From NCBI RefSeq assembly GCF_900105075.1, contig NZ_FNSK01000003.1, positions 142,001 through 206,000 on the forward strand: a DNA stretch of 64,000 nt, written 5' to 3'. The notes under the pieces were generated by a model. The model saw nothing but the letters and a program-made list of their open reading frames with translations. It searched no databases and was not told where the DNA came from. Positions 1 to 64,000 of the stretch are shown here, piece by piece. Numbering within the stretch: the stretch's first letter is position 1; each line of letters starts with the position of its first letter. Position numbers and translations under genes: made by a program. Origin of the DNA: Rhodobacter sp. 24-YEA-8 (GTDB lineage Bacteria; Pseudomonadota; Alphaproteobacteria; Rhodobacterales; Rhodobacteraceae).

Positions 1-74
1 CCCTTTCTTTTCGCGGAATGCCCGGCCCCCCGTCCCGGCAACCGCTGACTGTCACACCCGATCAGGAGACCCAA

Positions 75-2174
75 ATGACCAGTTCAAATCGATCTATGGC
101 CCGATTGCTGCGGCCGGGATCGGTCGCAATCGTCGGCGCCTCGAACCGCAGCGGCAGCTTCTCATATAATCTGCTGAACAGCCTGCGCAGCAATGGCTAC
201 CAGGGCCAGCTTCTGCCCATCAATCCGCGATACACCGAGATCGACGGCATCCCGTGCTATCCGTCATTTGCCGATCTGCCGGTGAGACCCGATTGCGCGC
301 TTTATGCCGTCGGGGATCGCAATCTCATCCCGATGGTCGAGCAGGCGGCCCAGGCCAGGGTTGGCGGCGGGGTGATCTTTGGCCGCGTGCAGGGCCATGA
401 CGATCAAGGCCGCAACATCCAGTCCAGCATTTCAGAAATTGGCCGCAGGGCGGATATGGCCATCTGCGGCGGCAATTGCATGGGCTATCTGAACCTGCGC
501 GACGGGCTGCAGGTCGCGGGAATGCCCTTTGCCGGCCTGACCGCCAGCAGCGGCATCTCGCTGATTTCGCACAGCGGATCAAGCTGGGCGGCGCTGGTCG
601 GCAATCGCCGGGGCCTTGGGTTTGATTTTGCAATCTCGGCGGGGCAGGAGCTTGTCACCAATCTGGGCCATTACATCGACTTCCTGCTGGATCAATCGGG
701 CACGCGCGCCATCGTCTGCATCATCGAGGCGGTGCGTGATCCCGAACGCTTCCTCGCCGCCGTCAATCGTGCCGATCGCATGGGGGTGCCGATCATCGCG
801 CTTAAACTGGGCCGCAGCGAACGCGGCAAGCAGTTTGCGGTCTCGCACAGCGGTGCGATGTCCGGGTCGGCTGCAGTCTATGATGCCGTATTCGCGGCGC
901 AGAACATCATTCAGGTCCGCACCCTGGACGAGCTGCTCGATACGGTCGAACTCTTTGCTGCGGTGCCACGGCCGAAGGTCCCGGGCGTGGCCATCGGGAC
1001 CGATTCCGGCGGGGAACGTCAGCTGATCGTGGATCTTGCCTCAGAGATAGGGGTGTCGCTGCCGGCGCTTTCTGCCGCAACAGGTGCGAAGATCGAAGCG
1101 CTGCTGGATCCGGGCATGGAAGCGGCAAATCCGCTGGATTACTGGGGCGATGGTGGCGATGTCATGGCGCCCTGCCTCTCGCTTCTGGCCGAGGATCCTG
1201 CGGTGGGAATGGTGGTCATGGCCTCCAATATGCCGCCAGGGCGGCCCTTTGTGGCGCAATGCGCGCAGGCGATCATCGAGGTGCGCCAGCAAACTGATAA
1301 GCCGCTGGCGCTGATGGGCAACAGCGCGACCACCATGGCGAGCGAGGGTATAGCGCAGGTGCGCGCGGCGGGCATTCCGGTGCTGATGGGCACCGACAGC
1401 GCGCTGAAGGCAGTCCGCCATTTTACAACCTATCGCGCCGGCACGGCGATGGCGCCGGCGAAGCCCGAGGCCGCAGATATCGCGCGGGTCAGCGCCTGGC
1501 GCGCCCGGGTGACCCCGACGGCGGAGGGCAATCTGAGCAGTGCTGATGGCTTCGACCTGCTGGGAGAATTCGGCATTGCGACCGCGCCTTTCGCCCGGAT
1601 AACGGCTGCCGAAGGGCTGGAGCAGTTTACCGGCACCGCCGGCTTCCCCATGGTGCTGAAGCTTGATGATCCGGCGATCCCGCATAAATCCGAAGCGGGC
1701 GGCGTTATCCTCGGCATCAGATCCACCGAACAGGCTCTTGAAAGCCACGCCCTTCTGAAAAGCCGCCACCCGGGCGCCGCCCTGATCGCGCAGGCTCAGA
1801 TGTCAGGCTTCGAGCTTATTCTCGGGATGACCACCGATGCCGATTTCGGGCCTGTGGTGACCATGGGCCTGGGCGGGATCTACGCCGAGATCTTCCGCGA
1901 GTCCGTGGTCCTACCGCTGCCGATCGGGCGCAGTGACGCCGAAGCCGCGCTTCGTTCGCTGAAGTTCTTCCCGATCCTCGAGGGTGCGCGCGGTAAAGCT
2001 GCGGCCGACCTTGAGGCGCTCTTTGGCACGGTTGAGGCCTTTGGCCGGCTGGCGGCTGCCGCAGCCGGGATCATTTCTGAAATCGAAATCAATCCGCTGC
2101 TGATCGGCCCCGAGGGTGCCGGCGCGGTCGACTGCCTTACCACAATCTCGGGATTAGCCTCACATGCACAGTGA
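75..2174 (+). CDS. Acetate--CoA ligase (ADP-forming) family protein
   Basis: A 699-residue protein of the NDP-forming acyl-CoA synthetase family, which makes an acyl-CoA and ADP/Pi from a carboxylate, CoA and ATP through a phosphohistidine. An N-terminal CoA-binding Rossmann region (about residues 10-110, GASNRSGSF) is followed by succinyl-CoA-ligase-like domains. The motif SHSGAMSG holds the probable phosphorylated His258. A C-terminal ATP-grasp region (about 480-690) carries PMVLKLDDPAIPHKSEAGGV. The ATG at 75 is chosen because AGGAG lies 6 bases upstream; the frame also opens at 18 without such a site. The stop overlaps the crotonase start by 11 bases, so the two are probably translated together. 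The substrate cannot be read from sequence. A short-chain or unsaturated acid is an inference from the enoyl-CoA hydratase and the nearby AcuI-like reductase. Confidence 0.88.
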   Translation: MTSSNRSMARLLRPGSVAIVGASNRSGSFSYNLLNSLRSNGYQGQLLPINPRYTEIDGIPCYPSFADLPVRPDCALYAVGDRNLIPMVEQAAQARVGGGVIFGRVQGHDDQGRNIQSSISEIGRRADMAICGGNCMGYLNLRDGLQVAGMPFAGLTASSGISLISHSGSSWAALVGNRRGLGFDFAISAGQELVTNLGHYIDFLLDQSGTRAIVCIIEAVRDPERFLAAVNRADRMGVPIIALKLGRSERGKQFAVSHSGAMSGSAAVYDAVFAAQNIIQVRTLDELLDTVELFAAVPRPKVPGVAIGTDSGGERQLIVDLASEIGVSLPALSAATGAKIEALLDPGMEAANPLDYWGDGGDVMAPCLSLLAEDPAVGMVVMASNMPPGRPFVAQCAQAIIEVRQQTDKPLALMGNSATTMASEGIAQVRAAGIPVLMGTDSALKAVRHFTTYRAGTAMAPAKPEAADIARVSAWRARVTPTAEGNLSSADGFDLLGEFGIATAPFARITAAEGLEQFTGTAGFPMVLKLDDPAIPHKSEAGGVILGIRSTEQALESHALLKSRHPGAALIAQAQMSGFELILGMTTDADFGPVVTMGLGGIYAEIFRESVVLPLPIGRSDAEAALRSLKFFPILEGARGKAAADLEALFGTVEAFGRLAAAAAGIISEIEINPLLIGPEGAGAVDCLTTISGLASHAQ

Positions 2175-2979
2175 TTACACCACCATCCGAATCAGCGCCG
2201 CCGATGGCATCGGCCATATCATGCTGGACCGGCCAAGGGCGCTGAATGCCTTCAATGCCGCGCTGATGGCCGAGGTCACCACTGCGCTGCGGGCCTTCGA
2301 GACCGACCGTTCGGTGCGTGCCGTGGTGCTCTCGGGTGAGGGCCGCGCCTTCTCAGCCGGGTTCGACCTGAAGGAGGCGGCTCTTAACAATTACACAACC
2401 GCCGCGGAATGGCGCGGCGCAATCGAGGCCGATTTTGATTTTATCATGCAGTTCTGGGAGTGCCGCAAACCGACCATCGCGGCGGTGCATGGCTTTTGCG
2501 TCGGGGGCGGGCTTGAGCTGGCGATGGCCTGCGATCTGGTCATTGCAGGCGAGGATGCGCTTTTCGGTCAGCCCGAAGTGCGCTTTGGTTCGGGGATCGT
2601 CGCGATGCTGGTGCCCTGGATGGTGGGGCCGAAACTGGCCAAGGATATTCTGCTGTCCGGAAATGACCGCATCCCTGCCTCGCGTGCCGCGGAAATCGGG
2701 CTGATTACCGAGAAGGTTGCGGCCGGCTCGCATCTTGAGCGTGCGATGGAAAAGGCGCGCGAGATCGCCCAGGCCGCGCCGCTTTCGGTAGAGCTGACAA
2801 AACGCGCCATCAATCGCGGCTTTGACATCCGGGGGATGCGCAGCGCGCTGCTGGCTGCGGCGGAAACCGAGGTTCTGATCGAGGCCAGCGCGGGTGAGGA
2901 GCGCCGCGAGTTCAACCGCATTCGCGGCGAAGAGGGTCTGAAAGAGGCCATCGCCTGGCGTGACGCGCGTTACCGCTGA
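2164..2979 (+). CDS. Enoyl-CoA hydratase/isomerase (crotonase family)
   Basis: A 271-residue crotonase-fold protein of normal family length. The oxyanion-hole region SAGFDLKE and the signature GFCVGGGLELAMACD are both present. The two catalytic glutamates of true hydratases appear to be kept, as Glu118 in GGGLEL and Glu138 in FGQPEV, so hydration of a 2-enoyl-CoA is plausible. The gene overlaps the end of the acyl-CoA ligase gene by 11 bases, consistent with a two-step activation-hydration pair. Transcription of both ends at a strong hairpin terminator about 30 bases past the stop codon. The exact substrate is unknown. Acrylyl-CoA or a related short enoyl-CoA is suggested only by the converging acuI-like gene. 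Confidence 0.9.
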   Translation: MHSDYTTIRISAADGIGHIMLDRPRALNAFNAALMAEVTTALRAFETDRSVRAVVLSGEGRAFSAGFDLKEAALNNYTTAAEWRGAIEADFDFIMQFWECRKPTIAAVHGFCVGGGLELAMACDLVIAGEDALFGQPEVRFGSGIVAMLVPWMVGPKLAKDILLSGNDRIPASRAAEIGLITEKVAAGSHLERAMEKAREIAQAAPLSVELTKRAINRGFDIRGMRSALLAAAETEVLIEASAGEERREFNRIRGEEGLKEAIAWRDARYR

Positions 2980-3009
2980 GCCCGAAGCCCCGGATGCGTG
3001 AATGACGCG

Positions 3010-3050
3010 GCCTGCCCGGGAGGTAAATCCCCGGGCAGGCCTTTATTTTT
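3010..3050 (+). terminator. Rho-independent terminator after the ligase/crotonase pair
   Basis: A perfect 11-bp stem (GCCTGCCCGGG at 3010-3020 pairing with 3030-3040) with a 9-base loop is followed by CTTTATTTTT. It lies 31 bases after the crotonase stop and just before the 3' end of the converging acuI-like gene, so it may serve both directions. Confidence 0.9.
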
Positions 3051-3059
3051 GCGCAGCAC

Positions 3060-4043
3060 TCAGCGGTTGACGTCAACCACGATCCTGCCACGGCGCTTGC
3101 CCTCGATCAGCTCTGAGGCGGCCGGAATTACCCCGGCAAGGCCGATTTCCTCAACGATCATCTCCAGATGGGTGAGGTCGATTTCTTTCGCCAGCTGCGC
3201 CCAGGCCGCCAGACGCCGCGGCCTGGGGCAGTTTACGCTGTCGATGCCGGCCAGGGTGATGCCGCGCAGGATGAAGGGCGCGACGCTGGCCGGGAAATCC
3301 AGGCTTTGCGCCATGCCGCAGGCGGCAACAATACCGCCGTAACGGGTGGCGGCGCAGGCATTGGCGAGGGTCGCCCCACCCACCGCATCAATCACGCCGG
3401 CCCAGCGTTCGCGGGCCAGAGGTTTGCCGGGCGCAGCCATGCTTGCCCGGTCAATGATCTCATGCGCACCGAGTTCTTTCAGGTATTCGGTCTCAGACAG
3501 TTTGCCGGTCAATGCCGCCACCTGATAGCCGCGACGCGCCAGCAGGCTGACGGCGACCGAGCCTACTCCTCCGGTGGCACCGGTCACAAGGACTTCGCCG
3601 CCCGGTGCCACGCCATGAGCCTCCAGCGCCTGGACGCAGAGCATTGCCGTATAGCCGGCGGTGCCGATGGCCATGGCCTGCCAACTGGTCAGGGCCTCGG
3701 GTTGCGGGATCAGCCAGTCCGCCTTGACGCGCGCGCGTTGTGCAAGGCCGCCCCAGTGGCCTTCGCCCACCCCCCAGCCATTCAGGATCACCTTGTCACC
3801 GGGCTGCCAGAGTTCTGAGCTGCTTTCCAGCACGGTGCCGGCAAAGTCGATACCCGCAACCATCGGGAAGCTGCGTACCACCGGCCCCTTACCGGTAATG
3901 GCCAGCCCGTCCTTATAGTTCAGGTTGGAATGCGCGATCTCAACCAGCACCTCGCCCGGAGGCAGGTGGCTTTCGTCCATCGCCTCAATCTCGGCGCGAT
4001 ATCCCTGATCGTCCTTGCGGATCACAACTGCCTGAAAACTCAT
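3060..4043 (-). CDS. acuI: Acrylyl-CoA reductase-like MDR oxidoreductase (AcuI/YhdH family)
   Basis: A 327-residue medium-chain dehydrogenase/reductase of the AcuI/YhdH branch. These enzymes reduce acrylyl-CoA to propionyl-CoA with NADPH and protect against acrylate toxicity during DMSP or 3-hydroxypropionate metabolism. Family features visible are the N-terminal GroES-like domain with NLNYKDGLAITGKGP, the nucleotide-binding motif TGATGGVGSVA at residues 154-164, and no structural zinc cysteine cluster. The ATG at 4043 has AAGGA 8 bases upstream; the frame extends 35 codons further without family similarity. It lies 1 base after the stop of the TetR regulator gene, in the order known for acuR-acuI in Rhodobacter. 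The symbol rests on family resemblance plus this neighbour. Confidence 0.82.
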   Translation of the reverse strand: MSFQAVVIRKDDQGYRAEIEAMDESHLPPGEVLVEIAHSNLNYKDGLAITGKGPVVRSFPMVAGIDFAGTVLESSSELWQPGDKVILNGWGVGEGHWGGLAQRARVKADWLIPQPEALTSWQAMAIGTAGYTAMLCVQALEAHGVAPGGEVLVTGATGGVGSVAVSLLARRGYQVAALTGKLSETEYLKELGAHEIIDRASMAAPGKPLARERWAGVIDAVGGATLANACAATRYGGIVAACGMAQSLDFPASVAPFILRGITLAGIDSVNCPRPRRLAAWAQLAKEIDLTHLEMIVEEIGLAGVIPAASELIEGKRRGRIVVDVNR

Positions 4044-4044
4044 G

Positions 4045-4704
4045 TCACGGTCCTTCTGTCTGCAGCGTGAAAGGGGACTGGAGTGTCCCGAGATAGATGG
4101 TGAAAAAATTCTCCATGGGGCGGGAGGAACGTCGCAGCCGCGCGACAAGCACCGCGCCCTCCCAGCCGGTCCAGAAGCAGGCGGCGCTGTCCTCGATATT
4201 CAGCCTGGCTTTCAGCTCGCCGGAGGCGCGCGCTTCTTGCAGCAATACGAGCAGCCGATCTTCCCAATCCTGCAGCGTGGCCGTGATCTTCTCGCGCATC
4301 TCAGGGCTGAGAAGGGTCACTTCCTGCCCGAGGTTTCCAAGCAGACAGCCGCGCTGAAACGCGTAACGCTCCATGCCGGCGGCCGCCTCTGCCACGAAGT
4401 CGGCGAGCCGGATCAAGGGGGCGCGCCCGGTGTTCTCAAACAGCCGCGACAGCTTCCGGCCAAAGTAATCGGCATAGTTTTCGACAACCGCGAGACCGAA
4501 ATCCTCCTTGCTGGAGAAGTAGTGGTAAAATGAGCCTTTGGGGATGCCTGCGGTGGTCAGCAACTGATCAATGCTGGTCGAGAAGAAACCGGTTTCCGTC
4601 ATCATCTCGGTGCCTCGGCGCACGATGACGCTGCGGGTCACGTGTCCATCACTATGGCTGCGCGGCGGCCGTCCCCGGCCACGCCGGACCATGAGTTCTG
4701 TCAT
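4045..4704 (-). CDS. acuR: TetR-family regulator, AcuR-like
   Basis: A 219-residue TetR regulator. The N-terminal helix-turn-helix contains GIPKGSFYHYFSSKEDFG, and the ligand domain contains RGCLLGNLGQEV, both like AcuR, the acrylate-responsive repressor of acuI in Rhodobacter. The basic start VRRGRGRPPRS is also typical. The start is the ATG at 4704, with GGAGG 6 bases upstream; a GTG lies one codon earlier. It is the first gene of a two-gene operon with acuI. The leader directly upstream of the ribosome binding site holds ten CTG/CAG triplets, and an AT-rich imperfect dyad lies further up, suggesting autoregulation. The acrylate response is inferred from homology. Confidence 0.8.
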   Translation of the reverse strand: MTELMVRRGRGRPPRSHSDGHVTRSVIVRRGTEMMTETGFFSTSIDQLLTTAGIPKGSFYHYFSSKEDFGLAVVENYADYFGRKLSRLFENTGRAPLIRLADFVAEAAAGMERYAFQRGCLLGNLGQEVTLLSPEMREKITATLQDWEDRLLVLLQEARASGELKARLNIEDSAACFWTGWEGAVLVARLRRSSRPMENFFTIYLGTLQSPFTLQTEGP

Positions 4705-4711
4705 CACCCGC

Positions 4712-4746
<35 letters not shown>

Positions 4747-4780
4747 CTTATGGCGCGCAGGGGGCGGGCTGACAAGATTT

Positions 4781-4799
4781 AATAGACTGATCGACTATT
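4781..4799 (-). promoter_or_regulatory. Candidate TetR (AcuR-like) operator
   Basis: An imperfect dyad with outer arms AATAG/CTATT around a centre reading ACTGATCGA, in an AT-rich stretch about 80 bases upstream of the TetR start. The TAGAC...GACTA layout resembles operators of TetR regulators in this branch. No binding evidence is available from sequence alone. Confidence 0.4.
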
Positions 4800-4907
4800 T
4801 AATTCCGCCTGACCGTGTTTCAAAAACGCGCGACTACAGGAAAACCCCGACATTGATCTGGCTGGGTAAGGACTGGTCTGGCGGGCTTTCTGGCGGATCA
4901 GCGGGCC

Positions 4908-5453
4908 TCACACGTTTTTCAGGGGGCGATATGGGGTCGGCGGAGGGATGACGCTTATCCTGTCCCCCGGTCGAATTGTCCCCGAGAGCAATACAAGTGA
5001 CATCACGCCGCCGCGCAGAAAGGATTTGCCATCCAAGCCTGTACCGGTGACAGCCGCGCGCAAACCCGGCCGGAAACGATCCAGCAACACGCATGGCGCC
5101 CTGAGACCGGTCAATTCAAGTTGCGCTTCGTCGCCAATCCGCAGGACCGTGCCTTCTGGCAGGGATGTGAGATCAGGGCCGGACGTCGTTATGTTCTCGC
5201 CCAGATCCCCAGCCTGCACATCCAAGCCCAATGCGTGAAGATCTTCGTAAACAGAGACTGCAATAAGATGAACCTGGCGGAGGTTCGGGGCGTCCCGTCT
5301 GAACCGCTTATCATAGCGATGCTGCGTTTTCGCGCCGAAATGGGCATCGCCCTCTATTCCAAGGCTGGCAACCACCCGCACTTCAGGCACCGGAGACTTG
5401 GCAAAACCGTGCCTGGGCGCCAGACTGACCGAGATGACGTCACCATGGCCCAT
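4908..5453 (-). CDS. MOSC domain-containing protein
   Basis: A 181-residue MOSC-domain protein. MOSC proteins are the sulfur-carrier domain family related to the C-terminus of molybdenum cofactor sulfurase and to YiiM/YcbX. Visible features are GIEGDAHFGAK near the N-terminus, GDLGENITT in the middle, and the conserved cysteine in GLRAPCVLLDRF expected to carry the sulfur or persulfide. The ATG at 5453 has AAGGAA 8 bases upstream and is preferred over 13 additional upstream codons. The gene stands alone, with no molybdenum-cofactor neighbours, so its target is unknown. It marks the last ordinary gene before the mobilization region. Confidence 0.85.
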   Translation of the reverse strand: MGHGDVISVSLAPRHGFAKSPVPEVRVVASLGIEGDAHFGAKTQHRYDKRFRRDAPNLRQVHLIAVSVYEDLHALGLDVQAGDLGENITTSGPDLTSLPEGTVLRIGDEAQLELTGLRAPCVLLDRFRPGLRAAVTGTGLDGKSFLRGGVMSLVLLSGTIRPGDRISVIPPPTPYRPLKNV

Positions 5454-6071
5454 GCTTAGCTTCCTTAAATCTGCTCCACGACAGGGACACATTGCAGATT
5501 TAGTCGGGCACTGAACATCTTGTTATCTGCTCTGACGCAGCCTGGCTATTGATGGACGTGCCCATGGGTGTCTGTCTCCATTCTTTCGTGTTCGGGCCCG
5601 CCCCAGTGCGGCCTCGATGGCGATCGACAGGCCGGAGACGAACGCTGACGCCCCCCCGCAGGGGGCAGGACAGCCAAGGCGCAACTTTCCTGCTCCGCGC
5701 GCAATATCTGCACTCCAGTTCCTTGGTCACGATCTTATCTTCGCGTCCACGAACCCGGCAGCAGCTCATGTTGTCCGGTCCGTGCCGCGAGGGGACGGTG
5801 TTACCGTCCGCATACCCTGCAAAATCAAATTGCAATCCGGATTGCCAAATCTCTGCCAGCGGTTCTTTTGAAGGTGGGGATACGGCGGCACAGATTGTGC
5901 ATCATATTATCCGTCTGTATTCGATGACCCAGTTATCATCATTAATAAGTAAATCCGCATCAATTATGTTTTATGTAATCGCAAATGTGAGAAGCTCAAT
6001 TTTCCCTCTTCTTTTTTTGAATTTCCATCTGATGTTTTAAAGGCAACGCCACAAAGAAGAGGAATTGACGA
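5454..6071. other. Intergenic region ahead of the mobilization genes
   Basis: No convincing gene is seen. The first 400 bases are GC-rich and contain dyads annotated separately as a candidate origin of transfer. The last 170 bases (about 5900-6060) turn AT-rich and probably hold the promoter of the mobilization operon, but no clear -35/-10 pair stands out. Confidence 0.6.
5793..5845 (+). other. Candidate origin of transfer (oriT)
   Basis: A 7-bp inverted repeat GGACGGT-GTT-ACCGTCC (5793-5809) is followed 6 bases later by CCCTGC (5815-5820). This resembles the inverted-repeat-then-nick layout of MOBP plasmids (nick core YATCCTG/Y). A 14-bp perfect palindrome GCAATCCGGATTGC follows at 5832-5845. 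The position upstream of, and co-oriented with, the relaxase operon fits. The nick assignment is by resemblance only. Confidence 0.4.
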
Positions 6072-6614
6072 ATGCAGTATAAAACGACAGACGAAGACAA
6101 ACCGGTTGCCCCGATGGCACGGCCTGCAGCCCTGACGCGGGACGGCGTGGCAAAGGCCATGGCAAAGCTGCAGTCTCTGCCCGAGAAGGCAGTTGAAGCG
6201 CCGACACTCCACCAGGCGGTCTCGGAGAACGTCTCGGTGATCATGACAGCAATTGAGCGGGGGTATACCCGGAAGGACATTGCGAACCTCCTCACCGAGA
6301 ACGGCATCGCGATCAGCGAGAGCACTCTGGCCCATTATCTGCGTGACATTTTCGCCAAGGGTAAAAGGTCGGGCGGGCGGGCAGCACGGACGCCCCGTCC
6401 GGCGGTTGCGCCGCCTGCTCCGCCGGCCAGATCGGTTGCGTCCCGGATTGCAGGTCCGACCGCTGGACCACCCACAGCATGCGCGACAGGCCAGCACCAC
6501 ACCATGCCACAAGGTATCTCGCACCCGGCGATAGCAAGGCCAATGAGCAATCCCGCACCGCCGTCCGTATCATCCGACCGCCAGGGGGAGAGCGGCAATG
6601 GCCAGGGCGGGTGA
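6072..6614 (+). CDS. Mobilization-associated helix-turn-helix protein
   Basis: A 180-residue basic protein with one recognisable part: a helix-turn-helix-like stretch at about residues 58-92 (GYTRKDIANLLTENGIAISE, then STLAHYLRDIF). After residue 95 it becomes a low-complexity tail rich in Ala, Pro, Arg and Gly. It resembles the small DNA-binding proteins encoded first in relaxase operons (TraK- or MobC-type accessory factors). GAGGAA lies upstream of the ATG. The 3' end overlaps the next gene by 17 bases. A role in oriT binding or in regulating the mob operon is inferred from position, and no specific family name is claimed. Confidence 0.6.
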   Translation: MQYKTTDEDKPVAPMARPAALTRDGVAKAMAKLQSLPEKAVEAPTLHQAVSENVSVIMTAIERGYTRKDIANLLTENGIAISESTLAHYLRDIFAKGKRSGGRAARTPRPAVAPPAPPARSVASRIAGPTAGPPTACATGQHHTMPQGISHPAIARPMSNPAPPSVSSDRQGESGNGQGG

Positions 6615-6960
6615 TTGTCAGCCCCGCTCGTCGCGCCGCATTCGCGGTGCGACCCTCAGCATCCGGGTGACACCGCAGGAGAAAGCAGCCTTCGGCACGG
6701 CTGCCAGGCGACAGGGATATCACGGCGCGTCAGGCTGGGCGCGAGAGTTGATGCAGGCTGAATGCGGAAGTGTGCCGCGGTCGACCCGTATGGCGTCGGG
6801 GTGCCTCGGCCAGGCGGCCGCCCGCCTGCAGAACTGGAGTCAGACTCCCGGCCTCCCCGGCGACCTTGCACAGGCACTGCAGGAGATCGCCGCCGGGATG
6901 CACGAGTTGCAGAAGGGTCTGCTGGCAATAAGCACCATAGGCGATGAGGACGGGCTATGA
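6598..6960 (+). CDS. MobC-like relaxosome accessory protein
   Basis: A 120-residue protein. Its first half (SIRVTPQEKAAFGTAARRQG, then YHGASGWARELMQAE) matches the ribbon-helix-helix-like pattern of MobC accessory proteins, which help the relaxase melt and nick oriT. The C-terminal half is helical and probably mediates oligomerisation. The start lies within the previous gene, and the stop overlaps the relaxase start as ATGA, so the three genes form one translationally coupled operon. The function is inferred from this pattern plus the adjacent relaxase. Confidence 0.65.
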   Translation: MARAGDCQPRSSRRIRGATLSIRVTPQEKAAFGTAARRQGYHGASGWARELMQAECGSVPRSTRMASGCLGQAAARLQNWSQTPGLPGDLAQALQEIAAGMHELQKGLLAISTIGDEDGL

Positions 6961-8648
6961 TCGCCAAATCCATCCGCGATACGATTGTCAGCACGGGATC
7001 GGGCGCAACAATCCCCAGGCGGGACCTTGCGGCCCGCATCCGTTATGTCTGCAGCAAGGCGAGCAGCACCGGGACCCTGAACCTTGCGGGCGATTGGCGG
7101 GATGCGGCGGCGCAGATGCAGACGACCGCAGGGCTGAACGAAAGGGTCCGGCAGCCCGTGAAGCACATCATCCTGTCCTGGCCAGAGACCGACAAAGTGT
7201 CAGATGCTCAGGCGATCCAGGCGGCCCGGATGATGAACCGTGCATGTGGCGCGGCGGGCCACCAGCAGGTGATCGGCGTGCACCGCGACCGGATTAACAC
7301 GCATGTGCATATCCTGCTGAACCGGGTGCATCCGATCAGCGGTAAGACCCTGTCACTTTCACAGGATTATGCACGGATGGAGCGCGCCTGTCGCGAGATC
7401 GAGCGGCAGATGGGATGGAGCGAGGATCGCGGCAGGTTCGACGCTGTGGTGCAGGATGGCCATGTTAAACTGCTGCCGAAGCCTGCGGCGCATTGGCGAG
7501 GCAAGGTCCAGGATCGTGAGATGGGTCTGAGGCCGGATGGCCGGGGGACGAGGGGGTGTGAGCAGCGCACCGGTCTCGCATCATTGCGCGACCGGATCCC
7601 TGCGGAGATCAGACGCCGGCTTTGTGCCGGGCTTGAGCGGGCAAGTGATTGGCAGGCCCTGCACTGCCTGCTGGCGCGGGCAAAACTGGTCTACCTGCGG
7701 CATCGGTCCGGAGGCCGGATCCTCGATCAGAGCGACGGGTCGATGATGGCGGCCAGCGCCCTTGGTGCGGCCTGGGGGCTGGCGAGGCTGACAGCAAGGT
7801 TTGGCCCCTTCGCCTTTGCCCCCGAGCAGGAGCCCAGGCCACAGCCGGCCATCGCCCGCTACAGGGGGGCGGCGCCTCGGCGGGCCGAGCTGAAGGCGAT
7901 CCTCGGCCCGCTTGGCAAGATTCGTCGCGACATTGCAGAATGGCGCAAAGCACAATGGCTGCAGACCGGGCGTTACCGCCACCTCCTGCGTCGGGCGCGT
8001 GAAGGGGGCTCCAACCCGCCCCGCGATCTGACGGCGGTGCGGCAGATATGGTGCCAACCGATCGCGCAGGGCGCCGGGATGGCGCTTCCTGAACCCATGC
8101 GCCTGGCCCTGCAGGACTGCCGGGAAGATCTGAGGTTCGACGGACGTTCGGAGGCCCTGATGGCGCGTCGCAGCCGCAATGGTAGCATCATCGGATTTGA
8201 CAGGCTGTCTACCACCGCAGCCACTCCGCAGGAGGAGCAGATCCCACCCGGTTCCGTTAAGGATGGGGCTTATCGCGGGATCGGTTTGATCGGCCCCCGC
8301 GATGCGCCGCTCTGCCTGCTGGTCCCGGACCTCTTCGCCGCTGTCTCGACACGGCTGATGCCGCAGGGGGCCTCGGCGCTGATCATCGCGACGGGGCGGC
8401 TGCCGCAGCCCGGGATGGGGCTGCACCTCTTGCAGCTGATCGGGCAGCGCGGGGTCGTGTTGTGCTGCGGCAGCGATCCCCAGGACCAGCGTTGGGCAGA
8501 GCAGATGCGCCAGCTGCTGCCCCGGGCACGGCGGCATGATCTGGCCATCCGGGCGCTATGGCATGCATTCGTGTCGGGTGGGGCAGGGGTGGCACCGGAC
8601 ACGGCTGTCGCAGTGCCAGCCGCACCGCGCCCGGATGCCCGCCGATAA
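6957..8648 (+). CDS. MOBP-type relaxase (mobilization nuclease)
   Basis: A 563-residue relaxase of the PF03432/TraI(RP4) type, which nicks oriT and stays covalently bound to the 5' end during conjugative transfer. The candidate catalytic tyrosine is Tyr30 in RIRYV. Motif III is clear: HRDRINTHVHILLNRV, with the metal-binding histidines His109, His116 and His118. The N-terminal 160 residues hold all recognisable relaxase motifs. The region after about residue 400 (APLCLLVPDLFAAVS, ALIIATGRLP, VVLCCGSD) looks like a weak Toprim-like fold, as in some relaxases fused to primase-like domains, but the acidic motif is poor. No type IV secretion genes are present, so transfer would need a helper element. 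Confidence 0.85.
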   Translation: MIAKSIRDTIVSTGSGATIPRRDLAARIRYVCSKASSTGTLNLAGDWRDAAAQMQTTAGLNERVRQPVKHIILSWPETDKVSDAQAIQAARMMNRACGAAGHQQVIGVHRDRINTHVHILLNRVHPISGKTLSLSQDYARMERACREIERQMGWSEDRGRFDAVVQDGHVKLLPKPAAHWRGKVQDREMGLRPDGRGTRGCEQRTGLASLRDRIPAEIRRRLCAGLERASDWQALHCLLARAKLVYLRHRSGGRILDQSDGSMMAASALGAAWGLARLTARFGPFAFAPEQEPRPQPAIARYRGAAPRRAELKAILGPLGKIRRDIAEWRKAQWLQTGRYRHLLRRAREGGSNPPRDLTAVRQIWCQPIAQGAGMALPEPMRLALQDCREDLRFDGRSEALMARRSRNGSIIGFDRLSTTAATPQEEQIPPGSVKDGAYRGIGLIGPRDAPLCLLVPDLFAAVSTRLMPQGASALIIATGRLPQPGMGLHLLQLIGQRGVVLCCGSDPQDQRWAEQMRQLLPRARRHDLAIRALWHAFVSGGAGVAPDTAVAVPAAPRPDARR

Positions 8649-8971
8649 AACAACAACATGCCGGCCGCAGTAAGGTTGCCTGCCACCTGCCTTCCGAAGG
8701 GGGTGCCGGCTCCACTGACCGGGACTTCCTTTTCGGGCTCGCATCAACTTTGCTAAAAAGATCTGCCGATTTTTTAATTTGACGGACAGGGTTTTCCAGA
8801 GAGGATCTGCTTATAAATGATAAAGGATTAACCGGAAGATTTCGGGAAGATCCTGAAGAGGAATTGGTTTTCTTGTTTGTTATGGGTTTCAAAAATCAGG
8901 GGCTTTTTCAAAAGCAGAGAGCCTGCGGATGGCGACCGCAACGCCCGCTGTTCCCTCAAAGGATCAGGCTG
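8649..8971. other. Intergenic region after the relaxase
   Basis: No gene is seen. The middle (about 8740-8910) is AT-rich compared with its surroundings. It holds two copies of GATCTGC (8760-8766, 8804-8810) and short A- and T-runs. It separates the mob operon from a convergently oriented RHH gene. Confidence 0.5.
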
Positions 8972-9154
8972 TCAATTGGACCCGTTGCGCCCGAGAATAG
9001 GATCCAGCAGCCGCCGGATCATCTCTGGCCGGGTCGGCAGATCAGGCTCCTGGCGCCGCAGATCATCAATCACCTGAATCGCTTCTCGGGGCAGACGCAG
9101 GGTGATCGCCTCGGTGTCCGTGGACGGCCTGCCAAATTTACGGGGTTCAGTCAT
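8972..9154 (-). CDS. Ribbon-helix-helix (CopG/Arc-like) DNA-binding protein
   Basis: A 60-residue protein with the ribbon-helix-helix pattern: a beta strand AITLRLPREAIQ followed by two helices (VIDDLRRQE and RPEMIRRLLDPIL). Proteins of this size and type act as plasmid copy-control repressors, partition or mobilization regulators, or antitoxins. No toxin-like partner is adjacent, so an antitoxin role is not supported. The ATG at 9154 has AGGAT 7 bases upstream. The start codon sits inside one arm of a large inverted repeat (9151-9194), which strongly suggests autoregulation and possibly control of the divergent downstream cassette. Confidence 0.75.
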   Translation of the reverse strand: MTEPRKFGRPSTDTEAITLRLPREAIQVIDDLRRQEPDLPTRPEMIRRLLDPILGRNGSN

Positions 9155-9194
9155 GACAAATCCTGATTGACTTTATGGAGTCATAATGTCATGA
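9151..9194. promoter_or_regulatory. Nested inverted repeats, probable RHH operator
   Basis: The outer arms TCATGACA (9151-9158) and TGTCATGA (9187-9194) match perfectly. Inside them, TGACT (9168-9172) and AGTCA (9179-9183) form a second dyad. The arms share the TGAC/GTCA core typical of RHH half-sites, and one outer arm overlaps the start codon of the RHH gene. Confidence 0.6.
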
Positions 9195-9269
9195 ATGGCG
9201 GGCATTGGCAAGGGCGGCAACCCTCACCAATGCCCTGACCACAACCGATCTCGTCAACGGAGACCGACG

Positions 9270-9779
9270 ATGGCTGACGCCACCTCTATCACGCCGCTTG
9301 CGGCGATTGAAGCAATGCCTGATGGCAGACCACCAGGCCAGATTCCGATCCTCTTCAGGAGGTTCCTTGACGCCCTGTCCCATTACATCGCCAGTGAACA
9401 GGCGCTCCAGGGGGGCGAAAGCATCTGGGCCTCCGCCATGCGCCCGAGGCTGGACGAGGCCGAGCGGGCCCAGACCGAAGTCACCCATCTGATCACCCTG
9501 ATCCGTCGCAGCCCGGCGCGGAGCCTCGCTCATGAGTCCATGCTGCGGCTGACGTTGCTCGCCGATTGTCTCCTTGGCGCAGAGAGCGCCGCAGAGTTCA
9601 GTGAGGCCTGTGAGCTTCTGGAGCTGCCGGGGATCGGTGGGGCGGCCATGCCCTTACCCCCTGATCCCGATATCGACGGTCTGCTGGCGCAGGGCCTCGT
9701 GCAGCTGCGTGCGCTTGCCACTCTGCACGGAAGCGCGAACGACCCTGAGGAAGACGCGCAGGGCGAGCCTTCGGGCTAA
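9270..9779 (+). CDS. Hypothetical protein of the mobilizable cassette
   Basis: A 169-residue protein with no family recognised. It is predicted to be largely helical and acidic, with no membrane segment, signal peptide or metal motif. A Pro/Asp-rich linker (LPPDPDIDG) precedes a final helix and an acidic tail (DPEEDAQGE). The start at 9270 is chosen because GGAG lies 7 bases upstream. The frame opens at 9195, but those 25 codons look non-coding. It is the first plus-strand gene beyond the RHH operator and is followed 153 bases later by the zinc-ribbon protein, so it may share regulation with that cassette. Confidence 0.55.
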   Translation: MADATSITPLAAIEAMPDGRPPGQIPILFRRFLDALSHYIASEQALQGGESIWASAMRPRLDEAERAQTEVTHLITLIRRSPARSLAHESMLRLTLLADCLLGAESAAEFSEACELLELPGIGGAAMPLPPDPDIDGLLAQGLVQLRALATLHGSANDPEEDAQGEPSG

Positions 9780-9932
9780 GCGCGTCCGGACCGTTCTCCA
9801 CATCATCCGCACAGCAGCCAAAGCAGCCCGTTCCAGCGCGCGCAGGTGAGCAGCTGTGCCCACGGCATCGGCCACAACCGGCACTCACTTCAGCATCGGC
9901 AATGGATGTCCCCAATTGAAAGAGTTCTTTCT

Positions 9933-10928
9933 ATGCCCAAAAGACCGCCAGATCCTTCCCTGAATGCCCCTGCCCTCGGAGAGGCGTCTGCTTCATGGGT
10001 AAGTGCAGCTGTCGTTACCACCGAGCCTGATGCCACCCCGTCTGCCTTGCCGACCGAGATCCCGCAGGACTGGCATCAGCTGGCCGAGGCGAAAGGGTTC
10101 TCGATCACCGCCCGCATCAAGGATCGCTTTCACCTCGAACTTCGATGCAAAACCTGCGCACAGACCCATGTCTCGAAGATTTACACCTTGCGCACAGCAC
10201 AGCCGACCTGTCCGGGCTGCATGGCCGACCGCCGCGTCACCGAAGCGCAGGAAGCAGGTCTGGTCTGGCTGCGCGGCGACCCGGACAATCCGCATTACAG
10301 CTTCTATCGTGCCCCCTGCGGACATGAGCTGCGCCGGCAGCATGAACTGATCCTGCGTGTCGGGCAGGGGCGAACAGGGGTGCGCTGCACCATCTGCCTT
10401 GCGCAATCCGATGCGGAGAAGGCGGCTCTGCGGGGCTGGGTCCTGATCGGAACCGATCCGCAGGGACGTGCCGGTTACCGGCTTTATGGCCATTGTTGTG
10501 GCGCGCGCCAAAGCATCACGCGGCAGAACATGCAGACTGGACGCTTCGACTGTGCTGAATGTGGTCCCGGATGGGCGGCGGCCCCCAGCTGGATATATGT
10601 AATGGCCTTCACCCTCTCCAGCGGCAGGCAAGTTGTAAAACTCGGCTTTGCCCGGGACCCGGACTCGCGCCTGAACTGGCAGCTGCAGCAGGATCGCGAC
10701 ATGCCTTGCAGCATCCTGCGCAGGCTGCCGGTTGCCAGCGGTCATGTCGCGGTGCGGATCGAGAAACGGTTGCATGCGCATCTGCGCCGCCGCCATCCGA
10801 CAGATGTTGTGGACCCTGCACATTACCAGCGGCAGATCCGGGTGCGATCCGAGGTTTATGAGGCCTCCCTCACGCCCGAGATCATGCGCCTGCTCGATGA
10901 GGTCGGGCGGCAGGGTTCAGCCGGCTGA
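9933..10928 (+). CDS. Multi-zinc-ribbon protein with C-terminal GIY-YIG-like (T5orf172) domain
   Basis: A protein of about 331 residues. From this start, three cysteine-rich modules follow in tandem: Cys72/Cys75 with Cys93/Cys96; Cys129-His131 with Cys152/Cys155; His187/Cys188/Cys189 with Cys207/Cys210. The spacing suggests three zinc ribbons. The C-terminal part (about 219-331) starts SWIYVMAF, then VVKLGFARDPDSRLNWQLQQ, and later IEKRLHAHLRRR. This is the layout of T5orf172/Mug113-type GIY-YIG relatives found in phage and plasmid proteins. Nucleic-acid recognition and possible cleavage are inferences. The start is uncertain: GTG 9846, ATG 9906 and ATG 9933 are possible, and none has a good ribosome binding site. 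It lies upstream of the FtsH-like protease gene in the same direction. Confidence 0.7.
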   Translation: MPKRPPDPSLNAPALGEASASWVSAAVVTTEPDATPSALPTEIPQDWHQLAEAKGFSITARIKDRFHLELRCKTCAQTHVSKIYTLRTAQPTCPGCMADRRVTEAQEAGLVWLRGDPDNPHYSFYRAPCGHELRRQHELILRVGQGRTGVRCTICLAQSDAEKAALRGWVLIGTDPQGRAGYRLYGHCCGARQSITRQNMQTGRFDCAECGPGWAAAPSWIYVMAFTLSSGRQVVKLGFARDPDSRLNWQLQQDRDMPCSILRRLPVASGHVAVRIEKRLHAHLRRRHPTDVVDPAHYQRQIRVRSEVYEASLTPEIMRLLDEVGRQGSAG

Positions 10929-11055
10929 GGGCGCAGGCTCCGCACAAGCCCCGGCACCCATCCCTCCATGACCCTGGCTCCAGTGCCCTGGACCTGCCCG
11001 TTTCGGTGCCATCCCACCTGGATGCGCCAGCCCTTTCGCAAAGGACCAACGCTCC

Positions 11056-13326
11056 ATGCCCGCTACAAATCCACCCGATCCAATCTGGTTGCCCCTGGCC
11101 GAGAGCTTCCTGACCCGGCTCAGGACTGGCGTTTCCATCGCCGATGTTACCCGCGGTCAAGCCGAGAGTTCTGCCCCACAACGAAGCAACACGCGATTGC
11201 CTGCACAACGGGTGACACAGACGCAGGCGCAAAGCGACCGGCAGGGCCACAGCTCCCTTGCAACGGGCAAGGGCGCAAAGGCACGGGCGGCCCCCAGGCA
11301 GGCCAAAGCCCTGCAAGACGTCTCCCCGATCCTGCCCCCGATCCCGATGCGTGATCTGTTCTGCACCCTGCGCCTGGCCGCGACATTTGGCACGCAGGAG
11401 GCCTTCGATGCCATGCTCGCCCCTGGCAGCCTCACTGTATTGCACGGGCTTGCCCCGGCGGAGATCGATGTTTTGCTGCGGGTGCTGCCCGCCGGCCTCT
11501 TGCCTCCTCGCTGGCGCCTGGAGGAGGATATGCTGTCCCTTCCCCCCGTAACGAATGTGCTGGCCACCGTCGCCGCCAGGACCTCGGAGATTTCGGGCGA
11601 CCAGCCCCAGGTGCGTCGCCGCCAGATGCAGTATATCGACGAGGCGATCGATGCCGGGCTGCCGATCCTGATCCTGCTGATTGACGGGATCCATCTGCCG
11701 CCGACACTCACCGCAGAGATCGAATGCGACCGCCCCCTCGCCCCGATCAGTCGAGAGATCCTGATTGCCGGTTTGCACCATAGCCATGGCGCGCAGCAGA
11801 GATTTTCGCCTGCGACGCTACCTGGCCTGCTGCCGGAAAGCCACGATCTCGCAAGGTTGAGCTGGACCACGCTGCGCCTTGCCCTGCGCGAACCAGATGC
11901 GTATGCGGTCGCGCGGCGGCTGGCCGAGCGCACTGCCGCTCTGCGGCCGAATGCGCCACAGCGCGAGCCGGCCGCCCCGGACCTCGATGCGATAACCGGC
12001 GATAGCCCGGCCCTGCGCGCCGCTCAGCGTCTGGCGTCAGATATAAACCTCTGGCAGGCCGGAGAGATCGACTGGGGCGAGCTCTCGCATTCATTGCTGC
12101 TCTACGGTCCACCGGGCACCGGCAAGAGCTGGCTTGCAAGGGCCATGGGCAACACGGCCGGGGTCCGGATAATCGAGGCAAATTTTGCGCAATGGCAGTC
12201 AGCGGGGCATCTCGGCGACATGTTGCGCGAGATGCGCCAGGCCTTTTCCAGGGCGCGGCGGGCGGCGCCGTGCTTGCTTTTGATCGACGAGATTGACGCG
12301 GTGGGCTCGCGTAACAATGGCGATCTGCATGGGATCAGTTACCGCACGCAGGTGATTAACGCCTTCCTGTCCGAGCTCGACGGGCTGTCACGGAACCCCG
12401 GGGTGATCGTGATCGGCACCTGCAATGACCCTGGCCGCATTGACCAGGCGGTGCTGAGGCCTGGGCGCTTCGACCTCAAGATCTCTATGCCCCTGCCCGA
12501 TATGGCCGCAATCACCGGCATGTTGCGCCAACATCTGGCCAGCGATGCGGGGCGGATCGACATTGCGGCCCTGGCCCGTCGGATCGTGGGCACCAGTGCC
12601 GCCGCCATCGATGCTGCTATCCGCGCCGCGAGGTCGGACGCCCGGGCGGCGGGCCAAAGCCTCGATGCCGGGCAAATCCTCGGCCATCTCGGGATCGCGC
12701 CCGCTGACCCCGCACAGGCCGCCAGTGATGCCCGCACCGCCGTCCACGAATGCGGCCATGCCATTGTCGCGGCCGCCTTGCTGCGCGGCGTGCCGCAACG
12801 ACTGGTGATCCTGGCGGATGGCGGCGAGACGCATCGGCTGTCGGCTAAGACAAATCACCTGCTCTGTGATCTGCTCGATGAGATCGCCTGCTCCATGGCC
12901 GGGCGCGCGGCCGAGCATCTGCTGATCGGCACGATCTCAGTCGGTGCCGGAGGGGATCCGGCCTCCGATCTCGCAATCGCGACCCGGATTGCGCTGATGA
13001 TCGACACCCGTTTCGGTCTGGGAGGGGAGGGTGCGGTCTGGACAGACGCCCCGGCTCACATTTTGCTGGCCGACCCGCTGCGCCGCGCCCGGGTGGCACA
13101 GCGGCTGGCCGAGGGCCAGGGCCGCGCCCTGCAGATTCTCACCGCCCACCGCGAGCTCCTGACGCAAATGGCCCGCGCCCTGCAGGAGGCGCGCGAGCTG
13201 AACGGTGCTGCGCTGCGACACTGGCTCGATCAGATCTGTTTCGGTGAGGTGCTGAGGGGCGTGCAAAGCGCTGGAGCCGGTTCTGCAGACGTCGGGCGCC
13301 CCTCACACGACACCGGATCCGACTGA
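11056..13326 (+). CDS. Soluble FtsH-like AAA+ zinc metalloprotease
   Basis: A 756-residue AAA+ protein. The ATPase module shows Walker A GPPGTGKS (351-358), Walker B LLLIDEID (Asp411-Glu412) and the second region of homology CNDPGRIDQAVLRPGRFD with arginine fingers. The C-terminal region has the M41 motif HECGH (564-568), followed by GAGGDPASDLAIATRIA, where FtsH carries its third zinc ligand. FtsH normally has two N-terminal membrane helices. Here none is seen; a roughly 300-residue N-terminal region of unknown fold replaces them, including a hydrophobic strand PILILLIDG that may be a degenerate NTPase lobe. It is therefore probably a cytosolic ATP-dependent protease whose substrate is set by the N-terminus. 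A purine-rich site lies about 9 bases before the ATG. Confidence 0.85.
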   Translation: MPATNPPDPIWLPLAESFLTRLRTGVSIADVTRGQAESSAPQRSNTRLPAQRVTQTQAQSDRQGHSSLATGKGAKARAAPRQAKALQDVSPILPPIPMRDLFCTLRLAATFGTQEAFDAMLAPGSLTVLHGLAPAEIDVLLRVLPAGLLPPRWRLEEDMLSLPPVTNVLATVAARTSEISGDQPQVRRRQMQYIDEAIDAGLPILILLIDGIHLPPTLTAEIECDRPLAPISREILIAGLHHSHGAQQRFSPATLPGLLPESHDLARLSWTTLRLALREPDAYAVARRLAERTAALRPNAPQREPAAPDLDAITGDSPALRAAQRLASDINLWQAGEIDWGELSHSLLLYGPPGTGKSWLARAMGNTAGVRIIEANFAQWQSAGHLGDMLREMRQAFSRARRAAPCLLLIDEIDAVGSRNNGDLHGISYRTQVINAFLSELDGLSRNPGVIVIGTCNDPGRIDQAVLRPGRFDLKISMPLPDMAAITGMLRQHLASDAGRIDIAALARRIVGTSAAAIDAAIRAARSDARAAGQSLDAGQILGHLGIAPADPAQAASDARTAVHECGHAIVAAALLRGVPQRLVILADGGETHRLSAKTNHLLCDLLDEIACSMAGRAAEHLLIGTISVGAGGDPASDLAIATRIALMIDTRFGLGGEGAVWTDAPAHILLADPLRRARVAQRLAEGQGRALQILTAHRELLTQMARALQEARELNGAALRHWLDQICFGEVLRGVQSAGAGSADVGRPSHDTGSD

Positions 13327-13349
13327 GCCGGAGCGGTCATCCGCGACGC

Positions 13350-13514
13350 ATGCCCCCGCGGCCCGGAAGCCCATTTGATCGCTGGGTCGAAACGGATCGT
13401 CAGCGTGTCGTGGAGTGTGAGCACATCGTTGCAGAACATCCGCCCATTGCCCTGCAGCTGGCGGTTGCCGAACGGATCATACCGGGCCGCCGCTCCCCAG
13501 GGTTAACAAGATGA
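13350..13514 (+). CDS. Small ORF after the AAA+ protease
   Basis: A 54-residue frame beginning 23 bases after the protease stop. Its composition is protein-like, with GC-rich third positions and a helical amphipathic stretch DRQRVVECEHIVAEHPPIAL. The ribosome binding site is weak (GGAG, distant). No family is recognised. It could be a real small cassette protein or a decayed remnant. Confidence 0.35.
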   Translation: MPPRPGSPFDRWVETDRQRVVECEHIVAEHPPIALQLAVAERIIPGRRSPGLTR

Positions 13515-14035
13515 ATTTGAGATTGATTTGGGAAATACCACCAATGGGCGGGGAGATATATCAGGATGGAAATATCGGATTGGGGAACTTGATGATCACG
13601 ATGTGAAGGGAGGGGAGATTCCGGATCATTCAGGAGAGGTTTAACAGGGGAGATTTGGGAATCAGGGGAAGTTCACGAAGGGGATTTTGAGGAGACATGG
13701 CGACGATAGATCAGGAATAGGCGGCCCTTTGCCGACGGTCCGCCCCGGCCAATGCTGCGTGGCGGCATTCTTGAATGCTGACGTTCGAATGGTGCCGCAG
13801 AAAAGTCTCGGCCATGATCGCCGCTATGAGGGACGAAACGGCCGGCCAATACTTTCTTCCTGCTCCCGGATCATTCCTACGATATGCGATCGTTAAAGCC
13901 GCTTATTCTTATCGTGTCTGCTCCTATGTGGCGAAGCAACTTTGAGCCCGGAGTGAGGTGGCCCGCGGGAGAAAGGATCATCGTCGCAACCTGAGCTCGC
14001 GCCGGAGTGTCTGGATCTGGCAGGGGCGGTCAGTC
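13515..14035. other. Purine-rich intergenic region with repeated GGGGAGAT
   Basis: No convincing gene is seen. From about 13530 to 13700 the plus strand is strongly enriched in G and A. It contains three copies of GGGGAGAT (13550-13557, 13612-13619, 13647-13654) plus several related GGGGA words. The region separates the mobilizable cassette from the GntR gene. Confidence 0.6.
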
Positions 14036-14839
14036 CTACTGACGGCTCAGGAGATCCAGGTGGAAGGTCGCGTCCAGATCCTGCATCGAGCATTCGGCGC
14101 AATGCATGTGGCGCTCCATGATTTCCCGCACCGCAGCGCGATCTTCGCGGCGGAAGGCCGCCAGCAGCTCGATATGTGCATCAATATTCTGCTGCCCGAA
14201 CGTCGAGTGTTCACGCAGGCTGTCGGTGCGGCGCAACACCAGATCGCGCACCATCACATTGAGAAAACGGCACATCAGATCAAGGATTGAATTGTCGCAG
14301 GCCTCGGCAAGGATATCGTGGAATTTCACCTCAACCACGCGACCGGATTCGCGGTCATCATCGCGCACGGCCCGTTGGCAGATGTCGATATTTTCCTGCA
14401 ACCGGGTAAAGTGGTCCTGATTCAGCCGCCCGACGACGTGATCGGCAAGCATCACTTCCAGCTTGCGGCGCACCTCGTAGACATCCTTAAAATCGAGATG
14501 CTGGAAATGGAAATACTGCCGCATCTGCTGGATCACGACCAGCGTCGAGGTCGCCTGGATTTCCGGCCCACCATTTGCACCCGACTGCATGATCAGAAGG
14601 CCCTCAACCTCCAGGGCTTTCAGCGCCTCGCGGATCGTGCCCTTGGAACAGCCGAAATGCTGCATCAGCACCTTTTCTGGGGGCAGCCGGTCCCTGGGGC
14701 CAAGGTTCTCCCGTGCGATCCAGCGGCGCAACTCTTCCGCCACCTGATCCGAGAGCTTGATCCGCCGCATCGGGCGTGCCGGGGGAAGAACGATGCGTGT
14801 GCCCGCTTCATGATCCGCCGGGCCCTGATCTGACGACAT
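14036..14839 (-). CDS. GntR-family regulator (FadR subfamily, FCD domain)
   Basis: A 267-residue FadR-type transcription factor. The N-terminal winged helix (about residues 27-95) contains KLSDQVAEELRRWI, PPEKVLMQHFGCSKGTIREA and LKALEVEGLLIMQSGANGG. The C-terminal FCD ligand domain includes FHDILAEACDN and HIELLAAFRRED, with histidines expected to hold a metal ion. GGGAG lies 6 bases before the ATG. It is the last gene of the liv-M20-M81 operon and begins 3 bases after the M81 stop, so it most likely controls that operon in response to the transported compound or a catabolite. A candidate operator lies upstream of livK. Confidence 0.85.
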   Translation of the reverse strand: MSSDQGPADHEAGTRIVLPPARPMRRIKLSDQVAEELRRWIARENLGPRDRLPPEKVLMQHFGCSKGTIREALKALEVEGLLIMQSGANGGPEIQATSTLVVIQQMRQYFHFQHLDFKDVYEVRRKLEVMLADHVVGRLNQDHFTRLQENIDICQRAVRDDDRESGRVVEVKFHDILAEACDNSILDLMCRFLNVMVRDLVLRRTDSLREHSTFGQQNIDAHIELLAAFRREDRAAVREIMERHMHCAECSMQDLDATFHLDLLSRQ

Positions 14840-14842
14840 TTG

Positions 14843-16324
14843 CTACTCCCATTCGACGCCCGGATCCAAAGGACAAATCGGACGCCGTAGTTTGCTGTAT
14901 GGGAAAAGGCTGTAATCGGAGCCGGTCACCCCGCCTCCGGCACATTCCACCACCGCTTTCGCTAATGGCTCGAAGACCGGGCGGCAATACATTCGCGACT
15001 TGAGGAGCAAATATTGGGCGCGGCGCGGATCAAGGCCGAGTGTGGTGAAAACCGCCTCATCCCAGGGTTCATGCGTCTGCGACGAAATCAGCACCTGGGC
15101 CGCGCCGGTGTCAATCACCGCAGAACGGCCCATGCTGCACTCCATCCCGGTGTAGATTGGTCCGGTGATCCTGTAATCTCCCGAACCAAGCGCCAGCACC
15201 TTGCCCTTCAGCGACAAGGGCGGGCGCGGCGCGGCAAAGCCCTCCGCCGGGATCTTGTTGCCGACATCTATCGACACCTCTGTACCAACACCTGCGGCAA
15301 AAGCGGCCTCAACCGCCTCGGGATCGGCCACCGGGCCGGTCAGAATATCACTGAGCCCCGCTGCAAGTGCCGCCTCAAGCACATCCATATTCTCGCAGGT
15401 ACCGCCCGACATACAGTTGTCGCCGTGGTCAAGCATGAGGACAGGCCCCTGCCCAGGCCCATGCGCCGCCGCCCTGGCGGCCGCAATCGACTGTTCAAGC
15501 GGCTTCTGATCATACAGAAATTCGTCCCGGCGATCCCAGATCGCGCGGGCAATCTCATGCGCCACCACCTCAGGGTCAAGATCGGGGGTCGTCACCGCGA
15601 CCACGCTCGCCCCGGCCTCGTAAAGATCCGCCGCCGGAAAGCCGCCAAATACCGTCACAGCGAGTACGCCCTCGCGCGCCTCCGTGGCGCGGGCAAGGTT
15701 GATCACATCCAGCATCGCACCGGGCGCGGTCGTGTTCATCGGCAATGTATGACCCAGAAGCGGTGGCTGCACGCGTGCCATGACCGGGCGCAGACCCGTC
15801 TGCATCTGGTCCACCATCTTACAGACCAGTTCGCCGGTCTCGTACATATCGATATGCGGATAGGTCTTGAACCCTGCAATCACATCGCAGTTTTTCACCA
15901 TCTGCGGCGTGATATTGCCGTGAAGATCAAGGGCCACACCGATCGGCACGCCCGGCGCAGCCGCCCTGACGCGCGCCAGCAACTCGCCTTCGCCATCATC
16001 ATGGCTGCGTGTGACCATCGCGCCGTGCAAATCGAGCAGGATGACATCACAGCCCTTCGCGACATCGGCAAGGATGACTTCGGCCATGTGCTCAAACGCA
16101 TCATCCTCGACCGGTGCGCTTGGCCAGGCGTGAGCGATCAGCGGGCAGGAAATTTCTGCGCCCTGCTTCTTCCCCCAGGCATGAAACGCGCCGAGCGCGG
16201 TCTTCATCCCCTCCGCTTCGGCCAGAGCGGCATCACCATAAAGCGGGCGAAAGGCCGCAAGCGGGGTCGGCACGGGCGAGAATGTATTGGTCTCGTGGTT
16301 CTGGCGGGCGATGACGATACGCAT
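14843..16324 (-). CDS. M81-family metallopeptidase, MlrC-like
   Basis: A 493-residue protein of the M81 (microcystinase C) family. It starts MRIVIARQNHETNTFSPVPT, typical of MlrC, and carries LDLHGAMVTRSHDDGEGELL, where the family has predicted zinc ligands, and DHGDNCMSGG further on. MlrC cleaves a linear tetrapeptide in microcystin breakdown, but most family members sit beside transporters and amidohydrolases with unknown substrates. The start at 16324 is preferred because the family begins exactly there; the ribosome binding site is weak. It follows the M20 amidohydrolase gene by 58 bases and precedes the GntR gene by 3. A peptide, ureide or other amide substrate is inferred. Confidence 0.85.
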   Translation of the reverse strand: MRIVIARQNHETNTFSPVPTPLAAFRPLYGDAALAEAEGMKTALGAFHAWGKKQGAEISCPLIAHAWPSAPVEDDAFEHMAEVILADVAKGCDVILLDLHGAMVTRSHDDGEGELLARVRAAAPGVPIGVALDLHGNITPQMVKNCDVIAGFKTYPHIDMYETGELVCKMVDQMQTGLRPVMARVQPPLLGHTLPMNTTAPGAMLDVINLARATEAREGVLAVTVFGGFPAADLYEAGASVVAVTTPDLDPEVVAHEIARAIWDRRDEFLYDQKPLEQSIAAARAAAHGPGQGPVLMLDHGDNCMSGGTCENMDVLEAALAAGLSDILTGPVADPEAVEAAFAAGVGTEVSIDVGNKIPAEGFAAPRPPLSLKGKVLALGSGDYRITGPIYTGMECSMGRSAVIDTGAAQVLISSQTHEPWDEAVFTTLGLDPRRAQYLLLKSRMYCRPVFEPLAKAVVECAGGGVTGSDYSLFPYSKLRRPICPLDPGVEWE

Positions 16325-16382
16325 AGGTCTGTCTTTAATGGGAAAATCCCGGGCGGGGCTGATGCCTGCCCGGGCAGAGCAT

Positions 16383-17636
16383 TCAGGCCTTGCGGCAATC
16401 CGCGAGCAGCCGGTCATGTGCCAGCACCGCATCAAGCAGCACCTGCACCCCCGCCGCACATTCGGCCTGGGAGGTGGATTCCGCCGGATTATGGCTCAGG
16501 CCCCCTTCCGACGGCACGAAGATCATCACCGTTGGCGCGACAGCCGCCGTATGCACCGCGTCATGGCCGGCGCCCGAAATGATCTCGCGCGAGGAGATCC
16601 TCGAGCGAGCCACCCCGGCCCTGACCGAGGCGATGCAATCGGCGTCGAACCTGACCGCATCCACTTTCGAGATGCGGCGCAGATCCGCCAGCAGCCCAAT
16701 CGTAGCTGCGGCCCCGGTAAAGGCCGCGCGCAGCTCGGCCTCCATCGCCTCCAGCACCGCATCATCCGGGTGACGCAGATCGACGGTGAAATTCACCTCG
16801 CCGGGGATCACGTTGTTGGAATTGGGCGAAACCTCCAGGAAACCAACCGTTGCGACCGCGTTGGGCGCATGGGCGTGGCCTATGGCATCCACGGCAAGGG
16901 TCACCTGCGCAGCACCCAGCAGCGCATTTTTGCGCATCGACATCGGCGTTGATCCGGTATGGGCCGCACGCCCCGTCAGCCGCGCCTCGAACCATCTTAG
17001 ACCCTGAACCCCGGTGACAATACCGATCTCCTTGCCCTCGGCCTCAAGGATCGGACCCTGTTCGATATGCAGTTCGAACATTGCTGCGAAAGTCTGCGAT
17101 CCGGCTTTCGCCTCGCCGCGCCAGCCGATCTGGTCAAGCGCCGAGCCAAAACTCTCGCCATTCGCATCCTGACGTGCATCGGCATCCGCACGGGAATAGA
17201 CCCCGGCCCAGACGCCCGAGCCCAGCATCGCCGGCGAAAAGCGCGACCCTTCCTCATTGGTCCAGTTCACCAGCATCAGCGGGGCTTCTGTCCGGAAGCC
17301 CGCGTCCTTCAGCGTACGCAACACTTCCAGCCCACCAAGCACCCCCAGCACCCCGTCGAATTTTCCGCCCGTCGGCTGGGTATCGAGATGGCTGCCCATA
17401 GCAATCGGCGCGAGGTCGGGGTTCCTCCCCGGCAGGGTCGCGAACATATTCCCGACCTCGTCAACCACCAGCTCCATCCCGAGCGCGGCGGTCTGATCCG
17501 CGAGCCATTGCCGGATCCTCGCATCATCCGCACCAAGCGTCAGTCGCGCGATGCCGCCATCGGGTGTGCCGCCGACCAGCGCGGTCTCCATCAGGCTCTG
17601 CCAGAGTCGTTCGCCATTGATATTCAGGTTACTCAT
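16383..17636 (-). CDS. Zn-dependent M20 hydrolase (allantoate amidohydrolase / N-carbamoyl-L-amino-acid hydrolase family)
   Basis: A 417-residue M20-type amidohydrolase of the HyuC/AllC branch. Metal and catalytic motifs are intact: GSHLDTQPTGGKFDG (His and Asp), NEEGSRF (general-base and ligand Glu), FELHIEQGP (His) and GAGHDAVH near the C-terminus. The dimerisation lid region contains GRAAHTGSTPMSMRKNA. These enzymes remove a carbamoyl group or hydrolyse allantoate and related ureides. The gene starts 6 bases after livF, linking hydrolysis to Liv-type uptake. The choice between allantoate, N-carbamoyl amino acids and other amides cannot be made from sequence, and no hydantoinase or allantoinase gene is adjacent. 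Confidence 0.88.
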   Translation of the reverse strand: MSNLNINGERLWQSLMETALVGGTPDGGIARLTLGADDARIRQWLADQTAALGMELVVDEVGNMFATLPGRNPDLAPIAMGSHLDTQPTGGKFDGVLGVLGGLEVLRTLKDAGFRTEAPLMLVNWTNEEGSRFSPAMLGSGVWAGVYSRADADARQDANGESFGSALDQIGWRGEAKAGSQTFAAMFELHIEQGPILEAEGKEIGIVTGVQGLRWFEARLTGRAAHTGSTPMSMRKNALLGAAQVTLAVDAIGHAHAPNAVATVGFLEVSPNSNNVIPGEVNFTVDLRHPDDAVLEAMEAELRAAFTGAAATIGLLADLRRISKVDAVRFDADCIASVRAGVARSRISSREIISGAGHDAVHTAAVAPTVMIFVPSEGGLSHNPAESTSQAECAAGVQVLLDAVLAHDRLLADCRKA

Positions 17637-17642
17637 TTATTG

Positions 17643-18347
17643 TCAGGCCTTTACGCCAAGGTATCTGTCGCGCGCATCGCTGTCGGCGATGAAATCCGGC
17701 CCGGAGGCCTGATAGACGATGCGCCCCAGCTCGATGATATTGTGTCGGCTTGCCAGCGCGGTGCAGACGGCAAGGTTCTGCTCGACCAGCAGAATCGAAA
17801 CCCCGGCCGCCGCGATCTTGTGGATCTGCGCCACGATCTCGTCGACGATCACCGGGGCAAGACCTTCGACCGGTTCATCCAGCATCAGAAGCCGTGGTCC
17901 GGTCAGCAGCGCGCGGGCAATCGACAGCATCTGCTGCTCGCCGCCAGAAAGCTGGCCACCGCCATTGCGCTTGCGTTCCTCAAGGCGCGGAAAGATCGTG
18001 TAGATATCCGCGATCGACCAGGCGGCCCCCTTGCGACAGGCGATCTTCAGGTTTTCCTCGACCGTCAGCAGCGAGAAAATCCCCCGGTTCTCGGGTACGA
18101 GGCAGACGCCCGCCTGTGCGATGCGATAGGCAGGCTGGCCCGCAATATCGCGCCCGCCAAGGCAGACCCGGCCCTTCCCCGGCGTCACGGCACCGGCGAT
18201 GCTTTTCAGCGTGGTCGATTTACCCGCGCCATTGCGGCCCAGAAGCGTCACCACCTCGCCTTCATTCACAGAAAGTGACACGCCCTGGAGGATATGGCTT
18301 TTGCCGTAATAGCTGTGGAGGTTCTCCACCTCGAGAAGCGCGCTCAT
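17643..18347 (-). CDS. livF: Branched-chain amino acid-type ABC transporter ATPase (LivF-like)
   Basis: A 234-residue ABC ATPase of LivF size. Walker A is GRNGAGKSTT, the signature is LSGGEQQMLSIARAL, and Walker B is LMLDEPVEGLAP; the PVEGLAP form is typical of LivF. It pairs with LivG to power uptake by the LivHM channel. The start overlaps the end of livG by 4 bases (ATGA), showing translational coupling. The symbol names the transporter class. The substrate of this system is more likely an amide or ureide handled by the two downstream hydrolases than leucine itself, which is an inference. Confidence 0.9.
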   Translation of the reverse strand: MSALLEVENLHSYYGKSHILQGVSLSVNEGEVVTLLGRNGAGKSTTLKSIAGAVTPGKGRVCLGGRDIAGQPAYRIAQAGVCLVPENRGIFSLLTVEENLKIACRKGAAWSIADIYTIFPRLEERKRNGGGQLSGGEQQMLSIARALLTGPRLLMLDEPVEGLAPVIVDEIVAQIHKIAAAGVSILLVEQNLAVCTALASRHNIIELGRIVYQASGPDFIADSDARDRYLGVKA

Positions 18348-19117
18348 GCGATATCTCCGGTGATCATATTGCCCAGATAGGCGCGCTGAACTTCGGGGTC
18401 GGCACGCACCGCTGCCGGGCTGCCTTCAACCAGCTTCCGCCCCAGCCGCATGACGGTGATCGTGTCGGAAATATTCATCACGATCCCCATATTATGTTCG
18501 ATAAACAGGACGGTATGGTCACGGCCAAGGTCGCGGATCAGCGCCTTCATCTCCTCGATATCCTCGACGCCCATCCCCGAAGTCGGCTCATCCATCAGGA
18601 TGACCGACGGGTGCGAGGCCATCGCCATACCAACCTCAAGTCGTCTTTGCTGCCCGTGGCTCAGTTCTCCCGCCGGGCGGGAGGCAACATGGGTCAGACG
18701 CAGCCGCTCCATCACCCGATCCGCCGTTTCCAGCGCCGGTTTGTTGCTTTCTGCACTGCGCCAGGGTGCAAGCGCCTGCCAGGGCGTCTTGCCCTGGGCC
18801 GCCAGCCGCAGATTTTCCGCAACCGGCAGGGTCGGGAACAGGCTTGTCACCTGGAAAGACCGCGCGATGCCGTGGCGCACCCGTTCATCATCGCGAACGC
18901 GGGTGATGTCGGTCCCGTTCAGGGTGATCGTGCCCCCTGAGGGCGGCACCCGCCCGGTCAGCGCGTGAAACATCGTGGTCTTGCCCGCGCCATTCGGGCC
19001 GATAATCGAATGAACCGTATTGCGGCGGATATCGAGATCCATATCGGCCAGCGCCACGAACTTGCCATAGGTGACGCCGAGGCCCCTGGTCGACAGGGCG
19101 ATGTCGGATGTGGTCAT
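18344..19117 (-). CDS. livG: Branched-chain amino acid-type ABC transporter ATPase (LivG-like)
   Basis: A 257-residue ABC ATPase. Walker A is GPNGAGKTT, the signature LSHGQQRRLEVGMAMA is of the LivG type, and Walker B is VILMDEPTSGMG. The C-terminal extension with VQRAYLGNMI is the usual LivG ending. It lies between livM (3-base gap) and livF (4-base overlap). It forms the heterodimeric motor of this Liv-type importer with LivF. Confidence 0.92.
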   Translation of the reverse strand: MTTSDIALSTRGLGVTYGKFVALADMDLDIRRNTVHSIIGPNGAGKTTMFHALTGRVPPSGGTITLNGTDITRVRDDERVRHGIARSFQVTSLFPTLPVAENLRLAAQGKTPWQALAPWRSAESNKPALETADRVMERLRLTHVASRPAGELSHGQQRRLEVGMAMASHPSVILMDEPTSGMGVEDIEEMKALIRDLGRDHTVLFIEHNMGIVMNISDTITVMRLGRKLVEGSPAAVRADPEVQRAYLGNMITGDIA

Positions 19118-19120
19118 ATC

Positions 19121-20071
19121 TCAGCCCCCCTTCTTCGCGCCGGTCGCCAGGACCCACAGTTTTTCCACCAGCCCCCAGAGACCTTTCTGCAGGAACAGCG
19201 CCACCACCATGAGCGCGAGACCCAGAAGAAGCAGCCAGCGCGGCCAGATCTGCGACAGCCAGTCAGCGAGCAGCATATAGGCCGCAGCCCCCAATACCGA
19301 GGCAAAGAGGCTCGTAGAGCCGCCGATGATCGTCATGATCAGGATCATCTCGGAGGTGTGGTGCTCGATATTTGCCAGCGGCGCGACCCCGATCAGCATC
19401 GCTTTCAACGCGCCCGCATAGGCGGTCACCGCGCCGGAGATCGCGAAAGCCGCCGTCTTGAAAGCCTTGACCGGGAAGCCAATCGCCGCCGCGCGTTCCT
19501 CATTGTCGCGCACAGCAATCAGCGTGCGGCCAAAGGTCGATTGCGTGGCCCGCAGCATCAGCGCGAAGAGCACAAGGAACGACACCGCGACGAAGACGTA
19601 AAAGCTCCAGGCCGAGTTCAGCGGGCTGCCGAAAACCTCTGGGCGCGGCACATCCATCAGCCCGTTATCGCCGCCTGTGATGTCAGCGAAGGTATAAGCT
19701 AGGAAGTAAAACAGCTGCGAGAACGCAAGCGTCAGCATCACGAAATAGACGCCCTGGCGGCGGATCGAGAGCCAGCCCACCACGGTCGCAATCAGCGCGC
19801 CGAGAAGCGTCGCCATGATCAGCACCGCCCAGACCGGCACGCCGTAGCGGGTCAGGAAAATCCCGGCGACATAGCTGCCGACGCCGAAAAAGATGCCCTG
19901 TCCGAAGGACAAGAGCCCGGTATAGCCGAGAAGAAGGTTACAGGCCGCCGCTATCAGCGCATAGATCAGGATCTCGGAGGCAAGGATGCCAGAGCCAAGG
20001 AACAACGGCAGCGCCAGCACAGTCACCAGTGCAAGACCGAACTGTACATAGGGTCGGTTGATCAGAAGCAT
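19121..20071 (-). CDS. livM: Branched-chain amino acid-type ABC transporter permease (LivM-like)
   Basis: A 316-residue inner-membrane permease with about eight to ten hydrophobic segments. The family stretches LLLGYTGLLSFGQGIFFGVG and FAISGAVTAYAGAL, and ILIMTIIGGSTSLFASVLGA with the EAA-like ATPase contact loop, are present. GGGAGGG lies 6 bases before the ATG. It is separated from livH by 1 base and from livG by 3 bases, so it belongs to the same tightly packed operon. Confidence 0.92.
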   Translation of the reverse strand: MLLINRPYVQFGLALVTVLALPLFLGSGILASEILIYALIAAACNLLLGYTGLLSFGQGIFFGVGSYVAGIFLTRYGVPVWAVLIMATLLGALIATVVGWLSIRRQGVYFVMLTLAFSQLFYFLAYTFADITGGDNGLMDVPRPEVFGSPLNSAWSFYVFVAVSFLVLFALMLRATQSTFGRTLIAVRDNEERAAAIGFPVKAFKTAAFAISGAVTAYAGALKAMLIGVAPLANIEHHTSEMILIMTIIGGSTSLFASVLGAAAYMLLADWLSQIWPRWLLLLGLALMVVALFLQKGLWGLVEKLWVLATGAKKGG

Positions 20072-20072
20072 C

Positions 20073-20927
20073 TCATGCCCTCCCGAACAGGCCGCGGGGC
20101 ATCATCACAATGACCGCCGCCATACCGAGATAAATCATCAGACGCGCGCCCTCGGGCCAGATCGTCGCCATCAGGCTTTGCACCACGCCGACAAGGATCC
20201 CCGCAACCAGCGCCCCGGTGTAAGACCCCATGCCACCGATCACCACGACAACAAAGGCAATCGACAGTGCCTCGATCCCCATGAAGGGCTCCACCCCCCG
20301 GATCGGCGAGACCAGTGCACCGGCAAGCCCGGCAAGCCCGGCCCCGGCCGCAAAGACCAGCGTGTTGATTTTCAGCGTGTTATAGCCAAGCAGCGCCATG
20401 TTGTCGGCGGATTCTGACCCCGCGCGCACCACGGCCCCCAGACGGGTCCGCTCCAGCGCCCAGTAAAGAGAAATGGCCAGCACGGCGGTAAAGGCAATCG
20501 TGAAGAGGCGGTATTTCGGATAGATGAAATCCCCCATGATCACGACGCCGTTCAGCCCGTCTGGTGCGGCAACGCTGCCCCCCAGCGGACCCCAGAGAAT
20601 GATCACCATCTCCTGGATGAAAAGCGCGATCCCCACCGTCACGAGGATATGGAAGGTATGGGGTAACTTATATATTCGCCTGAGCAGTATCGCCTCGACC
20701 GCCCCGGCCACGATGGCGACAATCACAGCCGCCAGCAGCATCGCGAGCCAGAAATTCATTCCGCGCTCGACAAAGTCATAGGTCAGATAGGCGCCCAGCA
20801 AATAGAATGCGCCATGGGCGAAGTTCACGAATTGCAGCAGGCCGAAGATGATGGTCAGGCCCACGGCAAGCAGAAAGTAAAGCATGCCAAGCCCGATGCC
20901 GTTCAGCATCTGGAATAGATAAGTCAC
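20073..20927 (-). CDS. livH: Branched-chain amino acid-type ABC transporter permease (LivH-like)
   Basis: A 284-residue permease with about eight membrane segments and the LivH hallmarks GLTIIFGLLQFVNFAHGAFY near the N-terminus and AFVVVVIGGMGSYTGALVAG in the contact loop. It is expected to form the translocation channel with LivM. It follows livK after 63 bases, within which a GC-rich hairpin could lower downstream expression relative to the binding protein. Confidence 0.92.
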   Translation of the reverse strand: MTYLFQMLNGIGLGMLYFLLAVGLTIIFGLLQFVNFAHGAFYLLGAYLTYDFVERGMNFWLAMLLAAVIVAIVAGAVEAILLRRIYKLPHTFHILVTVGIALFIQEMVIILWGPLGGSVAAPDGLNGVVIMGDFIYPKYRLFTIAFTAVLAISLYWALERTRLGAVVRAGSESADNMALLGYNTLKINTLVFAAGAGLAGLAGALVSPIRGVEPFMGIEALSIAFVVVVIGGMGSYTGALVAGILVGVVQSLMATIWPEGARLMIYLGMAAVIVMMPRGLFGRA

Positions 20928-20957
20928 CGAGGGATCTCCTGTTGGCGCAGTGGCAAA

Positions 20958-20979
20958 GGCGGGCCTGTTACGCCCCGCC
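20958..20979 (-). terminator. Intercistronic hairpin between livK and livH
   Basis: GGCGGG (20958-20963) can pair with CCCGCC (20974-20979). On the mRNA strand this is followed by TTTGCC, a short U-run. A hairpin here is common in binding-protein-dependent operons, where it stabilises or terminates after the binding-protein message. It is probably an attenuator, not a full stop. Confidence 0.4.
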
Positions 20980-20990
20980 CTGCCCCGTTA

Positions 20991-22196
20991 TCAGCCGAGT
21001 TTGCAGCCAGCGGCTTCCGCGCTGAGGAAGCTCTGCCCCGACGAGATGATCTCTGCGAAATCATCCTTGTCGGCCATATCCGCTTTGGCGCGCGCCTTGA
21101 GCAGATAGTAGTTTTTCAAAACCTGATGGTCATCGGCGCGGATGCTCTCTTCGCCGGTCAGGCCCTGATAGGCCAGCCCCTGAAGCGCAGCGCGCACGGC
21201 CTCCGGGTCATCCGAACCAGCGGTCTGCGCCGCATCTATCATCAGCTTCGTGCAGATGTAGGATCCCGCGAGCGAGTAGTTCGGATTGATGCCGTACTTC
21301 GCCTGGGTCAGCTTCACTAGATCAGGGTTAATGCCTGCATCTACCGTGTGCCAGTATTGAGCCCCGAAATAGATGCCTTCGCAGAGATCGGCACCAAGCG
21401 CCTCGAACTGTTCCAGACCCGAAGCCCAGGCAACCACGATGATCATGCGCTCCTTCATCCCGAATGACACTGCTTGGCGCAGCGTATCCGCGCATTGTGC
21501 GCCGAAATTCAGGATCAGCAGCACATCGGGACGCTCGGCCATTGCATTGGTCAGATAGCCGGAGAATTCCTTTTCGGTCAGCGAGTGATAGCTGTTGCCA
21601 ACCAGATCAAGGCCCTTCTCCTCCAGCACGTCGCGGGTGGCCTGCAAAAGACCCTCACCAAAGACATATTGCGGCGTGATCGTATACCAGCGCTTCGCCT
21701 CGGGCAGCGCATCGATGATCGGGCGGATCGACTGGTTCACCGCGCCAAAGGTCGGCACCGACCAGCGGAAGGTGGCCTTGTTGCAATCCGAACCGGTGAT
21801 TTCATCCGCACCGGCGGTGGTGATAAAATTCGCCCCGCCCTTTTCGCATTCCTTGCCCATGGCAAGGGATTCCGAAGAGAGGATGCCGCCCGCGAAGAGT
21901 TTCACGCTGTCACGCTCAATCGCATCCTGGACCTTGCGCACGGCGGTGGCAGGCTTGCCCTCGGTATCAAGGTCGAGGGTAGCAACCGCGCGACCGTATT
22001 TCGCGGCGGCCTCTTCGGCGGCGATGATCGCTCCCATCGAGGCAAATTTGCCATTGGCCGCATTCGGGCCAGAGATCGGAACCGGGATACCGACCTTGAG
22101 CGTTTCGGCCGCGAAAGCAGGGCGCAGTAGCGCAGGGGATGCAAGAAGAGCGCCTGCGCCAGCGGTGCTGGCCAGGAAGGAACGACGATTGAGCAT
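20991..22196 (-). CDS. livK: Liv-type periplasmic substrate-binding protein
   Basis: A 401-residue type-1 periplasmic binding protein (Peripla_BP_6). The N-terminus NRRSFLASTAGAGALLASPA looks like a twin-arginine signal peptide, followed by a cleavage-type AFAAE. The mature part starts TLKVGIPVPISGPNAANGK, typical of amino-acid/amide binding proteins. Two cysteine residues (KECEKGG and GSDCNKATF) may form a disulfide. It is the first gene of an eight-gene operon. The Liv class is clear, but the ligand is not. FmdD/UrtA-like amide or urea binders belong to the same fold class, which fits the downstream hydrolases. Confidence 0.9.
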   Translation of the reverse strand: MLNRRSFLASTAGAGALLASPALLRPAFAAETLKVGIPVPISGPNAANGKFASMGAIIAAEEAAAKYGRAVATLDLDTEGKPATAVRKVQDAIERDSVKLFAGGILSSESLAMGKECEKGGANFITTAGADEITGSDCNKATFRWSVPTFGAVNQSIRPIIDALPEAKRWYTITPQYVFGEGLLQATRDVLEEKGLDLVGNSYHSLTEKEFSGYLTNAMAERPDVLLILNFGAQCADTLRQAVSFGMKERMIIVVAWASGLEQFEALGADLCEGIYFGAQYWHTVDAGINPDLVKLTQAKYGINPNYSLAGSYICTKLMIDAAQTAGSDDPEAVRAALQGLAYQGLTGEESIRADDHQVLKNYYLLKARAKADMADKDDFAEIISSGQSFLSAEAAGCKLG

Positions 22197-22240
22197 GATG
22201 TTTCCCTGTTGAGGAATGTTTTATTAATTATGAATGTTCG

Positions 22241-22256
22241 AACTATACGCATAGTT
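22241..22256. promoter_or_regulatory. Candidate GntR operator upstream of livK
   Basis: A perfect dyad AACTAT-ACGC-ATAGTT in AT-rich sequence, 44 bases upstream of the livK start. Its size and symmetry suit a FadR-type GntR dimer, and the operon's last gene encodes one. The IS3 element ends 47 bases further upstream. Confidence 0.5.
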
Positions 22257-22302
22257 AAAATCACCTGTCCAGTATTTCCGGGGAGGCGGTTTCTGATCCC
22301 GG

Positions 22303-22361
22303 TGTTGATTTGCACTCGGAACTGACCCGGGTTTGGAGTGAACCCCATCGGCTGGACCACG
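22303..22361 (+). repeat. Left terminal inverted repeat of the IS3-family element
   Basis: 59 bases starting TGTTGATTTGCACTCGGAAC, the exact reverse complement of 23581-23639. The length and perfection are well above the usual 20-40 imperfect bases of IS3 ends. Confidence 0.95.
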
Positions 22362-22410
22362 GGAGCCTGAAGAACTGATACGCTGAGCTGGCCTTAATGG
22401 GAGAAGGCTC

Positions 22411-22776
22411 ATGTCATCACGCGGTCCCTACCGGCGACATTCGGCGCCGTTCAAGCTGCAGCTGTGCCAGGATATCCGCGCCGGGGTGATCGGTCGGCGC
22501 GACGCGCAGCGCACGCATCATATCTCGGCCAACCTCATCCACATGTGGCTGACGCAGTTCGACCGGGGAGAGCTGACCAGCGAAGAGGCCGAGGCGAGCG
22601 TCATTGCCGAATACGAGGCGAAGATCGCGGCGCTGGAGCGCAAGGTCGGACAACTGACGATGGAGCTGGATCTTGTCAAAAAAACATCGCGCCCGCCACA
22701 CGGTGCCAGCAGCGGGAGATCCTCCATCGTCACCGGCCCGGGGGGTGCTCTGTCAGACGGGGGTGCAAAGCTATGA
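22411..22776 (+). CDS. IS3-family transposase OrfA
   Basis: A 121-residue frame. A helix-turn-helix (RRDAQRTHHISANLIHMWLT) is followed by a leucine-zipper-like coiled coil (AKIAALERKVGQLTMELDLV), the normal OrfA layout. The coding run of seven A residues (22678-22684) followed by C sits at the end of the zipper. A -1 slip there would join OrfA to the OrfB frame to make the full transposase. The stop overlaps the OrfB ATG as ATGA. Confidence 0.9.
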   Translation: MSSRGPYRRHSAPFKLQLCQDIRAGVIGRRDAQRTHHISANLIHMWLTQFDRGELTSEEAEASVIAEYEAKIAALERKVGQLTMELDLVKKTSRPPHGASSGRSSIVTGPGGALSDGGAKL

Positions 22777-23567
22777 ACCTGCCGCGGAGCACGCTCTACT
22801 ACCGCCCGACGACTTCGGAAGCTGGGCTCACCGATGCCGAGATCACCGCTATCGTCGAAGACATCCAGGACGAGTTCCCCGTCTACGGCTACAGGCGGGT
22901 GACGCATGAGCTGCGTCGCCGCGGACTTGTGGTGAACCACAAGAAAGTGGCGCGGATCATGCGGTTGGCGGGGCTCGGGATCAGACCGCGAAAGCGCTAC
23001 GTGCGCACCACGGACAGTCGGCATGACAACCCGATCTACCCGAACCTCTATCGCAACACTATCCCACGCTGCCTCGATCAGGTTTGGGTCGCGGACTTCA
23101 CCTACATTCGCGTCACGCAGGGCTTTTGCTACCTCGCGGTCATCCTCGATGCCTGCAGCCGGAAGGTTGTGGGTTACGCCCTGTCGCAGCGCCTGGACAC
23201 GCCGCTCGCCCTGGCGGCGCTGGAATCCGCTGTCGCAAGCAGGCGGCCGCCGCCCGGCTGCATTCACCATACGGACCGCGGCGCCCAATACGCGTCTCAA
23301 CTCTATCGCGAAGCGCTGGAGGCTGCCGGTCTGCGCGGATCAATGAGCAGCGTCGGCAATCCCTACCACAATGCTCAGGCGGAGAGCTTCATGAAGACGC
23401 TGAAGGTCGAGGAGGTCTATCGCGCAGGTTACGAGACCTTCACCGACGTCGCCCAGCGATTGCCGATCTTCATCGAACAAATATACAATACCCGAAGACT
23501 GCACTCTGCCCTCGGCTACCGTCCGCCAGAGGAATTCGAAACGCTAATCGCCCAGCAGGCGGCTTAG
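22773..23567 (+). CDS. IS3-family transposase OrfB (DDE integrase)
   Basis: A 264-residue catalytic subunit with an rve integrase core. The DDE residues appear in WVADFTYIRV (D), HHTDRGAQYAS (D) and NAQAESFMKTLK (E), with the downstream YNTRRLHSALGYRPP typical of IS3 OrfB. It can start at the ATG overlapping the OrfA stop, or be made as an OrfAB fusion by -1 frameshifting at A7C. The open frame continues upstream to 22464 in the same phase, as expected for the fusion. It appears intact. Confidence 0.92.
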   Translation: MNLPRSTLYYRPTTSEAGLTDAEITAIVEDIQDEFPVYGYRRVTHELRRRGLVVNHKKVARIMRLAGLGIRPRKRYVRTTDSRHDNPIYPNLYRNTIPRCLDQVWVADFTYIRVTQGFCYLAVILDACSRKVVGYALSQRLDTPLALAALESAVASRRPPPGCIHHTDRGAQYASQLYREALEAAGLRGSMSSVGNPYHNAQAESFMKTLKVEEVYRAGYETFTDVAQRLPIFIEQIYNTRRLHSALGYRPPEEFETLIAQQAA

Positions 23568-23580
23568 TTGGAAGGACCTT

Positions 23581-23639
23581 CGTGGTCCAGCCGATGGGGT
23601 TCACTCCAAACCCGGGTCAGTTCCGAGTGCAAATCAACA
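23581..23639 (+). repeat. Right terminal inverted repeat of the IS3-family element
   Basis: 59 bases ending CAAATCAACA, the exact reverse complement of the left end. It lies 13 bases after the OrfB stop. Confidence 0.95.
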
Positions 23640-23827
23640 GGCTTGAGCCGAGCGCTTACGGAACCCACTCGATGCGCCGAACGAAGGTTGCGCAGATCTA
23701 CAAGAAAACCAGCAACCTGCGGGCCGTGCAGCTTTTGCTTGGTCACACGAAGATGGACAGCACTGTCCGATATCTCGGCGTCGATCTTGATGACGCGCTG
23801 ACGCTGTCTGAGGGGATAGAATTGTAG
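23640..23827 (+). pseudogene. C-terminal fragment of a tyrosine recombinase (integrase)
   Basis: About 61 residues directly abutting the IS right end. They match the end of a phage-type integrase: THSMRRTKVAQIYKKT (His-x-x-Arg motif), LRAVQLLLGHTKMDSTVRYL (Gly-His and the nucleophile Tyr), and the tail GVDLDDALTLSEG. The N-terminal and core parts are absent on the other side of the IS, so this is a truncated remnant. Confidence 0.8.
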
Positions 23828-23946
23828 TGCTCAGCCGGTCGGTGGGTTTTCTGCTGGCCGCCCCTTAGCCGCCGGTCGAACCCCGCCGATGCTTTGCCGC
23901 GGCGTTCGCCGAAGCCGCCATTCGGCACGTGGCGCAGCATTTCGAG

Positions 23947-24081
23947 ATGAGGAGCGTCCGCGGAATGGGCGACAAGGCACAGAAGTCGCACATCCGGGAG
24001 ATCAAGGATTTCGCGGCCTTTCGGCATGTAAGTGCCGTCAGGAGGACTTCTCAATCCGTCGTCAAAGCCTGGACGACGTAA
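23947..24081 (+). pseudogene. N-terminal integrase-like fragment
   Basis: A 44-residue frame. Its first part, MRSVRGMGDKAQKSHIREIK then DFAAFRH, resembles the N-terminal SAM-like domain of tyrosine recombinases that accompany IS elements (pattern KAQ-x-YIR-x-I-x-x-FAAF). Similarity ends abruptly. Together with the preceding C-terminal fragment it points to two broken recombinase genes here. The rest of 23828-24200 holds no other recognisable gene. Confidence 0.45.
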
Positions 24082-24202
24082 ACCAGCAGCTCTTGCAAGA
24101 CCTGCGGAAATTTGTCGAAATCGCTCAAACTGTCCGGGTTGACGGTGGCTTGAAGAAAATAAGGTCTGGGACCCGGCAGGGAGGTTCGAGAGTTACCTGA
24201 AC

Positions 24203-25165
24203 CTAGCTAAGATAAGGAGGAATGGCAGATCCAATACGGGGTAACTCCTTCTCGAACCGCCCTAGCCAGCGCTCCACGGCGCCGGTCAGGTGGCCATGAA
24301 GCTGCCTTGCTGCCAGGGCCGTTTCGCCGAGGGAAAGAAGTTCAAGAATTTCAAGATGTTCGTGAAGAGCATCGCCGATCTGATCCATCGGGATACTAAG
24401 AACCGGGTCAAATAGGTGCCGGGTCGGCGCGAAGAGAATGTGGGTGCGCTCCAGCGCCCGGACAATCGCTTGATTAGGGCAAGCACCCAAAAGATCGACA
24501 TGCAGATCGCGTTCGATCCGGTCAAAGCTAGCGCTGTCGACGCTTTCTTTCTGCAGCAGATCCGCGATCCTGCTGCGGGCCTCGCTGATCGCGGCAGGCC
24601 GCAGAAGGGGGGCGGCCAGTTCAAGCGCCGCTGGCTCAAGCAAGGCCCTAAGATCATACAGATCCCGGACCCGGCGCGGCGTGACATGTTCGGCGATCCA
24701 GGTGCCTGAGCGGGATTTGTCGATCAGGCCGACCGCATGCATGCGCGCCAGCACATCCCGCGTCACGCTGCGGCTGACATCGAAATGCTCGGCCAGGCGC
24801 AACTCATTGATCCGCACTTGCTGGCGCAACACCGCAGCCAGAACGGCCTGTTCTACCTCGGCATAGATCCGTTCCCATTGCCGGGACTGGTCGAGGCAAA
24901 CACGGTCAAGCGGCACCGGGTTCGGCGTCATGGCCTCGCCCGCCTGCCCCGCCACAAAGAACCCCTTTCGTCCCAGAGATGTCACCAGCCCATCGGCTTC
25001 CAGCTGTTCCAGGGCCTGGCGGACAGGCGAGCGACTGACGCCGAAAGTGCGGGTCAGCTGTAATTCCACGAGCCGTTCTCCGGCAGGCAGGCTGCCATTG
25101 AGGATCAGATCGCGCAAACCTGCATGAACCTGTCGTGACAGCGAGGCGACATCGTCCCTAGCCAT
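24203..25165 (-). CDS. GntR-family regulator with two winged-helix domains and an FCD domain
   Basis: A 320-residue regulator. The first winged helix (about residues 8-72) contains LRDLILNGSLPAGERL and ELQLTRTFGVSRSPVRQALE. A second helix-turn-helix of the same kind follows at about 90-145, with VLAAVLRQQVRINELRLAEH and FDVSRSVTRDVLARMHAVGL. The C-terminal half is an FCD domain with the metal-binding pattern RDLHVDLL...HLEILELL. Usual FadR-type proteins have one winged helix and about 230 residues. The ATG at 25165 has GAGGGA close upstream. It diverges from the TRAP operon, with a perfect 12-bp inverted repeat between them, so it probably controls that operon and itself. Confidence 0.85.
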   Translation of the reverse strand: MARDDVASLSRQVHAGLRDLILNGSLPAGERLVELQLTRTFGVSRSPVRQALEQLEADGLVTSLGRKGFFVAGQAGEAMTPNPVPLDRVCLDQSRQWERIYAEVEQAVLAAVLRQQVRINELRLAEHFDVSRSVTRDVLARMHAVGLIDKSRSGTWIAEHVTPRRVRDLYDLRALLEPAALELAAPLLRPAAISEARSRIADLLQKESVDSASFDRIERDLHVDLLGACPNQAIVRALERTHILFAPTRHLFDPVLSIPMDQIGDALHEHLEILELLSLGETALAARQLHGHLTGAVERWLGRFEKELPRIGSAIPPYLS

Positions 25166-25210
25166 TGCTTCCCTCAATTCGGCGCGCGGCGCTCAGTTCA
25201 TTTCAGCACA

Positions 25211-25243
25211 ATTGCTTATTGCACATTGGGCGCAATAAGCAAT
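25211..25243. promoter_or_regulatory. Perfect 12-bp inverted repeat, probable GntR operator
   Basis: ATTGCTTATTGC (25211-25222) and its exact reverse complement GCAATAAGCAAT (25232-25243) are separated by 9 bases. The repeat lies in the 120-base divergent region between the double winged-helix GntR gene and the TRAP operon. Arms this long, with internal TTGC/GCAA steps, could be bound by more than one DNA-binding domain. Confidence 0.7.
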
Positions 25244-25285
25244 AGGTTGCTCGCAGAATCATCCATGTTCGGGGAGGAACTGAAG

Positions 25286-26260
25286 ATGAAAGCAGCAGGG
25301 ATGGGGGCACTTGCCCTTTGCATGGCCGGAGCGGCGGCTCAGTCAGAAACTGTGATCCGCTTTGCCCATATGAATGGTCAGACGCATTTCGTGCACAGTG
25401 AGGCGCTTGCTTTGGCAGAGCGTGTGCATGAGCGCAGCGGCGGTGAGGTTCGGATTGAAGTCTTCCCCTCGGGCCAGTTGGGTGAGAGCAGCCAGATCGT
25501 CGAACAAATGTCGTTCGGAGCCGATCTGATGGGCCAGGTCCAAGCCGGAAATCTGGCTGATTACCTCCCGGATTTCTCGATCCTCGTCTATCCGTTCATG
25601 TATGGCGGGATCGGGGATGTCGAACGCCTGGTGGGATCGGACCTCGTCGCCGGGCTGAATGAAGGTGTTCTGCAAAGCAATCTGCGGGTGATGTGTTACC
25701 TGCATTACGGCACCCGGGATCTTTACACACGTAATCGCGAAGTACGCGGCCCGGCCGACAGCAAGGATATGTCGATCCGGGTGCAGCCGGTCACGATCTA
25801 TACCCAGATGGTGGAACAGGTGATGGGCGGCGCGCCGACCCCGATCCCCTGGCCCGAGGTCTATTCCGCACTGGCGCAGGGCGTGATCGACGCCGCCGAG
25901 GCGCCGCCTTTATCAATCCTGGATCAGCGACATTACGAACATGCGCGCTATCTGATCCAGACCAATCACATTCAGGATATCGTGCCGCTGGTGATCAGCG
26001 CGTCGCAATTCGACGCGCTCAGCCCCGCCAGCCAGGAGGTGCTGCAGACCGAGACCGCCGCGGCCTGTGCCGCCATGTCGGCGGCCTCGATTGCCAGTTA
26101 TGAAACCGGCATCGAAGAACTGCGCGCCAATGGGATGACCATTATCGCCGATGTAGACCGCGCCGCCTTTGCTGAACGTGCAGGCCTGATCGCCGCTTCT
26201 TTTCCCGAATGGACCCCGGGTCTGTATGATCGCGCGCGCGCCATTCTCGACGCGGAATAG
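25286..26260 (+). CDS. TRAP transporter substrate-binding protein (DctP family)
   Basis: A 324-residue periplasmic protein with a signal peptide MKAAGMGALALCMAGAAAQS and a mature start ETVIRFAHMNGQTHFVHSEA. DctP-type motifs follow: FPSGQLGESSQIVEQMSFGA, the binding arginine in MSIRVQPVTIYTQMV, and PTPIPWPEVYSALAQGVIDA. The start at 25286 is supported by GGGGAGGA 7 bases upstream, although the frame opens at 25226. It is the first gene of an operon with DctQ, DctM and four enzymes. TRAP binding proteins usually bind carboxylates such as 2-hydroxy acids or sugar acids, which fits the next enzyme gene. Confidence 0.9.
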   Translation: MKAAGMGALALCMAGAAAQSETVIRFAHMNGQTHFVHSEALALAERVHERSGGEVRIEVFPSGQLGESSQIVEQMSFGADLMGQVQAGNLADYLPDFSILVYPFMYGGIGDVERLVGSDLVAGLNEGVLQSNLRVMCYLHYGTRDLYTRNREVRGPADSKDMSIRVQPVTIYTQMVEQVMGGAPTPIPWPEVYSALAQGVIDAAEAPPLSILDQRHYEHARYLIQTNHIQDIVPLVISASQFDALSPASQEVLQTETAAACAAMSAASIASYETGIEELRANGMTIIADVDRAAFAERAGLIAASFPEWTPGLYDRARAILDAE

Positions 26261-26336
26261 CAACATCAGGGCATAAGGCCGGCACTCCGGCCGGCGCCTG
26301 ATCCGCCTTTCGCCCGCGTCTTCCAAAGGACAAGTC

Positions 26337-26837
26337 ATGACGACAGCAAGCGCAGCCGCCTCCTGGCTGGATCGCTTTGAGAGCGGACTTGTCCGCATCA
26401 TCGCGATCTTTGCCATTCTCATTCTGATTTCCATCGTGGGGATCGTGTTTATCGCCGTTGTGATGCGCTATGGGTTTAACCTTGCGCTGGTCTCCTCCTT
26501 TGACGTCTCAACCCTGCTTTTCGCCTGGCTGATCTTTCTGGGCCTTGTGATGGCCGAGCGCGACGGCGCGCATATGGGCATCGACATCACTGATATGCTG
26601 CCCCCGCGCCTGCACCGGATGGTGGTGTTTATACGCTATGCGCTCTTGCTGGCGGCAGCCTGCTATCTCTGCCGCATTGGCATCGCCCTGGTCGAGCGCA
26701 CCGGCACCCAGATCCCCTCGCTCAGGATCTCGACCCGCTGGCTTTATGCCGCTTTGCCGGTCGGGTTCGGCTTGCTGGCCACCGCCTATGTGATCCGCCT
26801 TGCCCGTCTGCTGCTGTCGCCTGCGAGAAAGGCCTGA
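26337..26837 (+). CDS. TRAP transporter small permease (DctQ family)
   Basis: A 166-residue protein with four predicted membrane helices. It carries the DctQ pattern FAWLIFLGLVMAERDGAHMG in the second and third segments, and STRWLYAALPVGFGLLATAY near the end. AGGA lies 6 bases before the ATG. It sits 76 bases after dctP and 2 bases before dctM, so it is the small subunit of the same transporter. Confidence 0.9.
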   Translation: MTTASAAASWLDRFESGLVRIIAIFAILILISIVGIVFIAVVMRYGFNLALVSSFDVSTLLFAWLIFLGLVMAERDGAHMGIDITDMLPPRLHRMVVFIRYALLLAAACYLCRIGIALVERTGTQIPSLRISTRWLYAALPVGFGLLATAYVIRLARLLLSPARKA

Positions 26838-26839
26838 CC

Positions 26840-28108
26840 ATGCTTGCAATTATTGGCGTTCTCTTTGTCGCCCTGCTTTTGCTGGGGGTTCCGGTCGGGA
26901 TGATCCTGATCATGATGTCGCTGGTCTATGTGCTGTTCGAGCCGTCGATCCTCGACATGATCTTTGCCCAGAGGCTGGTGGTCGGCACCCAGAGCTTTCC
27001 GCTGATTGCTGTGCCGCTGTTCATCCTCACCGGCGAGCTGATGAATATTTCCGGGATCAGCCGGCGTGTGATGGCTTTTGCCAGTGTACTGACCCGGAAA
27101 TTCTGGGGTCGGATAGCCCTGACCAATGTGGCGCTTTCCACTTTGCTGGCGGGTATGTCCGGGTCGTCAAATGGCGATGCGGCAATGCAGGCGAAGATCA
27201 TGGTGCCGGAAATGACCCGTCGCGGCTATCCGCGTGGCTATTCGGTAGCGCTGACGGCGGTCACGTCGCTGATCGCACCGATGATCCCGCCGGGGATCGG
27301 GCTGATCCTGTTCGGCTTTGTCACCAATGTCTCGATCGGCCAGCTTTTCGCTGGCGCCATTCTGCCGGGCTTCATGCTGGCCGCGATGCTGATGGTGCAG
27401 ACCTGGATCACCGCCCGCCGCCACCAGTGGGAGCCGCCCGAGACCAGCGCGCCGGAGATCCCGCTGGGCAAGGCATTCATCTCGGCCCTGCCCGCGATCC
27501 TGCTGCCGGTGATCATCATTTTGGGCATCCGCGGAGGGGTTTTTACCCCGGCAGAGGCCGCGAGCGTTGCGGTGATCTATACCGCGCTTTGTGTGCTGGC
27601 CTACCGCGAGGCGAGCTTCAGGCAGGTGATCGCCGCGCTGCGCTCCACCGTGGTCTCGACATCTGCCATTCTGCTGATCCTTGCGGCTTCGGCAGCGTTC
27701 AGCTGGATCCTGACCTTTGAACAGGTGCCGCAATCGGTGGCGCGGGCCATGCTGGATCTGACCGACAATGCCGGGCTGATGCTGCTTCTGGTCTCGCTTT
27801 TGCTGCTGATCGCAGGCGCCTTCATCGATGGCACGGCGCTGATCCTTATCCTTGGCCCGATCTTCCTGCCGGTGGTCACCTCGCTGGGCGTCGATCCGGT
27901 GCATTACGGGATCATCTTCGTGCTGATGGCGCATCTGGGCGGCGTCACACCGCCTGTTGGCACCATCATGTTTGCCACCTGTTCCATCACCCGTACACCG
28001 CTTTCCGAGTTCATGCGGGCCATTATTCCTTTCATCTTCAGCTATATGGCCTTCACCATTGTGATCATTTTCGTGCCTTGGTTCAGCCTCGTGCTGACCG
28101 GACGCTGA
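26840..28108 (+). CDS. TRAP transporter large permease (DctM family)
   Basis: A 422-residue inner-membrane protein with about 12 hydrophobic segments. The family motif LAGMSGSSNGDAAMQAKIMV and the repeat half containing MAHLGGVTPPVGTIMFATCS are both present. It uses the sodium gradient to carry the solute delivered by DctP. It is directly linked to the small permease gene, and the enzyme genes begin 26 bases downstream. Confidence 0.93.
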   Translation: MLAIIGVLFVALLLLGVPVGMILIMMSLVYVLFEPSILDMIFAQRLVVGTQSFPLIAVPLFILTGELMNISGISRRVMAFASVLTRKFWGRIALTNVALSTLLAGMSGSSNGDAAMQAKIMVPEMTRRGYPRGYSVALTAVTSLIAPMIPPGIGLILFGFVTNVSIGQLFAGAILPGFMLAAMLMVQTWITARRHQWEPPETSAPEIPLGKAFISALPAILLPVIIILGIRGGVFTPAEAASVAVIYTALCVLAYREASFRQVIAALRSTVVSTSAILLILAASAAFSWILTFEQVPQSVARAMLDLTDNAGLMLLLVSLLLLIAGAFIDGTALILILGPIFLPVVTSLGVDPVHYGIIFVLMAHLGGVTPPVGTIMFATCSITRTPLSEFMRAIIPFIFSYMAFTIVIIFVPWFSLVLTGR

Positions 28109-28134
28109 AGCACAGAGTGAGGCTGCGAAAGACC

Positions 28135-29322
28135 ATGACACGCCCCGAAATGATCACCTGTATCGAAGATCTGCGTCAGCAGGCAAAGCGCCGCGTGCCC
28201 CGGATGTTCTATGATTACGTCGATTCCGGCGCCTATACCGAAGCAACCTATCGCGCCAATGAACGGGACCTCGCGCGTCTCGGTTTCGTGCAGCGCGTCG
28301 GGCGTAATATCACGGGGCGCCGGCTGGAGAGCCAAATTCTGGGCGCGCCGGTGCGGATGCCGCTGGCACTGGCCCCGACCGGTCTCGCGGGTATGCAATG
28401 TGCCGATGGCGAGATCCTGGCCGCCCGCGCCGCGCGCGATTTCGGCATTCCCTTCACCCTCTCCACGGTGTCGATCTGTTCGATTGAGGATGTTGCAGCC
28501 GCCACCGCCAGCCCCTTCTGGTTCCAGCTTTATGTGATGAAAGACCGGGGCTTTATCGAAAGGCTGGTCGGGCGGGCCCGTGCGGCGGGTTGCACGGCGC
28601 TTGTGGTGACGGTTGACCTGCAGGTTCAGGGCCAGCGCCACAAGGATATCCTGAATGGTCTCTCCACCCCGCCAAAGCCCAGCCTGCGCAACCTGATCAA
28701 TCTGGCGACCAAGCCGCGCTGGTGTCTTGGGATGCTGGGCACAAAGCGCAGAAGCTTTGGCAATATTGTCGGCCATGTCAGCGGCGTCAGCGATGTGACC
28801 TCGCTCGCCGGCTGGGTGGCCGAGCAATTCGACCAGACCCTGACCTGGGAAGATATCGGCTGGCTGCGCCGGATCTGGGACCGCAAGCTGATCGTGAAAG
28901 GCGTAATGACCGCAGAAGACGCTCAGGCCGCCGTGGATCAGGGGGCGGATGCGGTGATCGTCTCGAACCATGGCGGCAGGCAGCTGGATGGTGCGCCGTC
29001 TAGTATCAGTGCGCTGCCTGCGATTGTGGCAAAGATCGGGTCCCAGGCCGAAGTCCATATCGACGGCGGTATCCGCAGCGGTCAGGATCTTTTGCGGGTG
29101 CGCGCGCTTGGCGCACATGCGGCCCATATCGGCAGGCCCTTTCTCTACGGGCTTGGCGCAATGGGCGAAACCGGCGTGCGCCGCTGCCTCGAAATCATCC
29201 ATCGCGAGCTTGATATCACCATGGCGCTGTGTGGCCAGACCGATATCGCTCAGGTCGACGCCAGTATTCTCGCCGCCGCAGATCTGCCGGCAGGCTTTCC
29301 CCATACCCCTCTCACCGACTGA
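28135..29322 (+). CDS. FMN-dependent alpha-hydroxy-acid oxidase/dehydrogenase (LldD-like)
   Basis: A 395-residue TIM-barrel flavoprotein that oxidises 2-hydroxy acids to 2-oxo acids. Conserved parts include RVPRMFYDYVDSGAYTEATY at the N-terminus, the FMN-contacting ALAPTGLAGMQ, the lysine in KLIVKGVMTAEDA, and the active-site histidine His279 in SNHGGRQLDGAPSS. DGGIRSGQDLLRVRALGA binds the flavin phosphate. Being in the TRAP operon suggests its substrate is the imported hydroxy acid. Lactate itself is possible, but the downstream ADC-like, SDR and FAH genes suggest a longer or sugar-derived acid. Start ATG 28135 is taken because family similarity begins there. Confidence 0.9.
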   Translation: MTRPEMITCIEDLRQQAKRRVPRMFYDYVDSGAYTEATYRANERDLARLGFVQRVGRNITGRRLESQILGAPVRMPLALAPTGLAGMQCADGEILAARAARDFGIPFTLSTVSICSIEDVAAATASPFWFQLYVMKDRGFIERLVGRARAAGCTALVVTVDLQVQGQRHKDILNGLSTPPKPSLRNLINLATKPRWCLGMLGTKRRSFGNIVGHVSGVSDVTSLAGWVAEQFDQTLTWEDIGWLRRIWDRKLIVKGVMTAEDAQAAVDQGADAVIVSNHGGRQLDGAPSSISALPAIVAKIGSQAEVHIDGGIRSGQDLLRVRALGAHAAHIGRPFLYGLGAMGETGVRRCLEIIHRELDITMALCGQTDIAQVDASILAAADLPAGFPHTPLTD

Positions 29323-29333
29323 AAGGACAAAAC

Positions 29334-30098
29334 ATGTTCGGCAATTACAAGATGCATCCCGACAGCGGTGTGATGCCGCCTTACGCTCCCGCTTATCCGC
29401 TGGAATGGGAATGCCAGCTGCGGAATCTTGAGGTGATGACCCGCGTCAATGCGACAAAGCTGCGTGATCTGCTGGCCCATACCCCGTTTGAGCCGGTGAA
29501 TGACCGGGTGGCCTTCCGCTTCATGGCTTCGCCCGGCCATACTCTGTCTTACCACAATGACCGTATGTTCGACCTGATGGTGACAGCCGCCGTCCGCTGC
29601 GAGGGGCTCTTTACACAGACCCATCTTTACATGTTCTGCTCGGATCCGATGGGTATTGCCGCCGGGCGCGAACTTTTCGGATATACCAAGAAAGATTGCA
29701 CCTATGCCTTTGACGAGAAAGAGGATGGCTCGATCTCGGGCTGGGTGAACCGCCGCACAGTGCCGGTGGCCGATTTCGCCTTTACCCCGGATCCTGAGGC
29801 CCCGGTGGTGCGGCTGGTCGACGGCCCGGACCAACCCGCCGGCGAGATCCATGTGCGCCGCTTCCCCCATCCCGAGCACCCCGGCACAGCCTATGCCGAT
29901 GTGGTCCATCGCGCCTTCCCCCTGCCCTACAGCGCCCCCATCCCCGGGCGGATCGACCTCAAACTGCACGACTCTGCCTTTGATCCGCTGACCGAGCTGG
30001 AGCCCGAAATCCTTGCGGCACAGTTCATGGTCTCGAAAGACTATGCCGGTGGTTTTGCGAAGGAAGAACGCCGCCTTGTGAAGCGACTGGTGCCGTGA
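29334..30098 (+). CDS. Acetoacetate decarboxylase family protein
   Basis: A 254-residue protein of the ADC family. The Schiff-base motif GRELFGYTKKDC is present, with adjacent Lys119-Lys120 matching the catalytic Lys115-Lys116 pair of clostridial acetoacetate decarboxylase. Many family members decarboxylate other beta-keto acids or act as dehydratase/aldolases, so the reaction is not certain. AAAGGA lies 7 bases before the ATG at 29334, and the earlier frame start is ignored. The stop overlaps the SDR start (GTGA). In this operon it may act on a keto acid produced by the FMN oxidase or SDR. Confidence 0.85.
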   Translation: MFGNYKMHPDSGVMPPYAPAYPLEWECQLRNLEVMTRVNATKLRDLLAHTPFEPVNDRVAFRFMASPGHTLSYHNDRMFDLMVTAAVRCEGLFTQTHLYMFCSDPMGIAAGRELFGYTKKDCTYAFDEKEDGSISGWVNRRTVPVADFAFTPDPEAPVVRLVDGPDQPAGEIHVRRFPHPEHPGTAYADVVHRAFPLPYSAPIPGRIDLKLHDSAFDPLTELEPEILAAQFMVSKDYAGGFAKEERRLVKRLVP

Positions 30099-30847
30099 CC
30101 GCAGTTCCTAAAAATGTCGCCCTCGTGACCGGGGGCGGCGGCGGCATCGGTCGCTGCATCGCCGGTGCTCTGGCGCTTGACGGCTATGCGGTGCTGGCGG
30201 TGGATCTCGGCGATGCGGGCGAAGAGACCGCGCGCGGGATCCGGGCCGCAGGGGGGCAGGCTGCCGGGTTCAGGGCGGATGTGACTCGCGAAGAAGACTG
30301 GCTTCTCGCATTCGAAGCTGCGGAGCAGCGCTTTGGCCCGGTCACTGCGCTGGTCAACAATGCCGGCATTGCCGGGCCTTTCGCCCCGATCGACCAGTAT
30401 GCGGTTGCGGCCTTTGACCAGGTCATCTCGGTCAATCTTCGCGGGGTGTTTCTGGGCCTGCACCATGGTCTTGCGAGGATGCGCAGCCAGGGCGGGGGGG
30501 CGGTGGTCAATATCGCCTCGACCTCGTCTATTCGCGGCCGCGCGGGGCTGGCCGGCTATGTCGCGGCAAAACATGCCGTGCTGGGCCTGACGCGGGCGGC
30601 AGCACTGGATATGGCCGGCAGCGGCATTCGCGTGAATGCGGTGTTGCCGGGACCGGTTGATACAGCCATGATCGCGACGATTGACAGCAATGCCGCAGCG
30701 CAAGGTCGCGTCGTGCAGCGCAGTGGCCACGCAGCCCCGATCCCGCCTGATGGCATCGCCCCTACCGTCTCTTTTCTGCTGTCCGACCGGGCCCGCCACG
30801 TCAATGGCGCGGCTTGGGTGGTTGATGACGGCTCTACTCTGAACTGA
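30095..30847 (+). CDS. Short-chain dehydrogenase/reductase
   Basis: A 250-residue classical SDR. The cofactor motif is TGGGGGIG; NNAG is present as VNNAGIAG; and the catalytic Ser-Tyr-Lys set reads as NIASTSS followed by YVAAK. The acidic residue in AVDLGD after the second strand suggests NAD(H) preference. It probably starts at GTG 30095, overlapping the previous stop, so translation is coupled. SDRs next to FAH-family hydrolases occur in non-phosphorylated L-fucose/L-rhamnose-type acid pathways, where they oxidise 2-keto-3-deoxy acids. That role is plausible here but not proven. Confidence 0.88.
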   Translation: MTAVPKNVALVTGGGGGIGRCIAGALALDGYAVLAVDLGDAGEETARGIRAAGGQAAGFRADVTREEDWLLAFEAAEQRFGPVTALVNNAGIAGPFAPIDQYAVAAFDQVISVNLRGVFLGLHHGLARMRSQGGGAVVNIASTSSIRGRAGLAGYVAAKHAVLGLTRAAALDMAGSGIRVNAVLPGPVDTAMIATIDSNAAAQGRVVQRSGHAAPIPPDGIAPTVSFLLSDRARHVNGAAWVVDDGSTLN

Positions 30848-30861
30848 AGGATATCTCTGCC

Positions 30862-31698
30862 ATGAAACTTTGCAGCTTTGGCCCGCAGGGCCAGGAACGC
30901 GCAGGTCTTGTCGATGCCGATGGCCGGATCCGCGATATTTCCGCCCTGGTGCCCCGCTGGACCACCGATCATCTGCAGCCCGGAGCGCTGTCGGCGCTTG
31001 CGGCGCTGGATGTAACCGCCCTGCCCGAGGTCGCGCCGGGAACCCGGCTGGGTGTGCCATGGACCGGGATCTCGAAGTATATCTGTATCGGCTTGAACTA
31101 TTCAGATCATGCTGCGGAATCCGGCCTCGCCGAACCGTCTGAACCGATCATCTTCCTCAAGGCCCCCAGTGCGATCTGCGGCCCGAATGACGATACGATC
31201 AGACCCGAAGGCACGACCAAACTCGACTGGGAGGTGGAGTTCGGCGTAGTGATCGGCCAGACCGCCAGAAATGTCAGAGAAGAGGCCGCGCTTGACCATG
31301 TCTTCGGCTATTGCCTGCTGAACGATGTTTCCGAGCGCGGCTTCCAGATGCAATCGTCGCAATGGGACAAGGGCAAAGGATGTGACAGCTTCGGCCCGGT
31401 AGGCCCCTGGCTCGTCTCGAAAGACGAGATTGGTGACCCGCAGAATGTTGATCTCTGGCTGGAGGTGAATGGCATCCGCAGGCAGACAGGAAATACTGGC
31501 ACGATGATTTTCACTCTGCGCCAGATCATCGCTTATGTCAGTCGTCATATGACGCTTTTGCCCGGTGACATCATCGCGACCGGAACCCCTCCGGGCGTTG
31601 GTATGGGGATGCGTCCCGACCCGGTCTACCTGGCGGCAGGAGATGTGGTTGAACTGGGAGGGAATGGTCTTGGCAAGCAAAGGCAGAACGTCGTTTGA
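30862..31698 (+). CDS. Fumarylacetoacetate hydrolase family protein
   Basis: A 278-residue FAH-family enzyme. It has the typical fold entry YICIGLNYSDHAAESG, the metal-binding acidic residues in KLDWEVEFGVVIGQ, a third ligand region in GYCLLNDVSERGFQ, and GDIIATGTPPGVGMGM near the C-terminus. Family members hydrolyse C-C bonds in 2,4-diketo acids, decarboxylate oxaloacetate, or act on ureidoglycolate. The SDR upstream makes 2,4-diketo-3-deoxy acid hydrolysis a good guess. It is the last gene of the operon. No strong terminator hairpin with a T-run is seen before the IS5-type element 240 bases on. Confidence 0.88.
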   Translation: MKLCSFGPQGQERAGLVDADGRIRDISALVPRWTTDHLQPGALSALAALDVTALPEVAPGTRLGVPWTGISKYICIGLNYSDHAAESGLAEPSEPIIFLKAPSAICGPNDDTIRPEGTTKLDWEVEFGVVIGQTARNVREEAALDHVFGYCLLNDVSERGFQMQSSQWDKGKGCDSFGPVGPWLVSKDEIGDPQNVDLWLEVNGIRRQTGNTGTMIFTLRQIIAYVSRHMTLLPGDIIATGTPPGVGMGMRPDPVYLAAGDVVELGGNGLGKQRQNVV

Positions 31699-31754
31699 AA
31701 GCTGAGCTGCCGGGCATAGGTGCGCCTTTTCCAGCAGTTCAGTCCTGAGAACGG

Positions 31755-31940
31755 TCAGGACGCCGCCCAGGCGTCCTGCTGAAACTCTTCAGGCCAACAA
31801 TGGCTGGAAAACAGCCGCGTGTAAGATCCGATCTTGGTCTCGTCGACAGTGGCCTTCGGCAGGCAGGCATACAAGTCGACGTCCAATGGTAATCCTATAT
31901 CACGAAGACCAAGACGAGCAGCCCATCCAGCCCAAGCTAG
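31755..31940 (-). pseudogene. C-terminal coding remnant left of the IS5-family element
   Basis: A minus-strand frame of about 60 codons runs from the IS boundary to a stop at 31755 (ending FQQDAWAAS). Its composition is protein-like (ARLGLRDIGLPLDVDLYACL), but no family is recognised. Its upstream part is not found on the other side of the IS in an obvious way. It may be a truncated gene or chance. Confidence 0.3.
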
Positions 31941-31941
31941 G

Positions 31942-32544
31942 TCATGTTGACAAATGGCGGATCCATAGCCTGATGCAGGCAATGTCTATGACACCTAGGA
32001 AGCTGTCTGCGGTCTTGTCGTAGCGGGTTGCCAGCCTGCGACTGTTCTTAAGCTTGTTGAAGCACCGCTCGACCATGTTGCGTAGCGTGTAGATCGTCAT
32101 GTCGACCGCCTTGCGCAGCTTGCGGTTCTTTCGCATCGGTATCATCGGAAGAGCATTGCGGCTCTCGATGTCTTCCCGAATTTTATCAGAGTCATAGCCC
32201 CTGTCCGCGACAAGAACGGCGGGCTGTGGCAGATTGTCAGCCATCACCAGATCGTAGCCGGTGTAGTCTGAATCCTGTCCGGGCGTGATTTCGGTTCTCA
32301 TGGGGAGGCCAGCGCCGTTGACGCGGAGGTGGATCTTGGTCGAGAACCCACCTCTTGAACGGCCAAAAGCCTCTTTCGGAGTCCCCCTTTTGCGCCCGCC
32401 GCATGATGATGGGCACGGATCACGGTGCTGTCGACCATCTGCAGTTTGTCTGGCGCAATCCCCGCGTGGTTCAGCGCGTCCAGGATATCCTCCCACAGTC
32501 CGGCCAGAGTCCAGCGCCGGAACTGGCGATAGACCGAGGACCAC
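31942..32544 (-). CDS. IS5-family transposase, C-terminal frame (OrfB)
   Basis: The catalytic half of an IS427-type DDE transposase. It contains EAFGRSRGGFSTKIHLRVNG, the second acidic residue in VLVADRGYDSDKIRED, and the YREK-like region RNMVERCFNKLKNSRRLATR. It has no good start of its own. It is probably made by -1 frameshifting from the upstream frame at the run AAAAGGGGG (plus-strand complement at 32383-32391). The stop lies inside the terminal repeat, as is common in this group. Confidence 0.85.
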   Translation of the reverse strand: MVLGLSPVPALDSGRTVGGYPGRAEPRGDCARQTADGRQHRDPCPSSCGGRKRGTPKEAFGRSRGGFSTKIHLRVNGAGLPMRTEITPGQDSDYTGYDLVMADNLPQPAVLVADRGYDSDKIREDIESRNALPMIPMRKNRKLRKAVDMTIYTLRNMVERCFNKLKNSRRLATRYDKTADSFLGVIDIACIRLWIRHLST

Positions 32545-32723
32545 TTGCCGAACTCTTCAGGCAGATCCCGCCACGGCGCGCCTGTTCGCGCTATCCAGAA
32601 AATTCCATTCAGAACAATACGATGATTGGATGGCTTGCGCCCATTCGGGTGTCGGACGGCACAAATGAACCCCTCGAAGAAGGCCCACTCATCATCGGAT
32701 ATCAGGTTGCGTGCCAAGTTCAT
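32298..32723 (-). CDS. IS5-family transposase, N-terminal frame (OrfA)
   Basis: A 141-residue frame with the DUF4096-type N-terminal region (ISDDEWAFFEGFICA, IVLNGIFWIARTGAPWRDLP, FGKWSSVYRQFRRW) and the first catalytic aspartate in MVDSTVIRAHHHAAG. After the A4G5 slippery run its reading becomes non-homologous, while the -1 frame continues the transposase. The two frames therefore form one frameshifted gene. Confidence 0.85.
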   Translation of the reverse strand: MNLARNLISDDEWAFFEGFICAVRHPNGRKPSNHRIVLNGIFWIARTGAPWRDLPEEFGKWSSVYRQFRRWTLAGLWEDILDALNHAGIAPDKLQMVDSTVIRAHHHAAGAKGGLRKRLLAVQEVGSRPRSTSASTALASP

Positions 32724-32835
32724 CTCCCACGTAGAGATGAGCTTGAATCACAGGGCATCGATCAGTGGAATCCCTTTTGTCAACACGTCCTAGCCGAGGC
32801 CCTTGGCCCGTCTGGTGATATAATGGAGTGCAGTG

Positions 32836-33153
32836 ATGGCCGATGCCGCAAATGATATCCGCGCCGATCTCGAAAAGCAGATCGCCGATCTGAAAAAGGA
32901 AATGTCGAAGATCAGCAAGTCACTTGCATCGCGCGCTTCGGATGCAATGGACGACGCAGAAGAGGCATTTGAGGACAGCAAGGGCCGCGCCCGTCAGGCC
33001 GTTGCCCATGTCCGTGATCAGGCCCATGTTGCAGTTGGCGCGATGCGCGACAATCCCGGCACCACCGCAACCGTGCTCTCGACTGTCGGTCTCATCGGCC
33101 TTGCTGCCGGTATGCTGCTCAGTGGCGTTCTGTCCGGCGACCGTCGGCGCTGA
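32836..33153 (+). CDS. DUF883 (ElaB/YqjD-like) membrane-anchored protein
   Basis: A 105-residue protein with the ElaB/YqjD layout: an N-terminal helical coiled region (DIRADLEKQIADLKKEMSKI), then AVGAMRDNPGTTATV and a single C-terminal membrane anchor (GLIGLAAGMLLSGVL) ending in RRR. E. coli relatives are stationary-phase, inner-membrane, ribosome-associated proteins. GGAG lies 8 bases before the ATG. The IS5-type element ends only 46 bases upstream, so its original promoter region may have been displaced. Other general-stress genes follow. Confidence 0.85.
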   Translation: MADAANDIRADLEKQIADLKKEMSKISKSLASRASDAMDDAEEAFEDSKGRARQAVAHVRDQAHVAVGAMRDNPGTTATVLSTVGLIGLAAGMLLSGVLSGDRRR

Positions 33154-33166
33154 TAACGGTTTTCAT

Positions 33167-33231
33167 CCGGAAAGGTTTTTCCCTCCCTTTCCGGAAAGTT
33201 GCGGCCCGCTCTGCTCCCGCGCGGGCCGCAA
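33167..33231 (+). terminator. Tandem hairpins after the DUF883 gene
   Basis: CCGGAAAGG (33167-33175) pairs with CCTTTCCGG (33186-33194). TTGCGGCCCGC (33199-33209) pairs with GCGGGCCGCAA (33221-33231). Both stems are perfect. A T-run lies in the first loop, not after the stems, so termination efficiency is uncertain. Confidence 0.55.
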
Positions 33232-33325
33232 TCCTGTCTGGCCCAATCCTGCCTGGCCATGGCGGCGGGTCGGTGACGCGGCGGACCGCGGCGGACCAGG
33301 GCACCCTCCCGCAAAGGATCAAAGC

Positions 33326-33787
33326 ATGTCCCTGAAAGCAGCCCTTTTCGTCATTCCTGTGGTTCTCGCAGGCTGGGTGATCGGTTGGCTCAACATCCCC
33401 GGCCCCTGGTATGAAAGCCTCGCCAAACCCGCTTTCAACCCGCCGAACTGGTTGTTCGGCCCGGTCTGGACCGTGCTTTACGTGATCATCGGCCTTGTGG
33501 GCTGGCGGGTATATGAGAGGGCAGCAGACAGCGGATCCGGAGCCCCGAGCCTCTGCGCCCTCTGGGGCCTGCAACTGCTGCTGAACTATGCCTGGTCGCC
33601 TGCTTTCTTCGGGCTGGAAAACCCGGGCCTCGCCCTGGTGGTGATCGCCCTTCTGCTCGCCACGATCATTGTTTTCATTCTGCGGGCGCTGCCGCAAGAC
33701 AAGCTTTCGGCGGGCCTGTTCATTCCCTACCTCGCCTGGGTTTCCTTTGCCACGCTGCTGAATTTCGAAATCTGGCGGCTGAACTGA
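33326..33787 (+). CDS. tspO: TspO/MBR family protein
   Basis: A 153-residue protein with five predicted membrane helices. It carries TspO hallmarks: PWYESLAKPAFNPPNWLFGP after the first helix, VWTVLYVIIG, NYAWSPAFFG with the conserved tryptophan, and YLAWVSFATLLNFEIWRLN at the C-terminus. TspO binds porphyrins and, in Rhodobacter, represses photosynthesis genes in response to oxygen. It is also a stress-linked protein elsewhere. AAAGGA lies 8 bases before the ATG. It sits among stress genes and has no photosynthesis genes nearby, so a stress or tetrapyrrole-handling role is more likely here. Confidence 0.92.
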   Translation: MSLKAALFVIPVVLAGWVIGWLNIPGPWYESLAKPAFNPPNWLFGPVWTVLYVIIGLVGWRVYERAADSGSGAPSLCALWGLQLLLNYAWSPAFFGLENPGLALVVIALLLATIIVFILRALPQDKLSAGLFIPYLAWVSFATLLNFEIWRLN

Positions 33788-33836
33788 GCTGCCGGTCCGA
33801 GTGACGCAACGTCGTCCCGGCTCGCTCGTTAAAGAA

Positions 33837-33861
33837 GGAACCAGAATACATCATTTGCGTT
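33837..33861 (+). promoter_or_regulatory. EcfG-type promoter upstream of the 24-residue peptide gene
   Basis: GGAAC, 16 bases, CGTT: an exact match to the alphaproteobacterial general-stress sigma factor consensus. It lies 88 bases upstream of the small peptide gene and would drive it together with the PhnA-like gene. Confidence 0.75.
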
Positions 33862-33948
33862 TGCCTCTGGATGCGGCACCCGACGCCCCCGCCGCATCCT
33901 CAGTTTTAACTGTAATCGCCTGAACAGGCATTTTCGGGAGGGACGTTC

Positions 33949-34023
33949 ATGCACAGCATCATCTATCTGGTCGGCCTTGTGGTCGTGGTTCTTGCCATCC
34001 TGTCGTTTCTTGGCCTGCGCTGA
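33949..34023 (+). CDS. 24-residue single-pass membrane peptide
   Basis: A very small frame encoding MHSIIYLVGLVVVVLAILSF then LGLR. It is almost entirely one hydrophobic helix with a positive C-terminus. GGGAGGGA lies 5 bases before the ATG, one of the best ribosome binding sites in the window. An exact EcfG-type promoter lies upstream. The stop codon is 12 bases before the PhnA-like gene, so the two are co-transcribed. It is likely a stress-induced small inner-membrane protein. Its role is unknown. Confidence 0.75.
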   Translation: MHSIIYLVGLVVVVLAILSFLGLR

Positions 34024-34035
34024 GGAGGGGCTGAA

Positions 34036-35100
34036 ATGGAACGAACAGAAACCATGACCGCAGCCTCGGCACCCCGTCACGAGACCGGTGGGGCTTATAT
34101 CGACTGGGCCGCAGTGTTCGGCGGCGCGGTTGTTGCTGCGGCGACGGCCGGCCTCTTCACCGCATTCGGGGCCGCTCTGGGCCTTTCGACGATTTCGGCT
34201 GAGCCGGGTGAGGGATCGTTCAATCTGTGGCTGATCGTGACGGCGCTCTGGCTCGTCATCACGCTGGTCGCAAGCTATCTCGCCGGCGGCTATATTGCCG
34301 GTCGGATGCGGCGGCGCGTCGATGATGCATCGAGCGATGAGGTCGTGGCGCGCGACGGCATCAATGGCCTCGTCGTCTGGGGCCTTGGCATGCTGGTGAC
34401 GGCATGGATGGCCGCGGGTGCCATCAGCGGCGCAGTTTCCTCGGTCGGCACGGCAGCGACAGCGACCGTAGCAGCCGTCGGGGGCGTGGTTCAGGGCGCA
34501 GGCAATGCTGTCGGCGGCGCTGTTCAGGGGGTGGCGCAAGCAGTGGGCGCAGCTATTCCAGATGATGCAGATGAGGGGCTGATGGACTATATCAACAACA
34601 CCCTGATGCGCCCCGAAGTCGGCGCCATGCGTCAGGGCGTGCAACAGGCGGACGGCACCACCTCGCCGGGCACGCCGTCGATGGATGACGCCGAACTCGC
34701 GCGCCAGAGCGGTCTCGTTCTGGGCAATGTTCTGCGGACCGGCGAGATCTCAGAGGGAGATCGTGCCTTCCTCGTCGCCGCCGTCGCGCGGCGCACCGGA
34801 CAGACCGAAGCCGAGGTCGAGGCGCGCGTGGACGAGGCGGTAAAAGCCGTACAAGACGCGCGTTCAAAGGCAGAGGCCGCAGTAACCGAGGCGCAGGCAG
34901 AAGCCGAGCGTCTGGCGAAAGAGGCCGAAGAGGCTGCAATCGCTGCGGCCGAGACCGCCCGCAAAAGCGCGATCCTGACCGCCTTCCTGTTGACGGCGGC
35001 TGCTCTGGTCGCGGGTGCGGCAGCCGTCTCGGGGGCCGTGCGCGGGGGACGTCATCGCGACGAGGGCCGTATCTGGGGCGGGTTCAGCTACCGCCTCTGA
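34036..35100 (+). CDS. PhnA-like membrane protein
   Basis: A 354-residue protein of a type often called PhnA-like in Rhodobacterales and Rhizobiales, although unrelated to phosphonate breakdown. Two N-terminal membrane segments (WAAVFGGAVVAAATAGLFTA and LWLIVTALWLVITLVASYLA) and a third (GLVVWGLGMLVTAWM) precede a Gly/Ala/Val-rich glycine-zipper-like stretch. A long charged helix (VDEAVKAVQDARSKAEAAVT) leads to a final membrane segment. GGAGGGG lies before the ATG. It shares an EcfG-type promoter with the 24-residue peptide. A role in envelope stress is an inference. Confidence 0.75.
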   Translation: MERTETMTAASAPRHETGGAYIDWAAVFGGAVVAAATAGLFTAFGAALGLSTISAEPGEGSFNLWLIVTALWLVITLVASYLAGGYIAGRMRRRVDDASSDEVVARDGINGLVVWGLGMLVTAWMAAGAISGAVSSVGTAATATVAAVGGVVQGAGNAVGGAVQGVAQAVGAAIPDDADEGLMDYINNTLMRPEVGAMRQGVQQADGTTSPGTPSMDDAELARQSGLVLGNVLRTGEISEGDRAFLVAAVARRTGQTEAEVEARVDEAVKAVQDARSKAEAAVTEAQAEAERLAKEAEEAAIAAAETARKSAILTAFLLTAAALVAGAAAVSGAVRGGRHRDEGRIWGGFSYRL

Positions 35101-35118
35101 AACCCGACAAAAGTTCGC

Positions 35119-35149
35119 GGGGCGCGCGCGCTGATCCGGCGCGCGCCCC
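35119..35149 (+). terminator. GC-rich hairpin after the PhnA-like gene
   Basis: GGGGCGCGCGC (35119-35129) pairs perfectly with 35139-35149 around a 9-base loop. No T-run follows, so it may be a Rho-dependent or mRNA-stabilising structure and not a complete terminator. Confidence 0.5.
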
Positions 35150-35246
35150 GCCTCACGACAGAGCCGGCGCCACGGGCCTCGGAGATGCCCACACAGGACA
35201 TGGGCCCCACAGCGCCACCCCTTCCCACCTTTGAGAGGCAGGACAG

Positions 35247-37295
35247 ATGGCACGAACACCCTACGACACCAAGACCGGAAATGCGGGTGAGACGCAGCAG
35301 CGCGGCGGCGCTCTGTTGACCACGAACCACGGCATTCCGGTTTCCGACAATCAGAATTCTCTGCGTGCAGGCGCGCGTGGCCCGACGCTGCTGGAAGACT
35401 TTCTCCTGCGCGAGAAGATCTTTCATTTCGACCATGAGCGCATCCCCGAGCGGATCGTCCATGCGCGTGGCTCGGCGGCGCATGGGGTCTTCACCTGCAC
35501 CGACCCGATACCTGAACTGACAAGGGCGAGCCTTCTTTCGGAGAAGGGCAAGGAAACCCCGGTTTTCGTACGCTTTTCGACCGTCGCAGGCGGCGCGGGT
35601 TCGGTCGACACACCACGCGACGTGCGGGGCTTTGCGGTGAAGTTCTACACCGATCAGGGCAATTGGGATCTAGTCGGCAACAACATCCCGGTCTTTTTCA
35701 TCCAGGACGCGATCAAATTCCCCGACCTCGTGCATTCGGTCAAGATGGAGGCCGATCGCGGCTATCCGCAGGCGGCATCGGCGCATGACACGTTCTGGGA
35801 TTTCGTCTCGCTGATGCCGGAAAGCCTGCACACCGTGATCTGGGCGATGTCAGACCGTGCCATCCCGCGATCCTTGCGCATGATGGAAGGGTTCGGAGTC
35901 CACACCTTCAAATTCGTCAATGACGAGGGCAAGGTCAGTTTCGTCAAATTCCACTGGCGCCCGGTTCTGGGAACTCAATCGCTGATCTGGGACGAAAGCG
36001 CCAAATTGCAGGGGGCGGATAACGACTACCACCGACGCGACCTGTATGAGGCCATCGCGGCCGGGGATTTCCCCGAATGGGATTTCGCTGTGCAGGTCTT
36101 TGATCAGGCACTGGCGGACAGTCTGCCCTATGACGTGCTAGACCCCACCAAGATCATCCCCGAAGAAATCGTGCCCCTGCGGGTGGTCGGTCGCATGGTG
36201 CTGAACCGCAACCCCGACAATCATTACGCCGAGAATGAACAGGCGGCCTTCCTGCCCTCGAACATCGTGCCGGGGATCGACTTCAGCGATGATCCGCTGT
36301 TGCAGGGCCGGCTGTTCTCTTACCTTGACACGCAGAAATCGCGGCTCGGCACGACGAATTTCCACCAGATCCCGGTGAATGCGCCGAAATGCCCCTATGC
36401 CAATATGATGCGCGACGGGCTGATGCAGGTACAGGTGCCGAAGGGCCGCGCGAATTACGAGCCGAACAGCCTCGACCAGGCGGGCGAGGATCCCGGACCG
36501 CGCGCCAGTGCCGAGGGCTTTGTCAGCGCCCGCGAGGCAGTTGCAGGAGACACGCTGCGCATCCGCTCTGAAACCTTCGGCGATCACTACAGCCAGCCGC
36601 GCATGTATTGGCGATCCATGACCGAGAATGAGCAGGCGCATATCGCCTCGGCCTTCGTCTTTGAGTTGTCGAAAGTCGGGCTGGATCATGTGCGCGAACG
36701 GGTGCTGTCGCATCTGCAACTGATCGAGAAGGATCTCGGCGCGCGGGTCGCCGATGGGCTTGGCATCGACCTGCCCGCGCCCGCCAAACCCTTCCGAGAG
36801 CCGCTGGATCTTGACCCGTCGGAGGCGCTTTCGATCCAGAAAAACTGGCATGAGACGCTCAAGGGCCGCAAGGCCGGCCTCCTGATCGCCGAAGGGTCGG
36901 ACAAGGCCGGGATCGACAAGCTGACCAGGGCCATCGAGGCCGAAGGCGGCACGGTTTTCACCATCGCGCCCAAAGTGGGGCCGCTGAAGCTGAAGGGCGG
37001 TACAATCACCCCGGACGGACAGCTTGCCGGCAGCCCTTCGGTTCTGTTCGACGCGATTGCGATGATACTGATGCCGGATCAGGCCGAAAAGCTGGCGCGA
37101 GACAGTGCGGCCATCGGCTTTGTCATGGATGCTTTCGCCCATCTCAAGGCCATCGGCCATTGCAAAGGGTCGAGCGTGATCCTGACCCGCGCCGGTATCG
37201 AGGATGGCGAGGGGGTCGGGCCGTGGGAGGATCTGCCCGATACGGCCAAACGCCGCTACTGGGCGCGCGAAGCGGGATTGCGTGATCTGGCATGA
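35247..37295 (+). CDS. katE: Large-subunit catalase (HPII, KatE type)
   Basis: A 682-residue clade-2 catalase that decomposes hydrogen peroxide. The core has the active-site histidine region RIVHARGSAAHGVF, the catalytic asparagine stretch GNWDLVGNNIPVFF, and the haem-ligand tyrosine in RLFSYLDTQKSRLG. The additional C-terminal domain (about 540-682: KAGLLIAEGSDKAGIDKLTR and GHCKGSSVILTRAG) is the DJ-1/flavodoxin-like module that distinguishes HPII from small catalases. A purine-rich site (GAGAGGCAGGA) precedes the ATG. Its stop overlaps the exonuclease start (ATGA), so catalase is translationally coupled to the DNA-repair quartet, an informative link between peroxide defence and strand-break repair. 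Confidence 0.95.
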   Translation: MARTPYDTKTGNAGETQQRGGALLTTNHGIPVSDNQNSLRAGARGPTLLEDFLLREKIFHFDHERIPERIVHARGSAAHGVFTCTDPIPELTRASLLSEKGKETPVFVRFSTVAGGAGSVDTPRDVRGFAVKFYTDQGNWDLVGNNIPVFFIQDAIKFPDLVHSVKMEADRGYPQAASAHDTFWDFVSLMPESLHTVIWAMSDRAIPRSLRMMEGFGVHTFKFVNDEGKVSFVKFHWRPVLGTQSLIWDESAKLQGADNDYHRRDLYEAIAAGDFPEWDFAVQVFDQALADSLPYDVLDPTKIIPEEIVPLRVVGRMVLNRNPDNHYAENEQAAFLPSNIVPGIDFSDDPLLQGRLFSYLDTQKSRLGTTNFHQIPVNAPKCPYANMMRDGLMQVQVPKGRANYEPNSLDQAGEDPGPRASAEGFVSAREAVAGDTLRIRSETFGDHYSQPRMYWRSMTENEQAHIASAFVFELSKVGLDHVRERVLSHLQLIEKDLGARVADGLGIDLPAPAKPFREPLDLDPSEALSIQKNWHETLKGRKAGLLIAEGSDKAGIDKLTRAIEAEGGTVFTIAPKVGPLKLKGGTITPDGQLAGSPSVLFDAIAMILMPDQAEKLARDSAAIGFVMDAFAHLKAIGHCKGSSVILTRAGIEDGEGVGPWEDLPDTAKRRYWAREAGLRDLA

Positions 37296-38287
37296 GCTTG
37301 CGGGCAGAGGAGATCGTCTATCCCACCGAAGCGGGGCTTTACTGCGCCCCTGGCGATTTCTACATCGACCCCCTCCGCCCGGTCGACCGTGCCCTAGTAA
37401 CCCATGGCCATTCCGACCATGCCCGGCCCGGCCATGGCGCGGTGATGGCCACGCGCCAGACGCTCGACATCATGGCGATCCGCTACGGCGAGGATTTCAC
37501 CGCCAGCCGCCAGATTGCCGAAGGGCCAACCCGGATCGGGCACGTCACGGTCAGCTTTCATCCGGCGGGCCATGTGCTGGGATCGTCGCAGATCCTGATC
37601 ACCCCCGATAGCGGGCCGCGCATCCTGATTTCGGGGGATTACTGCCGCACGCCAAACCCTTGTTGCCAGCCCTGGGAGCCAGTCGCCTGCGATGTCTTCA
37701 TCACCGAGGCGACCTTCGGCCTTCCGGTCTTTCGCCACCCCGACCCTATGGTCGAGGCCGGTCGGCTGATCGCCAGCATGGCGGAATTTCCCGACCGCCC
37801 GCATCTGGTGGGCGCCTATGCGCTCGGGAAAGCGCAGCGGGTGATCGCGCTGGCACGCGCCGCCGGGCATCACTCCCCCATCGCCATCCATGGCGCGTTG
37901 AAGCGGCTTTGCGATTACCACGTTGAGCAAGGGATCGACCTTGGCCCCCTCGTTCCCGCCACCGACGCCGGTGCGGCGCAACTGGTGCTGGCACCACCCC
38001 CGGCCTTTGCCTCCCCCTGGGTCCAGCGGTTCCGCGATCCGGTCCTGTCCTATGCCTCGGGCTGGATGACGGTGCGCGCCCGCGCCCGTCAGCGCGGGGT
38101 AGAGCTGCCTCTGGTCATCAGCGACCATGTCGACTGGCCTCAACTGACGCAAACCATCCTGGACCTGACCCCCGAAGAGGTGTGGATCACCCATGGCACC
38201 GAAGACGGGCTGATGCGCTGGTGCGAGATCGAGGGGATCCCGGCGCGGCCGCTCCGCCTGATCGGCTATGAGGATGAGCCGGAATGA
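37292..38287 (+). CDS. Ligase-associated DNA exonuclease (metallo-beta-lactamase fold)
   Basis: A 331-residue beta-CASP-type nuclease with the metal motif HGHSDHARPGHG, then HPAGHVLGSSQILI and SGDYCRT; later parts include ITEATFGLPVF and ISDHVDWPQL. It is the Exo component of the conserved four-gene set (exonuclease, ATP-dependent ligase, Lhr-like helicase, metallophosphoesterase) described in proteobacteria and linked to DNA damage response. It overlaps katE and the ligase gene by 4 bases each, so the whole set is one coupled message. Confidence 0.9.
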   Translation: MSLRAEEIVYPTEAGLYCAPGDFYIDPLRPVDRALVTHGHSDHARPGHGAVMATRQTLDIMAIRYGEDFTASRQIAEGPTRIGHVTVSFHPAGHVLGSSQILITPDSGPRILISGDYCRTPNPCCQPWEPVACDVFITEATFGLPVFRHPDPMVEAGRLIASMAEFPDRPHLVGAYALGKAQRVIALARAAGHHSPIAIHGALKRLCDYHVEQGIDLGPLVPATDAGAAQLVLAPPPAFASPWVQRFRDPVLSYASGWMTVRARARQRGVELPLVISDHVDWPQLTQTILDLTPEEVWITHGTEDGLMRWCEIEGIPARPLRLIGYEDEPE

Positions 38288-39837
38288 AAGCCTTTGCCCG
38301 TCTGCTGGAGCGGCTTGCATTCACTCCGGGCCGCAATGCCAAACTCACCATCCTCTCTCAGTACTTCCAGACGACGCCCGATCCGGATCGCGGCTATGCG
38401 CTGGCTGTGCTGACTGGGGGCCTTGATCTGCGGCAAGTCTCGCCCTCGATGCTGAAACGGCTGGCGGCGGATCGGGTGGATGAACAGCTCTTCCGGCTGT
38501 CTTACGATTTCGTCGGCGATCTGGCCGAGACGATTTCTCTCATCTGGCCGGGTGAGGCCAGCGGCGCGAATGCAGATGTGTCCGTCGCCGATACCGTCAC
38601 GCTTTTGCGCGAAACAGGCAAGATGGCGCTGCCAGGGGTGATCGCGGATCTGCTTGACCGCCTTACGCCGCCCGAGCGACTGGCGCTTCTGAAGCTTGCC
38701 ACCGGCAATCTGCGGGTCGGGGTCTCGGCCCGGCTTGCCCGCACCGCTCTGGCGATGGGCACCGTTCGCAGCGTCGATGAGGTCGAGGAGATCTGGCACG
38801 GGCTGATCCCGCCCTATCTGCCGCTGTTTGGTTGGCTGGACGGCGGCCCGCCACCTGCGCCTGTCCAGGCACCATTCCGGCCGGTGATGCTGTCAACTCC
38901 GGTCACGCCCGAAGAACTGGCCCCCCTCGAACCCGCCGATTACCTTGCCGAATGGAAATGGGACGGCATCCGCGTGCAGGCGGTGGCCGAGGGGGGCGAG
39001 CGTCGCCTTTATTCCCGCACCGGCGAAGAGATCGGGGCCGCCTTCCCCGAGATCGTCGCGGCGATGGAGTTCGAAGGCGCGGTCGATGGCGAGCTGCTGA
39101 TCCGGCGAGGGGCCGAGGTTGCGCCCTTTGGCGATCTGCAAAAGCGGCTGGGGCGCAAAGCAGTCAGCGCAAAGATGCGTGAAACCCATCCCGCCGCCCT
39201 GCGCCTTTATGACATCCTGACCTGGGAGGGCGAAGACCTGCGTGCGCTGCCGCTGCAGCTGCGCCGCGAAAGGCTGGAGGCTGCGACATTCGACGCGGAC
39301 AGGATCGACCTGTCGCCGATCCTGTCTTTCACAACCTGGGAAGAGCTTGCCGCCCTGCGCGCCGCCCCACATACCGAGGTGATCGAAGGCGTAATGATCA
39401 AGCGCCGCGACAGCCCCTATATCGCAGGCCGCCCGCGCGGGCCCTGGTTCAAGTGGAAACGCGACCCGAAGGTGGTCGATGCGGTGCTGCTTTATGCGCA
39501 GGCAGGCCACGGCAAACGCTCGGGTTTTTACAGCGATTTCACCTTTGGTCTGTGGGATGGCGCCGAACTTGTGCCCGTCGGCAAGGCCTATTTCGGCTTT
39601 ACCGATGAAGAACTGCGCGAGCTGGACCGGTTCGTGCGCAAACACACGGTGCAGCGTTTCGGACCCGTGCGCCAGCTTGCGCCCGAGCTGGTGGTCGAGG
39701 TGGCATTTGAGGGGTTGAATGCCTCGCCCCGGCACAAATCGGGGCTGGCGATGCGCTTCCCGCGCATTTCGCGCATCCGCTGGGACAAACCCGCCATCGA
39801 GGCCGATCGGCTGGAGACGCTGAGGGCGATGCTGTGA
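38284..39837 (+). CDS. ATP-dependent DNA ligase of the ligase-associated repair cluster
   Basis: A 517-residue ATP-dependent DNA ligase. The N-terminal helical DNA-binding domain (about 1-190) is followed by the nucleotidyltransferase core with the adenylated lysine Lys225 in EWKWDGIRVQ, and later EGVMIKRRDSPYIAG and WFKWKRDP (motifs IV and V). The C-terminal OB domain contains GFTDEELRELDRFVRKHTVQ. Homologues in this operon context are annotated as cisplatin damage response ligases. ATG overlaps the exonuclease stop (ATGA), and its own stop overlaps the helicase start. Confidence 0.92.
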   Translation: MKAFARLLERLAFTPGRNAKLTILSQYFQTTPDPDRGYALAVLTGGLDLRQVSPSMLKRLAADRVDEQLFRLSYDFVGDLAETISLIWPGEASGANADVSVADTVTLLRETGKMALPGVIADLLDRLTPPERLALLKLATGNLRVGVSARLARTALAMGTVRSVDEVEEIWHGLIPPYLPLFGWLDGGPPPAPVQAPFRPVMLSTPVTPEELAPLEPADYLAEWKWDGIRVQAVAEGGERRLYSRTGEEIGAAFPEIVAAMEFEGAVDGELLIRRGAEVAPFGDLQKRLGRKAVSAKMRETHPAALRLYDILTWEGEDLRALPLQLRRERLEAATFDADRIDLSPILSFTTWEELAALRAAPHTEVIEGVMIKRRDSPYIAGRPRGPWFKWKRDPKVVDAVLLYAQAGHGKRSGFYSDFTFGLWDGAELVPVGKAYFGFTDEELRELDRFVRKHTVQRFGPVRQLAPELVVEVAFEGLNASPRHKSGLAMRFPRISRIRWDKPAIEADRLETLRAML

Positions 39838-42230
39838 CGCTGCCCCCGCTCTTCACTGACTGGTTTGCGAGGAATGGATGGCAGCCGCACCCGCATCAGC
39901 TTGCCCTGTTGCAGGCGCAGGAAGACACGCTGCTGATCGCGCCAACCGGCGGCGGCAAGACGCTGGCGGGGTTTCTGCCCTCGCTCGTCGATCTGCACCT
40001 GAACCCGCGTAAGGGCTTGCACACGCTGTATGTCTCTCCCCTGAAGGCGCTGACGGCGGATGTCGAGCGCAACCTGGCCCGGCCGATTTCCGAGATGGAT
40101 CTGGCGATCCGCGTTGGGGACCGCACGGGCGACACGCCCACAAGCCAGCGCCGCCGTCAGCGCGTTGATCCGCCGGAGATTCTGCTGACCACGCCGGAAT
40201 CGCTGGCGCTGATGTTGTCTTGGCCCGAGGCTTTGAGGATGTTCGCTGGCCTCAAGCGCGTGGTGCTGGATGAGTTGCACGCGCTGGCGGAGTCGAAGCG
40301 GGGCGATCAGCTGATGCTGTGCCTTGCGCGATTGCGCAGCCTCGCGCCCGGGGTGCAGACGACCGGGCTTTCCGCCACCGTCGAAGACCCCGCTGCGCTG
40401 GCAAGATTCATGGGCGCGACAGCAGTGCTGGAGGCTGATCCCGGCCCCATACCCGACATCGCGCTGCTGCCCACCCGCCAGCCGCCGCCCTGGGCCGGGG
40501 GCGGCGGGCGCTATGCGGTGCCTGATGTGCTGGAGGCGGTGGCGGCGGCGAAAACCACGATCATCTTTCTCAACACCCGCGCCCAGGCAGAGCTGTTCTT
40601 CCAGGCGCTCTGGCTTGCGAATGACCAAGGGCTGCCGATCGGACTGCATCACGGGGCGCTGGCACGCGAGGCCCGGCAAAAGGTCGAGGCGGCTATGGCG
40701 GCGGGCGCCCTGCACGCCGTGGTGGCGACCGGCAGCCTTGATCTGGGGATCGACTGGGGCGATGTCGATCTGGTGATCCAGGTCGGCGCGCCGCGCAATA
40801 TCAAGCGCCTCGTGCAGCGGATCGGGCGGGCGAACCACCACTACAACGCGCCTTCGCGTGCGCGGATCGTGGCCGCGAACCGGTTCGAGGTCATCGAATG
40901 TGTCGCCGCACTTGAGGCCGCGCGGGCGGGCGAACTCGATGGTGAGCCACGCGGCCCCGGGCCGCTGGATGTGCTGATCCAGCAGATCCTGCTGACCGCC
41001 TGCGCCGGACCGTTTGACGCAGGTCAGCTTTATGCCGAGGTCATCACGGCCGGCCCCTATTCCGGCCTGTCGCGGACCGATTTCGACGCCTGTCTCGATT
41101 TTGCGGCCACCGGCGGCTATGCGCTGTCATCCTATGAACGCTGGCAGCGGCTGGTTCTGCGGGAAAACAGATGGCAACTGCGCGATCCGCGCGCCGCCCG
41201 AGATCTGCGCATGAATATCGGCACCATTACCGAGGCCGAAAAGCTGAAGGTGCGCCGGCGGGGACGAGGCGGTGGCCCGCTGGGAGAGATCGAAGAGACA
41301 TTCGCCGCAAGCCTTTCGCCCGGTGACACCTTCCTCCTGGGCGGTCAGGTGCTGCGCTATGACCGCATCCGCGATCTGGTGATTGAGGTCACGCCCACCC
41401 CCGGGCGCGACCCGAAAATCGCCACCTTCTCGGGGTTGAAATTCGCCACCTCGACCGAGCTGTCGCAAAGAATGCTCGCCACTCTTGCCGATCCCGACCG
41501 CCACAGAGAACTGCCGCAGGGGATCCGCGACTGGCTGGCGCTGCAAGCGCGGTTCAGCACACTGCCCCGCCCCGGCACACTGCTATGTGAGACATTTCCG
41601 CGCGCGGACCGCTGGAATCTGGTGATCTACGGTTTCGCCGGGCAGAACGCGCATCAGACGCTGGGCCTTCTTGTGACCCGCCAGATGGAAGGACTCGGCC
41701 TTGATCCGCTGGGGTTCCTGGCGACGGATCACGCGCTGATGATCACCTCGCTGCAGCCCGTCACCGACGTCGCGCCACTGCTGAGCGCGACCGGCCTTGA
41801 ACAGGGACTGGAAGACTGGATCGCCGCGAGTTCGCTGATGAAACGCAGCTTTCGCGCGGTGGCGACCATCGCCGGGCTGATCCAGCGCAACCGCCCCGGC
41901 GCGCGCAAGACCGGCAAACAGGCGACATTTTCCAGCGATATCATCTATGACACCCTGCGCCGCCATGATCCGGACCACATCCTTTTGCGCGCGACGCGCG
42001 ACGAGGCCCGGCGTGGGCTGATCGATTTCGACCGTATCGCTGACATGCTCGCCCGCAACTCCCATCTCGACATGAAGGTCCTGCCCCGCGTCTCACCCCT
42101 CGCTGCGCCGCTGCTTCTGGAACTGGGGCGCGTCAGGCTGGCCGGTGAAGGCCAACTGCGACTGGCAGAAAAGATGGCCCAGGACCTGATGCATGAGGCC
42201 GGGCTGGACGAGGTGCGGGACGATGACTGA
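39834..42230 (+). CDS. Ligase-associated DEXH-box helicase (Lhr-Core type)
   Basis: A 798-residue superfamily-2 helicase. Motif I is APTGGGKTLAGFLPS, motif II is VVLDELHALAESKRG (DELH), motif III is GLSATVEDP, and motifs V and VI are in ATGSLDLGIDWGDVD and QRIGRANHH. After two RecA domains come the winged-helix and Lhr-specific domains; Lhr-Core proteins are about 800-900 residues, so it is complete. It unwinds DNA 3' to 5' and works with the ligase, exonuclease and phosphoesterase encoded beside it. It probably starts at 39834 by overlap with the ligase stop and overlaps the phosphoesterase gene by 8 bases. Confidence 0.93.
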   Translation: MTLPPLFTDWFARNGWQPHPHQLALLQAQEDTLLIAPTGGGKTLAGFLPSLVDLHLNPRKGLHTLYVSPLKALTADVERNLARPISEMDLAIRVGDRTGDTPTSQRRRQRVDPPEILLTTPESLALMLSWPEALRMFAGLKRVVLDELHALAESKRGDQLMLCLARLRSLAPGVQTTGLSATVEDPAALARFMGATAVLEADPGPIPDIALLPTRQPPPWAGGGGRYAVPDVLEAVAAAKTTIIFLNTRAQAELFFQALWLANDQGLPIGLHHGALAREARQKVEAAMAAGALHAVVATGSLDLGIDWGDVDLVIQVGAPRNIKRLVQRIGRANHHYNAPSRARIVAANRFEVIECVAALEAARAGELDGEPRGPGPLDVLIQQILLTACAGPFDAGQLYAEVITAGPYSGLSRTDFDACLDFAATGGYALSSYERWQRLVLRENRWQLRDPRAARDLRMNIGTITEAEKLKVRRRGRGGGPLGEIEETFAASLSPGDTFLLGGQVLRYDRIRDLVIEVTPTPGRDPKIATFSGLKFATSTELSQRMLATLADPDRHRELPQGIRDWLALQARFSTLPRPGTLLCETFPRADRWNLVIYGFAGQNAHQTLGLLVTRQMEGLGLDPLGFLATDHALMITSLQPVTDVAPLLSATGLEQGLEDWIAASSLMKRSFRAVATIAGLIQRNRPGARKTGKQATFSSDIIYDTLRRHDPDHILLRATRDEARRGLIDFDRIADMLARNSHLDMKVLPRVSPLAAPLLLELGRVRLAGEGQLRLAEKMAQDLMHEAGLDEVRDDD

Positions 42231-42912
42231 GGGCTACGCCTTCCGCTTTGCGGGCGAGGATTTCCTTGCCCGGTCCTCCGGCGCCCTCTGGTGGCCTGCC
42301 CGGCAAACGCTGGTCGTCGCCGATCTGCATCTTGGCCGCTCCGCACGCTATGCAAGGCGCGGCGGCACGCTGTTACCGCCCTTCGGGGACACGGACACGC
42401 TGGCGCGACTGGCCGCCGAGATTGCCGCGCTTGACCCGGCGCGGGTGGTGTCTCTGGGTGATGCCTTTGACGACGATCTCGCCGCAAGCGAGTTAGCGGC
42501 ACGCGAAACCGCCGCTGTCGCGCGGCTCGCAGCCGGGCGGGATTGGCTATGGATAGCGGGCAACCATGACCTGCGCACCAGCGTGCAGGATCTGCCCGGA
42601 GCATGGTTGCCGGACCTGCCGGGGGTCATCACCTTGCGCCACATCGCGGCAACGGGCCCTGATATTTCCGGCCATATGCACCCCTCGACCCGGCTCGCCG
42701 GACGGCGGTTTCGCTGTTTCGTGTTGTCCCAGGCGCATCTGATCCTGCCCGCTTTCGGCACTTATACCGGGGGGCTCGATATCGGCCATCCGGCATTCGC
42801 GCCGCTGGCCACTGGGGGCATCGCGCTGGCTTGCGCGGAGCGGGTCTTTGCTCTGCCTATACCGACCGTCCGGAAACAACGCTCTCTCAGAACCTTTTCA
42901 AAGGAGGCATGA
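42223..42912 (+). CDS. pdeM: Ligase-associated metallophosphoesterase (PdeM type)
   Basis: A 229-residue calcineurin-like phosphoesterase. The metal motifs VVADLHLGRS, LGDAFDD, IAGNHDLR and SGHMHPSTR are all intact. It is the fourth member of the ligase-associated quartet, where it acts as a DNA endonuclease or phosphodiesterase. The start at ATG 42223 overlaps the helicase stop by 8 bases. The stop at 42912 directly abuts the ATG of the next gene, which may therefore share the transcript. Confidence 0.9.
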   Translation: MTEGYAFRFAGEDFLARSSGALWWPARQTLVVADLHLGRSARYARRGGTLLPPFGDTDTLARLAAEIAALDPARVVSLGDAFDDDLAASELAARETAAVARLAAGRDWLWIAGNHDLRTSVQDLPGAWLPDLPGVITLRHIAATGPDISGHMHPSTRLAGRRFRCFVLSQAHLILPAFGTYTGGLDIGHPAFAPLATGGIALACAERVFALPIPTVRKQRSLRTFSKEA

Positions 42913-44142
42913 ATGGCGAAGCATAAAGCGAACACCCGCAAGGATGACCTGCGCATCGGCACCCCCTTCTGGGTGAAGACGCCGCATTCGAAGGTTGATG
43001 CGCAAAGCGCGCTGACCCGCGACCGTTTCGACCTGATCGTCGTGGGCGCAGGGATTTCCGGCGCCCTGGTAGCCGAGGCGCTGACGCGGGCGGGGAAATC
43101 GGTGCTGATCCTTGACCGCCGCCCGGCCGTTCGTGGCTCTACCCCGGCCTCGACCGCGATGATCCAGCATGAGATCGACGTGCCGCTGACACGGCTGCGG
43201 AAGAAAATCGGCAAGGACCATGCCGACAGGGCCTGGCTCAGATCCGTGCGCGCGGTGGAAGATCTGGTCAGCCTGGCCACAAAGCTGAAACTCGACTGCC
43301 AGATGCGCGCCAAACCCGCGCTTTACCTTGCGGGAAATGATCTGGGCGCAAGGGCACTGGCGAATGAGGCGAAGGCCCGCGCAGAGATCGGCATCCGTGC
43401 CGACTATCTGAAACGCGCAGATCTCATGGCGCGCTGCGGCATGGATCGGACTGCGGCCATCTGGTCAGATGCCTCAGCCTCGGCCAATCCGGCGCAGCTG
43501 ACGGCCGGTCTTTTGCTGGCGGCGCTGTCCAGGAAGGCGCAGATCGTCTCGCCGGTCGAGATCACCGATATGGCTGAACTTCCCTCGGGTATCGCGCTCT
43601 CCACTAGCCAGGGAGAGGTTCTGGTCGCCGGTCACGCGGTTTTCTGCACCGGCTATGAATATCTGCCGCAGATGAAGACGAAATCGCATCACGTCACCTC
43701 GACCTGGGCGCTGGCATCCGAACCGATCTCTGAGCTGCCCGACTGGATGCGCGATACCATCACCTGGGAGGCAGCCGAGCCATACCTCTACTTCCGCACA
43801 GACGAAGCCGGGCGCGTCATTGCGGGCGGTGAGGATGAGGACGCGTCAGAGACCAATTCCGACCCGAAGAAGCTGGCGAAGAAGGCCAGAACCATCGCGC
43901 AGAAACTGCACGATCTGACCGGGGTGAAGATCGGCAAGCCCGCCTATACGTGGTCGGCGCCGTTCAGTGTCACCGATGACGGGCTGCCGATCATCGACCG
44001 GGTGCCGGGGTTCGAGCGGATATATTCCGTCATGGGATTTGGCGGAAACGGCATCACCTTCTCGATGATCGGCGCGCAGATTATCGCGAGCGCGATTGCC
44101 GGCAAGCCGGATCCTGACGCGGAAATCTTCCGCTATCGCTGA
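42913..44142 (+). CDS. FAD-dependent oxidoreductase (DAO family)
   Basis: A 409-residue FAD oxidoreductase of the D-amino-acid-oxidase fold. The dinucleotide motif FDLIVVGAGISGALVAEALT and the following acidic strand end VLILDRR are followed by GSTPASTAMIQHEID, and the C-terminal FAD contact YSVMGFGGNGITFSMIGAQI is clear. The first 35 residues form a basic extension (KHKANTRKDD). AAAGGAGG lies before the ATG, at the end of the phosphoesterase gene. The substrate is unknown. Similar genes recur near this repair cluster in Rhodobacterales, but a repair role is not implied by its fold. Confidence 0.85.
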   Translation: MAKHKANTRKDDLRIGTPFWVKTPHSKVDAQSALTRDRFDLIVVGAGISGALVAEALTRAGKSVLILDRRPAVRGSTPASTAMIQHEIDVPLTRLRKKIGKDHADRAWLRSVRAVEDLVSLATKLKLDCQMRAKPALYLAGNDLGARALANEAKARAEIGIRADYLKRADLMARCGMDRTAAIWSDASASANPAQLTAGLLLAALSRKAQIVSPVEITDMAELPSGIALSTSQGEVLVAGHAVFCTGYEYLPQMKTKSHHVTSTWALASEPISELPDWMRDTITWEAAEPYLYFRTDEAGRVIAGGEDEDASETNSDPKKLAKKARTIAQKLHDLTGVKIGKPAYTWSAPFSVTDDGLPIIDRVPGFERIYSVMGFGGNGITFSMIGAQIIASAIAGKPDPDAEIFRYR

Positions 44143-44305
44143 TCGGGCCTCGACTTCCGGAAGCGGCTCCTGAGCCGCTCCCACCCCTTGAAGATCCCGC
44201 GTTTTGTCGTGCTTTCGGACATGTCTCCTCGCATGCAATCCCTTAGCCGGCAACGCCCGGATCTTTCGGAGGTTCCCTCGCATCGTGGATCATGCAGTGC
44301 CCGAA

Positions 44306-44330
44306 GGAACCTGAGCGATGCGAGCGCGTT
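44306..44330 (+). promoter_or_regulatory. EcfG-type promoter upstream of the GlsB-like gene
   Basis: GGAAC, 16 bases, CGTT, an exact consensus match, 56 bases before the GlsB-like start codon. The rest of 44143-44385 shows nothing else. Confidence 0.75.
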
Positions 44331-44385
44331 TTCCGAAAGCCTCCCGGGGCATATCGTGGGAAGCACCAACCAACAGGAGGGATGA

Positions 44386-44637
44386 ATGGACAATGAAAGC
44401 ATCGGCTGGATCGCAGCCATCATCATCGGCGGCCTTGCCGGCTGGATCGCATCGAGTTTCATGAAGTCCGATACCGGCATCTTCCTGAACGTCCTGCTCG
44501 GCATCATCGGGGCCGCAGTCGCACGGTTTCTCTTCCGCCTGCTGGGGGTCTCGTTCGGAGGCTGGCTCGGCTATCTGGTCGCCGGAGCCGTCGGCGCATG
44601 CATCCTGATCTGGGGTGCCCGCGCCGTCCGGCGTTGA
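44386..44637 (+). CDS. GlsB/YeaQ/YmgE family stress membrane protein
   Basis: An 83-residue protein with three predicted membrane helices and the family's glycine-rich pattern: WIAAIIIGGLAGWIASSFMK, then GIFLNVLLGIIGAAVARFLF, and a last helix YLVAGAVGACILIWGARAV. Family members (also called transglycosylase-associated proteins) are induced by general stress in many bacteria. AGGAGGG lies 6 bases before the ATG. The exact EcfG-type promoter upstream supports general-stress control. A GC-rich hairpin follows the gene. Confidence 0.9.
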   Translation: MDNESIGWIAAIIIGGLAGWIASSFMKSDTGIFLNVLLGIIGAAVARFLFRLLGVSFGGWLGYLVAGAVGACILIWGARAVRR

Positions 44638-44660
44638 TCTGCACTGGCGGCCCAGGATCT

Positions 44661-44685
44661 GGCGGCCCCAGGGTCCGGGGCCGCC
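44661..44685. terminator. Hairpin between convergent GlsB-like and DUF892 genes
   Basis: GGCGGCCCC (44661-44669) pairs with GGGGCCGCC (44677-44685) around a 7-base loop, between two converging genes. It has no T-run on either side. Confidence 0.5.
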
Positions 44686-44695
44686 CCCTGCAAGA

Positions 44696-45184
44696 TCAGT
44701 TCCGCTTGTTGCCGGCCTCGTTCACGGCCATGACCGCAAGCGCGGTCAGCTTCGCATTGGCAGCCTTTTCCTCATCGAGAACGGAGCCGAGCAAGGTATG
44801 GGCCTCATCATGTCCCAGAACCTTCGCCCATTCGCGCAAGGTGCCATATCGGGCGATCTCGTAATGCTCGACAGCCTGCGCAGCTCCGATCAGCGCCACG
44901 TCAAGCGCGTGTCCTTCGGCCTCTTCGATCAGCCCATCGGCCTCTTTCAGAAGGCCGGCCATGGCATCGCATTTCTCGCCAGAGGCTTTCTTGCCAATGG
45001 ATTTGAACACCTTGTCCAGCGTGGCGACATGGCCCTTCGTCTCGGTCAGGTGATCATCGAAAGCTGCCTTCAGTTCGGCATTGTTAACAGACTTCGAAAC
45101 CTTGGGCAGCGCCTTCAAGAGCGCGTTCTCGGCCCAGTAGATATCCTGCAACGTATGCTCAAAGGCATCCTGAAGCGTCTTCAT
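44696..45184 (-). CDS. DUF892 (YciE/YciF-like) ferritin-like protein
   Basis: A 162-residue four-helix-bundle protein of the YciF family. The start MKTLQDAFEHTLQDIYWAEN and internal VEHYEIARYGTLREWAKVLG match the family, whose Glu/His residues form a ferritin-like di-iron site. Relatives are induced by osmotic and general stress. AGGA lies just before the ATG. It follows the PRC-barrel gene by 60 bases on the same strand. No separate promoter is seen, so both are probably read from the EcfG-type promoter at 45581-45606. Confidence 0.9.
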   Translation of the reverse strand: MKTLQDAFEHTLQDIYWAENALLKALPKVSKSVNNAELKAAFDDHLTETKGHVATLDKVFKSIGKKASGEKCDAMAGLLKEADGLIEEAEGHALDVALIGAAQAVEHYEIARYGTLREWAKVLGHDEAHTLLGSVLDEEKAANAKLTALAVMAVNEAGNKRN

Positions 45185-45244
45185 GAAGTCCTCCCTGGGT
45201 GGAGCCGCTCACCCCCGGCGGGCGGGCGGCAAATACGTCCCTGA

Positions 45245-45541
45245 TCAGTGGCGATGTTCCGGCAGTGCCTTCAGCTCGTCTTTGGTCCAGCGGGTCACCG
45301 CATGGACGGCATTGCTCCCATCGCGCATGAACTCGAGGTCACGCGCAGGCACAGAAACCGGCTTCGCTCCGATGCCGAGGAAGCCGCCGACATCGACAAC
45401 GACCTGAGCGGCATTGCCCTGCCCATGTACTTCGGAAACATGGCCGATCTTCTCATCGCCGGGGCCGTAGATGGTGGCTCCGTTCAGGACAGCCTCGGTC
45501 AGTTCGGTGTCGTTCAGGCGGATATGTCTGGTGTGGTCCAT
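45245..45541 (-). CDS. PRC-barrel domain protein
   Basis: A 98-residue protein with a PRC-barrel-like beta domain: ATIYGPGDEKIGHVSEVHGQ, then AAQVVVDVGGFLGIGAKPVS and VPARDLEFMRD. Stand-alone PRC-barrel proteins are common in alphaproteobacterial stress regulons. Their molecular role is not settled. The ATG at 45541 has AAAGGAGAG upstream. It is the first gene of a two-gene unit with DUF892. Confidence 0.85.
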   Translation of the reverse strand: MDHTRHIRLNDTELTEAVLNGATIYGPGDEKIGHVSEVHGQGNAAQVVVDVGGFLGIGAKPVSVPARDLEFMRDGSNAVHAVTRWTKDELKALPEHRH

Positions 45542-45580
45542 GGCATTCTCTCCTTTCACTCAAAACACTCGTGCAAGGGA

Positions 45581-45606
45581 AACGTCCTGCCCGGAGACCC
45601 GGTTCC
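45581..45606 (-). promoter_or_regulatory. EcfG-type promoter for the PRC-barrel/DUF892 unit
   Basis: On the minus strand GGAAC is followed after 17 bases by CGTT. The -10 element lies 40 bases upstream of the PRC-barrel start codon. Confidence 0.7.
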
Positions 45607-45663
45607 GAACCCACCACCGTCATCGGCGGGACTCTGCCAGGGCCCGCCGCATATCCCCGCATC

Positions 45664-45688
45664 GGAACCTGCCTCGCCCGGAAACGTT
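45664..45688 (+). promoter_or_regulatory. EcfG-type promoter for the transglutaminase-like gene
   Basis: GGAAC, 16 bases, CGTT, an exact consensus match. It ends 22 bases before the ATG, so the leader would be very short. With the divergent EcfG-type site at 45581-45606 it makes this 170-base region a two-way stress promoter. Confidence 0.75.
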
Positions 45689-45710
45689 CTTCCTCTGTCA
45701 TGTGCGGGGT

Positions 45711-46547
45711 ATGAATGTGCTTATCAGGTTGGGATATGAGATCGAGATCACCTGCGGTCAGCCAACAGAAGTGATCGCGCTGCTGGACCCACATCCGGAT
45801 CTGGCCGGAAACATGGTCAGGAGCAGCGGGGTGCAGATCGAGCCTTCAGTCCCAAACCGGACATATATCGACCCCTATGGCAATTCCTGCCTGCGGCTGA
45901 CTGCGCCTGCCGGTGCGATGCGCCTATCGCGTGACAGTCTGGTCGAGGTGGAAGGCCGGCCCGATCAATGGGACGAGACGGCGCAAGAATGCTCCGTCAG
46001 CGATTTACCGGACGAGGCTCTCGGTTATCTGCTCGCCAGCCGCTACTGCGAAACCGACCTCATGATGGCGCAGGCCTGGGAGCTCTTTGGCAATGTGGCA
46101 CCAGGCTGGACGCGGGTACGGGCTATTTTCGACTATGTGAACAGCCACCTCACCTTCGGGTATGAGCATGCGCGGGCAACCCGCACCGCAGCAGAGGCCT
46201 GGCGGGAGAGGGTCGGCGTCTGCCGTGATTTTGCCCATCTCGCGATCACACTCTGCCGCTGCATGAACATCCCGGCTCGCTATGCCAATGGTTACCTCGG
46301 CGATATCGGTGTGGCCCCGAACCCGGCACCAATGGATTTCAACGCCTGGTGCGAGATCTGGCTGGAGGACCGCTGGTTCACCCTCGACGCCCGCCACAAT
46401 GAGCCACGTATCGGCCGTGTCGTGATCGCGCGCGGACGGGATGCGACCGATATTCCTCTGATCCATTCCTTCGGGCCGCATCAACTGACCATGTTCAGGG
46501 TATGGACCGACGAAGCACATGAAGCAGGCTTTCCCGCGTTACAGTGA
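45711..46547 (+). CDS. Transglutaminase-like cysteine protease family protein
   Basis: A 278-residue protein with an N-terminal beta domain and a transglutaminase core. The nucleophile region is RVGVCRDFAHLAITLCRCM, with the cysteine in GVCRD, and the Asp of the triad is in WFTLDARHN. At the position where many relatives have His in a HAW motif it reads FNAWCEIW, so the canonical histidine appears to be asparagine. The ATG at 45711 lies just downstream of an exact EcfG-type promoter. The 3' end overlaps the converging kinase gene by 9 bases. Protease, deamidase or inactive binding roles are all possible. Confidence 0.85.
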   Translation: MNVLIRLGYEIEITCGQPTEVIALLDPHPDLAGNMVRSSGVQIEPSVPNRTYIDPYGNSCLRLTAPAGAMRLSRDSLVEVEGRPDQWDETAQECSVSDLPDEALGYLLASRYCETDLMMAQAWELFGNVAPGWTRVRAIFDYVNSHLTFGYEHARATRTAAEAWRERVGVCRDFAHLAITLCRCMNIPARYANGYLGDIGVAPNPAPMDFNAWCEIWLEDRWFTLDARHNEPRIGRVVIARGRDATDIPLIHSFGPHQLTMFRVWTDEAHEAGFPALQ

Positions 46548-48443
46548 TGCCGGCCAGGAAGCGTCCAGGTCGAACAGATCCCGCGGCAATCTGAGCGTGA
46601 GACACATGCCCTCCGGGGTGAGCAGCCGCTCGAACGTGCCGCGAAACTGTCCCTCGACAACCGCGCTTAAGAGTTTCGAGCCGAAACCGTGCTTATCGGG
46701 CGCCCCGCCTGCCCCCCCGTCTCTCTCGCGCGAGCCCTTCTCGCGCCATTCGACGCTTACCCCGGCGGCGTCCAGACGCAGCGCGATGAAGAGCTTGCCA
46801 CCGGGCAAGGCCATTGCGCCGTATTTCGCCGAATTCGTTGCGAGCTCGTGGAAAACGAGGGCAAAGGAGGAGACCGAGTCCGCGCGGATCTGAAGCCTGT
46901 CTCCTGTGATCACCCCCCTGCTCTCACCGTTTTGCGCATAGGGGGCAAGAATGTCCTCCAACACCTGTCGGAAGGGAATGGCGCCGTCCTTTCCCGCCGC
47001 CTTTATCAGACGGTGCGCCTTGTGAAGCGTGCCAAGACGCTCTCTGATATCGTGCACGAAAGGCTCCGACCCCGGTTGGTCCCGCGCAGAGAGGCTGATC
47101 AGCCCGTTCACCAGCGCGAAGAGATTGCCGATCCGGTGGTCGAGTTCACGATTGACCAGTTCGCGCTCCGTCTCCAGCAGCTTGGCATCTTCGATATCGG
47201 TCGAGGTGCCATACCAGCGGGTGATCCTTCCCTGCGCATCCCGCATGGGCAGAGCAATGACGCGCAGCCAGCGATAACCGTCGCGCTGGTGCCGGAAACG
47301 ATAGTCGATATCGTAAGGCCTGCCGGTCTTCAGACATTCCTTCCAGACGCACTGAACCCTGTCCTGGTCTTCGGGATGGACCAGCTCGGTCCAGAGTTCC
47401 GGCGTGATCTCATCAGGTTCGATCCCGGTGAAATCCGACCAGCGCCGGTTGAAGAAGTCATGATTGCCACGAGGGTCCGTGCTCCAGACGATCTGCGGGA
47501 TCGCCTCGACCAGCGTATCGAAGCGCAGGTTACTGGCCTCCAGCGCCGCTGTGACCTCGGACTGGTTTGTGGTGTCGATGACGATCCCGGCGAAGCCCGA
47601 TATGCCGCCCGCCTCGCCGAGGATCGGGCGGCCGGAGGCGACATACCAGTGCAATATGCCATCGGGGGTGATGGTGCGGAACCGGCTGTGGAAGTTCGCG
47701 CCACTCGCCACGGCCTCATCGACCGCCGCCAGAACCCGGCCCCTGTCCTCTTCATGCAGGTTTTCGAACAGGGTCTCAATGACGATCCCCGACCGCGCCT
47801 CGGCAGAGGGGATGCCATATTGTTCCGCGAGGGCGCCGTCGATGATCATCTTGCGGGTTCGGACGTCGAAATCCCATGTCCCGACAATTCCCCCCGCTTC
47901 AAGCGCGACCTCCACGCGTTCCTGCGCAAGGGTCAGCGCGCGCTTTGTGCGGATATGGGTGGTGGTTTCGCTCGCGGCCATCAAAGTGCCGAAGATCTCG
48001 CCATCGTCGCCGATGATCGGCGAAAGCCCCAGATTGAACCAGCAGGTGGTCGCCGCACCGTCACGGATCAGCCTGATCGGCTGGTCCTTCAGCCTGTGGC
48101 TTTTGCCGCGAAAGGCGTCGTCGATCTTGTCGCGATAGAATTTCCGCGCGATCGGCAGGGACTCGAAGACCGGCCTGCCCTGCGCCTGCGTCCAGGCATC
48201 CCCGAAGATCTCGCGCGCTGCATCATTGCAGACGACAACGCCCTCCCGGCCGATCAGAACCGCCATCGGCGAGGCAGCATAGAGCATCGTTCTGACCGTA
48301 TAACGCAAGGCCAGCGGCCATGCCCCCACAGGCCCCGCCGCAGTTCTTCCCCAATCCACCGAGAGAATGGCCGCCCGGACATCCCTTATGGCGTCATCGG
48401 TACCAAAGAATTCGTCGTTTCCCGAAAACAGGCGTTCAGCCAT
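46539..48443 (-). CDS. PAS-containing HWE-family sensor histidine kinase
   Basis: A 634-residue soluble sensor kinase. Three PAS-like segments are visible: about 60-160 (VVCNDAAREIFGDAW), 180-300 (GTWDFDVRTRKM, LHEEDRGRV) and 310-425 (IVWSTDPRGNHDFFNRRWSD, GYRWLRVIALPMRDAQGRI). The phosphoacceptor is His436 in NRELDHRIGNLFALVNGL. The ATPase region shows the N-box VFHELATNSAKYGAM and the WRE motif that names the family. HWE kinases often feed the PhyR-NepR-EcfG general stress pathway in alphaproteobacteria, and EcfG-type promoters surround this gene, so that link is attractive but inferred. No membrane segment is seen. Confidence 0.9.
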   Translation of the reverse strand: MAERLFSGNDEFFGTDDAIRDVRAAILSVDWGRTAAGPVGAWPLALRYTVRTMLYAASPMAVLIGREGVVVCNDAAREIFGDAWTQAQGRPVFESLPIARKFYRDKIDDAFRGKSHRLKDQPIRLIRDGAATTCWFNLGLSPIIGDDGEIFGTLMAASETTTHIRTKRALTLAQERVEVALEAGGIVGTWDFDVRTRKMIIDGALAEQYGIPSAEARSGIVIETLFENLHEEDRGRVLAAVDEAVASGANFHSRFRTITPDGILHWYVASGRPILGEAGGISGFAGIVIDTTNQSEVTAALEASNLRFDTLVEAIPQIVWSTDPRGNHDFFNRRWSDFTGIEPDEITPELWTELVHPEDQDRVQCVWKECLKTGRPYDIDYRFRHQRDGYRWLRVIALPMRDAQGRITRWYGTSTDIEDAKLLETERELVNRELDHRIGNLFALVNGLISLSARDQPGSEPFVHDIRERLGTLHKAHRLIKAAGKDGAIPFRQVLEDILAPYAQNGESRGVITGDRLQIRADSVSSFALVFHELATNSAKYGAMALPGGKLFIALRLDAAGVSVEWREKGSRERDGGAGGAPDKHGFGSKLLSAVVEGQFRGTFERLLTPEGMCLTLRLPRDLFDLDASWPASL

Positions 48444-48713
48444 GGGTCACCGCAAGATACCGAACCAAATCGGATCAGCCTAGGGGCGCACAGGCAACAC
48501 TGTCCACACAATCCTTAGGGCAGGTCACGACAGAGCAGGCCGACGCGGCCCCCGCCCGTTGACCTCAAACTTGCGGTTTCTTGACTTCCGCCCGGCAAGA
48601 CCCCAGCTTGACCCGCATGAGCAAGAAACGATCTCTGCGCCCGGCCTGCTGACAGGCTCATGGGAAAGCGCCCCAAAAGGGCGAAGATTGTTTCCGCTTC
48701 TTCATATCATCCC
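48444..48713. other. Intergenic region between the HWE kinase and the Rnk-like gene
   Basis: A divergent region without a recognisable gene. Apart from the candidate EcfG-type promoter at its right end nothing distinctive is seen. Confidence 0.5.
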
Positions 48714-48738
48714 CGAACACGAACGCATGAACCGCGTT
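48714..48738 (+). promoter_or_regulatory. Near-consensus EcfG-type promoter upstream of the Rnk-like gene
   Basis: CGAAC (one mismatch to GGAAC), 16 bases, CGTT. The -10 element ends 28 bases before the ATG. Confidence 0.5.
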
Positions 48739-48766
48739 ATCTCATGGCCCAAAGAGGAACCTTTAC

Positions 48767-49165
48767 ATGTCCGAACATATGCCTCCGCCCGATATCGTGA
48801 TCTCCGAAGAGACGATGCCGATCCTCGAAAAGCTGGCCGAAGGCCTTGAGCACCGCAATCAGGCGCTGGCTGCTCATTTCTTCGATGAACTCGCCAGAGC
48901 AAAAACCCTTCCGGTGCAGGAAGTTCCAACTGACGCGATTGGTCTCGGTAGCCATGTGCGATTCCGCGATGACACAACCGGAAAAGATCAGCTCATCACG
49001 CTGGTTCTGCCTGAACAGGCCGACATTTCGGCGGCGAAAGTCTCAGTTGCAACGCCAATCGGCATCGCGCTTATCGGCCTTCGCAACGGCGCGCATTTCA
49101 GTTGGGAAGCACGCGATGGGGCACGTCATAAACTGACGGTCCTTGGGGTTGAAAATCCCATATGA
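48767..49165 (+). CDS. Rnk/GreA-GreB C-terminal domain regulator
   Basis: A 132-residue protein with an N-terminal helical part and a GreA/GreB-type C-terminal FKBP-like domain: IGLGSHVRFRDDTTGKDQLI, TLVLPEQADISAAKVSVATP and IGIALIGLRNGAHFSWEARD. This is the layout of Rnk (regulator of nucleoside diphosphate kinase), which binds RNA polymerase without the cleavage coiled-coil tip. AAAGAGGAA precedes the ATG. A near-consensus EcfG-type promoter upstream suggests stress induction. Confidence 0.85.
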   Translation: MSEHMPPPDIVISEETMPILEKLAEGLEHRNQALAAHFFDELARAKTLPVQEVPTDAIGLGSHVRFRDDTTGKDQLITLVLPEQADISAAKVSVATPIGIALIGLRNGAHFSWEARDGARHKLTVLGVENPI

Positions 49166-49476
49166 TACCCGGTGCCCCGTATCGGGCGGCGCCTTCGCTG
49201 GTATTGCGCTGGCAGAGGCGCACCGATGCCTGTCTGGTGACAGCGCCAGTCCGGCCCGCCCATCAGGCCTGTTTGGTTGGCTGAAGCAGTTCATGACGCT
49301 CCTCTGACATCAAAGAGACCTTCGGGAACAACCAAGCCGGACGGCCGATATACGATAACACGATGCAAAATGCGCTGTTGCGACTTGAATGGAAGATACA
49401 GACATCGGACCGGATCTTCGCCGCAAGGCCGTCAGTTTCATAGCTCATAGGTTGTACTTCGGTTCTCGCGAAAGCC
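49166..49476. other. Intergenic region before the LysR gene
   Basis: About 310 bases between two converging genes. No gene, clear hairpin with T-run, or repeat was recognised. Confidence 0.5.
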
Positions 49477-50301
49477 TCAAGGCGAGGCGAACCGATGTTT
49501 CAGCACCTCGACAAATGCGCGGATATGCGGTTGGCGCAGCGCTTGGGGGCGGTTCACGAGAAACACCTGCAGCCCCGGCAAAACCACCTCCGGGAAGGGT
49601 TCAGCCAGTCCGGTCGCCAACGCGCCAGGGATCACTGCCGCGCCATGACCTTGCCTGACCGCCGCCAGTTGTGCGGCAAAGGACGAGACCCGGATGCGGG
49701 TATTGATGAACCCCGCCGCCAGCGCGGCCTTCATATGCGGCAGCTGATCCATCGGGGGCAGCAGCCCGATCATCGGGATGGTCTCAGGCGCAGCATCGGG
49801 CTGCAATGCCATCTCGCGCGCAGCAAAGATGCCGAAACCCACATCGGGCAGCCGTTGATAGATCAGAGATGGCTCTCCCTGATGCAGGGTGCGGATGGCG
49901 ACATCCGATGCTCCTTGCGAGAGCTTCACCAGATCTGGTGTCACGGTGAAATCCACCGTGCAGCCGGGATGCTGGCGGGTGAATGCGCTCGCGGCATCCG
50001 TGACCGGCCCGACAAATCCCTCGCCCGCCGTCACCCTGACACGACCCGAAAGACCCGTGGCCTCTGGCGTCTGGGTCAGTGCCGATTCAAAATCCTGCGC
50101 GGCCTGAACCAGCGCGGCCCCCCGGGCCGTCAGCCTGGTGCCATCGGCGGCGCGTTCAACCAGCGCTGCGCCGATCCCGGTCTCCAACTGGGTGATCCGG
50201 CGCAAAAGCGTCGAGGCCGCCATGCCAAGCGCCTCGCCCGCGCGCAGAAAGCTGCCGCGCCGCGCCACCGCCAGCAGCAGGCGAAGATCATCCCAATTCA
50301 T
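49477..50301 (-). CDS. LysR-family transcriptional regulator
   Basis: A 274-residue LysR regulator. The N-terminal winged helix reads NWDDLRLLLAVARRGSFLRA, then LGMAASTLLRRITQLETGIG, followed by the type-2 periplasmic-binding-like sensor domain (VRVTAGEGFVGPVTDAASAF). GGGGTGG lies a few bases before the ATG at 50301, and 21 upstream codons are ignored. It diverges from an NAD-dependent epimerase-type SDR gene with a 122-base gap, the classic arrangement of a LysR regulator and its target. Confidence 0.88.
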   Translation of the reverse strand: MNWDDLRLLLAVARRGSFLRAGEALGMAASTLLRRITQLETGIGAALVERAADGTRLTARGAALVQAAQDFESALTQTPEATGLSGRVRVTAGEGFVGPVTDAASAFTRQHPGCTVDFTVTPDLVKLSQGASDVAIRTLHQGEPSLIYQRLPDVGFGIFAAREMALQPDAAPETIPMIGLLPPMDQLPHMKAALAAGFINTRIRVSSFAAQLAAVRQGHGAAVIPGALATGLAEPFPEVVLPGLQVFLVNRPQALRQPHIRAFVEVLKHRFASP

Positions 50302-50423
50302 CTTGCCACCCCTTTGCTTTGCGTCATCGCAAACCCGTTTTGCCACGGCATGCGTTCTGCGCAAAGCTCCATGCCGCTATTTCGGGGGCGACAGGGCGCA
50401 TTCCGCGCCGGACGGGATCCCCG

Positions 50424-51413
50424 ATGCAAACGACATTCGTCACCGGCGCCACCGGACTTCTCGGCAATAACCTCGTGCGGCTTTTGCTGGCACGCGGCGT
50501 GACGGTGCGCGCCCTTGCGCGGTCGCGGGCCAAGGCCGAAGCGCAGTTCGGGCAGATCCCGGGGCTGGAGATCATCGAGGGCGACATGCAGGATGTCGCG
50601 GGCTTTGCCCCGGCGCTGGCTGGCTGTGATGTGGTCTTTCACACCGCCGCCTATTTCCGCGAGAGCTATGGCGGCGGCAAGCATTGGGCGATGCTCAAGC
50701 GGATCAACGTCGATGCCACCGCCGAACTGATCGCGGCGGCCCATGCAGCGGGTGTGCGGCGGTTCATCCATACCAGCTCGATTGCGGTGGTGAATGGTCC
50801 GCGCGGCGAGCTGATCGACGAGAGCATGAAGCGGGGTCCCCGTGATGCCGACGATTACTACCGCAGCAAGATGCAGTCGGATGCGGTGGTGCAGGCGTTT
50901 CTGCGCGACCACCCCGAGATGTTCGCGGCCTTTGTGATGCCTGGCTGGATGCACGGGCGGGGCGATCTGGGGCCAACGGCGGCGGGCCAGTTCACGCTGG
51001 ATTACCTGAAGAGCGCGCTTCCCGGCATTCCGCCCGGAACCTTCGCCTTTGTCGATGCCTGCGATGTGGCCTTCGCGCTGGTCGCAGCCGCCGAAAAGGG
51101 GCGGCGGGGGGAACATTACCTCGCAGCCGGTCATCACATCGCCATGCCCGACCTGGTGAAGATCTACGCCGAGGTCACCGGCACGCCCGCACCGAAACGC
51201 CAGATGCCGGTGGCGGTGCTCTGGCCGATCGCGGTCTTGCAGGAGGTGGTGGCGTTCATCACCAGACGCCCAGCGCTCCTGAGCCTCGCCACCGTGCGCA
51301 CGATGCGTGCGGAAGCGGAGCGCAGAAGATCCCGCAGGTCGATGAGAATTATACCTTGCTCGACTGCGCTGATTTCGTCGGCCAGATATGGCTGGGATCA
51401 ATTCCATGGCTGA
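50424..51413 (+). CDS. NAD-dependent epimerase/dehydratase-type SDR with an aberrant C-terminus
   Basis: A 329-residue extended SDR. The cofactor motif is FVTGATGLLGNNLVRLLLAR, followed by DVVFHTAAYFRESYGGGK and the catalytic region IHTSSIAVVNG with YYRSKMQSD (Tyr-x-x-x-Lys). Similarity holds to about residue 298 (TVRTMRAEAERR). The last 30 residues (RSRRSMRIIPCSTALIS) are unlike the family ending, and an alternative frame from about 51325 stays open to 51541. This suggests a deletion or frameshift joining the gene to foreign sequence, next to mobile-element debris. Whether the product is active is unclear. It is the probable target of the divergent LysR regulator. Confidence 0.75.
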   Translation: MQTTFVTGATGLLGNNLVRLLLARGVTVRALARSRAKAEAQFGQIPGLEIIEGDMQDVAGFAPALAGCDVVFHTAAYFRESYGGGKHWAMLKRINVDATAELIAAAHAAGVRRFIHTSSIAVVNGPRGELIDESMKRGPRDADDYYRSKMQSDAVVQAFLRDHPEMFAAFVMPGWMHGRGDLGPTAAGQFTLDYLKSALPGIPPGTFAFVDACDVAFALVAAAEKGRRGEHYLAAGHHIAMPDLVKIYAEVTGTPAPKRQMPVAVLWPIAVLQEVVAFITRRPALLSLATVRTMRAEAERRRSRRSMRIIPCSTALISSARYGWDQFHG

Positions 51414-51967
51414 TGCATGACCGGCCCTTCGTTCAGGGGATCACGGCCTGCGCAGACATCGGTGCCGTCATGGCGCACGACATCCGCCAGGTGGCCGCGC
51501 GTAAAACGAGACGCCCGCGCAGATACTGTCAGGCCTGGTAAAAAGGCGCCGGGCGGTCTGACCCAGAGGAAACGGTCCTGTTCCTGTCTGCGGTCGAATA
51601 CCGGGCGTGACGGCACACATTGCGAGATCGGCAGGCCACGGCCCGGCGACAGGGGCCACGCCGATACAGTCGCGAGCGGATGGAAGCCGGGCAGAGGCCA
51701 ACCCCCATCGGTTCCGCGACCGCGAAGTTGCCCGTCCGGCACCCTGCCTGCGCCCACCCGCATGCCTTGCATGATATCATGCATCTTGAATGACACTGCG
51801 CTGCTGACCATTGGCCCGGGAATGGTCGCCACGGTATCTGGCACCGCCAGCATTTACAACTCGGCCTCTTCGAGTTTGGATGATCCGGCTCCGGTTTACC
51901 TCGCACGCAAACCTCTCGTGCAGCAACGGCTTGGACTTGCAGGGGTGTCCGGTTCCGCGCAGAGGAC
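51414..51967. other. Region without a recognised gene, 3' of the truncated SDR
   Basis: An open frame continues to 51541 in the phase shifted from the SDR (KIPQVDENYTLLDCADFVGQ, later IRQVAARKTRRPRRYCQAW), possibly the end of a foreign gene. Beyond it nothing recognisable is seen until the recombinase fragment. Confidence 0.4.
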
Positions 51968-52138
51968 ATGAAGATGAAACGAGCGGCAAAAATGCCTCTC
52001 CCGCCTCGCTTACGACAGCATTTTTACGACTACCTGAACGTCCACCGTACTACCCCGCTCGATGGTAAAAGCAACGACGCCCTGTGGATTTCGGAACGTG
52101 GCAAAGAGCTTTCGCAGGGTTCACTTTCCAAGCACTGA
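51968..52138 (+). pseudogene. Tyrosine recombinase (integrase) internal fragment
   Basis: A 56-residue frame. LPPRLRQHFYDYLNVHRTTP, then SNDALWISERGKELSQGSLS, matches the linker and core strand of site-specific tyrosine recombinases (pattern ALW-IS-x-RG-x-x-LS). The catalytic Arg, His and Tyr motifs are missing on both sides, so it is a remnant. Confidence 0.55.
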
Positions 52139-52215
52139 GCTACTCCCCGGCAATCGGACAGTGTCGGGAGCTACGATCTAAAGTTTGCTGGTCTTTAAGG
52201 ACAAGGAGATCAGGA

Positions 52216-52317
52216 ATGCGGAAGCGCAGGAACCATCACGCAGGCTTCAAAGCGCGCGTGGCACTTGAGGCCGTGAACGCGAGCGCACTGAACCGCACCG
52301 GGTTTGCCGGACGCTGA
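52216..52317 (+). pseudogene. IS3-family OrfA N-terminal remnant
   Basis: The frame starts MRKRRNHHAGFKARVALEAV, the usual start of IS3-group OrfA proteins, with AAGGAGATCAGG before the ATG. After about 24 codons it runs into an IS terminal sequence in the opposite orientation (ALNRTGFAGR), so the rest of the element is lost. A TGT-starting stretch at about 52160 may be its left end. Confidence 0.6.
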
Positions 52318-52412
52318 TTATGGTTAACAACGCGCTATGAACTCAGTTTCCAGAGCAGCACAGAAGGTTGCCTCGGCCTCGGCTGGCGGGATGTTTCCGA
52401 CTGGCTCGAGCA
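52288..52412 (-). pseudogene. IS3-family OrfB C-terminal remnant with right end
   Basis: Minus-strand translation gives VLEPVGNIPPAEAEATFCAA, then LETEFIARC and a stop, the typical C-terminus of IS3-group OrfB (pattern LLEPIGNIPPAEAE). The following sequence TGAACCGCACCGGGTTTGCC (plus strand from 52288) looks like the element's terminal repeat. It is joined head-on to the OrfA remnant, showing a rearranged IS. No gene is recognised between 52412 and 52580. Confidence 0.65.
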
Positions 52413-52579
52413 CACCGTTTACCTTATCCCGGCTGTTCAGATTTCCGCAGCAACCTCTGTCATGACAACCTATTCCTGCAGGCCATCCTTCCGTTCCAGC
52501 CAAGTGATCACACCATCAGATCTTGAGAGAGGACTGACTGTAACCGGCAATACCGCGCAGAAGGACGCAAGGGGGCCTC

Positions 52580-54196
52580 TCACCCAAGTGCTGCCCGATA
52601 GACCACCCGGCCTCCGAGCACCGTCATTACCACGGTCGTGTCACGGATTTCATCCTCCGGGATCGCAAGCAGGTTCCGATCCAGCACTGCCATATCGGCA
52701 AGCTGTCCCTGTATGATCGCGCCCCGCTCACTGGCGACCCCCATGATCTTTGCGTTATTGACGGTATAGAGTTCGAGCGCTTCGCTGATCGTGATTGCCT
52801 GATCCGGGCCGAGGCAATCGCCCTGAAGGGTCTTGCGCGTCACCATCCACCACATGCAGATGAACGGGCTGATCGGCAGGATCGGCGCATCGGTTCCCGC
52901 ACCGACCAGCAGGCCCTCATCCAGCATGCGCCGGATCGGTGTTGACCACTCGGCCCGCTTGCGGCCCCACCATTTCACCTTATTGGCGCCCAGCAATACA
53001 CTCTGGTCCTGCACCATCACGTGGATACCAGTGTCGCGCAATCGTGCAAAAATCCCAGCGGGCGCGTTATGCATATGCATCACCGTCCAGCGCAGGCCGT
53101 TGATCGGGAAAGTACGGGCAACGGCCAGATAGCTGTCCACAATGATATCGATGCAATGGTCGCCGACGCCATGGGTCTGAACCTGCATACCTGCCTGCGC
53201 GATCAGTTCAAGCGCTGCGACAAACTCGGTCTCGCCACCGGGGGGGAGCAAAGACAGACCGCGATATTCCGGGTCATTCTGTTCGCCTGGCACGATCTGA
53301 TAGGGGTCGTAATGCAGGGCGCCTTCAACACCACCATCCAGCATGAACTTAATACCCACATAGCGCAGGAACTGATCATCCTGAAAATCCCGGATCGCGA
53401 GGCCATTCAGCGTATCCGCCAGGCCATAGGCACGAAACATCAGATCGGTGCGAACGGTGACCTCGCCCCGCGCACGCAGAGCCTCGTAAAGCCCCATCTG
53501 ATGGCGGTTCAGGCCCGGATCCATGGTTGCCACAATGCCGTAACTGTTCAGCTTTTCCATTGCATCGCGCAGCAGCGCCTCCTCCCTCTCAGGTGGGGGG
53601 AGCGGCTTTCGCAGCAGGTAGCAGGCGGCTTCCAGCACCACCCCGGTCGGGCGTTGCGAGCCCGCCTCTCGTACGATTACGCCACCGGGTGGATCGGCGG
53701 TCGCCTCGCTGATGCCGGCGAGTTCAAGCGCCCTTGAATTGCCGCTGCCGACATGACCGCCGCGCGGAACAAAGACCGGGTGATCGGGTGCTGCTGCGTC
53801 AAGTTCGTCGCGCGTCGGCAGGCGGTTTTCACGCAGGAGGCTTTCATGCCAGCCCATCGCGCCAATGATCCAGCCGCCTTTGGGCGTCGCTCGGGCGCGA
53901 CAGGAAATAGCCTCCTGGAGCTCGGCGATTGACCGGCAGTCGATCAGTGGCACCCGAGCTGCCTCGATCCCGGCGAGGTAGAGATGCAGATGCGAGTCGA
54001 AGAGCCCAGGGATCACCGTTTGCCCGGCAAGGTCAATCCGCTCGGTGTCCGGCCCGGCAAGAGCCTGAACATCGTCATTCGTGCCGACCAGCACAAAACG
54101 CCCGTCAATGATTGCCACCGCCTCCGCCGTGGGATTGGCGGAGTCCATGGTGATGAAATTGCCATTTACGAAAATCCGGTCAGGATCGGGTGACAT
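52580..54196 (-). CDS. YtcJ-like amidohydrolase (amidohydrolase-3 family)
   Basis: A 538-residue amidohydrolase. It has the metal motif GLFDSHLHLYL (HxH) after the N-terminal beta domain, TMDPGLNRHQ, the region GIKFMLDGGVEGALHYDPYQ, THGVGDHCIDIIV with further His ligands, and a late GAGTDAPILPISPF aspartate. It ends in the composite beta domain GQLADMAVLDRNLLAIPEDE. YtcJ-type enzymes hydrolyse varied N-acyl or cyclic amides; the substrate is unknown. GGAAGGGA lies before ATG 54196. It diverges from the AraC gene at the left end of the catabolic island. Confidence 0.88.
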   Translation of the reverse strand: MSPDPDRIFVNGNFITMDSANPTAEAVAIIDGRFVLVGTNDDVQALAGPDTERIDLAGQTVIPGLFDSHLHLYLAGIEAARVPLIDCRSIAELQEAISCRARATPKGGWIIGAMGWHESLLRENRLPTRDELDAAAPDHPVFVPRGGHVGSGNSRALELAGISEATADPPGGVIVREAGSQRPTGVVLEAACYLLRKPLPPPEREEALLRDAMEKLNSYGIVATMDPGLNRHQMGLYEALRARGEVTVRTDLMFRAYGLADTLNGLAIRDFQDDQFLRYVGIKFMLDGGVEGALHYDPYQIVPGEQNDPEYRGLSLLPPGGETEFVAALELIAQAGMQVQTHGVGDHCIDIIVDSYLAVARTFPINGLRWTVMHMHNAPAGIFARLRDTGIHVMVQDQSVLLGANKVKWWGRKRAEWSTPIRRMLDEGLLVGAGTDAPILPISPFICMWWMVTRKTLQGDCLGPDQAITISEALELYTVNNAKIMGVASERGAIIQGQLADMAVLDRNLLAIPEDEIRDTTVVMTVLGGRVVYRAALG

Positions 54197-54295
54197 GACG
54201 TGTTCCCTTCCGATGCACCATTTCAGCGCCCAGGCTGCGCTCATACTGCCCGGCTGTAAATACCGATGGCGGTGCGCCTCATCTGTGCAGAAATG

Positions 54296-54325
54296 TTGAC
54301 AGTCGGCCGGGTGATCCTAGAGTAT
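54296..54325 (+). promoter_or_regulatory. Candidate sigma-70 promoter for the AraC gene
   Basis: TTGACA (54296-54301), 18 bases, GAGTAT (54320-54325). The -35 matches the consensus exactly and the -10 only weakly. It lies in the divergent region between the amidohydrolase and AraC genes. Confidence 0.35.
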
Positions 54326-54359
54326 CGCACACAGGTTTCCCCGGGGGTTGCACAGGCCG

Positions 54360-55307
54360 ATGCAAACCGTTTCCGCCTCAGAGGATGACAGCGCCCTGCT
54401 TGTCAGGTTCAGGGCGGCGGCGAAACAGTGTTTCGGCAGGCTGTCGGTTACGCCGGCGGACACCCGGCAATTCTCTGGCGAGATCAGCTATTCAGGCTTC
54501 GCCTTTCTCGGGCTGATCGATCTGCAATTCCAGCCGATCCAGGTCGAGCGCACCAGCACTGATATCGCGGCTGATACGGTGCATGATTATTTTCTGACAC
54601 TGCAGGTCGAGGGCGCGGGGACCCTGCGCCAGCTCGGCCGGGAGATCACACTTTACCCGGGTGATTTCGCCATCGTCGACAGCTCTCTGCCATCAGAGCT
54701 GCATTTCAGCCAGCCTGCCCGCCGCATCGCCATCCGTCTGCCGCGGGCAGAGCTGAAGCGGCGCGGTGGTGTCACGCAGAACATCTGCGCCCGTGCCTAT
54801 CGCGGCAAAGCGGGAACCAGCGCCATGACCTCGGCAATGATCCTGTCCACGAGGCAACATGCCGGCGCGATGGGGCAGCCGGCGCATCACCTGCTGGCCT
54901 CGGCACTGCTGGATCTGGTGATGTTTTCCGAAGCCGAGGACGCGCGGCCAGGGGTCTCCTGCGCGGGCGGTGAGATGTTGCAAAGGCTGCGCGCCATTGT
55001 ACTTTCGCATCTCTCGGACCCCGACCTCGGCGCCGGGCAGATTGCTGCTTACGCCGGGATCTCGGTTCGCTACATGCATAAGCTGTTCAGCGATACCGGC
55101 ACCTCGGTCAATCGCTGGATCCAGGACCAGCGGCTGGCAATCTGCCATCTGCTTCTCAGCGATCCCGCCCACGCCCATCGCTCGATCGGTGAAATAGCCT
55201 ATGCCAACGGGTTCAACGACGCGGGCTATTTCAGCCAGCTGTTCTCAAGAAAATACGGCATCAGCCCCAGCCGGTTGCGCGCAGGGCAGTCAACATCACT
55301 TTGCTGA
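54360..55307 (+). CDS. AraC-family transcriptional regulator
   Basis: A 315-residue regulator with an N-terminal AraC-binding-like sensor domain (FSGEISYSGFAFLGLIDLQF, YFLTLQVEGAGTLRQLGREI, YPGDFAIVDSSLP) and a C-terminal double helix-turn-helix (about 215-312: DLGAGQIAAYAGISVRYMHK, then RSIGEIAYANGFNDAGYFSQ and FSRKYGISPSRLR). The start is either ATG 54360 or TTG 54348; neither has a well-placed ribosome binding site. It lies between the two amidohydrolase genes. Tandem GTGCGCAA half-sites just downstream suggest that it activates the 55.4-62.7 kb operon. Confidence 0.9.
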   Translation: MQTVSASEDDSALLVRFRAAAKQCFGRLSVTPADTRQFSGEISYSGFAFLGLIDLQFQPIQVERTSTDIAADTVHDYFLTLQVEGAGTLRQLGREITLYPGDFAIVDSSLPSELHFSQPARRIAIRLPRAELKRRGGVTQNICARAYRGKAGTSAMTSAMILSTRQHAGAMGQPAHHLLASALLDLVMFSEAEDARPGVSCAGGEMLQRLRAIVLSHLSDPDLGAGQIAAYAGISVRYMHKLFSDTGTSVNRWIQDQRLAICHLLLSDPAHAHRSIGEIAYANGFNDAGYFSQLFSRKYGISPSRLRAGQSTSLC

Positions 55308-55310
55308 CCT

Positions 55311-55340
55311 GTGCGCAATCGCAAGGGTTTTAGTGCGCAA
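55311..55340 (+). promoter_or_regulatory. Tandem half-site operator, probable AraC-family binding site
   Basis: Two direct copies of GTGCGCAA (55311-55318 and 55333-55340), 22 bases apart centre to centre. This is two helical turns, as expected for an AraC/XylS protein binding one face of DNA. AT-rich sequence with a TATAAC -10-like element (55384-55389) follows, before the amidohydrolase-2 gene. Confidence 0.55.
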
Positions 55341-55455
55341 AAAACATGGCGCGCCTGAGCAATTAATTTAAACTTAAATAAATTATAACACCCGAAGGGT
55401 CCGGCCAGGTGGCGCAATGGATGGACATGGCGCTACCCAGTGGGGGGGGTAACGA

Positions 55456-56610
55456 ATGGCGAGAGTAAGGAGCGACGCCTTCGGGCGGGAACTGAACCCT
55501 GAGCTTGCGATGCGGATTTCGGGCGGACGCCCCTGGGAAGCCGTGCCGGACGATCTTTTCGTGATCGACGGGGTCGCGCATACCTATCACTACGGCGAGG
55601 ACAACTGGGTTCCTGGCGGCTATGGCAAAATGGCCTCAGACGGGGTTTGGGGCATCCATAAGTACTTCTCGCCCGAGGGCGAAAAGTGGCTGTTGCCCGA
55701 AAGCGAACATGCGATGCAGACCGCCGATCTGCTGGCCCATTCGCTTTTTGCCGAAAGCGATATCGATGCCTGCGTCTATCACGCGCTGCCGCTGTTTCCG
55801 ATCTTCAGGGATGGTGGCGGCCCGATTGAAACCGGCAAGGAGATGCGTGACCGCTGGCCGGGCCGGGTGGCGCTCTATGCGGCGATCAGCCCCTATCGTC
55901 CCGATGCGCTGGAGGCCATCGACCAGCTGATCGAAGAGGACAAGGTTACCGCCTTCAAATTCTACCCGACGGATCTGGTGGATGGCAAAGTGCGCGGCGT
56001 CCGTCTTGACGACGAGGAACTGATGTTCCCGCTTTATGAGAGGATGCTGAAACATGGTCTGACCACGGTGGCCATGCATAAGGCGATCCCGTTCACCCCC
56101 CAGGCGCATGAATTTTTCGGAATGAATGACATCCTGGGCGCAACAACCTCCTTTCCTGCACTGAATTTTGAGATCTTCCACGGTGGCTTTGCCTTTCTGG
56201 AAGATACCGTCATGAAGGCCAGCTATGCGCCGAATATGACGATCAATCTTGAGGGCAGCAGCGCCCTGATCCTGCGTGCTCCCGAAAGGTTGGCCCATAT
56301 TCTGGGGGCCCTGATGCAGGCCGGGGCGGCGGATCGCATCGTCTGGGGCACCGGCGTGCCGGTGGTCCATCCGCAACCTTTCCTGGAGGCCTTCTGGAAC
56401 TTCCAGATCCCGGACTCCTTGCAGGAGGGCTACGGCTATGACCCCATCACCGATGAGGCAAAGCGGATGATGCTGGGCGGCACCCAGGCACGGATTGCCG
56501 GGCTTGATGTGGCGGCCATGGCCGCCGAGGCGAGCGGGGATGAATTCGACCGTATGAACGGGCTCTCCACGCCCTGGTCCAAAGCGCGTCAGGTGGTGAG
56601 CCATGAATGA
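55456..56610 (+). CDS. Amidohydrolase-2 family TIM-barrel protein
   Basis: A 384-residue protein of the amidohydrolase-2 (ACMSD/LigW-like) family, which includes hydrolases and non-oxidative decarboxylases. Motifs are partial. FVIDGVAHTYHYGEDN stands where the usual D-x-H-x-H lies. TVAMHKAIPF, then NFEIFHGGFAFLEDTVMKAS carries the histidine of strand 5 or 6, and RIVWGTGVPVVHPQPF stands where the family has GTD/GSDxP. The late Asp of the GTD motif is Gly-Val here, so catalysis may differ. The G-rich stretch before the ATG may serve as a ribosome binding site. The stop overlaps the MIP18-like gene by 8 bases, a tight pairing. Confidence 0.8.
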   Translation: MARVRSDAFGRELNPELAMRISGGRPWEAVPDDLFVIDGVAHTYHYGEDNWVPGGYGKMASDGVWGIHKYFSPEGEKWLLPESEHAMQTADLLAHSLFAESDIDACVYHALPLFPIFRDGGGPIETGKEMRDRWPGRVALYAAISPYRPDALEAIDQLIEEDKVTAFKFYPTDLVDGKVRGVRLDDEELMFPLYERMLKHGLTTVAMHKAIPFTPQAHEFFGMNDILGATTSFPALNFEIFHGGFAFLEDTVMKASYAPNMTINLEGSSALILRAPERLAHILGALMQAGAADRIVWGTGVPVVHPQPFLEAFWNFQIPDSLQEGYGYDPITDEAKRMMLGGTQARIAGLDVAAMAAEASGDEFDRMNGLSTPWSKARQVVSHE

Positions 56611-56959
56611 TTACGTCTCTCGCGTCGAAGCCGAACTCGATCTGGTGGTTGACCCCTGCAGCGCCGGGATCGGTATGCCGGTCGGGCTGGTCAGCATGGG
56701 ACTGATTAAAAAACTGACGCTGAAGGACAGCCCCGAAGGGATTGATGTTCATATTCTTCTGCGTCTGACCTCGCCCTGCTGCATGATGGCCCCCAGCTTC
56801 GCCACCCAGGCCGAGGAACGGCTGACCGCAATGCAGGGGATCCGCAGTGTCGAGGTCGAGATTGACCCAGCAATTGACTGGGTGCCCAGCATGATGCGCC
56901 AGAGTTACCGCGATACCCTTTCGCAACCAGCCTTCATGCGCGGCATTCAAAGCCTCTGA
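56603..56959 (+). CDS. MIP18/DUF59-family (PaaD-like) iron-sulfur assembly protein
   Basis: A 118-residue protein of the MIP18 (DUF59) fold used in Fe-S cluster maturation (SufT, PaaD). It has the entry DPCSAGIGMPVGLVSMGLIK, the cysteine region LRLTSPCCMMAPSFATQAEE, where the family has a conserved reactive Cys, and VEVEIDPAIDWVPSMM. It overlaps the amidohydrolase-2 gene by 8 bases, implying a joint function. No Fe-S enzyme is encoded beside it. It may mature the amidohydrolase-like partner or a distant oxygenase. Confidence 0.8.
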   Translation: MNDYVSRVEAELDLVVDPCSAGIGMPVGLVSMGLIKKLTLKDSPEGIDVHILLRLTSPCCMMAPSFATQAEERLTAMQGIRSVEVEIDPAIDWVPSMMRQSYRDTLSQPAFMRGIQSL

Positions 56960-57112
56960 GACCGCCATTCGCGTCACCGAAGATGCGGCTTTCAATCTGT
57001 GAACCGGCCAGGCTTGCGGCCCCGGCGGGCCTTCTTCGCGCAAGATGCCGCTGACTGCATGTGACTTGTGATCAGACAACCGGGCCACAGAGCCCAGGAC
57101 AGGGAGTTGAGA

Positions 57113-58237
57113 ATGAAAATCCGCAATGCTTTTCTCCGGCGGCTGACTCTTTCGGCAGGTGCTGTCCTCGTGCTGGCGCCGGGGCCTGCTGCTGCGCAGG
57201 AGGATCCGGTGGCTTTTGCAAAAGATGTCGTGGAACAGGCATCGAAATCGGTCATGTCGCTCGATGAGATGGGCAAAGGTGCCGTGATCTGGGCCGGGCC
57301 TGAAAGCTCGCCGCCGCCGGCCAGGGATGTGACTGTTGCGGTCATGCCCTGTCCCCTTTCGCTCTCGGTCTGCCAGAAAAACCTCGCCTATGCGAGTGAA
57401 GCCGCCAAGGCGATTGGCTGGAAGGTCATCCCGATCGATACCAGGGGCGACCCAGGGACAGCACAGCGTGGGGTGGATGCCGCACTGAACAAGGGGGCGC
57501 AATGTGTGCTGCTGCTGGCGAGCCCTGCGCGTGACATCCGTGCCCAGATCCAGCGTGGCAAGGAAAAGGGCGTGGCCTTCGTGGTCAGCTTTGCCGACGA
57601 CCCGGTGCCCTATGGCGGCGATGTCGGTTACGGGATTGATCAGGCAACAGCGGGCAAGCTGCTTGCGGCCTATGTGGTGGCGAATGGTGGTGGCAAGGTG
57701 GTCCTCCTTGGCGCGCCGGCCTTCCCGCAACTCAGCGCGCGGCTGCAGGGGTTCCGGGACTATCTTGCGGAATATGGCGGCGACACCACTGTCGTTCTTG
57801 AGGAAGTCGAATTTAATGTTGGCGCCGGTGCTCCGGATCTGGTGACCAAAACGCAGGCACTGCTGACGAAATACCCGCAAGACAGTTTCCAATGGGTTCT
57901 GACCCCTTATGACGAGGCGCTGGTACCGGTGCTTGCCACCATGCGTCAGCGCGACCGAACCGAAATCCATGGTCTGTCCTTTGACGGCGAACCGGTCGCG
58001 ATCAGCTCGATCCTCGGGGACAAGGCACAGGCCGCCACTATCAGCTGGGGCCTAGAATGGGCTGCCTGGGCTGGAATTGACGAGTGCAACCGCGCGCTGA
58101 ACAAATCCGAGGTCGGCGTTCACCACGACTTCCCGTTGCAACTCACCACAGCTGCAAATGCCGTCGCAGGTGGTGTCTATGACCCGGGCCTGGATTTTAA
58201 GGCCCATTTCAAAGCGATGTGGGCCGGCGGGAACTGA
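57113..58237 (+). CDS. Sugar-type ABC transporter substrate-binding protein
   Basis: A 374-residue periplasmic binding protein of the ribose/galactose (Peripla_BP_4) class. It has a signal peptide (RRLTLSAGAVLVLAPGPAAA, cleavage before QED), and then VTVAVMPCPLSLSVCQKNLA, GWKVIPIDTRGDPGTAQRGV, the hinge VLLLASPARDIRAQ and GVYDPGLDFKAHFKAMW at the C-terminus. AGGGAG lies 6 bases before ATG 57113. The next genes encode its ATPase and permease. Given the BVMO and hydrolase neighbours, the ligand may be a cyclic or aromatic compound and not a sugar. Confidence 0.87.
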   Translation: MKIRNAFLRRLTLSAGAVLVLAPGPAAAQEDPVAFAKDVVEQASKSVMSLDEMGKGAVIWAGPESSPPPARDVTVAVMPCPLSLSVCQKNLAYASEAAKAIGWKVIPIDTRGDPGTAQRGVDAALNKGAQCVLLLASPARDIRAQIQRGKEKGVAFVVSFADDPVPYGGDVGYGIDQATAGKLLAAYVVANGGGKVVLLGAPAFPQLSARLQGFRDYLAEYGGDTTVVLEEVEFNVGAGAPDLVTKTQALLTKYPQDSFQWVLTPYDEALVPVLATMRQRDRTEIHGLSFDGEPVAISSILGDKAQAATISWGLEWAAWAGIDECNRALNKSEVGVHHDFPLQLTTAANAVAGGVYDPGLDFKAHFKAMWAGGN

Positions 58238-58285
58238 GTGGCATCCGGAGAACCGCACGCCCCATTCCCGAGCCGGAGACATTCC

Positions 58286-59815
58286 ATGGCAAATGCAGAC
58301 CATACGCTCACGGCCACCGGGATCAGCAAAAGCTTCGGCAAAACCCATGCCCTGCGTGCCGTCAGCTTTGATCTGTGTCCGGGCGAGGTTCACGCCCTGC
58401 TGGGCGAGAATGGTGCCGGAAAGTCGACGTTGATCCGTATTCTTGCCGGCGACCACATGCCGGACGCGGGTGAGATCCGGCTTGCGGGCGAGTTGGTCAC
58501 CTTCCGCCATCCCTCCGAGGCGATAGCGGCCGGGATCGGTTTCGTCCATCAGCGCCCCGCCTTCGTCCCCGATCTTTCAATCACCGAGAATTATCTGCTT
58601 GGGCGTGGCTTTCCACGTCGGCGCACTGGTCTGATCGACTGGAAGGCCGGGCATGACGATTGTCAGGCTGCGCTGGCGCGGCTGCAACTCCCTGTTGATC
58701 CGCGATTGACGCTGGACAGTCTCTCGGCGCATCAGCGCCAGATTGTTGCGCTGGCCCGGGCATTGCGCCAGAAACCCCGGTTGCTGGTGCTTGATGAGGT
58801 GACGGCCTCGCTGTCAGAACCCGAGGTCAGGATGCTGCTTTCGCAGATCCGGACGCTGCGCGAGACGGGTGTCGCAGTTATCTATGTCAGTCACAGGCTG
58901 GAGGAGGTCTTTCGCGTGGCCGATCGCGCGACCGTCCTGCGTAACGGGCGCAGTGTCGGCACCCGCAATGTCGCCGGCTTGACCCAGGATGATCTGGTGC
59001 AGATGATTGTCGGCGCGGATATGACCGATCTTTTTGCCCGTAAAGCGCCCCGCGCGGCTGCGACCTCTGCCCGCCCTCTCCTGTCTGTCCGCAATCTGGG
59101 CGATGCGCGGCTGCGCTCTGTCAGCTTCGATCTGATGCCCGGAGAGATCCTGGGGATCGGGGGTCTTGGTGCTTCGGGACGCTCGCGGCTTTTGCGCATG
59201 CTCTACGGTGCCGTGCCCTGTCGCAGCGGCGAAATCAGGCTCGATGATCGCCCGGTCAGATTTACCTCGCCTGCGGCCGCGCTGAAGGCAGGCATCGTCA
59301 TGATCACCGAGGAGCGCGGTCAGGACGGATATGTCGCCGCCCTGCCGATCTGGCAGAATATTACTCTGCCCTGGCTGCGGCGGTTTTCGCGCGGCCCAAT
59401 GCTGAATCATGGGGCTGAGCGCCGTATCGCCAGCGAGATGTGTGATACCCTCGCGGTCCGGATGCCCGATATCAGCGCTTCAATGATGCAGCTCTCTGGC
59501 GGCAATCAACAAAAAGTGCTGTTCGCCCGCGCACTCCTGGGCCGGCCTCGCTTGCTTTTGCTCGATGAGCCAACCCATGGCGTCGACATCTCCTCGAAGG
59601 CGCAAATATACGAGGCGATCCGCAGCCTCGCAGCCGAGGGTGTTGCCACGATTGTGGTCTCTTCCGAAATGGATGAACTGGAGGCGCTGAGCCACCGCGT
59701 TCTTTTGCTGAAGGGCGGTCGCATCAGCGAGGAACTGACGGGTGCCGATATCTCGAAAGATCGGTTTTTGCAGCATCTTTTGCAATCTTCTCACGTCATG
59801 GAGTCTGAGAAATGA
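58286..59815 (+). CDS. Sugar-type ABC transporter ATPase (double ABC domain)
   Basis: A 509-residue ATPase with two ABC domains, like RbsA/MglA. The first has Walker A GENGAGKSTLIRIL, a weak signature (LDSLSAHQRQIVALARAL) and LLVLDEVTASLSEPEV. The second lacks a good Walker A (GGLGASGRSRLLRML), as is usual for this family, but keeps QLSGGNQQKVLFARAL and LLLLDEPTHGVD. GGAG lies 8 bases before ATG 58286. The stop overlaps the permease start (ATGA). Confidence 0.92.
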   Translation: MANADHTLTATGISKSFGKTHALRAVSFDLCPGEVHALLGENGAGKSTLIRILAGDHMPDAGEIRLAGELVTFRHPSEAIAAGIGFVHQRPAFVPDLSITENYLLGRGFPRRRTGLIDWKAGHDDCQAALARLQLPVDPRLTLDSLSAHQRQIVALARALRQKPRLLVLDEVTASLSEPEVRMLLSQIRTLRETGVAVIYVSHRLEEVFRVADRATVLRNGRSVGTRNVAGLTQDDLVQMIVGADMTDLFARKAPRAAATSARPLLSVRNLGDARLRSVSFDLMPGEILGIGGLGASGRSRLLRMLYGAVPCRSGEIRLDDRPVRFTSPAAALKAGIVMITEERGQDGYVAALPIWQNITLPWLRRFSRGPMLNHGAERRIASEMCDTLAVRMPDISASMMQLSGGNQQKVLFARALLGRPRLLLLDEPTHGVDISSKAQIYEAIRSLAAEGVATIVVSSEMDELEALSHRVLLLKGGRISEELTGADISKDRFLQHLLQSSHVMESEK

Positions 59816-60801
59816 CCGAATCCGCCACTGACGCAGAGGTCCGGGCCACCAGATCGTCGCGCTTGCGAATTGAAGGAACGGGTCCCGTGATTTTCCTGCT
59901 CCTGCTGATTGCAGGTTTCTCGATTGCCGAGCCCAGCTATTTCCCGACTGTCGAGAACCTGGTCACGACCCTGAATGACGGGGCACTGCTGGCGATTCTG
60001 GCCTCCGGGCTGACGCTTGTGCTGATCGTGGGCGAATTCGATATATCAACGGCTGCCATGGCCTCTTTCGGCGGGGCGCTCGTCACCGTGCTGGCAACAA
60101 AAGTGGGGCTTTCTATGCCGCTCGCCTTGCTGACACTGGTTGCTGTAGCGGTGAGCGTTGGCCTTCTGAATGGCTTTCTGGTGACGGTTCTGAACATTCC
60201 CGCCCTGATCGCCACCATCGGCACTGCCAGCCTGTTAGACGGTGCAAGCCTGTGGATCACCGGAAATTCGGTGGTATTTGAAGGATTTACCGACGAAATC
60301 CTTTGGTATGGCAATTGGCGTTTTGCCGGGTTGCAGGCCGGGGTATGGTATATGCTGGTGATCGCCGCGATCCTTGTCCTTATGCTGCGCTATACTGCGA
60401 CCGGCCGCTACTTCTACGCCGTGGGCAGCAATCGTGAGGCCAGCCACATGGCCGGAATCCACGTGCAGCGGCAGGTAGTGCTGGCTTTTGTAATCTGCGC
60501 TGTGCTGTCGGGCTTTTGCGGCTTCATCTATACCTCGCGCCAGGGATCACTGACGCCCCTGTTCGGGGCATCGATGACTCTGCCCGCCTTTGCGGCCGTG
60601 TTTCTGGGATATGTCACCCTCGCGCATCGCCGCTTTCACATCATCGGAACGGTAATCGGCGTCTATATTATTGGCACCGGCACGCTGGGCCTTTTGCTGA
60701 TCGGCGCGCCTGCCTATTCGCAACAGCTTTTCGCGGGAAGCGTGTTGATTGCTGCAACGGGCGGCTCTCGCCTGCGCGAATTACTGATGAAGAAAGCCTG
60801 A
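59812..60801 (+). CDS. Sugar-type ABC transporter permease (RbsC-like)
   Basis: A 329-residue inner-membrane permease of the BPD_transp_2 family with eight to ten hydrophobic segments. Typical parts are ILASGLTLVLIVGEFDISTA, AMASFGGALVTVLATKVGLS, ALIATIGTASLLDGASLWIT and YFYAVGSNREASHMAGIHVQ. It is translationally coupled to the ATPase gene. It completes a ribose-type ABC importer placed between the hydrolase genes and the monooxygenase. Confidence 0.92.
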   Translation: MTESATDAEVRATRSSRLRIEGTGPVIFLLLLIAGFSIAEPSYFPTVENLVTTLNDGALLAILASGLTLVLIVGEFDISTAAMASFGGALVTVLATKVGLSMPLALLTLVAVAVSVGLLNGFLVTVLNIPALIATIGTASLLDGASLWITGNSVVFEGFTDEILWYGNWRFAGLQAGVWYMLVIAAILVLMLRYTATGRYFYAVGSNREASHMAGIHVQRQVVLAFVICAVLSGFCGFIYTSRQGSLTPLFGASMTLPAFAAVFLGYVTLAHRRFHIIGTVIGVYIIGTGTLGLLLIGAPAYSQQLFAGSVLIAATGGSRLRELLMKKA

Positions 60802-60818
60802 AATCCTGGAGAGGCAAA

Positions 60819-61178
60819 ATGGATTGCATGATTTTGGTTTATCGTGACCCCGATCTGGAGCCCGCCCGTGATGCGCCGGGCTTTCGCGAAATGGTCGATA
60901 GCTATCTTCGCGCCAATGAACGGATGAAAGCAGATGGCGTCTGGCGTGCCGGCGCCGGGCTTCAGGGGGCGGAAACCAGCACCATTCTGCAATTGCGTGG
61001 CGGTTCCGTCAGGCTCGGGCAAGCCCCATATCTGCCAGGAAAAGAACAGCTTGCAGGCTATTACATCCTTGATGTCGCTGATGCGGCGGCGGCGGCGGAA
61101 TATGCAAAGCTGCTGCCCCCGGCACAATATGGCACCATCGAAATCCGACCGCTGAAAATCTATCCGCCGTCCAATTAG
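60819..61178 (+). CDS. YCII-related domain protein
   Basis: A 119-residue alpha+beta barrel protein of the YCII/DGPF family: MDCMILVYRDPDLEP at the start, MVDSYLRANERMKADGVWRA in the middle, YYILDVADAAAAAEYAKLLP and a final strand GTIEIRPLKIY. Relatives include muconolactone-isomerase-like and dehydrochlorinase-like enzymes and ECF-linked YCII proteins. GGAGAGG lies 5 bases before the ATG. Its place between transporter and monooxygenase suggests an accessory catabolic step. Confidence 0.8.
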   Translation: MDCMILVYRDPDLEPARDAPGFREMVDSYLRANERMKADGVWRAGAGLQGAETSTILQLRGGSVRLGQAPYLPGKEQLAGYYILDVADAAAAAEYAKLLPPAQYGTIEIRPLKIYPPSN

Positions 61179-61221
61179 CGGGCACAGGTGTCTGAGACCA
61201 ATATGGTGAAAAGAGGTTCGA

Positions 61222-62694
61222 ATGGATGAGGCTATTGTAAAACATACAAAGATGCTTGTTGTCGGATCGGGTGGCAATGCCATTGCTCTGGCGGTCTCGC
61301 TGATCCGCGCCGGCTACAGCGACCTTGGCATCATCACAAAACATCATGATTTCGGCGGCGCCTGGTTGCAGAATACCTATCCCGGCTGCGAGGTTGATTG
61401 CAAATCCGCTGCCTATCAGTTCAGCTTCGACCTCAATGCCGACTGGTCGGCGCTCTATGCCACACAGCCCGAGCTGAAGAACTATCTGCAAAAAGTGGCG
61501 CGCGACGGCGGGCTTTATGAGCGCACGATCTTCAACTGTGCCATGACCAATGCCCGCTGGGATGAGACACGCGCCCATTGGATTGTCGGGACAACATGCG
61601 GTTCCATGGCTGCAGATCATCTGCTGCTGGCCACTGGCTTTCTGGAAGAGGCAGTGACGCCAGATCTGCCGGGCTTCGACAGCTTTCGGGGGGCCAGCTT
61701 CCATTCCTCGCGGTGGCCTGCGGGCTATACCGGCAAGGGTGAGCGGATTGCCGTGCTGGGCAGTGGCTCCTCGGCCGCGCAGATCGTTCCTGCGATGCAA
61801 GAGACTGCCGATCATGTCTACCAGTTCCAGCGCACCCCGACATGGATGCTGCCAAAGGGCAACCGGGCTCTCAGTGCCGAGGAAAAGCAGGCCCTTCGGT
61901 CAGATCCGGCAGAACTGCAAAAGCAGCGCGACGAAGTCATCGAGATGCAGGAAACCGCCTGGAATGACGTCTTTGTGGGCTCAAACAGTGCGTTCTACCT
62001 GGAGATCTCGCAGAAATTCCTGGCGGATGAGGTGCCTGACCCGGTGCTGCGTGCCCATCTGACCCCAGATCATGCGCTCGGCTGTAAACGCCCGGTTATC
62101 AGTGACAATTACTATCGCTCACTTGGAAATCCGAATGTCACGCTGGTGCCGGAAGGAGTCACCCGGATCGAAGACGGCAGACTTGTGACCGCCAGTGGCA
62201 GGGAGTTCGAGGTCGATACCATCGTCCTGGCCACCGGCTTCTATTTCGGCGGGCATATCCTTGATCTGGTTCAACGGCGCGATGGTCAGAGTGTCGGGAG
62301 CTTCCAGGCAGGGCACCCCCGCGCCTATAAGGCAATCTCGGTTGCGGGCTGCCCCAACCTCTACCTGGTTGGTGGCCCGGCTCCGAATGGTCAGATCTGG
62401 AATGGACTTTACCCCGGCGAGGGCGTTGCAGCCTATGTGATCAGGGTGATGGAATATCTGCAAGCACACGACCTGCGCGCTGTCGAGGTCACCCATGAAG
62501 CAGAGATCGCCTGGAAGGCCGCAACTGATGAGATCCTCGACAAGTCGCCCGTGGTGGCGGGGGGCTGCGTGAACTATGCGCAGGACAGCAAGGGACATAA
62601 TAAGGCCACCTGGCCTGGCAACCTGGCATCAATGACCATGGCGATGTCCCATTTCGAGGCCTCGGATTACCATGCGATCCGAGGCCTGCCCTGA
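61222..62694 (+). CDS. Baeyer-Villiger-type flavin monooxygenase
   Basis: A 490-residue class-B flavin monooxygenase. The BVMO fingerprint F-x-G-x-x-x-H-x-x-x-W-P is exact in FRGASFHSSRWP, and the FAD-associated FGGAWLQNTYPGCEVD is typical of BVMOs and cyclohexanone-type enzymes. The NADPH Rossmann motif is VLGSGSSAAQIVP. The first Rossmann motif is unusual: VVGSGGNAIALAV in place of GxGxxG, and IITKHHDFGG where the FAD-ribose-binding Glu normally stands. Its expected reaction is oxygen insertion next to a ketone to give an ester or lactone, using NADPH and O2. It is the last recognisable gene of the island and may be followed by hydrolysis by the amidohydrolases. Confidence 0.87.
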   Translation: MDEAIVKHTKMLVVGSGGNAIALAVSLIRAGYSDLGIITKHHDFGGAWLQNTYPGCEVDCKSAAYQFSFDLNADWSALYATQPELKNYLQKVARDGGLYERTIFNCAMTNARWDETRAHWIVGTTCGSMAADHLLLATGFLEEAVTPDLPGFDSFRGASFHSSRWPAGYTGKGERIAVLGSGSSAAQIVPAMQETADHVYQFQRTPTWMLPKGNRALSAEEKQALRSDPAELQKQRDEVIEMQETAWNDVFVGSNSAFYLEISQKFLADEVPDPVLRAHLTPDHALGCKRPVISDNYYRSLGNPNVTLVPEGVTRIEDGRLVTASGREFEVDTIVLATGFYFGGHILDLVQRRDGQSVGSFQAGHPRAYKAISVAGCPNLYLVGGPAPNGQIWNGLYPGEGVAAYVIRVMEYLQAHDLRAVEVTHEAEIAWKAATDEILDKSPVVAGGCVNYAQDSKGHNKATWPGNLASMTMAMSHFEASDYHAIRGLP

Positions 62695-62902
62695 CGTTGC
62701 TCGCTGCGGCTGGTCCAGTCTGACGGGCTCTGTTGCACAAATCCCGTGCTGGATTCATCTTGTGAATCCAGCGTGGTAGCTGGGCTGGATAAGCAGAGCG
62801 AACACACCGACCTGCAAGACGCTGACCTGGCCCGCATATAACAAGGCGCTCAGGCGTCGCGGTTCGTTGTAAGCGGTCGCTGTGCCGCACCTGCGCCCGC
62901 CT
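62695..62902. other. IS terminal-sequence remnant
   Basis: GGCTCTGTTGCACAAATC at about 62728 looks like the terminal repeat of a transposable element. A minus-strand frame through 62760-62880 (AYNEPRRLSALLYAGQVSVL, then QVGVFALLIQPSYHAGF) ends near it. The family was not identified. Confidence 0.4.
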
Positions 62903-63255
62903 TCAGGCTTTGAAATTCCAGGGCAGATGGTCGCCGAGCCTGCTCTGCGGATGCCCACCGGCGATCCCGGTCAGTGTTGTGCTGAGATAGACGAAGGGCT
63001 CGACGCCGTTGATATTGCAGGTCCCGATCAGCGACGCGAGGCGGCCCCAGGCGATGCCACCCTCATCATGGCCGGCGAAGAGCGCATTCTTGCGGCTCAG
63101 GACGATGGGTCACATCAGGTTTCCACGCGGTTGCTGTCGATCTCGACGCGGCCGGCTGTGAGGAAGGTCTGTCACCCCTCCCAGTGGTTATGGATACAGG
63201 TGAGCTTCTCCCCCAAACGTGACTTAGCCGAGATCCTGCGACGTTTCTCGTGCAG
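62903..63255 (-). pseudogene. IS66-family transposase (TnpC) C-terminal remnant
   Basis: Minus-strand pieces match the end of IS66 TnpC: RRRISAKSRLGEKLTCIHNH, then FLTAGRVEIDSNRVE and LIGTCNINGVEPFVYLSTTL, ending GHPQSRLGDHLPWNFKA. An in-frame TGA interrupts WEG-QTF, and a frameshift follows SNRVE, so the gene is dead. Confidence 0.75.
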
Positions 63256-63517
63256 CGCTGTGACCCCCGATGCTCATCCAGTTGAGGCCAGAGCCGACGG
63301 CTGAATTTGGCGCGGTTGCGCCGACGGAGCAATGGGCGCCCCGCGCAGCGGTTCACATCCGCGAAGCTGATAGCCCATTGCGGTGAGTTGGGCGAACGTG
63401 CGGTGCGGCTGGTCTTCGATAACGAGGGTCAGCAGGGCCCGCACCGGCAGGGGACCCGCGCGGACGGACATGCCGAACGGCGCCCCGCGCTGGACCCGAT
63501 GATGCGTGGAGCGCCTC

Positions 63518-64000
63518 ATGGATCCGGAGCTGGTGAAGGTGTTCGCGGCGGAATACATCGCCGAGCGCAACCGCCTCGCCGCGACCCATGTCGATGACAC
63601 GGCGGCGAAGAAACAGGAACTGGCCAAGGTGATCCGGGATCAGGACATCCTGGTGAACGCGCTCCTTGCTGGGACCCCGGCGGAACGGATCAAGGCGAAG
63701 ATGGAACAGCTCGAGACGCGCCAGAAACTGCTGGAGAAAGACCTGGCCACCTCCCCTGCCCCCGGCTCTACGATCCGCATCCACCCTAAGATGGCGGACA
63801 CCTATCACGACCGCATCCGCAGCCTGATCACGGGCCTGACGGAGCCCTTCGGCAAATCCGAGGCGCGGGAGGCAATCCGGGGTCTGATCACGAAGATAGT
63901 GGCGACGCCTGTTCCGACCAAAGGCAAGCGGTTCACGCTCGATTTGACGCTTCACGGCGATCTTGCGGGCATTCTAGCCTTGAGCCTGAATGCGGATCTG
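63518..64000 (+). pseudogene. C-terminal part of a large serine recombinase, open at the window edge
   Basis: 161 codons reach the end of the window with no stop. They show the coiled-coil C-terminal region of resolvase/invertase-type recombinases: LMDPELVKVFAAEYIAERNR, ELAKVIRDQDILVNALLAGT, RIKAKMEQLETRQKLLEKDL, then a hinge RIHPKMADTYHDRI and GDLAGILAL. A stop codon lies 15 bases upstream in the same frame, while the family should continue N-terminally. The 5' part is therefore frameshifted or missing. The catalytic serine domain is not in this frame within the window. Confidence 0.6.

Follow-up and report, generated by a model that had tools for sequence, protein, structure and literature searches.

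A recurring mobile-element cassette of Rhodobacterales with a soluble FtsH-type protease and an apparently exchangeable nuclease

What does a soluble relative of FtsH do beside a putative zinc-ribbon nuclease on a mobilizable element, and do these genes belong together at all? The locus that raises this question lies in Rhodobacter sp. 24-YEA-8, in a 64,000-nt stretch of contig NZ_FNSK01000003.1 (positions 142,001–206,000) that we call the window and whose coordinates are used below. There, a divergent ribbon-helix-helix (RHH) gene on the minus strand is followed by a leader, a gene that we call orfA, a zinc-ribbon/GIY-YIG gene and a soluble AAA-M41 gene:

6957–8648, plus strand: relaxase (MobP/TraI-like), context; PF03432 106.3 bits, TraI_middle 34.6 bits
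8972–9154, minus strand: RHH repressor-like gene; sub-threshold RHH_1 similarity in Pfam
9200–9235, plus strand: leader hairpin 1, 9 + 4 base pairs; covariation, model R1 76.7 bits
9247–9265, plus strand: leader hairpin 2, overlapping the Shine-Dalgarno sequence (GGAG, 9259–9262)
9270–9779, plus strand: orfA, predicted all-helical protein of 169 aa; homologues upstream of the nuclease, AlphaFold model
9275–9311, minus strand: antisense promoter-like pattern within the start of orfA; TT/TG/TA pattern across 56 leaders
9933–10928, plus strand: protein of 331 aa with three C/H-rich zinc-ribbon-like repeats and a GIY-YIG (T5orf172/MUG113-like) domain; invariant residues
11056–13326, plus strand: soluble AAA+ M41 (FtsH-type) protease of 756 aa; Pfam AAA and M41 domains

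A preliminary description had drawn a cassette over positions 9270–13514, behind an RHH operator and next to a relaxase. Its three long co-directional ORFs (orfA, the zinc-ribbon/GIY-YIG gene and the AAA-M41 gene) are present. The RHH gene, sub-threshold in its similarity, lies upstream, just outside that span, and is itself preceded by the relaxase. The mobilizable context holds; the relaxase falls under the NF041893 cut-off (171.8 of 250). The fourth proposed member, a small ORF of 54 aa at 13350–13514, had to be dropped. It is not conserved, and the best tblastn match over the fetched loci (E 0.09) was antisense within the GIY-YIG gene of locus L042. Overall, the gene set and its recurrence stood and the small ORF did not. 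That description did not mention that the nuclease can be swapped, that the leader is structured, or that recombinase and tRNA-Met genes form part of the setting. Further downstream in the window, IS3-like transposase frames were seen by eye in the ORF list (22411–23567).

The cassette is a real unit that turns up repeatedly on the mobile DNA of bacteria from soil and sea. A tblastn search of 72,556 plasmid records with the GIY-YIG protein matched 17, in Paracoccus, Sulfitobacter, Antarctobacter, Tritonibacter and Rhodobacter. Annotation gives the order RHH-orfA-GIY-AAA in Paracoccus alcaliphilus, P. yeei and Rhodobacter CZR27, and orfA-GIY-AAA in P. aestuarii and Antarctobacter. Among 295 genomes of the family, the AAA-M41 protein (E ≤ 1e-60) was found in 23 and the GIY-YIG protein (E ≤ 1e-8) in 19; both occurred in 14, against about 1.5 expected from the two rates. 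A single-sequence search placed orfA in six of these genomes. When plasmid and family-genome loci were examined with profiles, giving 32 GIY-YIG loci tallied by hand, orfA stood beside the nuclease gene in 22 of the 31 with room for it, AAA-M41 in 26 of 32, and RHH was near 27 of 32. The orfA profile missed the other 9 of 31 in this diverse set; at one of the GIY-YIG loci, L041, a small ORF is annotated in its place.

A further set of 62 loci (61 from genome contigs and one from viral contigs) was fetched with close relatives of the window's GIY-YIG protein, a query that favours the full cassette. Here orfA lay directly upstream of the nuclease gene in 56 of 59 testable loci, with no profile match in L150, L151 and L175 (the last a split gene). 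AAA-M41 lay downstream in 49 of 56 by script rule, or 50 of 56 with L173, whose frames overlap. Of the 54 loci where this could be judged, 34 had an RHH homologue pointing away from the cassette. The preliminary description had held that rare co-occurrence of the genes would speak against it; co-occurrence was strong both in these 62 loci and in the 295 family genomes. GIY-YIG frames with no downstream AAA-M41 were found at L037, L041, L085, L103 and L106, and at L150, L151, L171 and L181.

The GIY-YIG protein of the cassette was found almost only in Rhodobacterales. By record title, almost all of the 62 loci belong to this order, and the exceptions seen were Maritalea mobilis, which a tree tool placed in Devosiaceae, and one MAG named only to Alphaproteobacteria level. 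A class-wide sample of 385 genomes, in which only a handful of the same family were among the matches listed, gave the window's own genome alone with the GIY-YIG profile at E ≤ 1e-10.

The two larger proteins bear out the earlier labels "zinc-ribbon/GIY-YIG-like" and "soluble FtsH-like". For the first, 9933 is the best start and 10928 the end. Twelve C/H ligands and residues Y222, K236, G238, R246, E277 and H281 are invariant in 30 aligned rows, and we take the Tyr, Lys-x-Gly, Arg and Glu to be the catalytic-type residues of GIY-YIG. The protein shares these residues and their spacing with the T5orf172 and MUG113 GIY-YIG proteins. It differs from them in the three zinc-ribbon-like repeats that precede the domain, and it scores below both Pfam cut-offs (PF10544, 17.4 vs 20 bits; PF13455, 16 vs 22.3 bits).

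The protease passes both of its Pfam cut-offs, with 110.9 vs 21.2 bits for AAA (PF00004) and 41.3 vs 29.9 bits for M41 (PF01434). In an alignment of 39 rows (the window's protein and 38 of 41 candidates), H564, E565, H568, D638, K357, D411, E412, R468 and R471 are invariant, in line with the intact AAA+ and HExxH motifs already reported. HECGH occupies residues 564–568, and we assume that H564, E565, H568 and D638 form the HExxH motif with its third metal ligand, Asp, and that the others are Walker A/B residues and arginine fingers. AAA and M41 domains, HExxH plus Asp, and the fold over residues 303–731 are common to this protein and FtsH-type AAA+ M41 proteases. In contrast to FtsH, it has no membrane anchor (highest 19-residue Kyte-Doolittle mean 1.65, vs 2.67 in the chromosomal FtsH of the same genome), and residues 96–300 form a predicted soluble alpha/beta domain. 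It is also far under the FtsH equivalog cut-off, reaching 167.2 of 600 bits with TIGR01241 (NCBIfam) over profile positions 197–594 only.

Protease genes of this type also occur without the rest of the cassette. A second AAA-M41 in the same genome (L074; G000 C2:127777–129666) is 41% identical, and the 20 kb fetched around it held no GIY-YIG or orfA match. AAA-M41 without a nuclease or orfA match was also found at L091, L094 and L095. By eye, a transposase-like reading frame lies just upstream of the L074 gene. In strain NT-25 (L112:5729–8465) the AAA and M41 parts are two adjacent genes. On plasmids of Rhizobium, Bosea, Shinella and Methylorubrum (L109, L111, L114, L118), soluble AAA-M41-type genes of Hyphomicrobiales lie near metallophosphoesterase genes, not nucleases.

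The middle gene of the cassette is its most changeable in kind. In seven loci (L075, L077, L078, L100, L115, L116, L119), a PD-(D/E)xK-like protein sits between orfA and AAA-M41, and none of these also carries GIY-YIG. Four were scanned with PDDEXK_5 (PF11645) and none met the gathering score: L119 came closest, 0.8 bits short (25.3 vs 26.1 bits, E 1.7e-5), followed by L100 (16.7) and L115 (11.9), with no match for L077. At L090 a sub-threshold CoiA-like protein occupies the slot. In the plasmid copies L039 and L040, which have no orfA match, a tyrosine-recombinase domain (PF00589, over cut-off) lies upstream of AAA-M41. A quick tree of 84 proteases requires a minimum of 11 switches in partner label, vs 20.2 when the labels are shuffled. 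A tree of 34 rows, picked from the 84 after the first tree and including six of the seven PD-(D/E)xK-linked proteases, rejected a single clade of these proteases (AU p 1.2e-6). Judged by these alignments and trees, the nuclease has been repeatedly replaced by an unrelated fold within a conserved gene order.

Of the three proteins, OrfA has diverged most, with 15–36% identity to the window's copy, compared with 29–55% for GIY-YIG and 31–50% for AAA-M41. Its best start, 9270, is preceded by GGAG at 9259–9262. AlphaFold predicted six helices (mean pLDDT 85.4), and the predicted structure gave no confident match in the PDB. Where defined, orfA dN/dS ranged from 0.12 to 0.68 across 15 close pairs, the highest value resting on very few changes. 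The ratios were 0.08–0.24 for GIY-YIG (14 pairs) and 0.14–0.30 for the protease (15 close pairs, where defined), and by this measure purifying selection acts on nuclease and protease. Because synonymous distances differ between the genes of one pair (for example L125/L126), the cassettes seem to recombine internally.

Upstream of orfA, the leader appears to be structured. We collected 56 distinct leader sequences from loci with both RHH and orfA matches. Hairpin 1 was examined in 20 ungapped rows, a subset picked by length and motif: 84.6% of cells are paired and 9 of 13 pairs have changed on both sides. Covariation was 0.465 vs 0.191 (sd 0.021) in shuffles, 0 of 500 as high, and slid versions gave at most 0.171. 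Hairpin 2 shows conservation more than covariation: across 13 rows, 75.6% of cells are paired, and one of six pairs has changed on both sides.

Model R1, built on this leader, finds it once in the window's genome, plus its own reverse complement, and at 24 places in 20 of the 295 family genomes. Coordinate comparison identified 17 of these places as loci already known. At L210, L211 and L213, RHH or leader stands with orfA at a contig end; at L208 and L209, RHH stands with a small ORF, again at a contig end and with no orfA match. L207 has RHH, leader, small ORF and orfA followed by a relaxase-like frame, without nuclease or protease. One place, L212, looks false. Contigs G247 C11 and C20, G046 C31, and G211 C19 and C24 end about 600 bases or less from the leader, as if repeated cassettes had broken the assemblies.

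The start of orfA carries a second signal. Some wobble bases are fixed whatever the amino acid: T at codon 2 (55/56), T at codon 6 (56/56) and A at codon 14 (55/56). For comparison, T occupies 18.5% of wobble positions in codons 11–60. Read on the minus strand, the first 14 codons contain TT, a 17-nt spacer, TA preceded by TGn, then 7 nt and A. TT, TG and TA occur together in 46 of 56 leaders, TA in all 56 and A in 55. Because the −10 element has no conserved T at position 6 across the 56 leaders, we call the pattern only promoter-like. It suggests that an antisense transcript covers the leader, in the manner of plasmid control RNAs; alternatively, the pattern may serve protein binding or act as single-stranded DNA. 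The leader shares with the R1162-type plasmid antisense RNA (RF00043) a weak but full-length match at 9199–9277 (24.3 bits, E 0.031). It differs in lying far below the gathering score of 55 and in that the matched strand is the sense strand. The match fits the antisense reading but is no proof of it.

The surroundings are those of mobile DNA. In 28 of 111 pooled loci, with duplicates between collections left in, the same strand carries a large serine recombinase gene downstream, 1.4–6.6 kb from where the anchor gene starts; among neighbours, four were confirmed by Pfam and one by annotation. A tRNA-Met was found in 13 of the 23 recombinase loci scanned and a tRNA-Arg in one more, and in the six compared (L038, L075, L128, L133, L155, L167) the tRNA overlaps the 3' end of the recombinase. 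Relaxase-like clusters, recognized by eye from motifs, occur in 11, 7 and 5 loci, and annotation names relaxases in two plasmid loci.

Linkage to defence genes, which the preliminary description would have counted as support, found partial support only. With PADLOC, the 118 neighbours of 17 cassettes, complete or partial, matched 207 models, and an equal number of control ORFs (118) drawn from the same genomes matched 33 (ORFs called longest-first). These figures count models rather than proteins because one protein matches many models. Thirty neighbours were followed up, six of them with matches, and known defence genes were found in four of the 17 neighbourhoods: MzaE (L079), PD-T7-1 (L101), NsnB/OLD-like (L102), and a type I methylase with DRT UG13 (L103). 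An SspA/DndA match at L106 was set aside as probably a housekeeping cysteine desulfurase. The control ORFs include a type III R-M pair. Recombinase domains (PF07508) occur in four of the 118 neighbours and are absent from the 25 families listed for the control. Annotation also places a SIR2 protein and a SAVED/nucleotidyltransferase pair beside two plasmid AAA-M41 copies.

Two known defence systems come near to parts of the cassette. SNIPE is a single membrane-anchored GIY-YIG anti-phage nuclease with DUF4041 (PMC13190303). With SNIPE the cassette shares a GIY-YIG effector, and a defence role may be proposed by that analogy only. It differs from SNIPE in adding orfA and the protease, and its GIY-YIG protein is neither membrane-anchored (highest hydropathy mean 0.98) nor equipped with DUF4041 (no match in a Pfam scan). 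The second system, IetAS, is a defence pair of a separate AAA ATPase and a serine protease partner. The AAA domain of the cassette matches IetA models (E 6.3e-26) in the AAA region only. In contrast to IetAS, the protease here is an M41 domain fused to the AAA domain and a nuclease is part of the operon; every PADLOC match of AAA-M41 with E under 0.01 falls within its AAA region, and we do not assign the cassette to IetAS.

What, then, could the cassette be for? Our tentative first choice, resting on comparative sequence data, is a mobile immunity or competition cassette of plasmids and integrative elements: defence or competition best explains the exchange of nucleases and the divergence of OrfA. 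A more specific form, which we regard as doubtful, is a new element-borne immune module with a fixed framework, made up of the RHH repressor, a leader governed by antisense RNA, OrfA as a rapidly diverging helical sensor and the soluble FtsH-type protease. Unrelated nucleases would be exchanged into this framework as effectors, and the protease would be the trigger, releasing or clearing the nuclease. In the broader, preferred reading, the RHH protein would repress the operon. The leader would hold translation low, with a hairpin that covers the ribosome site and may encounter an antisense RNA from within orfA, since the nuclease would presumably be harmful when unchecked. OrfA would sense or bind a feature specific to an invader or rival element. 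A hexamer of AAA-M41 would unfold and degrade a protein partner, which may be OrfA, the nuclease's restraint or a DNA-bound protein of the invader, and this would free the nuclease, or clear its way, to cut foreign DNA. Several observations count against defence. The protease is dispensable, being missing beside several GIY-YIG genes, and AAA-M41 also occurs alone elsewhere. The Hyphomicrobiales copies lie near metallophosphoesterases, and the orfA profile misses nearly a third of the diverse loci. Few neighbourhoods were sampled (17), the control also held an R-M pair, and mobile elements cluster in defence islands anyway.

Control of the element itself is a somewhat unlikely explanation that would account for the recombinase, relaxase and orfA-relaxase cases. 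AAA-M41 would degrade a repressor or a regulator of excision or transfer, much as the ImmA protease acts on ImmR; the nuclease would aid transfer, integration or the clearing of rivals, and orfA and the leader would tune element genes. The downstream serine recombinases (28 of 111 pooled loci), tRNA-Met (13 of 23 scanned), relaxase-like clusters (11, 7 and 5 loci) and the tyrosine-recombinase domain upstream of AAA-M41 in L039 and L040 all argue for it. So does L207, where a relaxase-like frame follows orfA and both nuclease and protease are missing, which implies that orfA may serve the element rather than defence. But the nuclease varies in fold within an otherwise constant set, as a fixed transfer gene would not, the types of mobility gene vary between loci, a member of this serine-recombinase cluster was called in none of the remaining 83 pooled loci (a number of which are truncated), and defence genes lie near several copies.

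An addiction module of the toxin-antitoxin kind is improbable. The nuclease would be the toxin, orfA the antitoxin and RHH the autoregulator, with AAA-M41 removing OrfA when the element is lost or attacked. A small variable protein directly before the nuclease, an RHH regulator with an antisense-like leader, and the location on plasmids and elements would suit such a module, but the putative antitoxin has no profile match in 3 of 59 (L150, L151, L175) and 9 of 31 GIY-YIG loci, the RHH gene is divergent and outside the operon, and the protease is missing at some loci. Very improbable is a selfish nuclease of the homing type, in which the GIY-YIG or PD-(D/E)xK enzyme would spread the cassette by cutting empty sites, with the protease as a passenger. 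GIY-YIG folds do occur in homing enzymes and the setting is mobile; against this, orfA and AAA-M41 stay constant around changing nucleases, and the protease is under purifying selection.

In one open-access library, searched by titles and the starts of abstracts, we found no paper describing this gene set; within that library, the combination of exchangeable nucleases with an M41 protease that has left the membrane is undescribed. The leader, with its covarying hairpin and the antisense promoter-like pattern in the wobble bases of orfA, is a new candidate regulatory RNA that can be tested; the parts of the cassette are small, and Rhodobacterales strains suited to laboratory work are available as hosts. 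If the cassette does confer immunity, it would make regulated proteolysis, carried out by an FtsH-type machine, a further means of defence, in a system whose effector is swapped while sensor and protease stay.
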